The position numbers and the translations under genes are program-made. A model generated the notes under the pieces. The model saw nothing but the letters and a program-made list of their open reading frames with translations, ran no database searches and had not been told where the DNA came from. Shown here in pieces: positions 1 through 35,221 of a stretch of 35,221 bases of DNA; position 1 is the stretch's first letter; each line of letters starts with the position of its first letter. Source of the DNA: Sphingobacteriales bacterium (GTDB taxonomy: Bacteria > Bacteroidota > Bacteroidia > UKL13-3); assembly GCA_021298155.1 (NCBI GenBank), contig JAJTEN010000023.1:1-35221 (forward strand), given 5' to 3'.

Positions 1-170
1 TTTCTTTTCAATACTTTCATTAGGTCTTCCAAATAGTCTGTTTGAACTTCTTGAATTTATAAGCGTTTTTTATTTTGATGTGCCAGTAAATGGTCGATTT
101 TTTCAATTAACAACTTTATTTCAAGTTCGGCTTTTAGGATGATTCTGTATACTTGAATCTTAATTGATAT
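1..170 (-). pseudogene. Remnant of a DUF1003 protein C-terminus
   Basis: Reading leftward from 170, one frame gives 37 codons containing KAELEIKLLIEKIDHLLAHQ, a TAA at 57-59, and then in the same frame IQEVQTDYLEDLM up to the window edge. From memory this matches the cytoplasmic tail of DUF1003 membrane proteins (an AELEI..L.EKIDHLL..Q stretch followed by EIQQ-type residues), where the stop replaces what is usually Glu. A second in-frame stop (TGA, 171-173) lies before the segment. The membrane segments that should precede it are absent, since the tRNA terminator and tRNA follow at once. I read this as a decayed 3' end continuing past the window. The family assignment is recall, not a search. 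Confidence 0.5.
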
Positions 171-216
171 TCAATATAACTTAAATATTAATAGATAAGT
201 TGCCATAAGTAGATTC

Positions 217-257
217 AAAAAAAAACATGCTTAATAATCTCGTATTAAGCATGTTTT
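217..257 (-). terminator. Intrinsic terminator of tRNA-Arg
   Basis: Perfect inverted repeat with arms 222-236 and 243-257 (core ACATGCTTAATA / TATTAAGCATGT) and a 6-nt loop. On the minus strand it is followed by a run of nine T (A-run at 217-225). It lies 9 nt past the 3' end of the tRNA. Confidence 0.85.
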
Positions 258-266
258 AAAGATAAT

Positions 267-343
267 TGGTAGTCCCTGAAGGACTCGAACCTTCGACCTA
301 CGGTTTAGAAAACCGTTGCTCTATCCAGCTGAGCTAAGGAACC
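267..343 (-). tRNA. tRNA-Arg, anticodon TCT
   Basis: The minus strand folds into a full cloverleaf of 77 nt including an encoded CCA. The acceptor GGTTCCT pairs with AGGGACT (G1-U72 and U4-G69 wobble). The D-arm is GCTC/GAGC, the anticodon stem ACGGT/ACCGT with loop TTTCTAA, and the T-arm GAAGG/CCTTC with TTCGAGT. Anticodon TCT reads AGA, an arginine codon. It has its own promoter box (362-369) and terminator (217-257), so it is a single-gene unit. Confidence 0.95.
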
Positions 344-361
344 ATTTAATTTTATGGTGTG

Positions 362-369
362 CAAAAGTA
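362..369 (-). promoter_or_regulatory. -7 promoter box of tRNA-Arg
   Basis: TACTTTTG on the minus strand is a perfect match to the Bacteroidota -7 consensus TAnnTTTG, 18 nt before the tRNA 5' end. No clear -33 TTG was identified. Confidence 0.65.
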
Positions 370-623
370 TGACTTCTCGTTTTAAATTCAAAATCTAAAT
401 TAAAAATGAGTGGAATTTTCTTTGGTAGGTCAAGCCCTGGCTGGCATAAGCCTGAACCATAGGCATTATTTACACAAAAGCAATCCCATTTCCCGTATTA
501 ATAACAGAAAACAAAAATTAATTCCTATTTCTGGTATGGTTTAGCGAGCAGAATAGCTGCAAATTGCCCCTGTTTTGCCCATGAAACAAAACAAACACCT
601 TCCTATTTCCGCTTATTCCCTGC

Positions 624-660
624 GGCTGTTGCTGCTTTGATATGTGTTGCAGCAACGGCC
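624..660. other. Strong hairpin upstream of gmd
   Basis: Arms 624-635 (GGCTGTTGCTGC) and 649-660 (GCAGCAACGGCC) pair over 12 bp with one G-U wobble around a 13-nt loop. No T-run follows, so it is not a classic terminator. It ends about 86 nt before the gmd start. Role unknown: an attenuator, a protein-binding palindrome or a small RNA element are all possible. Confidence 0.5.
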
Positions 661-733
661 AAAGGGGAATAAAAAAGCCAATCGGGATTTTTTGCCTATG
701 CTAATCCCTAGTTTTTCTTAGTAAAAAAATAGC

Positions 734-741
734 TACATTCG
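734..741 (+). promoter_or_regulatory. Candidate -7 box of gmd
   Basis: TACATTCG resembles TAnnTTTG with one mismatch and ends only 5 nt before the ATG at 747. If it is used, transcription would begin at or next to the start codon, giving a leaderless mRNA. Confidence 0.35.
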
Positions 742-746
742 CTGCA

Positions 747-1880
747 ATGAAAGTTGCATTAATAACTGGTATAACCGGACAAGATGGTGCGTATTTAGCA
801 GAATTCTTGTTGAAAAAAGGATACATGGTGCATGGCATTAAGCGCCGCAGTTCACTGTTTAATACAGACCGTATAGACCACCTCTATCAAGATCCACATG
901 AGAAAAATGTAAACCTTACATTACATTATGGTGACTTAACAGATAGCACCAACCTCATTAGAATTATACAAGAAACACAGCCCGATGAAATATACAACCT
1001 GGCTGCAATGAGTCATGTTCACGTAAGTTTTGAAACGCCAGAGTATACCGCCAATGCAGATGGTATTGGCACCTTGCGCATATTAGAAGCCATTCGCCTA
1101 TTGGGTTTGAGCCAAAAAACAAAAATCTATCAGGCTTCTACCTCCGAGTTGTATGGCTTGGTTCAGGCCGTACCGCAAAGCGAAAGCACCCCGTTTTACC
1201 CGCGTTCTCCTTATGCGGTTGCTAAATTATATGGCTATTGGATTACCGTAAATTACCGCGAAGCTTATGGCATGTATGCCTGCAACGGCATCTTGTTTAA
1301 CCATGAATCGCCCATAAGAGGAGAAACTTTTGTTACCCGCAAAATTACCAGGGCAGCGGCAAAAATTGCCTTGGGTTTGCAAGAAAAATTGTTTTTAGGC
1401 AACCTTAACGCCCAGCGCGACTGGGGTCATGCCAAAGACTATGTAGAAGCCATGTGGCTCATTCTTCAGCAAGAACAAGCAGAAGATTTTGTTATTGCAA
1501 CGGGACACACCACCTATGTGCGAGATTTCGTTAAAATGGCCTTTGCTGAAGTAGGTATTATCCTGCGTTTTGAAGGAAGCGAAGCCGCAGAAAAAGGGAT
1601 TGTTGCTGGTTTTGATGAAGAAAAATTACAGGCCCTTCAATTAACACCAAAGCTAAACATAGGAGACGAAATAGTGGCGGTTGACCCAAGGTATTACAGA
1701 CCAACAGAGGTAGATTTACTCATAGGCGACCCTAGCAAAGCGAACAATAAGCTTGGCTGGAAACCAAAGTATGATGTACATATGCTTGTGGCAGATATGA
1801 TGCAAGCCGATTTACAATTAATGAAAAAAGATAAATTTTTAGCCGACTCAGGTCACGCTATTATGCGCTATTTTGAATAA
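747..1880 (+). CDS. gmd: GDP-mannose 4,6-dehydratase
   Basis: 377 aa, the usual length for Gmd. An NADP-binding Rossmann start ([10 protein letters not shown], residues 8-17) is followed by an extended SDR fold. The catalytic set sits at the positions known for E. coli Gmd: T132 and E134 in STSELYG, and Y156 and K160 in [21 protein letters not shown] and the C-terminal [15 protein letters not shown] segment, which binds the GDP-sugar, are typical. It converts GDP-D-mannose to GDP-4-keto-6-deoxymannose, precursor of GDP-fucose, rhamnose, perosamine and related sugars. No fucose synthase (fcl) or other partner lies next to it, and the polysaccharide operon is 27 kb away. Start: ATG at 747, with a possible -7 box immediately upstream. 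Confidence 0.96.
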
Positions 1881-1897
1881 AAGAGCGCATTACTTTT
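1863..1897 (+). terminator. Possible terminator overlapping the gmd stop
   Basis: ATGCGCT (1863-1869) pairs perfectly with AGCGCAT (1884-1890) and is followed by TACTTTT. The hairpin overlaps the end of gmd. The U-tract is imperfect, so the call is moderate. Confidence 0.4.
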
Positions 1898-2657
1898 ATC
1901 CTACTCTAGCTTTTTTACAGGTCTTTTTTCTTAGGTAGAGATGCGGATTAACTTCTGCAGCCATATTACTGATTTTGGGTTGATTGCAAAAAATAGTTGA
2001 GGCGTTAATTAGGCCATGCGAAAAAGCCCAAGCCGTTAACTGCTGACTATTTTTTAAATCTAATGACTTAAGGATATAACCCCTGTATTTTTCTATGCTC
2101 GATGTTTCATAACCCAAGGTTTCTGCAATAAATTGAGAATTTTCTCCCTGACTTACATAGCGGATAATTTTTTTCTCGAGCGGACTCAAACTATTGATCC
2201 AATAACTTTCATCTTTGGTTTGAAAAGTTCCAATTCGGGTTAATTCATCCCAACAACTGATGTGTGTGGCATCTTCATAGGTAATTCTACCTTCCATTAT
2301 TCGGGGCAGTAATTGATGAATAATCTCGCTTGATTTCTGACAATAATTTTGCGAACCCATTCCCATCATTTCTTTCATCACAGTTGGGTAGTATGCATGT
2401 GAAACCAAGAGGTGTTTCATTTCGGCATTTTTTGCAATAAGGTTTCTGCACGTTTCAATACCATTTAAAAGAGGTAAACGATAATCAATAACTACAGCAT
2501 CAAAATCTACTTTGTGGTCGCTAATGTGGTTAATAAAATCTACACCAGTCATAAAGGAATGGACCACTTCAATTTGGCCCTTGCGCAAAAAATCATTGGT
2601 TAAAGCAGCCATGTCTGTGGGGTTATCTTCAACCAAGGCAATTCGAATAGTTTTCAT
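1896..2657 (-). CDS. Response regulator, REC domain plus LuxR-type HTH
   Basis: 253 aa. N-terminal receiver domain (about 1-125): acidic pair E10/D11, phospho-acceptor D58 in VVIDYRLP, S86 in the switch position and K108 in NYCQKSS. The C-terminal segment (about 155-215, LSPLEKKIIRYVSQGENSQFIAETL) has the NarL/LuxR helix-turn-helix pattern. It should bind DNA after phosphorylation by a histidine kinase. No kinase is nearby, so it is an orphan. It is convergent with gmd (15 bp between stops) and divergent from the membrane operon at 2910, whose expression it might control; that is only positional inference. A basic tail of about 30 aa follows the HTH. Confidence 0.85.
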   Translation of the reverse strand: MKTIRIALVEDNPTDMAALTNDFLRKGQIEVVHSFMTGVDFINHISDHKVDFDAVVIDYRLPLLNGIETCRNLIAKNAEMKHLLVSHAYYPTVMKEMMGMGSQNYCQKSSEIIHQLLPRIMEGRITYEDATHISCWDELTRIGTFQTKDESYWINSLSPLEKKIIRYVSQGENSQFIAETLGYETSSIEKYRGYILKSLDLKNSQQLTAWAFSHGLINASTIFCNQPKISNMAAEVNPHLYLRKKTCKKARVG

Positions 2658-2909
2658 AGTTTAATTTTGGGTTACAATCAATTAAGTTCATAGATTAATT
2701 TGTTAAAACAATGTTAGCAGATAGGAATAACATTTAAAAAAAATGCAAGGCTTGAACCCAAATTTTTTCCGGTTTTTAGGATAGCGAAAGTCCTTATGAT
2801 AAATAATTTAAATAGAAATGTAAACCATAGATTAATTAATTTTTTGACCCCAATTGCTAAAAAACAATGCTAAATATTTGATTATTTTTCATTTATTTTC
2901 CCACTTTAA

Positions 2910-3320
2910 ATGAAATACATGAATCGGTATTTTTGGGTAATATTAATTGGGCTAATCTGTTTTAATTTTGGTGTACAAAACATGAATTGGTTATTGGCGG
3001 AAAATATGCCTTGTGCTGTGTATGTATTTGATGCGCAGTGCCTCTCCTTTGAGGCATTTCTGCTCAATAAATTCGTTCGCTTAACTAGCAATCTATTAGC
3101 TATTTACTTGGTACAAAAACGGTATTTCCAACTCCACTCCCAAAGTCTATTGCCCCTCTTTATGGGCTTATTGGTTTTGGCAGGTATTGATGTATATTTT
3201 TTACAAACGGATCATTTTCTGGTTTACCGCATCCATCAATTTGTACATCCCGTGGTATTTAGTCCACTTTTAGCCATTATATTGGTTTCCATTTCTATAG
3301 CTAAGCCCAAATTAACCTAA
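2910..3320 (+). CDS. Small membrane protein resembling exosortase F-associated proteins
   Basis: 136 aa with about four hydrophobic segments (near 7-22, 56-69, 81-97, 113-130). NKFVRLTSNLLAIYL (53-67) and HQFVHPVVFSPLLAIIL (109-125) recall the small Bacteroidota proteins annotated as exosortase F system-associated, which end in an R-x-x-I-x-P-x-x-x-L-L-L pattern. No exosortase (XrtF) gene is visible in the window. The next gene starts 3 nt after its stop, so the two are probably co-transcribed and translationally coupled. The family assignment comes from memory of its pattern and is tentative. Otherwise it is an unknown integral membrane protein. Confidence 0.45.
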   Translation: MKYMNRYFWVILIGLICFNFGVQNMNWLLAENMPCAVYVFDAQCLSFEAFLLNKFVRLTSNLLAIYLVQKRYFQLHSQSLLPLFMGLLVLAGIDVYFLQTDHFLVYRIHQFVHPVVFSPLLAIILVSISIAKPKLT

Positions 3321-3323
3321 ACG

Positions 3324-5111
3324 ATGTTACTCCTTATACCCACTGTAATATTGGTTTTAGTAATCTGTTACCTATATGGTATCCTTCCTTTTGTGCTCTT
3401 TAAAACGCCTTTACCCATTAATTTATTTACACCTGTATTACTTGGCTTCGCTGTACTGGGCATTTTAAGTCAGTGGTGTATGTTAGTGGGAGCCATTAAT
3501 GAGGTTTCCGTGATGGCAGTATATTTAGGCGCGCTGCTGGCATATTGGGTTTATGCTAAAACCTATCACCAGCAATTAAAGGCCATACGTAATTGGGTTG
3601 TCTCGCTATCTCCTATCTATACAATAGCTATTGCCTTATTATTTGTATTGTTGCTATACCAAAGTGCCCTACCTACTAAGATTCAAGACATGGCAGCTTA
3701 TTACCTACAAACCATTCAATGGATGCAAAAGTTTGGTGTGGTAAAAGGACTTGGCAATATTTACCCTGCTTTAGGTTTAGGTTCGGCCTGGCATTCGCTA
3801 CTTTGCCTCTTTCAAATTCCAGGTTTCCCGCCATTTTATGGCCTAAATGCGGCAATCATTTTCACAGTTTTTGTTTGGATAGTATATCAACTCAAGCTCA
3901 ATCATACCCAAGAAGAAAAGCCACAAACTACTGTAGCATCGGCCTATTTACTTGCCTATGCCTTAGGCTTATTTCCCATCTCTTTTTTATACCTCACCGC
4001 TCCTAGTCCAGATTTGCCCTTACTGGTTTTTACCCCGCTATTGGTCTATTTTGCGTGGGTAGACAGAGATGCCATTCCAAGTTCATTCACCTTATTGCTG
4101 GCATGCTTTTTATATGCCATTAAACCACCCGCATTGGTGGGCATTGCCATAGGCACATTTACCGTATGGAAGCAGCTAAAAAGAAAACCATGGGCCTTGC
4201 AACTTGGCAGCCACCTATTAATTACCATCCTTTGTTTAACACCCATTGTTTCCAAAAATTTTATTCAAACAGGCTATGCCTTATACCCTGCCGGAGAAAT
4301 TGGCATTGAGGCATACATAGGGAAATGGATGGAAGAACCTAATTCTGCTAACGCATCCGTTCCATCATGGAAAATTCCCACAGATTGGAACAAAGCCTAT
4401 CGAAAAGGCATAGTGGTTTGGGGTTATACAGACAGCATACCCGCAGCGGTTTTTAAAGACAACTTACCCCAAAGTTCTCAGCGATTTTACACCTGGCTGA
4501 GCCGACCCGGTTACAAAGGATTTATGAACACCTTACTCTTTGTTAACTTTATCCTGGCTTGTTTACTCTGCCTATGTATTCGTTTACCGCAGGTGAAATG
4601 GATATACGGCGTACTAATTCCATTAAGTATTATAGAATGGTTTTATTTAACCCAATACCGCTTAATGCTACCCTTGGGTTTAAGCCTCTTTTGTATGAAT
4701 ACCTATACTATTTTTACAGCATGGCCCAAGGCAGCAAAACTACTAAGAACCCTCGCATGGGAACGCTATTATATTGCATTCACCTTGGTATTATTTAGCT
4801 TTTTGTGCTTAGTACCGATGTCGGCATTTAGACAAGCATCGCGAAACAAATCCATTACAAAAACAGATGGGTTTACAACAAGCTATTTACTTGAACCCTA
4901 TCATAAATATGCAGAAGGGAGTTTAGATAGCACCCAAATAAATATTGGCTACATTCACTTTTACAAAGACAAAAATTATTCGTGGAATGCGCCAATTCCG
5001 GCCGTGAGTGCCAGTCACACACGATTTTTATCAACCCATTTTGGCTACCAACTACAAGGCTTTGGCCCTAGTTTAAAAGACGGCTTTTACCTCAAGAAAA
5101 TATCCAATTAA
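3324..5111 (+). CDS. Polytopic membrane protein, LIC_10190-like
   Basis: 595 aa, mostly hydrophobic, with a dozen or more likely membrane segments and a soluble C-terminal part of about 90 aa (after about 505). The loop DMAAYYLQTIQWMQKFGVV (122-140) followed by KGLGN (141-145) and SAWH (154-157) matches the signature I know from LIC_10190-family membrane proteins (D..YHLQ.I.W....VV.GLGN....). These have a GT-C glycosyltransferase-like layout and often occur with surface-sugar genes. The family's function is not established, and a lipid-linked sugar transferase is only an inference. It is the second gene of an operon with the small protein at 2910. Its stop overlaps the convergent bcp stop in a shared TTAA. 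Confidence 0.5.
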   Translation: MLLLIPTVILVLVICYLYGILPFVLFKTPLPINLFTPVLLGFAVLGILSQWCMLVGAINEVSVMAVYLGALLAYWVYAKTYHQQLKAIRNWVVSLSPIYTIAIALLFVLLLYQSALPTKIQDMAAYYLQTIQWMQKFGVVKGLGNIYPALGLGSAWHSLLCLFQIPGFPPFYGLNAAIIFTVFVWIVYQLKLNHTQEEKPQTTVASAYLLAYALGLFPISFLYLTAPSPDLPLLVFTPLLVYFAWVDRDAIPSSFTLLLACFLYAIKPPALVGIAIGTFTVWKQLKRKPWALQLGSHLLITILCLTPIVSKNFIQTGYALYPAGEIGIEAYIGKWMEEPNSANASVPSWKIPTDWNKAYRKGIVVWGYTDSIPAAVFKDNLPQSSQRFYTWLSRPGYKGFMNTLLFVNFILACLLCLCIRLPQVKWIYGVLIPLSIIEWFYLTQYRLMLPLGLSLFCMNTYTIFTAWPKAAKLLRTLAWERYYIAFTLVLFSFLCLVPMSAFRQASRNKSITKTDGFTTSYLLEPYHKYAEGSLDSTQINIGYIHFYKDKNYSWNAPIPAVSASHTRFLSTHFGYQLQGFGPSLKDGFYLKKISN

Positions 5112-5560
5112 AGAATCTGGCTACTGTGATTTTTGGTATCTACCTTTTCAATTACCTGTTCAATGATTCCTTTTTCATTGATCACAAAAGTTGTACGTAA
5201 AATTCCCATATATTTTTTTCCATACATACTTTTTTCACCCCAGGTTTGATAGGCGATGGAAACCGCATGATCTTCATCTGCCAATAAAGAAAAAGGCAGT
5301 TCGTATTTGGCAATAAACTTTTGGTGTTTGGCGGGGCCATCCGGACTCACACCCAGAATAGCGTAGCCCTTTTTTACAAACTGTTCGTAATGGTCTCTTA
5401 AATCGCAAGCTTCGGCGGTACAACCAGGCGTATCATCTTTGGGATAGAAATATAATACCAGTTTCTTGCCTGTAAAATCTGTTAAGGAAACTACATTTCC
5501 CTGTTCATTTTTTGCTGAGAATGCAGGTGCTTTATCGCCTGCTTGTAATGTAATGGCCAT
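5108..5560 (-). CDS. bcp: Thioredoxin-dependent peroxiredoxin, Bcp/PrxQ type
   Basis: 150 aa from ATG at 5560 (start of MAITLQAGDKAPAF). An upstream in-frame start at 5593 would add 11 residues absent from the family. The motif TPGCTAEAC carries the peroxidatic C47 and the PrxQ-type resolving C52, five residues apart, and R122 in LRTTFVI completes the active site. It reduces hydrogen peroxide and organic hydroperoxides in the cytoplasm using thioredoxin. It lies 43 nt after the M23 gene on the same strand and may be the last gene of that unit. It overlaps the convergent gene at 3324-5111 by 4 nt. Confidence 0.93.
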   Translation of the reverse strand: MAITLQAGDKAPAFSAKNEQGNVVSLTDFTGKKLVLYFYPKDDTPGCTAEACDLRDHYEQFVKKGYAILGVSPDGPAKHQKFIAKYELPFSLLADEDHAVSIAYQTWGEKSMYGKKYMGILRTTFVINEKGIIEQVIEKVDTKNHSSQIL

Positions 5561-5603
5561 AGTAATTCTTTTGGTAAATGAACCCCAAAACAAGTAAAAT
5601 GTT

Positions 5604-7397
5604 TTACGGATTTATATCGAACCAACGTTCTGTTTTATTGTTTTTGTTATCTACTACCCGCACCAATACCCGAAAAGCCTTGGCCGATGAAGGATTATTT
5701 TCAAGGTTAAAAATTCTTTCACGCTCTATGTAATATACCTCATCAAAAAGATACGTTAAACGGTCGTTTTTGGCATCAAAATCGCCTAAAATCCACCTTC
5801 CATTTAAGTACATATCGTATGATTTGATTCCAGCACAATCATCACTAATATCAAAATCCCAGCGCAAAGTATCATGGCTATTGCCCATGTATTTTGGCAA
5901 TACACGTTTAACCTTGGGCGCTACTGTATCTAACATAATTTTAAAGAACCCAAAATTACTGGCCTTTGCCTGAACCAAACCCATTGCGTAGTTTCCACCT
6001 ATGCTTACAAAACCATCACCCATATTTTTTGCATAACCAATAAGCAATTTATCTTCTAGTCCATCTACCGGAAGCGGAAGCTTAATAGACACATTAAATG
6101 GCGCATGAACTGGCGTGGTGTAGGTATGGAAAGAATAGGTGTTTGAAATGGCATCCAACTTTTTAGGATAGGTATTTAGGGTATAACAAACCGTATCATA
6201 TATACTTTTTTCATCCATACTTGCCATAAATCCATCTTGTGTTACCAACATGGCTTTACCGGGAAACAAGCACGCTTTATTCTGCATTTGCGTTTCATAC
6301 GCCAGCTTTTCTGCATCTATTTGAGAAGGACCAATAGTATAAAATATTTTTACATAGGTTTTATTTTGGTTCACATCTGCCGCTTCAAAAATGAGCTCAC
6401 CATGGGTATTGGGTTGGGTAAAATGTACGCGACCCTTATGCGCATCTGTTTGGTAGTTGCTAAATTTATTGCCATCATCTACAAAACACTTTTGTACCCG
6501 CAGTTTTTCTAATTTGTAATATGGAAAATCAATATGCGCATTGATGTATTTGGTTTCATCAAAAGCAAACTGATTGAGTGCATGTGTAAATTTATGCGTT
6601 TGGTTCAGCCAGAAAGTATAGGTGTAGAGTCCTTTTGGATCTTTCGAGTTGTGGATATAATCATGCGCATCTATTCCAAATCCGTAGGTATCTGCATCAA
6701 GCAGCAGGGTATCTTTAGACACCAAATAAATATCTTGCCAATAGGCATTTTTGGTATTAAAGGTAATTTGCTTTTTAAGCAATAAACCCTCGCGCACAAA
6801 TTTGTATACAAATATTTTGTTTATTTCTGGGGCAAAATGATCAATGGGCAAAATGCCAAATAAGGCCGGATTAAGGATTTTTTCTGTGCGCGAATCCCTA
6901 ATTTCAAAATGCAAATGCGGACCCGAGCTGGTTCCGCTATTGCCACTTAAACCGATGGTATCTCCTTTTTTAACACGCAAAAAAGGCTTTATAAAAATCT
7001 TATCAAACTCAAAGGTTTGGTTAATATATTGATAGTCGTGAATCCACTCTGCAATAGCACCGTAATACGCATCTAAATGCGCGTAAACCGTTGAGTAACC
7101 ATTGGCATGTTCTATATACAAAGCCTTACCATAGGCGCCACGCGCTACTTTTATTCTGCTTATGTATCCATCTGCAGCGGCATATACAGGCAAGCCTATT
7201 TTGCCATTGGTACGCAAATCTATGCCACTATGAAAATGATTGTCGCGCATAACGCCAAAGGGCGAAACAAAATTGGGCAACGAATCCATGGGATACCGAA
7301 AATAATCTTGCGGATATTTTTGCGCAAAGGCTTGGTTCAGCCCGAAAAAGAGGCAAACCAACAAAGCAACTCGTATGTAACTGCGCAAACTTTCCAA
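5604..7397 (-). CDS. Secreted M23 family metallopeptidase (cell-wall endopeptidase-like)
   Basis: 597 aa. The N-terminal signal peptide runs to about residue 25 (ALLVCLFFGLNQAFA). The LytM/M23 domain spans about 45-170: H56 and D60 in HSGID, H107 in YAHLD, and H161/H163 in GPHLHFEIRD, so all zinc-site and catalytic residues are present. The remaining 400 aa are a beta-rich region of unknown role, common in Bacteroidota M23 proteins. It should cut peptidoglycan cross-bridges or act as a periplasmic activator. The likely start is TTG at 7397, since no ATG precedes the signal peptide. That start lies 3 nt after the stop of the hydrolase gene, which suggests coupling. Confidence 0.88.
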   Translation of the reverse strand: MESLRSYIRVALLVCLFFGLNQAFAQKYPQDYFRYPMDSLPNFVSPFGVMRDNHFHSGIDLRTNGKIGLPVYAAADGYISRIKVARGAYGKALYIEHANGYSTVYAHLDAYYGAIAEWIHDYQYINQTFEFDKIFIKPFLRVKKGDTIGLSGNSGTSSGPHLHFEIRDSRTEKILNPALFGILPIDHFAPEINKIFVYKFVREGLLLKKQITFNTKNAYWQDIYLVSKDTLLLDADTYGFGIDAHDYIHNSKDPKGLYTYTFWLNQTHKFTHALNQFAFDETKYINAHIDFPYYKLEKLRVQKCFVDDGNKFSNYQTDAHKGRVHFTQPNTHGELIFEAADVNQNKTYVKIFYTIGPSQIDAEKLAYETQMQNKACLFPGKAMLVTQDGFMASMDEKSIYDTVCYTLNTYPKKLDAISNTYSFHTYTTPVHAPFNVSIKLPLPVDGLEDKLLIGYAKNMGDGFVSIGGNYAMGLVQAKASNFGFFKIMLDTVAPKVKRVLPKYMGNSHDTLRWDFDISDDCAGIKSYDMYLNGRWILGDFDAKNDRLTYLFDEVYYIERERIFNLENNPSSAKAFRVLVRVVDNKNNKTERWFDINP

Positions 7398-7400
7398 GAC

Positions 7401-8009
7401 TTATTTCACTTCAAATTTTAGCATTTGCTTTTCGCCAATAAAGCCTTCCAACACATCGCCAATGGCAACAGGGCCAACCCCTGCAGGTGTTCCGGTATAA
7501 ATTAAATCGCCCACCTTTAAGGTAAAATATTGAGAGATAAAACTGATGATTTTAGCAAAATCAAAAATCATGTCCTTGCTATTTCCGGCCTGAACCAATT
7601 GTCCGTTTTTAAGCAAAGAAAAGTTGATATTGTTAAGGTCTAAGTCGTGCACAGAAACAAAATTTCCGATGGGTGCAGCGCCATCAAAGCCTTTGGCAAG
7701 TTCCCAAGGCAAGCCTTTAGATTTGAGTTGAGCTTGCAAATCGCGGGCGGTGAAATCTATGCCTAAACCAATTTCGTTATAATAATTAGCCGCAAATTTC
7801 TCTTGTATATTTTTGCCCACCTTAGCAATTTTGATCACCAATTCTAGCTCGTGGTGCACATCTTGGCTAAAAGCTGGCAAATAAAAATCTTCACCGTTCT
7901 TTAACAAAGCCGTGTCGGGCTTGGCAAATACCACCGGATTTTCTGGCACGGCATTACCCAATTCTTTGGCATGTTCGCTGTAATTTCTACCTATACAAAA
8001 TATTTTCAT
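7401..8009 (-). CDS. Fumarylacetoacetate hydrolase family protein
   Basis: 202 aa from ATG at 8009 (MKIFCIGRNY), the classic start of short FAH-fold proteins of the acylpyruvase/YcgM type. A start at 8030 would add seven unrelated residues. Metal ligands are recognisable: E54 and E56 in HHELELVIK, and D85 in GIDFTARDLQ. KGFDGAAPIG, IFDFAKIISFIS and GDLIYTGTPAGVGP are conserved family segments. Likely activities are hydrolysis of acylpyruvates or decarboxylation of oxaloacetate. The sequence does not decide the substrate. It is the first gene of a probable unit with the M23 gene. Confidence 0.9.
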   Translation of the reverse strand: MKIFCIGRNYSEHAKELGNAVPENPVVFAKPDTALLKNGEDFYLPAFSQDVHHELELVIKIAKVGKNIQEKFAANYYNEIGLGIDFTARDLQAQLKSKGLPWELAKGFDGAAPIGNFVSVHDLDLNNINFSLLKNGQLVQAGNSKDMIFDFAKIISFISQYFTLKVGDLIYTGTPAGVGPVAIGDVLEGFIGEKQMLKFEVK

Positions 8010-8111
8010 CGCTTTACTTGTAAGGCACAAAGTAAGGAAAAATATTTGGCAAATCGAATGAATGGGGTTTGAGGTTATATCTTATCTAAATATAGAAGGT
8101 TTGGCATTGCC

Positions 8112-8168
8112 AGCGCAGCCTTCAACCCGACAAAGATTCCTCCCTGCGGTCGGAATGACGAGCTGCCG
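8112..8168. repeat. 57-bp direct repeat, copy 1
   Basis: Begins AGCGCAGCCTTCAACCCGA and ends GACGAGCTGCCG. It is identical to 8241-8297 except for one C/T difference. It contains a leftward REP-like core: AGATTCCTCCCTGCGG followed by TCGGAATGACG (8134-8160). Confidence 0.95.
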
Positions 8169-8240
8169 TTTAGCAGGAAAAAAACGTCATTTCGAGCGAA
8201 GCGAGAAACCTCTGCACACAAGCGACCGTGCGTCATTTCG

Positions 8241-8297
8241 AGCGCAGCCTTCAACCCGATAAAGATTCCTCCCTGCGGTCGGAATGACGAGCTGCCG
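8241..8297. repeat. 57-bp direct repeat, copy 2
   Basis: Second copy of 8112-8168 with 56 of 57 bases identical, offset by 129 bp. The near identity implies a recent duplication or gene conversion. Confidence 0.95.
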
Positions 8298-8354
8298 ATA
8301 GAAGATATGGCAAATCAAATTGGCGGCTTTGGCCGCCAATTTGATTTGCTTTTT
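8298..8354. repeat. 54-nt insertion with perfect 18-bp hairpin in a repeat copy
   Basis: Arms 8310-8327 (GCAAATCAAATTGGCGGC) and 8332-8349 are perfect reverse complements with a 4-nt loop, followed by TTTTT. After copy 1 the repeat runs GAGCTGCCG directly into TTTAGCAGG and an A-run. After copy 2 the same two sequences are separated by 8298-8351. The structure looks like a terminator, but no rightward gene lies upstream to be terminated, so a small inserted palindromic element is equally plausible. Confidence 0.8.
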
Positions 8355-8429
8355 AGCAGAAAAAAACGTCATTTCGGGCTTAAGCGTAATTACCTAAAAA
8401 TAAAAACCAAATCTTAAAGATTCATTTTT

Positions 8430-8437
8430 TACTTTTG
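8430..8437 (+). promoter_or_regulatory. -7 promoter box of the GIY-YIG gene
   Basis: TACTTTTG is a perfect TAnnTTTG match, ending 16 nt before the ATG at 8454. Confidence 0.6.
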
Positions 8438-8453
8438 TCATTATTAAACCAAA

Positions 8454-8861
8454 ATGAGCAATATTGGATTTGTTTATATAATGACCAACAAGAATAAAAC
8501 CGTGTTGTATATTGGTGTAACAAATAATTTATGTAGGAGGATTTTCGAACATAAAAACCATTTGAACAAAAAATCTTTTACCGACAATTACCAGGTTGAA
8601 AACTGTATATTTTATGAAGAGTTTTCAGATTTCAACCTGGCAATTAAACGAGAAACAGAAATCAAAAAATGGAATCGCGAAAAGAAAGAAGCACTCATCA
8701 ATAAAAAGAATCCTGAGTGGAAAGTACTTGCAACCGAAAAAGGATTCATTCAAAAGAACAACTCCTTCGCTAAGCAAGTATCAGATGTATTGAAAGATTT
8801 TGAAAAAGAATATAATATTACCCCCTTCAATAGGAATGATAATCAGCCTTTGGAAGAATAA
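8454..8861 (+). CDS. GIY-YIG nuclease family protein
   Basis: 135 aa. The GIY-YIG domain fills about 1-90: V7-Y8-I9 and Y19-I20-G21 form the signature pair, R28/R29 with H33 follow in CRRIFEHK, and E67 in KRETEIKKW is the expected metal-binding Glu. Single-domain proteins of this kind (YhbQ/UPF0213-like) are usually 80-100 aa. Here a charged tail of about 45 residues is added (ATEKGFIQKNNSFAKQ and on). It is a putative endonuclease whose target is unknown. It has its own promoter and sits directly beside the REP-like repeat cluster. It is convergent with the M3 peptidase gene (25 bp gap). Confidence 0.9.
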   Translation: MSNIGFVYIMTNKNKTVLYIGVTNNLCRRIFEHKNHLNKKSFTDNYQVENCIFYEEFSDFNLAIKRETEIKKWNREKKEALINKKNPEWKVLATEKGFIQKNNSFAKQVSDVLKDFEKEYNITPFNRNDNQPLEE

Positions 8862-8886
8862 CTAGCAGCCGCACACTTCTATTCCT

Positions 8887-10590
8887 TTACTCCAACTTCT
8901 TCAACTCCTCCGAAACAAAGGCCATCAGGCTTTGAATATAGCTTTCAGAGAAATCAAATTTTACGCCAGCCGCTTCATATATTTCGCCAATGGTTTTGGT
9001 ATAACCCAAACTCAAGGCTTCTTTGTATTGCCTTATGGCTTTGGCTTTATCTAGCAAATAATTACGCCATACAGATAAGGCTCCTAGTTGCGCCATACCA
9101 TATTCTATGTAATAAAATGGCACTTCAAATACATGCAATTGTTTCTGCCAAGTATACGCCTGGAAATGCTCCAAACCTTGCCAATCTACCATGCCTGTTC
9201 CAAATTCTTTGCTTAGGTTCAGCCAGAAATTTTTTCTATCTGCTGCTGTGTGTTTAGGGTTGGTATAAATCCAATGTTGAAACTTATCTATGGTGGCAAT
9301 CCATGGTAAAATTTTGATAATGCCTTCCAAGTGCTCTTCCTTGGCACGCTTTAAATCGGCCGGTTCAGGATAAAAAGCATCTAAACCATCATAGCTAATT
9401 AACTCCATGCTCATGCTGGCCAATTCGGCAACCTCGCTCGGGCAATTTTTAAATGCTGCTAGTTCCAAATCTTTGCTCAAAAAAGAATGCACGGCATGTC
9501 CGCCCTCGTGCACCATGGTTTCTACATCTCTGGTGCTGCTAGCGGCATTCATAAATATAAAAGGCACATTGGTTTCTGCCATCGGGTAATTGTAGCCACC
9601 CGGCGCTTTGCCTTTTCTGCTCTCTAAATCTAATCGGCCCATATCATCCATGGTTTTGATGCAGTAAGCAAAATAATCATCAATGTTGGAGAAACATTTG
9701 ATGGTTTTATCCAACAAATCCAATCCGCTTGTAAAAGGTTCTAAGGCTGGTTTATTTTCTACATCCACCTCCATATCCCAAGGCTTTAAGGTATAACCCA
9801 AAGCCGCCAAACGCTTCTCGTTAAACACCTTTACCAACGGAATTACCTGCTTTTGAATGGCCTCATGAAAGTTAAAACAATCTTGTGGCGCATAATCAAA
9901 CCTGCCCATTTCGGCAAACTTATAATCGCGGTAATTTTCGAAACCAGCATTCACTGCTATTTGATGACGCAAGGCAATCAGTTCATCAAACAAAGAATCC
10001 AGTTCTTCTGCCTTGGCTGCGCGGGCTTCATTAATTTTTATAAAAGCTTCTTCACGCAAGGCTCTGTTGGTGTTTTTTAAATAGTTAGATGCTTGTTGTA
10101 AAGTAAGTTCTTTGCCCTCCATTTCAACCATTAAAGAGCCAATAATGGTTCCATATTTTTGCGAAGTAGCAGCTACTTTGGCCTGCAAAGGCACGTTCTC
10201 TTCTCTAAAAATAGCCATCTCTTGCTTTATGCCACGTAAGTATATAAAATATTTGGCCTGATCCAACGCGTTAACAAAAGGACTCGCCATCATTTTTTTA
10301 TTCAGCAAATCATTGTACGGAGCTATCTTAGGTTCAATTTCATTTACAAAAAACAAGTAGGCATCTTCCAACTCTTTATTGTTGGTATCGCAGGTCATTT
10401 TTACATATCGCCAAGCCAAATTTTCGCTTACAAAAGCTTCCAATTCGCTGCGGTGCAATAACCACGCTTCAAGTTCTGCAACCGAGTTTATCTCGCGCTG
10501 CAACAACTGCTCAAAATACGGAGCTAACACATCCCAAGAAGTTACCTTTAACTTATCGGCTAAAAATTTGTGGTGGGTTATTGTAATCAT
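8887..10590 (-). CDS. M3 family oligoendopeptidase
   Basis: 567 aa. The zinc site HEGGH is at 361-365, with the third ligand expected at E389 in SEVAELASMSME. GGYNYP, MNAASSTRDVETMVHEGGH and FYYIEYGMAQLGAL are typical of PepF-like M3 oligoendopeptidases, and the length fits. It is a cytoplasmic enzyme that degrades short peptides. ATG start at 10590. The upstream 140 nt carry heptamer repeats (10620-10647), which could affect its promoter, and the terminator of the DUF5606 gene. Confidence 0.93.
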   Translation of the reverse strand: MITITHHKFLADKLKVTSWDVLAPYFEQLLQREINSVAELEAWLLHRSELEAFVSENLAWRYVKMTCDTNNKELEDAYLFFVNEIEPKIAPYNDLLNKKMMASPFVNALDQAKYFIYLRGIKQEMAIFREENVPLQAKVAATSQKYGTIIGSLMVEMEGKELTLQQASNYLKNTNRALREEAFIKINEARAAKAEELDSLFDELIALRHQIAVNAGFENYRDYKFAEMGRFDYAPQDCFNFHEAIQKQVIPLVKVFNEKRLAALGYTLKPWDMEVDVENKPALEPFTSGLDLLDKTIKCFSNIDDYFAYCIKTMDDMGRLDLESRKGKAPGGYNYPMAETNVPFIFMNAASSTRDVETMVHEGGHAVHSFLSKDLELAAFKNCPSEVAELASMSMELISYDGLDAFYPEPADLKRAKEEHLEGIIKILPWIATIDKFQHWIYTNPKHTAADRKNFWLNLSKEFGTGMVDWQGLEHFQAYTWQKQLHVFEVPFYYIEYGMAQLGALSVWRNYLLDKAKAIRQYKEALSLGYTKTIGEIYEAAGVKFDFSESYIQSLMAFVSEELKKLE

Positions 10591-10619
10591 AATTTGGTTG
10601 TTAATTTTGGGTTGATATT

Positions 10620-10647
10620 CTATGGTCTATGGACTATGGACCATGGA
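10620..10647. repeat. Four tandem heptamers
   Basis: Units CTATGGT, CTATGGA, CTATGGA and CCATGGA follow one another without gaps, then CTT. It lies 30 nt upstream of the M3 peptidase start codon, where its promoter should be. Confidence 0.85.
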
Positions 10648-10671
10648 CTTCTCCTAGCAAATTAATTAAAA

Positions 10672-10710
10672 AAAATGGGTTAACAAATTTAAAATTCATT
10701 AACCCATTTT
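10672..10710 (-). terminator. Terminator of the DUF5606 gene
   Basis: Arms 10672-10683 (AAAATGGGTTAA) and 10699-10710 are perfect complements around a 15-nt AT-rich loop. On the minus strand the stem is followed by a T-run (A-run upstream of 10676). It begins 19 nt past the DUF5606 stop. Confidence 0.75.
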
Positions 10711-10729
10711 CATTGGAAAACTAAATAAA

Positions 10730-11320
10730 TTATACTGCCTTAGGTCTGTAGCTGGTTTTTGAGGCACCAGCACCTTTGGTATTTGCCTTTGGTGCAGCAG
10801 TGTTTTTAGGAGTTGCTGTTTTAGGTGCAGCAGCTTTCTTGGCAGCCGCTTTTTTAGGTTTTACTTCTTCTACTGGCGCTTCTGAAGCAGCTTCTGGAGT
10901 AGCAGTTTCTGCAGCAACATCTGCATCCATGGCTTCACCAGCAGCTTTTAACTTATCAAAATCTAGCACATCTTTTAAAGTATGATACCAGTTCAACAAC
11001 TTCTTAATGTCATTATCATACACACGCTCGCTATCTAATTGAATAAGGTCTATTAAATAAGCACGCAATTGTTTCATATCATCTTTTGCAGTGGGTACAT
11101 TGCCATTTTCTTTTAACTTGAGCAATACCAAATGCAAACGCATATCCTCTTCTTGGGTATAAATAGAAATATCTTCTAATACAGAAACTTTATCTTGAAA
11201 ACTAGTTGAGAATCTTCTTCCTGAACCAATTGTTTCAACAATTAAACCATTTTTACTTCTTCCAACAATTTTATGTAAACCACTTTGTCCGGCGATGGCC
11301 ACCACGTCTTTTAATTCCAT
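10730..11320 (-). CDS. DUF5606 domain protein
   Basis: 196 aa. The N-terminal part (about 1-125) has the pattern I know from DUF5606 of Bacteroidota: ELKDVVAIAGQSGLHKIVG, then NGLIVET, GRRF and VSVLEDISIYTQEED. The start resembles a small SH3-like or KOW-like beta fold, but no function is established. The last 65 residues are an Ala/Lys/Pro/Thr-rich tail with repeated AAPK-type motifs, probably disordered and positively charged, so binding to nucleic acid is conceivable. Single gene with its own promoter box (11343-11350) and terminator. Divergent from the DUF481-like gene. Confidence 0.82.
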   Translation of the reverse strand: MELKDVVAIAGQSGLHKIVGRSKNGLIVETIGSGRRFSTSFQDKVSVLEDISIYTQEEDMRLHLVLLKLKENGNVPTAKDDMKQLRAYLIDLIQLDSERVYDNDIKKLLNWYHTLKDVLDFDKLKAAGEAMDADVAAETATPEAASEAPVEEVKPKKAAAKKAAAPKTATPKNTAAPKANTKGAGASKTSYRPKAV

Positions 11321-11342
11321 ACTGTTTTTATATTAAGGGCAA

Positions 11343-11350
11343 CAAATGTA
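11343..11350 (-). promoter_or_regulatory. -7 promoter box of the DUF5606 gene
   Basis: TACATTTG on the minus strand, a perfect TAnnTTTG, 22 nt before the ATG at 11320. Confidence 0.55.
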
Positions 11351-11393
11351 ATAAAATTAAATTTTGAGCGCCCTTAATTCTTTCATTTTTTTT

Positions 11394-11401
11394 TATTTTT
11401 G
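11394..11401 (+). promoter_or_regulatory. -7 promoter box of the DUF481-like gene
   Basis: TATTTTTG is a perfect TAnnTTTG match. It ends 5 nt before the TTG start at 11407, so the predicted transcript would begin at about the start codon. Confidence 0.55.
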
Positions 11402-11406
11402 ACACG

Positions 11407-12159
11407 TTGAAAACAAAATTATTTCTCTTACTCTTTCTCTTTCTCTCCTTCGTTGTTAAGGCTCAACAAGTTATCAATATTGAATCCAAACAATATGATT
11501 CGAGAGACACCCTTTGGCACGGAGATATTGAGTTAAATTTCAACCTCATCCAAAATCAAAATCAAATTATTAATCTAGGAAACAAAGTAAACCTGCTCAA
11601 AAACCAAGATATCCATAGCTATTTATTTATCAACGAATTTAATTTGGTTCGAGCCAATGCCAACAACTTGGCCTTAAATGGCTACCAACATGTACGATAT
11701 AAAAGAGCCATTAAACCGTATTTAAGCGGGGAAGCCTTTGGTCAAACGCAATTTAATGAGCAAATTGGACTCAAATTTAGGGGTTTATTGGGCGCCGGAC
11801 CACGTGTTAGGTTGTTTTATGCAGACAGTATGAAAGTGTTTACAGGCGCCATGTGGATGTATGAATACGAAAAAACAACAGATGAATTGATTAATAATGT
11901 AAAAAACAGAATGAGTTTTTACCTTTCTTTTTTATATTTTAAAGAGAAACATTTCAATTTTGACTTGGTGTGTTATTATCAACCAGACCTTATAGACTTC
12001 AGTGATTTTAGGGTACTTACAGAATTAAAAGCAGAATGGCGCATTACCCAAAAATTATCCTTTAGGTTTGGTTTAATACAAAACTACAATTCATTGCCAG
12101 CAAAAGGGTTTCCGAACAATACCTTAAACGTAAGAAACGCATTTGTATACAGGTTTTGA
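11407..12159 (+). CDS. DUF481-like outer membrane beta-barrel protein
   Basis: 250 aa. Signal peptide at 1-19 (LFLLLFLFLSFVVKA, then QQ). The mature part has alternating hydrophobic strands, a GNKVNLL and YLSGEAFGQTQFNEQ..LKFRGLLGAGPRVRLF stretch as in DUF481 (YdiY-like) proteins, and ends in an aromatic residue (FVYRF), as outer-membrane barrels do. Its role is unknown. The start must be TTG at 11407: the next in-frame ATG lies past residue 130, and TTG gives a complete signal peptide. The -7 box ends 5 nt upstream. Downstream, a weak hairpin (12165-12178) may end the transcript. Confidence 0.78.
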   Translation: MKTKLFLLLFLFLSFVVKAQQVINIESKQYDSRDTLWHGDIELNFNLIQNQNQIINLGNKVNLLKNQDIHSYLFINEFNLVRANANNLALNGYQHVRYKRAIKPYLSGEAFGQTQFNEQIGLKFRGLLGAGPRVRLFYADSMKVFTGAMWMYEYEKTTDELINNVKNRMSFYLSFLYFKEKHFNFDLVCYYQPDLIDFSDFRVLTELKAEWRITQKLSFRFGLIQNYNSLPAKGFPNNTLNVRNAFVYRF

Positions 12160-12198
12160 TAAATAAGCAAAAGTGCTTTCTTTTATGGGGTAAAACCC

Positions 12199-12206
12199 TA
12201 TTTTTG
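12199..12206 (+). promoter_or_regulatory. -7 promoter box of icmF
   Basis: TATTTTTG is a perfect TAnnTTTG match, ending 26 nt before the icmF ATG. Confidence 0.6.
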
Positions 12207-12232
12207 CAAAGTTTAATACGCATGTAATTTGT

Positions 12233-15200
12233 ATGGAAAATACAGTAAAATATTCCCCAAAAAATAAAATCAGGGTGGTAACTGCTGCCAGCTTGTTCGA
12301 TGGCCATGACGCAGCCATTAACATTATGCGCAGAATCATTCAAGCCAGTGGTGCAGAAGTTATCCATTTAGGGCATGATAGAAGTGCAGAAGAAGTAGTT
12401 AATACTGCCATACAAGAAGACGCCAATGCCATTGCCATGACGAGCTACCAGGGCGGACACGTAGAATACTTTAAGTATATGTACGACCTGCTTCAAGAAA
12501 AAGGCTGCGGACATATCAGAATTTTTGGCGGTGGTGGTGGAACCATTTTACCCGAAGAAATTGCCGAACTGCAGGCTTATGGAATTACTCGAATTTATCA
12601 TCCAGATGACGGACGTGCAATGGGCTTGCAAGGCATGATTAACGACATGCTAGAAAAATGTGACTTTGCCACAGGCGCCAATTTAAACAACGAAATTAAA
12701 CTGATTAAAGACAGAGATTATAAATCAATTGCCCGCCTTATTTCCGCAGCAGAAAATTTTCCAGAAGATTTTCATCAGTCGGTAACACAAATAGATTGGC
12801 AAATAAATGAGGTACCCGTATTAGGTATTACTGGAACGGGCGGAGCCGGAAAATCTTCTTTGGTAGACGAATTGGTAAGAAGATTTTTGATTGATTTCCC
12901 AGAGAAACACATTGCAATTATATCGGTTGACCCAAGTAAACGCAAAACAGGTGGTGCCCTTTTAGGAGATAGAATTCGCATGAATGCGATTAAAAACAAT
13001 AGAGTGTATATGCGCTCATTGGCCACAAGACAAAGCAATTTAGCCCTTTCTAAATATGTGAAAGAAGCGGTAGACATTGTTAAAGCTGCCCATTTTGATT
13101 TGATTATTTTGGAAACTTCTGGCATCGGACAAAGCGATACTGAAATTATTGAACACAGCAATACTTCATTGTATGTTATGACACCAGAATATGGCGCTGC
13201 TACTCAGTTAGAGAAGATAGACATGCTAGATTTTGCCGACATCATTGCCATCAATAAGTTTGATAAAAAAGGTGCATTAGACGCAATAAGAGATGTAAAA
13301 AAACAATACCAACGTAACCATGTATTGTTTGATGTAAACCCAGATGAAATGCCTGTTTACGGCACTATTGCCTCGCAGTTTAACGACCCAGGTATGAACA
13401 GGTTGTACAAAGCGGTTATGGACAAAATAGTAGAGAAAACAGGAGCTCCATTGCATTCTACTTATGAGATTAGCGAAGAAATGAGTGAGAAAATCTATAT
13501 TATTCCTCCTTCTCGCACGCGCTACCTATCTGAAATCTCTGAAACCAACAGAAATTATGATAAGTGGGTTCAGAAACAAGCCGCCATTGCGGATAAGTTA
13601 TTTGGCTTACACTCGGCCATGAATACCCTTAAAGGACTCAATGTAGAAGATAAAGACCGCCTGATAAAAGGTTTAGATGAAACCTACCACCAAGTAGCCT
13701 TAGACCTAGATCCGCGCAACAAAATGATTTTGGAAACATGGGAAGAGAAACTCAATTTATACAAAAATGAGTATTATGTTTTTAAAGTACGCGACAAAGA
13801 AATTAAAATTAAAACACATTCAGAATCACTATCCCATTCACAAATTCCAAAGGTTGCAGTGCCTAAATTTAAAGGCTGGGGCGATATTTTAATTTGGGCT
13901 TTAAAAGAAAACTTCCCAGGAGAATTCCCATACACGTCGGGTATTTACCCGTTTAAAAGAGAAGGCGAAGACCCTACGCGTATGTTTGCCGGAGAAGGTG
14001 GTCCGGAGCGTACCAACAAGCGTTTTCACTATGTGAGCTTGGGCATGCCTGCTGCACGTTTGAGTACGGCTTTTGATTCGGTTACTTTGTATGGTAACGA
14101 CCCAGATCATAGACCAGATATTTATGGCAAAATTGGCAATTCGGGTGTAAGTGTATGGAGTTTAGATGCAGCTAAAAAACTGTATTCAGGTTTTAATCTG
14201 GCTGATCCAAAAACCTCTGTATCTATGACAATTAATGGTCCAGCAGCTATTATCTGCGCATTTTTCATGAATGCGGCAATCGACCAACAATGCGAAATAT
14301 ATATCAAACAAAATGGCTTAGAAGATGAAATTAATGCAAAGATAAATGCCATTTACCAAGCAAAAGGATTAGCCAGACCCACATACAATGAACCATTGCC
14401 AGAAGGAAACGATGGCTTAGGCTTAATGCTTTTAGGCGTTACTGGCGATATGGTGCTACCTACTGAGGTGTACCAAAAAATCAAAAAAGACACCTTAAAG
14501 CAAGTAAGGGGAACGGTTCAGGCCGATATCTTAAAAGAAGACCAAGCACAAAATACCTGTATTTTTTCAACTGAGTTTAGCTTGCGTGTAATGGGCGATG
14601 TGCAGCAATATTTTATAAACGAAGGGGTCCGTAATTTCTATTCCGTTTCTATTTCTGGATACCACATTGCAGAAGCAGGCGCTAACCCAATTACACAATT
14701 GGCATTAACCCTCTCAAACGGATTTACCTTTGTAGAATACTACCTCAGCAGGGGCATGAATATTGATGATTTTGCCCCAAATCTATCCTTCTTCTTCTCT
14801 AATGGTATAGACCCAGAATACGCTGTAATTGGGCGCGTAGCCAGAAGAATTTGGGCAAAAGCCATGAAGTTAAAATATGGTGGCAACGAGCGCAGTCAGA
14901 TGTTAAAATACCACATCCAAACCAGCGGTAGAAGTTTGCATGCGCAAGAAATAGATTTTAACGATATACGCACCACTTTGCAGGCTTTGTATGCCATATA
15001 CGATAATTGCAATAGTTTGCATACCAATGCCTATGATGAGGCCATTACCACGCCAACCGAAGAATCGGTGCGCAGAGCCATGGCAATTCAGTTAATCATT
15101 AACCGCGAATTGGGTTTAGCCAAAAACGAAAATCCGCTTCAAGGTGCGTTTATCATCGAAGAACTTACCGATTTAGTGGAGGAAGCTGTATTATCTGAAT

Positions 15201-15607
15201 TCGACAAAATTACCGAAAGAGGTGGTGTGTTGGGCGCTATGGAAACCATGTACCAACGCAATAAAATTCAGGAAGAAAGCATGTTCTATGAAATGCAAAA
15301 ACATACAGGAGAGTTTCCAATTATTGGCGTAAATACCTTCTTATCATCAAAAGGCTCGCCAACGGTTTTACCAAAAGAAGTAATACGTTCTACCACTGAA
15401 GAAAAAGAATTCCAAATTACCAGATTAAACGAGCTTAAGAAAATGAATGCTGATAAAGGTGCAGAGATGCTCAAACAATTGCAACATGTGGCCATTCACA
15501 ACCAAAACATTTTTGAGGAGTTGATGGAAACCGTGAAGTACTGCTCATTGGGTCAGATTACCCAAGCCCTATTTGAGGTAGGCGGGCAATACAGAAGGAA
15601 CATGTAA
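12233..15607 (+). CDS. icmF: Fused isobutyryl-CoA mutase (adenosylcobalamin-dependent)
   Basis: 1124 aa, the length and domain order of IcmF. The B12-binding domain spans about 10-145, with DGHDAA at 23-28 (DxHxxG-type, H25 as lower cobalt ligand). A MeaB-like G-protein chaperone domain follows, with P-loop GTGGAGKS at 201-208 and NKFD near 341. The mutase TIM-barrel begins near 555 ([20 protein letters not shown]), and its Phe in GIYPF and GEGGPERTN segment fit isobutyryl-CoA rather than methylmalonyl-CoA use. It interconverts isobutyryl- and n-butyryl-CoA, linking valine breakdown and branched acyl-CoA pools to fatty acid metabolism. Own promoter. The ilvE gene in this window acts in the same amino acid pathway but is 12 kb away. 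Confidence 0.95.
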
Positions 15608-15650
15608 TGTAAGCAAGCACAAACAGCCATTATTTAGATTGCCTATTCAT

Positions 15651-16367
15651 ATGATTAAACTATCTGTTAATATTAATAAAATTGCCCTGATCCGAAATTC
15701 AAGAGGTGCAAATAATCCCAATGTAATGAAGGCTGCGCTAGATTGTGAAAACTATGGTGCAGATGGAATTACGGTGCACCCCAGGCCAGATGAGCGACAT
15801 ATTAAATATTCAGATGTTTTTGAGCTAAAATCTGCACTCACCACCGAGTTAAATGTAGAGGGTAATCCAAAAGAGCAGAAGTTTATGGACTTGGTATTGG
15901 CAGTTAAACCAGCACAAGTTACCTTGGTTCCTGATGTTCCTAATCAGCTAACTAGCAATCACGGTTGGGATACCATAACAGAGAAAGCCTACTTAACAGG
16001 CGTTATTCAAACCCTTAAAAATGCAGGAATTAGAACTTCTATTTTTGTTGACCCCAACACAGCTATGGTAGAAGGCGCATATCAGATTGGATCGGATAGA
16101 ATTGAATTATACACAGAGGCCTTTGCCCATCATTTCTCACAAAACCCTGAATTAGCAATTGCCCCATATTTAGAAGCCGCTGCACGAGCGCAAGAATTAA
16201 ACTTAGGCATTAATGCCGGTCACGATTTAAGTCTCGACAACCTAAGGTTTTTTGCCCAACAGTTGCCTGCTTGTTTAGAAGTATCTATTGGGCACGCATT
16301 GGTTTGTGACGCCCTTTATTATGGCCTAGAAAACACAGTGGCCATGTACAAACGCTGCCTAAATTAA
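15651..16367 (+). CDS. pdxJ: Pyridoxine 5'-phosphate synthase
   Basis: 238 aa from ATG at 15651 (MIKLSVNINKIALIRNSRG); an in-frame TTG at 15639 is less likely. Family motifs: VNINKIALIRNSRG (substrate loop), GADGITVHPRPDERHI, EGNP followed by VKPAQVTLVPD, LGINAGHDLSLDNL and SIGHALVCDALYYGL. It condenses 1-deoxyxylulose 5-phosphate with 3-amino-2-oxopropyl phosphate to make pyridoxine 5'-phosphate, the last ring-forming step of de novo B6 synthesis. It lies 43 nt after icmF on the same strand and may be co-transcribed. It is convergent with purA, with 5 nt between stops. Confidence 0.96.
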   Translation: MIKLSVNINKIALIRNSRGANNPNVMKAALDCENYGADGITVHPRPDERHIKYSDVFELKSALTTELNVEGNPKEQKFMDLVLAVKPAQVTLVPDVPNQLTSNHGWDTITEKAYLTGVIQTLKNAGIRTSIFVDPNTAMVEGAYQIGSDRIELYTEAFAHHFSQNPELAIAPYLEAAARAQELNLGINAGHDLSLDNLRFFAQQLPACLEVSIGHALVCDALYYGLENTVAMYKRCLN

Positions 16368-16372
16368 ATTCC

Positions 16373-17638
16373 CTATTTATGGATGGTCTCTTCCCTATCC
16401 GGACCAACAGAAATGATATTTATTGGCACCTTTATCTGACTTTCAACGTAATTGATATACGTTTTAAATGTTTCTGGAAGGGCATTAAAATCTCTTAGTT
16501 TGGTAAGATCTTCTTTCCATCCTGGGAACGACTTATATTGAGGCACAATGCTATCATCTTGCAAATTGAAAGGAATTTGAGTGCTTATGTCTGACCCAAT
16601 TTGATACCCATCACACACTTGTACTTGATCAAAGCCACTGAGCACATCACTTTTGGTACAAATTAAATCTGTAACCCCATTTAACATAATGGCATATTTT
16701 AAGGTAGGCAAATCTAACCAACCCGTTCTGCGCGGTCGGCCTGTAGTGGCGCCAAATTCATGCCCCAATTTTCTTAATAACTCTCCCGTTTCATTGTCTT
16801 GCTCTGTTGGAAACGGACCATTGCCTACACGGGTGCAATACGCTTTAAAAATACCAAAAACCCGATTAATTTTTTGTGGGGCAATTCCTAATCCACTGCA
16901 TGCGCCACCCGTTATGGTATTGGATGATGTAACAAAAGGATACGAGCCAAAATCTATGTCTAATAAAGTGCCTTGCGCACCCTCGGCCAGCACTTTTTTA
17001 CCTTCAGCAATTAATTGGTTTACGTAATATTCTGTATTTACAATGTTAAACTGCTTTAAATAGTCTACTGCTTCAAAAAAGGCCGTTTCATGGTCAGACA
17101 AATTGTATTCATAATTCAAAGAATCTAACAACTTCTTGTGGTTGCTCACCGCATTATGGTATTTAGATAAAAAGTTTTTTCCTATTAAATCACCAATACG
17201 TAACCCGCTTCTGCCAATTTTATCTTGGTAGGTTGGACTAATACCTCTTAATGTTGAGCCCACCTTATGAACCCCTTTATAGGCCTCACTAGCGGCATCT
17301 ACAAGCCTGTGCGTTGGTAAAATCACATGCGCTTTTTCAGAGATATATAAGTTTTTACGAATATTTACACCTGTAGTTTCTGCCTTTTCAATTTCTTTTT
17401 TCAATTGAACCGGATCAACCACTACTCCGTTACCAATGATATTAATACAATGTTCATGAAAAATACCAGAAGGAATGGTGTTTAATACATATTTATTCCC
17501 ACCAAACTCAAGCGAATGACCCGCGTTTGGTCCGCCCTGAAAACGAGCCACCACATCATATTTTGGGGTAAGTACATCTACAATTTTCCCTTTTCCTTCA
17601 TCGCCCCATTGCAGGCCTAAAACTACATCAACCTTCAT
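16373..17638 (-). CDS. purA: Adenylosuccinate synthetase
   Basis: 421 aa, normal length. The GTP-binding motif WGDEGKGK (11-18) carries catalytic D13, and H41 in GGPNAGHS is the second catalytic residue. VLAEGAQGTLLDIDFGSYPFV, TRVGNGPFPTE and TTGRPRRTGWLDL are family signatures. It joins IMP and aspartate using GTP, the first committed step to AMP. It lies 3 nt after the Fur-family gene and downstream of spoT on the same strand, so one operon is likely. PurA enzymes are known targets of (p)ppGpp inhibition, which makes the position behind spoT notable. Confidence 0.97.
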   Translation of the reverse strand: MKVDVVLGLQWGDEGKGKIVDVLTPKYDVVARFQGGPNAGHSLEFGGNKYVLNTIPSGIFHEHCINIIGNGVVVDPVQLKKEIEKAETTGVNIRKNLYISEKAHVILPTHRLVDAASEAYKGVHKVGSTLRGISPTYQDKIGRSGLRIGDLIGKNFLSKYHNAVSNHKKLLDSLNYEYNLSDHETAFFEAVDYLKQFNIVNTEYYVNQLIAEGKKVLAEGAQGTLLDIDFGSYPFVTSSNTITGGACSGLGIAPQKINRVFGIFKAYCTRVGNGPFPTEQDNETGELLRKLGHEFGATTGRPRRTGWLDLPTLKYAIMLNGVTDLICTKSDVLSGFDQVQVCDGYQIGSDISTQIPFNLQDDSIVPQYKSFPGWKEDLTKLRDFNALPETFKTYINYVESQIKVPINIISVGPDREETIHK

Positions 17639-17641
17639 ATA

Positions 17642-18145
17642 TTAATTTTCTTTTTTAACATTTTTTTGGCACGATACACAATTGTTATCGGCATCTAAAA
17701 CTGGGTCACCAAATAGATACAAGGAATGGTTGGTAATGTTAAATTGCATTAACTCACCCATTGTATTTTTGATTTGCTGCAATCTTGGGTCACAAAACTC
17801 TAGTACCTCATTGCAATGATTACAAATTAAATGATCATGCTGTCTAAATCCATAAGAACGCTCATACCTTGAAATATTTTTACCGAACTGGTGTTTTATA
17901 ACTAAACCACAATCCAATAATAAATCTAAGGTATTGTATACAGTAGCCCTGCTCACCCGGTAATTTCTATTTTTCATGTGTTCAAACAAGGTTTCCACAT
18001 CAAAATGCTCCTTATTCGAGTATATCTCATCGAGAATAGCAAATCTCTCCGGGGTTTTGCGCTGCTGGTGTTTTTCTAAGTACTCAACAAACTTAGTTTT
18101 TACCTCCAGTTTTAACTTTTCTGCATTTTGTAATTCAAAAGACAT
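17642..18145 (-). CDS. Fur family transcriptional regulator
   Basis: 167 aa. The N-terminal winged helix (about 20-95) has RKTPERFAILDEIY and RVSRATVYNTLDLL, the Fur DNA-recognition helix. The C-terminal dimer domain has QHDHLICNHCNEVLEF. Two CxxC pairs (C108/C111 and C156/C159) form the structural zinc site, and HxH near 103-105 with upstream His/Glu forms the sensory metal site. Whether it senses Fe, Zn or peroxide (Fur, Zur or PerR) cannot be told from sequence alone. Its own promoter box (18165-18172) allows expression apart from spoT. purA follows after 3 nt. Confidence 0.92.
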   Translation of the reverse strand: MSFELQNAEKLKLEVKTKFVEYLEKHQQRKTPERFAILDEIYSNKEHFDVETLFEHMKNRNYRVSRATVYNTLDLLLDCGLVIKHQFGKNISRYERSYGFRQHDHLICNHCNEVLEFCDPRLQQIKNTMGELMQFNITNHSLYLFGDPVLDADNNCVSCQKNVKKEN

Positions 18146-18164
18146 TTATCCTAATTTGATGGTC

Positions 18165-18172
18165 CAAAGTTA
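18165..18172 (-). promoter_or_regulatory. -7 promoter box of the Fur-family gene
   Basis: TAACTTTG on the minus strand, a perfect TAnnTTTG, 19 nt before the ATG at 18145. It suggests an internal promoter for the regulator and purA behind spoT. Confidence 0.5.
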
Positions 18173-18294
18173 ATATAATCCATAATAGATACCTCATTTG
18201 GCGCGTATGTGAAAAAATAAAGATGCGCAATGCCAATGCACAAAAAAATATATACTGATAATCAAAGAGATAATTTTGGTAATGCTAAAATCGC

Positions 18295-20517
18295 TTATCC
18301 CAAATCTACTCTATTCACACTTATCAAATCGCTGGCATTCTTAATTGCACGCATAATATTTTCAAGTTGTTGGGTATCGTGTACTTCTAGTACAATATTT
18401 CCTTCGAAGGCACCCTCGTTACTTGTAATACTGATCGATTTCATGTTCACCTGTAATTGCTTAGAAATAGTATCCGTAATAATGCTCACAATACCAACAC
18501 TATCAATACCAGATACCTTTATAGAAGAAACAAAAGCCTTTTTAGGAACATTTTCAGCATTGGCCCATTTGGCTTTAATAATTCTATACCCGTAATTACT
18601 CATGAGTGCGAGTGCATTTGGGCAAGAGGTTCTATGAATCTTAACCCCCTCTCCAATTGTCACAAATCCAAATATCTCATCTCCTGGTATGGGGTTACAA
18701 CACTTTGCAAATCCATAAGGCATATTGGCCTCATTTTCGCTTAATATAACCGCATCAATAGGTAAATTTGCTTTAGCACTTGCTTTAGGTTTCAAAGCCA
18801 CAGGTGCTGTAGGGTCAGCAGGTTTGGCCTTTTCTGCCAGGATTATTTCAGCAATATCCATTTTGGTTCGGTCTATTTCTTCTTTAGCCAATTGATAATA
18901 CAAATCAGACACTGCTTTTAACTTATAGTGCTTGGCTATAATTTGAAGATTATCAGAATTAAAGGTAAGCTTAGCATGTTTAAACTTACGTTCTAATATT
19001 TCTTTTCCCAATTGAGAGGCCTTCAGACGAATTTGTTTAAAATACTCTCTAATTTTAGATTTTGCCTTAGCTGTAACTACAAAATTGAACCAATCTTCAT
19101 TGGGTTTTTGCTTACTACTTGAGAGAATTTCAACTTGGTCTCCGTTATTTAATTGGTGATTTATGGGAACCAATTTACTATTTAACTTAGCACCAATACA
19201 ATTAATACCCAAATCTGAATGTATATCGAAAGCAAAATCTAGAACAGATGAACCAGCAGGTAATTTGCGTAAATCACCCTTTGGGGTAAAAACAAAAATT
19301 TCATCCGTATATAATGCCAATTTAAAATCGTCTAGGAAGTCCATTGCATTGGCATCTGGACTCTCAAGAATTTCCCTTACCCTCGACAACCAACCCTCTA
19401 ATCCGCCATCTTGCTGAACGCCATTGTCTTTGTATTTCCAATGCGCGGCAAAGCCTTTTTCAGCAATTTCGTCCATGCGTTTGGTTCTAATTTGCACCTC
19501 TACCCAACGCCCCTTTGGCCCCATAACAGTCGTGTGTAAACTTTCATACCCATTTGCTTTTGGTGTGCTCACCCAATCTCTGAGTCGGTCTGGGTTTGGC
19601 GTGTAGTGATCGGTTACAATGGAATACACCTTCCAACAATCACTTTTTTCAGTATCTATGGGTGTATCAATAATAATTCTGATGGCAAATAGATCATACA
19701 CCTCCTCAAATGGAACATGCTGTGTTTTCATTTTTTGGAGTATCGAATGAATGCTCTTTGGCCTTCCCTTCACCTCATATTTCAGGCCTTGATCCTCTAA
19801 ATCTTGGATTAAAGGCTCAATAAAGTTTCTGATATATTTATTGCGTTGGGTCTTGGTTTCATTCAGTTTGGTTTTTACATAATTGTAACTTTCTGCTTGA
19901 AGATATTTTGTACTCAAATCTTCTAACTCAGATTTAATGGCATATAATCCCAATCTATGCGCCAATGGCGCATATACATAGGCCGTTTCGGAAGCAATTT
20001 TGAGTTGCGATTTCGGACTCATGCTATCGAGTGTGCGCATGTTGTGTAACCTATCGGCTAATTTGATCAGAATCACACGTACGTCATCGCTTAGGGTAAG
20101 CAGCATTTTCTTAAAGTTTTCGGCCTGAACACTCTTATCTGGCTGATCCAAAACACCAGATATTTTTGTTAATCCATCAATAATTAAAGCAACCTTATCG
20201 CCAAACTTTAAACGCAATAAATCCAGAGTGATATCTGTATCTTCTACGGTATCGTGTAAAAAAGCACAAATAACCGAGGTAACACCAAGTCCAATTTCCT
20301 CTGCACAAATCTGAGCCACTGCCAATGGGTGAATAATATAAGGTTCACCACTTTTCCTGCGCATATTTCTATGGGCTTCTAATGAAATACCAAAAGCCTC
20401 ACGAATCTTTTTTTTATCTTCTCGGGTTAATGTGCGCCGAATACTTTTCAGTACATTTCTATATGCCTTTACAATTACCTTATTCTCTAATTCTAAATCA
20501 ATTTCTTGGGTCGACAT
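18295..20517 (-). CDS. spoT: RelA/SpoT family (p)ppGpp synthetase/hydrolase
   Basis: 740 aa with the full long-RSH layout. The HD hydrolase domain has H63, the HD pair 88-89 in FLHDTVEDTD, and D154 in KLADRLHNM, so hydrolysis looks intact. The synthetase domain (about 245-345) has GRPKSIHSILQKM, RLRDWVSTPKANGYESLHTT and VEVQIRT, also intact. The TGS domain (about 405-465) and C-terminal ACT domain (about 665-740) follow. RLRD at 310-313 stands where RxKD is usual in bifunctional enzymes. It is most likely a bifunctional enzyme making and degrading the stringent-response alarmone. It is first in the leftward series spoT, Fur-family gene, purA, with 149 nt before the Fur-family gene. Confidence 0.95.
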   Translation of the reverse strand: MSTQEIDLELENKVIVKAYRNVLKSIRRTLTREDKKKIREAFGISLEAHRNMRRKSGEPYIIHPLAVAQICAEEIGLGVTSVICAFLHDTVEDTDITLDLLRLKFGDKVALIIDGLTKISGVLDQPDKSVQAENFKKMLLTLSDDVRVILIKLADRLHNMRTLDSMSPKSQLKIASETAYVYAPLAHRLGLYAIKSELEDLSTKYLQAESYNYVKTKLNETKTQRNKYIRNFIEPLIQDLEDQGLKYEVKGRPKSIHSILQKMKTQHVPFEEVYDLFAIRIIIDTPIDTEKSDCWKVYSIVTDHYTPNPDRLRDWVSTPKANGYESLHTTVMGPKGRWVEVQIRTKRMDEIAEKGFAAHWKYKDNGVQQDGGLEGWLSRVREILESPDANAMDFLDDFKLALYTDEIFVFTPKGDLRKLPAGSSVLDFAFDIHSDLGINCIGAKLNSKLVPINHQLNNGDQVEILSSSKQKPNEDWFNFVVTAKAKSKIREYFKQIRLKASQLGKEILERKFKHAKLTFNSDNLQIIAKHYKLKAVSDLYYQLAKEEIDRTKMDIAEIILAEKAKPADPTAPVALKPKASAKANLPIDAVILSENEANMPYGFAKCCNPIPGDEIFGFVTIGEGVKIHRTSCPNALALMSNYGYRIIKAKWANAENVPKKAFVSSIKVSGIDSVGIVSIITDTISKQLQVNMKSISITSNEGAFEGNIVLEVHDTQQLENIMRAIKNASDLISVNRVDLG

Positions 20518-20713
20518 AGCCTGTTCTAATTGGCCTCAAAATAACTATATTTCTGGTAAAGCCAAAGCATTAAAACAATTAAATCAAATAAAAACCCATG
20601 CGCTCAAGCTCTCGTGCATGAAAAATACATACATTATAAAACTAATAATCAATATTTTAAATAATTTTGTTAGAATAATTGTACAACGAATATAAACCTT
20701 AAAAAATAAGACT

Positions 20714-20721
20714 TATATTTG
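20714..20721 (+). promoter_or_regulatory. -7 promoter box of tRNA-Leu
   Basis: TATATTTG is a perfect TAnnTTTG match, ending 20 nt before the tRNA 5' end. Confidence 0.65.
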
Positions 20722-20741
20722 CATCCCTTTTCAAAGGAAAA

Positions 20742-20823
20742 GCGCATGTGGCGTAATTGGTAGCCGTGCCAGACTTAGGATCTGGTGCCGAGAGGCGTGG
20801 GGGTTCGAGTCCCTCCATGCGCA
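20742..20823 (+). tRNA. tRNA-Leu, anticodon TAG
   Basis: 82-nt class II tRNA. Acceptor GCGCATG pairs with CATGCGC, with discriminator A. The anticodon stem is CCAGA/TCTGG with loop CTTAGGA, giving anticodon TAG (codon CTA). A long variable arm (TGCCGAGAGGCG) follows, as expected for leucine, then a T-arm with GGTTCGAGTCC. CCA is not encoded, unlike the tRNA-Arg in this window. Confidence 0.95.
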
Positions 20824-20850
20824 CAAAATAACAAGGAAACTTGTAAACAA

Positions 20851-20877
20851 AATAAGACTGACATTGTCAGTCTTATT
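20851..20877 (+). terminator. Terminator between tRNA-Leu and tig
   Basis: AATAAGACTGACA (20851-20863) is the exact reverse complement of 20865-20877, a 13-bp repeat around one centre base. The outer AT pairs supply a short U-rich tail. It lies 27 nt past the tRNA. Confidence 0.65.
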
Positions 20878-20907
20878 TATTATTAGGATTGTTGTAAATT
20901 AAAAACG

Positions 20908-22302
20908 ATGAACGTTACATTCGAAAAAAAAGATGCTTTAAACGGAACAATTTCTGTAGGAATAAGCACAGAAGACTATCTTCCATCATATGAGAAGAAG
21001 TTAAAAGATTACGGTAAAAAAGCCAATATTCCTGGATTTAGAGCCGGACATGCGCCTAAAGGAATGATTGAGAAAATGGTAGGTAACAGCTTACTATTAG
21101 AAGAGATTAATGCCCTTGCAAGCAAAGGTTTATTCGATTACATCGAAGAAAACAAATTGGCCATTTTGGGTCAGCCAATCCTTACTGAAGATACCAAAAT
21201 AGATGCATTAACCAAAGATGCCAACTATACATTCAATTTTGATTTGGGCTTGAGTCCGGAAATTGAACTGAACATTAGCAAAGCAGATGTATATACCAAA
21301 TATGCGCCAGTTACCAGCGATGAAATGATTGCTGAAGAAATTGAGCGTATGAAAAAACGTTTTGCTAACTTGGTAGATGCAGATGTTTCAGAAGTGAACG
21401 ATATGATTTACGTGACCCTATCTGAATTAGGCGAAAACGGAGAAATATTAGAAGGTGGAGTGCACGCAGAAAATGTTCCAGTTGCTATCAATACAATTAA
21501 ACTAGACGAACTAAAAAATAGTTTAGTTGGATTAACCAAAGGTACATTTGTAGATTTAAATGTTTTTGCCCTATTCAACAATGATGAAGTTGAAATGAGT
21601 CACGCCCTTGGCATTCAAAAACAAACTGTTTCTGATTTAAATACTACTTTTAAATTAACGGTTAGTGAGATCAAGAGAACGGGTTCATCAGAAATGAATC
21701 AGGAGTTCTTTGATAAAATTTATGGACCAGGTGTTGTAAGTTCAGAAGATGAGTTGAAAGAAAAAATAAGAGAAGAATTAAACGCTTATTTCAATCAACA
21801 AGCACAGCATTTATTAGAACATGAGCTATTTGATAGCTTAGTAGCTAAACACAATATTAGTTTACCAGACGATTTTCTAAAGCGTTGGTTAATGGAGCGT
21901 CATGCCGATAAGTTTACTGCTGATAATTTGGAAGAAGCTTATAAGCCAGAAGCCAACTACTTAAAGAATCATATCTTGGAAGAGAAAATACTAACAAGTA
22001 ATGATTTAAAAGTTAACGATGAAGATATCAAACAAGCTGCTATTAACCATACCAAGCAAATGTTTGGTGCCTATGGTGGTGCGCAAGGTTTGAGTGATGA
22101 AATATTAATGAGCATTGTTGAACCACAATTGCAAAAAGAAGATTTCAGAAGCAGAATGATTAATGTAGCTGTTCGTTTAAAAGTAAATGAATGGTTACTC
22201 AATACCATTACCATAGAAAACAAAGAAATTAGTGCCGATGAATTCACTAAGGTAATGCAAGCACACAATCAGCAGCATCATGCACATGCGCATGAGGAAT
22301 AG
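20908..22302 (+). CDS. tig: Trigger factor, ribosome-bound chaperone
   Basis: 464 aa. The N-terminal ribosome-binding domain carries the signature GFRAGHAP at 43-50, the position known in E. coli. A central FKBP-like domain (about 150-245) is weakly conserved, as is usual in Bacteroidota, so proline isomerase activity is uncertain. The helical C-terminal chaperone domain runs to the end, with a His-rich tail (HNQQHHAHAHEE). It binds nascent chains at the ribosome exit. ATG start at 20908. Ended by the strong terminator at 22316-22359. Confidence 0.93.
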   Translation: MNVTFEKKDALNGTISVGISTEDYLPSYEKKLKDYGKKANIPGFRAGHAPKGMIEKMVGNSLLLEEINALASKGLFDYIEENKLAILGQPILTEDTKIDALTKDANYTFNFDLGLSPEIELNISKADVYTKYAPVTSDEMIAEEIERMKKRFANLVDADVSEVNDMIYVTLSELGENGEILEGGVHAENVPVAINTIKLDELKNSLVGLTKGTFVDLNVFALFNNDEVEMSHALGIQKQTVSDLNTTFKLTVSEIKRTGSSEMNQEFFDKIYGPGVVSSEDELKEKIREELNAYFNQQAQHLLEHELFDSLVAKHNISLPDDFLKRWLMERHADKFTADNLEEAYKPEANYLKNHILEEKILTSNDLKVNDEDIKQAAINHTKQMFGAYGGAQGLSDEILMSIVEPQLQKEDFRSRMINVAVRLKVNEWLLNTITIENKEISADEFTKVMQAHNQQHHAHAHEE

Positions 22303-22315
22303 TGAGAAGAAATCC

Positions 22316-22359
22316 AAAAAAAATCCCCGTTCAATGTCTATTGAACGGGGATTTTTTTT
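22316..22359. terminator. Bidirectional terminator between tig and the desaturase gene
   Basis: CCCCGTTCAA (22325-22334) pairs with TTGAACGGGG (22341-22350) around a 6-nt loop, with an A-run before and a T-run after. It can stop transcription from both convergent genes. Confidence 0.93.
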
Positions 22360-22374
22360 GGTAAGAATTTCATC

Positions 22375-23358
22375 TTAAGTTAAAATCCAATCAAATTTAT
22401 GTTCTACTTTAGGCATAGCCGCTCGCTCGGCAATGCGCGTTAAGCGATCTGGTAAACCCATTAAATAATCTCGTGCCTTTTCCCCATTCTCTTGCAAACC
22501 TCTTACATTTTCAATTTTCCACTCTTTGATTACCGTTTTCATAATGTCTATATAATCGAGGGCAGTATAAACACCTAAACGTGTAGCTGCATCGCTAAAA
22601 TTTGCAAAAGTTGTCAAGGTACCATTGAGTTCTCTCATGCATTGAGCAGGCATTACAATTTTCTTACGCATCATATCTTCAAATGCCAACATCATTTCAT
22701 TGGGATCCAAATCCATAATCCTGTTTACAAAATTCATATATGCTCTGGCATGGCGGGCTTCATCAGCTGCCACCAATCCACAAATTTTAGAAAGCAAGGT
22801 GTTTCCATCCTTTTTGGCTAGTGTAGCCACACGCCTGTGACTTACATTGGTGGCAAGTTCTTGAAAACTGGTATATACAAAGTTTCTGTATGGATCATTT
22901 CCTGCTTGGTTGTTAAATCCATCTGTAATTAGAAATTGCGTGCTTGCCTCAAATGCTTTCATGTTAATTCTGCCACACAAATACAAATATCGGTTTAACA
23001 CATCACCATGTCTGTTTTCCTCTGAAGCCCAACTTCTCATCCATTTTGCCCAACTATTATTGGTTTGTTGATCTACTCCCACCAAGCTGGTTAACCAACT
23101 TTCATAGGTTGGCAATGCCTCCTCGGTAATTGTATCGGCAACCAATACAACCATAAAATCATAAGAATGACTTTGCGCGCATTCTTGAATTGTTTTTAAA
23201 TCTGCAACAAAAGTGGTATCAGAAGTAAGTGGTAATAATTCTGATGCTTGCCAGTTTGTTTCTATTGGTTTTAAATATTCTTTAGCAAGAGATTCTACAT
23301 CTTTTCCAATAAAATCCATTACCTCTATTCTGCTCGGACTAATACTATTATTTGTCAT
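22375..23358 (-). CDS. Acyl-ACP desaturase (diiron, stearoyl-ACP type)
   Basis: 327 aa from ATG at 23358 (MTNNSISPSRIEVMDFIG). An in-frame TTG at 23367 lies inside the -7 box, so it cannot be the start. Diiron ligands: the TEE Glu near 80, E114 and H117 in SEENRHGD, E167 in FQELATNVSHR, and E200 and H203 in DEARHARAY. This is the soluble ferritin-like desaturase of plant plastids, actinobacteria and many Bacteroidota. It adds a double bond to acyl-ACP and so sets membrane fluidity. An electron donor gene is not visible nearby. Divergent from the TatD-like gene (65 bp). Confidence 0.9.
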   Translation of the reverse strand: MTNNSISPSRIEVMDFIGKDVESLAKEYLKPIETNWQASELLPLTSDTTFVADLKTIQECAQSHSYDFMVVLVADTITEEALPTYESWLTSLVGVDQQTNNSWAKWMRSWASEENRHGDVLNRYLYLCGRINMKAFEASTQFLITDGFNNQAGNDPYRNFVYTSFQELATNVSHRRVATLAKKDGNTLLSKICGLVAADEARHARAYMNFVNRIMDLDPNEMMLAFEDMMRKKIVMPAQCMRELNGTLTTFANFSDAATRLGVYTALDYIDIMKTVIKEWKIENVRGLQENGEKARDYLMGLPDRLTRIAERAAMPKVEHKFDWILT

Positions 23359-23364
23359 ATGGGT

Positions 23365-23372
23365 CAAAAGTA
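23365..23372 (-). promoter_or_regulatory. -7 promoter box of the desaturase gene
   Basis: TACTTTTG on the minus strand, a perfect match. Only 6 nt separate it from the ATG at 23358. This decides the start codon and suggests a leaderless or nearly leaderless mRNA. Confidence 0.6.
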
Positions 23373-23423
23373 GTAGAAAATTAATAAATCTGCACGTATT
23401 TTTACCCTATTCAAAATCGAATC

Positions 23424-24107
23424 ATGTTTAAATCTCCGTTTATTAATATTCATTCTCACCGAAAACCAAGCCTAGCCTCAGAAATTTGTGTGCGAAATGC
23501 CTATTTACATAAACCATCAAAAATATTAACTCGCTATTATTTTAGTGCTGGATTACACCCTTGGCATGTTGCGAAGCAAGACCTTAAAACAATAGCACAT
23601 CAATTAGAAGATATAACAATGCATCCATTTTGTATGGCTATTGGTGAAATTGGCTTAGACCATTATTACCCAAATATGCCTGCTCAAATAGATGCATTTA
23701 CCCTGCAAGTTGCATTTGCACAAGCCAAAAAACTACCCATAATTATTCATGAAGTGAAATCAATGCAAGGCCTACAAAAAATATTAAAAAACTTTAGTGA
23801 ACCGATAATTCTACATGGGTATACCGGACATATAGAAACCTGGGAACAACTTAATTTTAATAATAAAACCTATGTTTCATTTGGAAAACAAGCCTTACAT
23901 GGCAGCAAAAAATTAATAGACACGATCCAACAAATTCCTAGCAATCGGTTTTTTATTGAAACAGATCAATTAAACATTCCCATTTCACACCTTTACCAAC
24001 ATATTTCAGATATTCGGGCTGAACCTATGGCAGATTTACAAACACAGCTATTTCAAAATTTTAATGAAATACTGCCAGCAACATGTTCACCTATTGCATT
24101 GGAATAG
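23424..24107 (+). CDS. TatD family hydrolase
   Basis: 227 aa, about 30 shorter than typical TatD. Metal-site residues of the amidohydrolase barrel are present: H10 and H12 in NIHSHR, E75 in GEIGLD, H109 in IIIHE, H131 in ILHGYTG and D181 in FIETD. Family members are DNases or RNases, some with proofreading or DNA-repair roles; the substrate here is unknown. The usual HCR and YTG..K substrate loops look shortened, as in many Bacteroidota homologues. ATG start at 23424. Convergent with the YqgE gene (23 bp). Confidence 0.88.
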   Translation: MFKSPFINIHSHRKPSLASEICVRNAYLHKPSKILTRYYFSAGLHPWHVAKQDLKTIAHQLEDITMHPFCMAIGEIGLDHYYPNMPAQIDAFTLQVAFAQAKKLPIIIHEVKSMQGLQKILKNFSEPIILHGYTGHIETWEQLNFNNKTYVSFGKQALHGSKKLIDTIQQIPSNRFFIETDQLNIPISHLYQHISDIRAEPMADLQTQLFQNFNEILPATCSPIALE

Positions 24108-24130
24108 AAAATGGAATACATAAACTTTAC

Positions 24131-24706
24131 CTAGTTCCAAAGAAAATCCTCTGGCGCATTCGCCAAGTAGGCAAAATCTGGCCCCATATTTTTTACAGCT
24201 GCTGGCCAAATCTCGTCCAAATTTGCATGAAGGGCAATCTTTGCATCTAGGTCTCCTAACCACCATGCTTTTTGTTCAATTTCATCTTCTAGCTGACTAA
24301 CACCCCAGCCGCTGTAGCCAATAAAAAACTTAAAATCAGTTAATGTTGCTTTACCCGATTGCATTAATTCATTTATCGCATCTAACTCGCCACCCCAATA
24401 TAAACCATCACCTATTGGAAAAGAATGGGGAATAAAATCTCCATACGTATGAATAAAATGGAGTGAGTTTTCCTCTACAGGGCCGCCATAAAAAATTGGA
24501 AAATTTACCTGCAACAAACCCGGTATCACTTCATCTGTGGTAAGCGATACGCTTTTGTTCAATACAAAACCTATGCTACCAGCATCTTCATGTTCGCAGA
24601 GCAATATCACTGTTTTCCTAAAATTTGGGTCAGACAAAAATGGCTCGCTAATAAGCAACTTACCCGTTCCTGGGGTAAAATCATATTGTTTGTGCCAAAT
24701 TTTCAT
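24131..24706 (-). CDS. YqgE/AlgH family protein (UPF0301)
   Basis: 191 aa. The typical start TPGTGKLLISEPFLSDPNFRKTVILL is followed by GSIGFVLNKS, FYGGPVEENSLHFIHT and FKFFIGYSGWGVSQLEDEI, all characteristic of the family. The molecular function is not established (AlgH was linked to alginate regulation in Pseudomonas, but evidence is thin). ATG start at 24706. Stand-alone gene, divergent from pdxH. Confidence 0.93.
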   Translation of the reverse strand: MKIWHKQYDFTPGTGKLLISEPFLSDPNFRKTVILLCEHEDAGSIGFVLNKSVSLTTDEVIPGLLQVNFPIFYGGPVEENSLHFIHTYGDFIPHSFPIGDGLYWGGELDAINELMQSGKATLTDFKFFIGYSGWGVSQLEDEIEQKAWWLGDLDAKIALHANLDEIWPAAVKNMGPDFAYLANAPEDFLWN

Positions 24707-24802
24707 TAATAAGCAAATAATAGAAAATAATTTATGTATTATCTACATTTTATTCACGATAAAAAATGCCCTGAAAAAGAAAAACTTATCTATAAAGAAT
24801 CA

Positions 24803-24810
24803 TACTTTTG
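24803..24810 (+). promoter_or_regulatory. -7 promoter box of pdxH
   Basis: TACTTTTG is a perfect TAnnTTTG match, 21 nt before the ATG at 24832. It overlaps a possible upstream in-frame TTG (24808), which argues for the later start. Confidence 0.65.
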
Positions 24811-24831
24811 TATCTCATAAACCCATTAACT

Positions 24832-25482
24832 ATGTTAAGCAACGAGGCTATTGCCGCCATTAGAAAAGACTATACTTTAAAAGAATTTGATGATTCAAAT
24901 ATCTTAGCTAACCCCATGGATCAATTTAAAATTTGGTTTAAGGAAGCCATTGATGCAGCAGTGAATGAGCCAAATGCCATGAGTTTAGCCACCATTAAAC
25001 AAGACGGCACACCAAGTTCTAGAATAGTATTATTAAAAGGTATTCAAGACAATGGATTTGTATTTTACACCAATTATAATAGCCACAAGGGAAAACAATT
25101 AGCTGGAAACAAACATGCTGCACTCCTATTTTTTTGGCCCGAATTACAAAGACAAGTGCGCATTGAGGGAACAGTAAGTAAAATAGCTGAATCAGAATCT
25201 GATGCCTATTTCGCCTCGCGTCCGATAGAAAGTCAGATAGGCGCCCATGCTTCCCCACAGAGTGAGGTTATACCTGGAAGACACGTTTTAGAAGAAAATT
25301 ATGAGAAATTTAGGCTGCTTTTTGACCGCACGCCATTAATTAGACCCAGTCACTGGGGAGGATTTATGGTTGAACCAAAATCGATTGAGTTTTGGCAAGG
25401 CAGAGCGAGCCGATTACACGACAGATTTCTGTATACAAAAACCCAAGTATTGCAATGGACCCATACGCGACTTGCCCCCTAA
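24832..25482 (+). CDS. pdxH: Pyridoxamine 5'-phosphate oxidase
   Basis: 216 aa from ATG at 24832, the family's usual length. FMN-binding segments RIVLLKG (64-70) and FYTNYNSHKGKQL, then SQIGAHASPQSEVI, PLIRPSHWGGF and the C-terminal substrate motif RLHDRFLY are all present. It oxidises pyridoxine or pyridoxamine 5'-phosphate to the cofactor PLP using FMN and oxygen. With pdxJ it covers the two ends of the DXP-dependent route in this window. Single gene with its own promoter. Confidence 0.96.
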   Translation: MLSNEAIAAIRKDYTLKEFDDSNILANPMDQFKIWFKEAIDAAVNEPNAMSLATIKQDGTPSSRIVLLKGIQDNGFVFYTNYNSHKGKQLAGNKHAALLFFWPELQRQVRIEGTVSKIAESESDAYFASRPIESQIGAHASPQSEVIPGRHVLEENYEKFRLLFDRTPLIRPSHWGGFMVEPKSIEFWQGRASRLHDRFLYTKTQVLQWTHTRLAP

Positions 25483-25702
25483 TCATTCATTTTTTTTTAA
25501 CAAACGCTTGTAATTAACAATTATTTAACTAATTTGCTGTACCTAGTTATGGTTTGATACAGGTTGGAATTTTTCCATTTTTATCAAAATCAATAGTTAG
25601 AAAAACAAAAAAAACTCATTCAAATACTCTAGACCAAGTGCTATGGTAATTGACCTTTGGTTCAGCCACAGTTCAATGACCTTGCGCAAAAAGCTTTTTT
25701 AA

Positions 25703-26824
25703 ATGATTACACTAATTTTAGCGACAGCAACAGCATTTTTGGCATCTATTTTTGCTATACCGTCTATTATTACGGTAGCTAAATTGAAAAATTTATACGA
25801 CAAACCAGAAGAACGAAAAATCCATACCTTAAAAATTCCTCGTTTGGGCGGCATGGCCATTTTCATTTCATTTACATTTGCCATTTTGTTGTTTGGCGAC
25901 TTTACCAATATTCCAGGAGCAAAATACATTGGTGCTGCATTAATTATGTTATTGGTAAGTGGATTAAAAGATGATATCATCATTTTATCGCCCATGAAAA
26001 AATTGTATACCCAATTATTAGCTGCGGGTTTGGTAACGAGCTTAACAGAAATTCGAATTACTGATTTTCATGGGGTATTCGGAATACATGAAATTCCATA
26101 TTTAGCCAGTATTGCACTATCTATGTTTATGATTATTGTGATTACAAACTCTATAAATTTAATAGACGGTGTAGACGGTTTAGCAGGTAGTTTAACCTGC
26201 ATCATGAGCCTTACCTTTTCATTCCTTTTTTACAAACAAGGTGAAATGGAATGGACACTCATAACCCTTGCCTTAGCAGGCTCAATAATGGGGTTTTTAT
26301 TTTTTAACTTTAGTCCAGCTAAAATATTTATGGGAGATGCAGGTTCCTTAACCATTGGGTTCTTACTCTCACTCTTTGCTATTCATTACATCGAAGCAAA
26401 TTCGCCAAACAACTACCTGAACAACCACACCCAATCGGCTCCAGGGATTGCTTTAGCGGTATTAATTGTTCCATTATACGACACCCTGCGCGTATTTGTT
26501 CTGCGCGCAATAAACAAAACATCTCCCTTTAAGGCAGATAAAAACCACCTACATCATTGGCTATTAAAAAATGGGCAAAGTCACAACCAAGTTACCTTTG
26601 TGTTGAGTGTAGTAAATATCGTATTTATATTAATTGCATGGGCATTACAAGACAATGCCGCCTCCATTGTAATGATAGTAATTGGTTCATTGGCACTAAT
26701 TGTGGGACAATTACCCATATACTTCTACCGCCATAAAATTTCAGATATAGAAGCAGATATGGATGTGCAGGAGCAAATTGACCAAAGTTTGCTATCAGAT
26801 TTTAAATCAAGTAAAAAAGCTTAA
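25703..26824 (+). CDS. MraY/WecA-family undecaprenyl-phosphate glycosyl-1-phosphate transferase
   Basis: 373 aa with about ten membrane segments. Catalytic and Mg-binding motifs: KDD (89-91), NLIDGVDGLAGS (152-163), FMGDAGSL (209-216) and the His motif NHLHHWLL in a cytoplasmic loop, which marks WecA/TagO types rather than MraY. It transfers a HexNAc-1-phosphate (usually GlcNAc-1-P) from UDP-sugar to undecaprenyl phosphate, the first step of O-antigen or capsule synthesis. It may prime the glycan built by the operon at 28968-35221, which lacks an initiating enzyme in view; that is inference. The 220 nt before it hold no clear feature. Its stop overlaps the rdgB stop in TTAA. Confidence 0.9.
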   Translation: MITLILATATAFLASIFAIPSIITVAKLKNLYDKPEERKIHTLKIPRLGGMAIFISFTFAILLFGDFTNIPGAKYIGAALIMLLVSGLKDDIIILSPMKKLYTQLLAAGLVTSLTEIRITDFHGVFGIHEIPYLASIALSMFMIIVITNSINLIDGVDGLAGSLTCIMSLTFSFLFYKQGEMEWTLITLALAGSIMGFLFFNFSPAKIFMGDAGSLTIGFLLSLFAIHYIEANSPNNYLNNHTQSAPGIALAVLIVPLYDTLRVFVLRAINKTSPFKADKNHLHHWLLKNGQSHNQVTFVLSVVNIVFILIAWALQDNAASIVMIVIGSLALIVGQLPIYFYRHKISDIEADMDVQEQIDQSLLSDFKSSKKA

Positions 26825-27405
26825 GCTAATTTTTCTTTCAAAAATTCTAGCATTTTTTGAAAGGCAATGGCGCGATGGCTCAATGAATTTTTCTCTTGCA
26901 AACTCATTTGGGCTAAGGTTCTATCGAAACCCAAGGGAATAAATATTGGATCATAACCAAATCCCTCTGAACCCATTGGATCAGCGCTAATGGTACCTTG
27001 GAGCACACCTTCAAAACCATATGACTTTCCCTCATAAATTAGGTGTATGATACTTACAAAGCGGGCTTCTCTATTCTCCTTATCTTTCATATGAAGCAAT
27101 AACTTGTTATTATTTTGCTCGGCATCGCGCGCCGGACCTGCATACCTTGCAGTATGAACTCCCGGGGCACCATCAAGCGCAGCAACTAATAAACCAGTAT
27201 CATCTGCAAAACAATTTAATTGGGTAGCCGCATATACTGCATTCGCTTTTATAGCGGCATTTTCCTCTAAAGTACTCCCCGATTCTATTATTTCCTCTGT
27301 AAACCCAATTTCATTGAGCGTAACCACCTCAAACAAACCCTGGAGAATAGAGGATATTTCTTTGGCTTTGTGAGTATTATGAGAAGCAAAAATTAACTTA
27401 GGCAT
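26821..27405 (-). CDS. rdgB: XTP/dITP diphosphatase (HAM1 family)
   Basis: 194 aa. FASHNTHKAKEI (6-17) is the nucleotide-binding start, with GSTLEENAAIKA, catalytic D68/D69 in FADDTGL, EGVLQG, GFGYDPIF and the C-terminal SHRAIAFQKM. It removes ITP, dITP and XTP from nucleotide pools by hydrolysis to monophosphates. It is second in a two-gene unit, 15 nt after the unknown gene at 27421-27900, and overlaps the convergent glycosyl-1-phosphate transferase gene by 4 nt. Confidence 0.95.
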   Translation of the reverse strand: MPKLIFASHNTHKAKEISSILQGLFEVVTLNEIGFTEEIIESGSTLEENAAIKANAVYAATQLNCFADDTGLLVAALDGAPGVHTARYAGPARDAEQNNNKLLLHMKDKENREARFVSIIHLIYEGKSYGFEGVLQGTISADPMGSEGFGYDPIFIPLGFDRTLAQMSLQEKNSLSHRAIAFQKMLEFLKEKLA

Positions 27406-27420
27406 TGGTAATAAAACAGA

Positions 27421-27900
27421 TTAATTAAAAAACATTCTTTGAAGCGCCAACCATAATTTTGCTTTTGATTGGGCATCTGTTACATAACTAGACAAGGTAT
27501 TGGCTTGCAATAATTCTGAGCCACTTACATATACTTGCTTATGTAGTTCTATGTTAAGTTGTTGGGTATTCATCCATGATTGGCAGCCCCAAACTATCAC
27601 TTGAGCGGGTTGAAAAAACTCCCAAATACGCGCTAAACTTGGATCCGGAAACTTTTGAACATTGATTACCCAAACATCTTTCATGCTTTTTCTAAGTCCC
27701 TTATCAACAATTGTTTGCAAAAACTGCATGTCATTTTCGGGCAAAAATTCGTGCTCGGGTGTGTCTACAATGAATAAAAGTTTTTGTAGTCCTGAACCCA
27801 AAGGATTGTAATCTATAGAAAAATCTCTTTCTTTGACCACGAAAATTTCGTCGAATAAAGGAAGGATAAAATCGTCTGAAATTTGGAAATCATTATTCAT
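27421..27900 (-). CDS. Conserved-looking protein of unknown function
   Basis: 159 aa, soluble, no signal peptide or membrane segment. Alternating strand/helix pattern: KLLFIVDTPEHEFL, FLQTIVDKGL, DVWVINVQKF, VIVWGC, then a C-terminal helix KAKLWLALQRMF. I recall similar small proteins near rdgB and ilvE in other Bacteroidota (pattern: a strand, then NDxxFLxxIL, then a K-LW-L.-.F end), but no function. The fold impression recalls uracil-DNA glycosylase-like or polymerase III psi-like alpha/beta proteins; this is weak. It precedes rdgB by 15 nt and is probably co-transcribed, so a role in nucleotide or DNA maintenance is possible. Only 5 bp separate its ATG from that of ilvE. Confidence 0.7.
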   Translation of the reverse strand: MNNDFQISDDFILPLFDEIFVVKERDFSIDYNPLGSGLQKLLFIVDTPEHEFLPENDMQFLQTIVDKGLRKSMKDVWVINVQKFPDPSLARIWEFFQPAQVIVWGCQSWMNTQQLNIELHKQVYVSGSELLQANTLSSYVTDAQSKAKLWLALQRMFFN

Positions 27901-27905
27901 ATACT

Positions 27906-28967
27906 ATGGCAATTTCAATAAAAATTAGCAAAACTCCACAATCAAGAATACATTTATGTGATTTTGAAAACATTGAATTTGGAAAAATCTTTTCAGACCA
28001 CATGTTTAGAGTGGATTATACAGATGGAAAATGGCAGAATCCGGAGATTTTACCTTATGGTCCCATTAGTATTGCTCCTTCACTTTCTGCTATCCATTAC
28101 GGACAAGCTATTTTTGAGGGAATGAAAGCTTTCAAAAATGAAATGGGTGAAGCATTATTATTTAGGCCAATAGACAATGCAAAGCGACTTAACATTTCTG
28201 CTAAACGCATGGGGATGCCAGAAATTCCTGAAGAATTGTACCTAGAAGGCTTATCGCAATTGATTCAATTAGATAAAGATTGGATACCTACGAAAGAAGG
28301 GAGTGCCTTATATGTTAGACCCTTTATGTTTGCTACCGATGATTTTGTTGGGGTTAGACCTAGTATGAATTATAGTTTTATCATCTTCTGTTGCCCAGTA
28401 AATAGTTATTACCCTAAACCGATAAAAGTTAAAATAGAAGAAACTTATGTGAGAGCCAGTTCTGGCATGGCAGGATTTGCCAAAGCTGCTGGAAATTATG
28501 GAATAAGTATGTTACCTTCTTTTGAGGCAAAAAAAGAAGGTTATGATCAATTGATATGGACAGATGGACAAAACCATGAATATGTTGAAGAATCTGGCAC
28601 AACCAACTTGTTCTTTGTAGTAGATAATAACTTGGTATTAACGCCAAAATTAGATGGAAATATTTTAAATGGCATAACGCGTGATACCTGTATCACCTTA
28701 TTAAAAGAAAAAGGGTATATTGTTGAAGAGCGCAAAATTAAAGTTAGTGAAATAATAGAATGGTGCAAAGCAGGCAGATTAAGCGATTGTTTTGGAACAG
28801 GAACAGCAGCCATAATTGCTAAGATTGCAGCCATTGGGTATCAAGGAACCGATTATGAGCTACCAGATGCAGCGCAAAGAGAAGTATCAAACTATTTGTA
28901 TAAAACCATTTACGCCATTCAATGCGGAAAAATTAAGGAAAACCACAATTGGAGCGTATTGGTTTAA
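27906..28967 (+). CDS. ilvE: Branched-chain amino acid aminotransferase
   Basis: 353 aa, fold-type IV PLP enzyme of the eukaryotic-type BCAT length. HYGQAIFEGMKAF (64-76), PLP lysine K193 in GFAKAAGNYG, E228/E229 in EYVEESGTTNLFF and GTGTAA near the end, which binds phosphate. It interconverts valine, leucine and isoleucine with their 2-keto acids using 2-oxoglutarate/glutamate. Start ATG at 27906 gives the usual N-terminus. There is no room for a promoter before it, so it must lie inside the divergent gene, where a near-match GAAATTTG ends about 20 nt upstream. Its stop directly abuts the stop of the next, convergent gene. Confidence 0.95.
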   Translation: MAISIKISKTPQSRIHLCDFENIEFGKIFSDHMFRVDYTDGKWQNPEILPYGPISIAPSLSAIHYGQAIFEGMKAFKNEMGEALLFRPIDNAKRLNISAKRMGMPEIPEELYLEGLSQLIQLDKDWIPTKEGSALYVRPFMFATDDFVGVRPSMNYSFIIFCCPVNSYYPKPIKVKIEETYVRASSGMAGFAKAAGNYGISMLPSFEAKKEGYDQLIWTDGQNHEYVEESGTTNLFFVVDNNLVLTPKLDGNILNGITRDTCITLLKEKGYIVEERKIKVSEIIEWCKAGRLSDCFGTGTAAIIAKIAAIGYQGTDYELPDAAQREVSNYLYKTIYAIQCGKIKENHNWSVLV

Positions 28968-30137
28968 TTAAGCACGCTTTGCGCGCTCCCAATTTGCGCT
29001 TTGTTTACCGCGAATAAATCGAATAAATCCCAAATACATGCAGAGGTTCATGATAAAAAAGTAATACGGCACAAACAGTACTTTTATTTTAAACCTGCTA
29101 TTATTTAAATACCAACCCAATAAGGCGAGCGCATAAAACACAACTTGTGCGAGCATGAGGTAAAGGTATATTCCACCTATCTGTAAACACAAGGGAATAT
29201 TGGTTAAGCATACTATTAATAAAGATAAAGGAGCAAGCGTCCACCTGAGTCCTTTGTGCGAAATAAACAGGAAACTCACCCGAAAATTTGTAATCAAATT
29301 GAATGATTTTGGCAAGCGCGCCATACTTTGGAATGCACCGGCTGCAATTCTAACTTTTCTTTTTAATTCTTCACCCACATTGGCACTAGCTGTCTCTGAT
29401 GCCCATGCCTTATTCTCATACACCACACGGTAACCCATATTGGCAATTTGCATACTTTGCACAAAATCATCAAGCAAAGTATCTTTAGGAAGCTCCTGAT
29501 ACAATTCGGTTCTATAACTCATTAATTCGCCAGCTGCACCAACAATTGTATAAAAATCAGAATCTAACTTTTTTAAGAAATTCTCATATTTCCAGTAAAT
29601 GCCCTCACCTGCCCCACTTGCATTTTCTTTGTCTTTGGTAATAATTCTTTTTTCCCCAGTTACCGCGCCAACCTCAGGATTTTCATAATGTTTCACCAAA
29701 TGCCTAATGGCTTCAGGATTTAATTGGGTATTGGCATCACAGAAAACTACAATTGGGGTATGAACATAGGCCATAGCCCGGTTCATTGCAGCGGCTTTGC
29801 CATTTCTGTCCGACTCATGTAATGCCAATACCTCTGGGTATTTAAGCACACGTTGGGGTGTATCGTCTGTTGATCCATCACTAATAAAAATAAGCTTCAA
29901 TTTTTCTTTAGGATAATCTAAAGCCAAACTATTTAAAATTTTCTCCTCTATGTATTCAGCTTCATTAAAACAGGGAACAACCAGACTTACATGTGGCAAA
30001 TAATTATCGTTGAAATGAGGCTCGGACCGAAAAATATGTTTTAACTTCACGATAAACCAAAGCAGCATACCATAGCCTAAGTAGCTGTAAAATACGATAC
30101 CAATACCCAACCAAAAGATTATTTCTAAGGTGCTCAT
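28968..30137 (-). CDS. Membrane-associated GT2 glycosyltransferase
   Basis: 389 aa. One N-terminal membrane segment (about 8-32), a GT-A catalytic domain (about 48-275), and three or four C-terminal membrane segments (about 290-375). VSLVVPCFNEAEYIEEKI (50-67), ISDGSTDDT, FCDAN (132-136, DxD-type) and LLDDF (221-225) are the expected nucleotide-sugar and acceptor motifs. The layout resembles the processive or IcaA-like GT2 group, but the Q/RxxRW motif is replaced by KRKVRIAAGAF (259-269). It is the last gene of the leftward polysaccharide operon, and its ATG overlaps the methyltransferase stop (ATGA). Confidence 0.85.
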   Translation of the reverse strand: MSTLEIIFWLGIGIVFYSYLGYGMLLWFIVKLKHIFRSEPHFNDNYLPHVSLVVPCFNEAEYIEEKILNSLALDYPKEKLKLIFISDGSTDDTPQRVLKYPEVLALHESDRNGKAAAMNRAMAYVHTPIVVFCDANTQLNPEAIRHLVKHYENPEVGAVTGEKRIITKDKENASGAGEGIYWKYENFLKKLDSDFYTIVGAAGELMSYRTELYQELPKDTLLDDFVQSMQIANMGYRVVYENKAWASETASANVGEELKRKVRIAAGAFQSMARLPKSFNLITNFRVSFLFISHKGLRWTLAPLSLLIVCLTNIPLCLQIGGIYLYLMLAQVVFYALALLGWYLNNSRFKIKVLFVPYYFFIMNLCMYLGFIRFIRGKQSANWERAKRA

Positions 30138-30907
30138 GCTGCTTTATTTTTTGTCCATGAGGTATAGAAACCGCAAGAAAATTGTTTTGGTAAATAATCG
30201 GTTATTGCGCAATCTAAACGTTGTAAAAGCTTAAATCTTCTTGTGAGCAGAGAATAGGGAAAGATCCGCTCTATAAAATCTGAATTTCGATAACTTAACA
30301 AAGTAAAACCAGATTCACTGATTAATCTATGAAAGGCCTTGAAGCTAAAAAATTGCAAATGCGTTAAATCTTCATTTGAAGATTGAATGGTTTTTGCATG
30401 ATAACCTAATGCTTTTTTAATTGTTAAAATTATTTTATCAAAACCACTTTTACTCAAAAATTGAACAGTTCTGGTAATTAATAACTCGCGCGGACCATAT
30501 CCATTTGGCACCGTAGCCACAAAAACACCGCCTGGCTTTAAAATTTTATAAATACTTTCTGTTAACTCTTTTGGTTTTGTTAAATGCTCCAATACTTCAC
30601 TACAAATGATGGCATCAAAAACATCTTGAACCGCAAATGAATTGGCATCTAAAACCTGAAAACTCACCGTAGAAAATACATTTCTACTTTTGGCCATTTC
30701 TATACTCATTGGGTCAATATCTATTCCAATTACCTCATATCCTAAGGCTCCTAATGCCAAACTAATATTACCATTACCACACCCAATATCAAGTATTTTA
30801 ATGGAAGGTGAATTTAGGCGTTGAACACATTCCACGATAAAGTTAAGTCGCTTTATATCTTCTATATCAGAGTAATTCGTATACTTTACATAATCTATAT
30901 TTTCCAT
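30134..30907 (-). CDS. Class I SAM-dependent methyltransferase
   Basis: 257 aa. Motif I ILDIGCGNG (38-46), acidic D63 in VIGIDIDP, motif IV FDAIICSEVLEHL, then ILKPGGVFVATVPNG. This is the Methyltransf_11/UbiG-like group. Within a glycan operon a sugar O-methyltransferase or chain-capping role is plausible, but the substrate cannot be read from sequence. It overlaps the next gene by 4 nt and follows the GT4 gene after 18 nt. The C-terminal 90 aa (SGFTLLSYRNSDFIERIFP) are less conserved. Confidence 0.85.
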   Translation of the reverse strand: MENIDYVKYTNYSDIEDIKRLNFIVECVQRLNSPSIKILDIGCGNGNISLALGALGYEVIGIDIDPMSIEMAKSRNVFSTVSFQVLDANSFAVQDVFDAIICSEVLEHLTKPKELTESIYKILKPGGVFVATVPNGYGPRELLITRTVQFLSKSGFDKIILTIKKALGYHAKTIQSSNEDLTHLQFFSFKAFHRLISESGFTLLSYRNSDFIERIFPYSLLTRRFKLLQRLDCAITDYLPKQFSCGFYTSWTKNKAA

Positions 30908-30925
30908 ATGCGATGTAGCGTTTTT

Positions 30926-32062
30926 TTAAGCAGATTTAACGATCGATTGATAAATGGATACTGTTTCAGTAGCATTTTGGTTCCAACTAAATATTTTGCC
31001 TCTCTGTTTACCTTTTTTTCTTAATTCCATTTGTAATTCAATATTTCCCCACAATTCTGAAATAGCTTGTGCAATAGTTTCTGGTTTGTTGGGATCACAA
31101 AGCAGCGCAGCATCACCAACAATTTCAGGCATAGAGCTGGTATTTGAGGTAATGATAGGCACTTCACAACACATGGCTTCAACCAATGGAATACCAAAAC
31201 TTTCTCGAACAGATGGGTATAAAAACAAAGTGGCCAAACTATATATATTGGGCAGTTCCTCGTTTGAAACATAACCCGTAAATATGATTTCATCTAAAAT
31301 AGTTGGATCACCAATTTCATTAGCCAAGTTTTTTAAATACGCTCGGTTAATATCAAGCATCAGTAATTTACATGGTAATTTCCCCGCAGCTTTCAAGATG
31401 CTCAATGCCTGTATTACGCCCTTTACATTCTTCTTTGGATCGGTATTTCCTAAGAAGAAAATAAATTGATCGGGTAATGTATATTTCTTTTGCGTAGCAG
31501 CCAATTGGGAGGCATCTGTAATACGCGTAAAATACGCAGGGGCCGCATTATATACGGTTTGAACCAAAGCAGGCTCAAAGTCAAAATAGTTTACGATTCG
31601 TTGGTTTTCAAAATGAGAAACAGTAATGATTTTACGCGCCTTTTTAGCAACCATAGGCACTATCAATTTTCGATACAAGTTACCAAACTTTTGATAGGCT
31701 GTACCCTGCGTTAGATCTATGTTTTCAAGGTAAATAATATCATGTAGGGTAAGCACCAATGGCACAGATAAAAATAAAGGAGCTGTATTGCTTGTGCAAT
31801 GCAATACATCTAGTGTATATTTTTTAATCGCTATTGGCAAGATTAATTGTTCCCAAATTGGATAAGGCGCATTGGGCAAGCATATAATTTCAACACCATT
31901 TCCAGATTGTAAACAAGCTGCATCTTCATCGGATTGAACAAAAACAAAGAACTGATGACCACAATTGCTCGCTTGCAAAGCCCTTACAAGCGCAAGTGCT
32001 ACCATATCCATACCATGTTTCTTCTTCCTAAATATCCGTTGTGCTTCAATCCCAATTCTCAT
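30926..32062 (-). CDS. GT4 family glycosyltransferase
   Basis: 378 aa, GT-B fold. MRIGIEAQRIFRKKKHGMD at the start, the linker FIFFLGNTDPKKNVKGVIQA, and the donor site YPSVRESFGIPLVEAMCCEVPII (E-x7-E type) with PEIVGDAALLCDP. These are typical retaining mannosyl-, glucosyl- or GlcNAc-transferases of cell-surface glycan pathways. Cytoplasmic, acting on lipid-linked intermediates. ATG at 32062, 7 nt after the membrane GT2 stop. Confidence 0.9.
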   Translation of the reverse strand: MRIGIEAQRIFRKKKHGMDMVALALVRALQASNCGHQFFVFVQSDEDAACLQSGNGVEIICLPNAPYPIWEQLILPIAIKKYTLDVLHCTSNTAPLFLSVPLVLTLHDIIYLENIDLTQGTAYQKFGNLYRKLIVPMVAKKARKIITVSHFENQRIVNYFDFEPALVQTVYNAAPAYFTRITDASQLAATQKKYTLPDQFIFFLGNTDPKKNVKGVIQALSILKAAGKLPCKLLMLDINRAYLKNLANEIGDPTILDEIIFTGYVSNEELPNIYSLATLFLYPSVRESFGIPLVEAMCCEVPIITSNTSSMPEIVGDAALLCDPNKPETIAQAISELWGNIELQMELRKKGKQRGKIFSWNQNATETVSIYQSIVKSA

Positions 32063-32069
32063 AAATCTA

Positions 32070-33257
32070 TTACTTTTCTTTTAAGGTAGATGAATGTTCG
32101 GTATGAATAAATGATTTAGCCCCACTTTTACTTCTAGACATAGCTAAAACCATTAACCTAAATGCTTGTAAGAGTTTAAATGTTGCCTTTATTGTTTTTA
32201 AAGAATAGTAAGATCTTGGAATAGCTATAATATAGGCAAAACTACACATGCCAAATAAGGCAACAAAATACCAACCTAATTGAGTATAGGGAATGAATAG
32301 TAAAAAACACGAGAAGAATGCGAGGCCAATTAATAAAATGCGGGGCAAAATTACCCGCTGTAGCGCTTTATCAAAAAAGTCGAAATTCCCGTAACGTATC
32401 AAATGAAAAATACCTGTTCTAAGAACCACTTTAAAATCAAAAAACTGAGAGGCAACCCAGCGCGTTCGCTGCGAAGAAAACACAGCTGCATTTTGAACCT
32501 TTTCATCATATACCAATGCATCATTTTCAAAATGGACCTTAATCTTATTTTTCCCAAGTGCAAACTCAAGTTCTTTATCTTCAACAGAAGACTCAATTTC
32601 ATACATCAATTTCTTGTAGGCATTATATTTCATGGCCTGACCCGATCCTGATAACGCAGAAGTAACACCTATTGCAACATGTCCCTTTCTAAAAATGTGG
32701 TTATTAATCTCTTCACTAAGTCCATCTAAAATTGCAAAAGGAGTATCTAGATTTTTCGCCGTCCGATGAGCCTGAATAATTACCTCATCATGCTGTAATC
32801 GGGCATTTATTTTGGTTAAAAAATCATGCTCCATCACATTATCAACATCTAATACCATGCAATAATCGTATACATTTTCTGGCAAAAGTGTAAGAGCTGT
32901 ATTGATAGACTTTGCTTTGGTGCTCTCATCAAAGGCAACCTCTATTACCTGAACGGGTTGTGCGCGCAACTTGGCTATGGTAGACTTTTCAAGCGTATCG
33001 GCAATAACAATTAAATCAAACAACTCGCTTGAATAGCTTTGTTTTAAATTATGAATAACAGAATTTAGTAATACCTCATCATTTTTATAGGTGGGAATTA
33101 AAATGGCAAACTTGTTATATTTTTTAATAGTAATGGCACTAAAATTGGTTCTTTTATAGAATAACCCGGCTATGCTATATATAAAAACATATGCAACATT
33201 AAATGTTATGTAAAACAACAAGATAACCTCTATTATCAGCAAGCAAAACTGTAGCAT
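32070..33257 (-). CDS. Membrane GT2 glycosyltransferase (IcaA/cellulose-synthase-like)
   Basis: 395 aa from ATG at 33257 (MLQFCLLIIEVILLFYITFNV); a TTG at 33269 would add four residues. N-terminal membrane segment, GT-A domain with FAILIPTYKNDEV, VLDVDN (DxD) and VEDKELEFAL, then QRTRWVASQF, the QxxRW motif of processive beta-glycosyltransferases, and a C-terminal membrane pair followed by a short charged tail. It may polymerise or extend a surface glycan across the inner membrane. It is third in the operon. Confidence 0.85.
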   Translation of the reverse strand: MLQFCLLIIEVILLFYITFNVAYVFIYSIAGLFYKRTNFSAITIKKYNKFAILIPTYKNDEVLLNSVIHNLKQSYSSELFDLIVIADTLEKSTIAKLRAQPVQVIEVAFDESTKAKSINTALTLLPENVYDYCMVLDVDNVMEHDFLTKINARLQHDEVIIQAHRTAKNLDTPFAILDGLSEEINNHIFRKGHVAIGVTSALSGSGQAMKYNAYKKLMYEIESSVEDKELEFALGKNKIKVHFENDALVYDEKVQNAAVFSSQRTRWVASQFFDFKVVLRTGIFHLIRYGNFDFFDKALQRVILPRILLIGLAFFSCFLLFIPYTQLGWYFVALFGMCSFAYIIAIPRSYYSLKTIKATFKLLQAFRLMVLAMSRSKSGAKSFIHTEHSSTLKEK

Positions 33258-33301
33258 AAAACTATTCAATTAAAAAAATTACGCCTTCTATCATGGTCAA
33301 T

Positions 33302-34213
33302 CTATCGTATAATTAAACCTGTATTCGAATAAATTTGATAGTGGAATATATTCCAAATGGCCCCTTTAACAAAAGACCCCAACAGCCTAAATTGCCCTTT
33401 CATGCTATAGGTAATAATCCACTTTGGGAATGAAATCAAATAAAAGAACAACAAGGCTGTCAGTTTCTGAAAACCTCTTGTATTTCTGCGCGTGAAAATA
33501 ATGCGGTTGCGTGTTAAATAGTATATTTTCATCGGACTATCTTTGCCAACCGACATGGATTCTTTGTGATAAACCTTTGAAGCACCACAATACCAAATTT
33601 CAAAACCAGCTCTTTTGGTGCGCTCACAAAAATCTACCTCCTCATAATACAAGAAAAACAATTCAGCCATGAGGCCAATTTTTTCAAAAACAGCTCTACT
33701 AATCATCATAGCTGCGCCATGTGCCAATTCGGTTTTATAGGATGAGTTGTAAACTGCTGCATCTCTATCTTTATGACCAATTGCGAATCCTCTGCCCGTA
33801 TATAAATTAACGCCATTGCTTCCCGCAAACTCGATTAAAGTAGGATCAGAAAAATACAACAATTTAGCTGAACAAATTCCAATAGCCGAATTTGATTCCA
33901 TTAGTTGAACCAGAGGTTCTAAAAAATGAGGATCAAGTTCTGTATCATTATTTAACAACAAACAATATTTACCCTTAGCTTGCAGAACTGCTAAATTATT
34001 GCCACCAGCAAAACCAAGATTAACCTTACTCTCAATAAATATAACCTCAGGAAACTCCGTTTTAAGCGGATCAATAGATTGAGAAGAAGCATTATCTACA
34101 ACAAAAATTTCAATATTGGTATAGCTAATAGCACGTAGAGATTTTAGAAAATCTCGCGTGTAAACCAAGCCATTGTAATTTACCGTAATAATACTAACTA
34201 AAGGACTATTCAT
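33302..34213 (-). CDS. GT2 family glycosyltransferase (rhamnosyltransferase-like)
   Basis: 303 aa from ATG at 34213 (MNSPLVSIITVNYNG); an upstream TTG at 34219 is less likely. VSIITVNYNGLVYTRDFLKSL, NLGFAGGNNLAVLQAKG, LLLNNDTELDP (DxD-type), and LYYEEVDFCERTKRAGFEIWY give the WbbL/RfbN-like pattern. It probably adds rhamnose or a similar sugar to a lipid-linked acceptor. It lies 6 nt after the ligase-like gene. Confidence 0.88.
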   Translation of the reverse strand: MNSPLVSIITVNYNGLVYTRDFLKSLRAISYTNIEIFVVDNASSQSIDPLKTEFPEVIFIESKVNLGFAGGNNLAVLQAKGKYCLLLNNDTELDPHFLEPLVQLMESNSAIGICSAKLLYFSDPTLIEFAGSNGVNLYTGRGFAIGHKDRDAAVYNSSYKTELAHGAAMMISRAVFEKIGLMAELFFLYYEEVDFCERTKRAGFEIWYCGASKVYHKESMSVGKDSPMKIYYLTRNRIIFTRRNTRGFQKLTALLFFYLISFPKWIITYSMKGQFRLLGSFVKGAIWNIFHYQIYSNTGLIIR

Positions 34214-34219
34214 TGTCAA

Positions 34220-35221
34220 TTAGGTTAATTCAGGTAATTGTTCAGGCTCATCGTATGACTCAGCATTAGACAACATTGTCATAGACATATACATAAGTAC
34301 CCCAAGAGGCGCCTGACCAAATACAGGGTTTCCAAAACTTGCGATAACAACCCCAAGGAAGCCACCATATAATGCAATGAGTTTTTGTCTGGAATCCGGA
34401 TTCTTTACCTTCCCAATATTTACTACCGCCATTACAATAACGAAAGATAAACTTAAAGCATAAATACTCAATCCAACTACCCCATTTTCAACCCATACCT
34501 TTACGAACCAACTATCTGTTGGTAAATCTACCAAGTAACTCTTTGGATAAAAACGACGCGCCCAAGAATCTGTAGTTCCAATACCCGAACCAAAGGGACG
34601 TGTTTTTAAATATATCCTCAGTTTATCTTGGTTAGATAAACGAACCAATAAGGAGGCCTCGTTTGGATCCAAAGCGGTTCGAATGCGATAAATTTGATAA
34701 TTTGAGTTACCGATATACGTAAACTTTAAAAACACGAATACCACCACAATAAAGGATATACCTGGCACCAAGATGCGGTAGTTTCTACTCATAAACAGGT
34801 AAGTAATTACCCCAAAGAATACAACGAATACAGGTCCTCTACTTCCCGAAGTTCCCATACCCACAATACAAATAACAAAACCAAGGAGATACCAAAACTT
34901 GGATGACAATTTCACAGGTCCTAAAGCCATCATCAGACTTAAAAATGCTGCATACGCCATGGTAACACCAAACTGACCTGCATCAGAGAAGAATGAAAAA
35001 GCACGTAACTGCCCACTTAACACGTGTGTTGTCTTTCCACCAGCTTCTAGCCAAGCATTTTCAAATGGATCGACACCAATTTTAATTTGTTTGAGTCCCC
35101 AGAAAGCACCAATTACACCCCAGAAAATAACGGCTCTTATAAAGCGATTCAAATGTTCTTTTTTATCGAACAATAATAAAGTTAAAGGTACCGTTTGAAT
35201 GGCATAAAATGACAAACCACG
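34220..35221 (-). CDS. O-antigen ligase/polymerase-like membrane protein (5' end outside window)
   Basis: The frame stays open to the window's right edge, and the usual family length is 400-480 aa, so the N-terminus is probably missing. About 330 residues are visible with seven or more membrane segments. GMGTSGSRGPVFVVFFGV and a large periplasmic loop with RPFGSGIGT and YPKSYLVDLPTDSWFVKVWVE fit the Wzy_C/O-antigen ligase fold. It may be either the WaaL ligase or a Wzy polymerase; sequence alone does not decide. It is first of six visible genes in the leftward operon. Confidence 0.8.
   Translation of the reverse strand, partial: RGLSFYAIQTVPLTLLLFDKKEHLNRFIRAVIFWGVIGAFWGLKQIKIGVDPFENAWLEAGGKTTHVLSGQLRAFSFFSDAGQFGVTMAYAAFLSLMMALGPVKLSSKFWYLLGFVICIVGMGTSGSRGPVFVVFFGVITYLFMSRNYRILVPGISFIVVVFVFLKFTYIGNSNYQIYRIRTALDPNEASLLVRLSNQDKLRIYLKTRPFGSGIGTTDSWARRFYPKSYLVDLPTDSWFVKVWVENGVVGLSIYALSLSFVIVMAVVNIGKVKNPDSRQKLIALYGGFLGVVIASFGNPVFGQAPLGVLMYMSMTMLSNAESYDEPEQLPELT

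Follow-up and report, generated by a model that had tools for sequence, protein, structure and literature searches.

CGTC-tagged REPs are widespread bacterial short repeats whose source has been an open question since 2013, when Di Nocera et al. defined them and found that tag-outward dimers predominate (Di Nocera et al., 2013; PMC3733652). A dedicated transposase was apparently missing, no association with RAYT genes was seen, and the superfamily was found to take in dRS3 of Neisseria as well as RPE-4 and RPE-6 of Rickettsia (PMC3733652). Repeats of this type lie beside a small GIY-YIG nuclease gene in the stretch of DNA analysed here (the window: 35,221 nucleotides, contig JAJTEN010000023.1 of assembly GCA_021298155.1, from a Sphingobacteriales bacterium). 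An initial annotation, working from position only, had guessed that the two form a repeat/nuclease unit in which the nuclease stands in place of a RAYT. Do the repeats and the gene belong together, and could such a nuclease be the enzyme that CGTC-tagged REPs seem to lack?

The Window Locus

The variable segment of the window is made up of the following features.

8048..8886, no strand: whole variable segment, repeats and gene, 839 bp (comparison with relatives)
8103..8160, no strand: REP dimer copy A, tags outward (sequence comparison and family-pattern search)
within 8103..8160: left tag of copy A, degenerate, GGCATTGCCAGCG
8134-8159, minus strand: right REP of copy A, intact, GTCATTCCGACCGCAGGGAGGAATC
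8185..8217, plus strand: single CGTC-tagged REP, CGTCATTTCGAGCGAAGCGAGAAACCTC (core positions and family pattern)
8231..8289, no strand: REP dimer copy B, intact, tags outward, CGTCATTTCGAGCGCAG...CTGCGGTCGGAATGACG (64-nt direct repeat shared with copy A, 95% identity)
8263-8288: minus-strand REP of copy B
8367..8379, plus strand: truncated REP carrying the fifth core, CGTCATTTCGGGC
8454..8861, plus strand: single-domain GIY-YIG nuclease gene, 135 aa (PF01541, E 7e-17)

The five cores reported in both orientations beside the gene are all there, being of the type CGTCATT(T/C)CG(A/G) and starting at 8186, 8232 and 8368 on the plus strand and at 8159 and 8288 on the minus strand. The two near-identical direct repeats are also real, but at 64 nt (8105-8168 and 8234-8297, 95% identity) they slightly exceed the 57 bp first given. 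Two core pairs had been thought able to form hairpins. Copy B folds as a single stem-loop (z -4.4, with none of 200 shuffles equally good), whereas the degenerate copy A folds no better than chance (z -0.5). The stretch 8136-8217 is intermediate (z -2.5). All the repeats are on the left of the gene and none on its right. They are rare in the genome and clustered at the gene, so that the comparison of local enrichment with genome-wide abundance speaks for the unit: allowing up to 3 mismatches, a 26-nt family pattern matches 8 times in the 2.5-Mb window genome, as against no match for a reversed control, and three of these copies lie no more than 320 bp from the nuclease gene. The locus is best explained as a partly decayed unit, with two REP dimers and further REPs to the left of the gene and none to the right. 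An Rfam scan of the window region returned no match, nor did PADLOC.

The protein is, as first described, a single-domain GIY-YIG protein. Its catalytic set is intact (Y8, Y19, R29, H33, E67 and N86, all in invariant alignment columns) and includes the Tyr, Tyr, Arg, Glu and Asn residues of the GIY-YIG family (Y8, Y19, R29, E67, N86). The AlphaFold model has a pLDDT of 92.5, and a helix is predicted at residues 105-120 of the C-terminal tail (about residues 95-135); this tail had been called extra, but it is partly common to the closest relatives, L040 and L041. The nearest folds are UPF0213 and then Slx1, a structure-selective nuclease. The modelled fold thus supports a structure-selective nuclease, with no activity shown.

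Two further observations concern the same genome. A perfect 18-bp palindrome, GCAAATCAAATTGGCGGC-TTTG-GCCGCCAATTTGATTTGC, unmentioned in the initial annotation, lies between the REPs at 8310-8349; a sibling with other outer arms is found at G000:C42 ~6990-7030, again with a REP on either side, and L153 has a copy that differs in sequence. It is possibly a second repeat family. The window genome also holds a second small GIY-YIG match (L002, G000:C7:14643), which has an internal TGA and no REPs; its 39.7 bits place it outside the REP clade described below.

One Nuclease Clade and One Hairpin Type

Homologues of the window protein are present in 92 of 147 related genomes, and some carry stop codons, which fits decaying elements, as expected. 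The three closest (L040, L041 and L042), whose lack of repeats would have told against the unit, all have them. To go further, bacterial and archaeal species genomes were scanned with alignment A1, giving 80 homologous loci from many phyla with at most 10 kb on each side. The first core pattern used, GTCATTNNGA, proved too narrow, and 36 of the 80 loci appeared negative until a stem-based detector was applied; loci without this core mostly hold variants, such as GTCATCCCG...CGGGATC. The hairpin type sought was GTC, a stem ATNNN/NNNAT and C, the detector requiring GTC, a 5-bp stem starting with AT, a loop of 3-45, the matching arm and C.

Already for the first core the density is 3.3 per kb in the 250 bp next to the gene vs 0.05 per kb at 7-10 kb; permuted or reversed cores show no rise near the gene, or a weak one at most. 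It is present within 250 bp of 44/80 GIY genes vs 12/349 other small ORFs. With the structure detector, a hairpin is found within 400 bp of the gene in 69 of the 80 loci, and on both sides in 56. The density of tagged hairpins falls about 80-fold, from 6.8/kb within 150 bp of the gene to 0.085/kb at 7-10 kb. Ten control tags (GTAG not among them), run with a 6-bp-stem version of the detector, gave nothing comparable beside the genes. Other intergenic DNA has only 0.44 repeats per kb vs 4.3 at nuclease genes, so that an intergenic position alone is no explanation. We are highly confident that this GIY-YIG clade is paired with CGTC REPs.

The pairing stops at the edge of the clade. Among 154 loci scored against the family HMM, 113 of the 129 at 90 bits or more are flanked, 87 of them on both sides, and 16 have no detectable hairpins; below 90 bits only 3 of 25 are flanked, none on both sides. 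A well-supported branch of the nuclease tree parts the high-scoring from the low-scoring group. Within related Bacteroidota genomes, homologues of middling similarity are flanked in 16 of 20 cases and weak ones in 2 of 20, several genomes being common to both sets. The small UPF0213/YhbQ proteins (1zg2, 1ywl) resemble the window protein in fold and size (UPF0213), but E. coli YhbQ, at 33.8 bits, is below the clade boundary of about 90 and has no adjoining CGTC REP. The best NCBIfam match, to a model for group I intron endonucleases, does not reach the cut-off, and a tblastn search of phages with the clade member L085 found no match.

Layout of the Unit

Once near copies had been removed, 78 loci were left, and in 50 of them the hairpins closest to the gene point their tags outward, where 25% would be expected (p 4e-13); such a tag-outward unit spans a median of 422 bp. 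The basic unit is thus best described as [GTC-hairpin > nuclease gene < hairpin-GAC], of about 420 bp. Fuller forms exist: in Azospirillum lipoferum 4B a complete 85-nt tag-outward dimer lies on each side of the gene (fold z -9.5 and -10.6). Close-neighbour REPs at nuclease loci show a mild excess of HH (87) over TT (67) and HT (58), and a sample of the Bacteroidota genome G102 gave 17 HH and 0 TT.

The hairpins agree with CGTC REPs in tag and stem start. Next to the stem stands an unpaired tag, seen at 8185 and 8231 of the window and on the opposite strand, with a CCTC variant in Sinorhizobium. The stem has complementary AT in its first and second positions and is followed by a short tail, giving GTC-AT...AT-C hairpins. 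Alphaproteobacterial and Neisseria copies fit, by eye, the 8-9 bp stem and 4-5 bp loop of CGTC REPs, and those of Bacteroidota often have 5-bp stems with longer, partly paired loops. Single REPs of Chryseobacterium fold only weakly as DNA, so the hairpin claim there rests on covariation and not on energy.

Tandem GIY-YIG matches with near-identical scores, 500-600 bp apart, are found at G064:C5:13139-14004 and G039:C60:56583-57344; they are likely unit duplications via recombination between REPs.

The Stem Follows the Nuclease

The arms covary, in an analysis without detector bias: among the 20 stems that occur, 357 of 589 GTCAT arms (60.6%) have a matching arm, a figure that drops to 1.6% once arms of unlike stems are exchanged. 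On the nuclease tree, stem type needs 34 changes; free shuffles need at least 54, and those confined to a phylum at least 50. Most decisive is the comparison inside genomes, where protein identity and stem similarity are correlated over 23 paralogue pairs (rho 0.71, p 1.6e-4) and no pair below 55% identity has a common stem. Between genomes, proteins of at least 60% identity share stems at a mean of 0.58 vs 0.18 over all pairs. Judged from these comparisons of sequence, the hairpin stem tracks the nuclease tree and not the host, and divergent paralogues of the same genome differ in stem. The samples used for HMM scores, for middling and weak homologues and for stem similarity overlap, and related species are non-independent; of these statistics, the safest are the test on paralogues inside one genome and the shuffling within phyla.

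Gain and Loss of Whole Units

The units are intergenic, between unrelated genes, and are neither in an intron nor at a conserved coding site. Several species of Chryseobacterium have the unit between the genes for a barnase-like RNase and a barstar; at the same site L129 has 27 bp and L135 has 18 bp, without any repeat, and C. gilvum (L102) has no unit there and one elsewhere. In A. lipoferum 4B a unit separates sufB from sufC and is absent in five other Azospirillum species, and in Shinella it is present in WSC3-e and HZN7 and absent in S. zoogloeoides. The window behaves likewise: its segment 8048-8886 occupies 839 bp vs 27 bp in G006, the closest species with an empty site, and is also missing in other species of the genus. 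Two of the features of a transposable element are thus seen, namely ends near GTC/GAC and empty orthologous sites. A target-site duplication could not be read, the intergenic DNA being too diverged in every filled/empty pair, and no near-identical pair marking a recent insertion was found. Comparison shows that the nuclease-hairpin pair appears and disappears as a unit, its movement by the enzyme being unobserved.

Some sites have received other cassettes. In place of the window segment, G004 and G001 carry REPs and a RelE-type toxin-antitoxin pair, with no GIY-YIG gene. L153, of the same genus, has a fuller REP at the point of 8367-8379, and what comes next is not the nuclease gene but a toxin-antitoxin pair; such a RelE-type pair with REPs is found at the window locus in L151 as well as L153, which makes the FAH-M3 peptidase junction a cassette hotspot. 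At one Chryseobacterium intergenic site (L085 ~1500-2500 vs L102 ~9936-10333) the cassettes also differ, one species having a Y1 transposase unit with ends GGAACGGG..TTTAGCCCGTT and the other a GIY-YIG/CGTC unit. On a Planktothrix plasmid (L237), a unit has a type IIL restriction-modification gene on one side and DISARM drmA on the other.

The proposal of a repeat/nuclease unit in place of a RAYT now has support well beyond position: the association extends through the clade and is specific to it, has a preferred orientation and shows covariation, and units are present or absent at orthologous sites.

Repeats Away from the Gene

Where strong homologues are present, the excess of repeats over the whole genome is larger (p 6e-4; for the window's family alone, p 8e-6). 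Most relatives, however, show no genome-wide surplus of the core relative to its reversed control, so spread outside the units is modest. In the Pumilibacter genome G157 (that of L066), which has one clade nuclease, there are 713 core matches vs 29 in the reversed control. This small genome is unusually rich in REPs, which form regular arrays with a tag-outward spacing of about 102 bp. The single-contig Bacteroidota genome G102 has 772 core matches vs 82 in the control, and no clade nuclease was found in it, although its CGTC REPs, which have two stem types, number in the hundreds. REPs can therefore persist, and perhaps spread, without the clade nuclease, as REPs can outlive RAYTs. G102 is useful for asking what follows the loss of the nuclease.

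A Partner Enzyme for CGTC-Tagged REPs?

One clade and one hairpin type recur together across phyla, and the two come and go as a unit. This suggests where the missing REP partner enzyme is to be sought, and this GIY-YIG clade is the best candidate for it. It is probable, in our judgement, that the clade nuclease drives the spread of CGTC REPs as a dedicated, structure- and sequence-selective partner, with cleavage, movement and target site not shown. We infer that the enzyme would bind the extruded or single-stranded REP hairpin, for instance on the lagging strand or in a cruciform, and would cut near the unpaired GTC tag; host repair or copying might then put the unit, or gene-less REP dimers resembling REPINs, at new sites. 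GIY-YIG enzymes hydrolyse DNA without a covalent intermediate. It is for this reason that placement is assigned to host repair or copying, and that transposase-like strand transfer is unlikely. Whether all this amounts to a class of mobile elements of about 420 bp, in which a hydrolytic GIY-YIG nuclease of 95-135 aa spreads its cognate CGTC REPs and gene-less dimers and which explains CGTC REPs, including dRS3 of Neisseria, in at least 12 phyla, is an evenly balanced matter.

Against nuclease-driven spread stand the REP-rich G102 without a clade nuclease, the 16 of 129 clade members without detectable hairpins, the modest spread outside the units in most relatives, the one-sided repeats of the window and the REPs that G001 and G004 keep without the gene. 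GIY-YIG domains are classic homing nucleases, and the REP might be a target only, the gene being copied into cut REPs through REP recombination while the REPs spread otherwise. The NCBIfam match to an intron endonuclease model, the agreement of repeat type with nuclease and the existence of REPs without the gene would all suit such homing. It remains unlikely, since the empty sites of Chryseobacterium L129 and L135, Azospirillum ramasamyi and A. oryzae have no REP at the insertion point, so that hairpins and gene appear together, and since the hairpins on either side of the gene are both whole and in most cases point their tags outward. Free-standing and group I intron GIY-YIG homing endonucleases have the same catalytic fold and are themselves gained and lost as genes; here there is no intron, no coding-sequence target and no large DNA-binding extension, and the unit is bounded by inverted REPs. 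More doubtful still is a self-regulated nuclease serving the host, with hairpins acting as mRNA terminators or stabilisers or as processed cruciforms, without mobility. Strong hairpins on both sides would be in keeping with it, as would the three small COG2827 genes, one with an SOS box, of Caulobacter crescentus (PMC1839093), a CGTC-positive species (PMC3733652). Left unexplained would be the dimers and arrays away from the gene, the presence or absence of whole units, the hundreds of dispersed copies in G157, the patchy distribution and the switching of stems along with the nuclease lineage.

Movement of the repeats by Y1/RAYT transposases, with the GIY-YIG gene as passenger, was rejected as having hardly any chance of being right: Y1 transposases do occur in 17 of 21 genomes checked, but there is no Y1 (PF01797) in the window genome, nor in G072, G147 and G148, all of which carry the pair. 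Of the 80 loci, no more than 3 gave a match to a Y1 query, always more than 7 kb away, and CGTC REPs are reported not to flank RAYT genes (PMC3733652). Just as poorly placed is the idea that REPs and small GIY-YIG genes gather independently in permissive intergenic sites. The window site and the Chryseobacterium site did take in a toxin-antitoxin pair and a Y1 unit; other intergenic regions and other GIY-YIG clades, however, lack the repeats, and the matching of repeat type to nuclease within one genome contradicts a merely shared hotspot.

Relation to Known Repeat Systems and Significance

The repeats share with CGTC REPs their tag (CGTC/TGTC/CCTC), a stem starting from AT, an unpaired tail and tag-outward dimers. 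Genera known for these REPs recur here with the nuclease: Neisseria (L232), Azospirillum, Sinorhizobium and Bradyrhizobium (L106). The difference is that the 2013 paper had no dedicated enzyme, whereas here, in many phyla, a GIY-YIG clade is flanked by the repeats and matched to them. At L232 (~2519-3608) a Neisseria gonorrhoeae GIY-YIG ORF lies inside dRS3 repeats, with no gene annotated there. With RAYT (TnpA_REP)/REPIN systems the likeness extends to hairpins with a tag, dimers set head to head, arrays next to a single enzyme gene, other copies without the gene and repeat types specific to the enzyme. Here, however, the tag is GTC with a stem in AT, and not the GTAG of RAYT REPs, and the enzyme is a GIY-YIG nuclease (PF01541) and not a Y1 HUH transposase; the chemistry must differ, and this would be the greatest difference between the two. 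No description of GIY-YIG proteins with REP-type repeats was found in the open-licence papers searched, most subscription journals and preprints being uncovered.

With a matched nuclease and many natural repeat/enzyme pairs, the source of CGTC-tagged REPs becomes a question that can be put in the test tube. If the nuclease does drive them, then hydrolytic cutting with host repair, and not Y1 transposition, can be what drives a REP family, and a function would be given to a very common unassigned family, the "GIY-YIG nuclease family protein" (COG2827-like).
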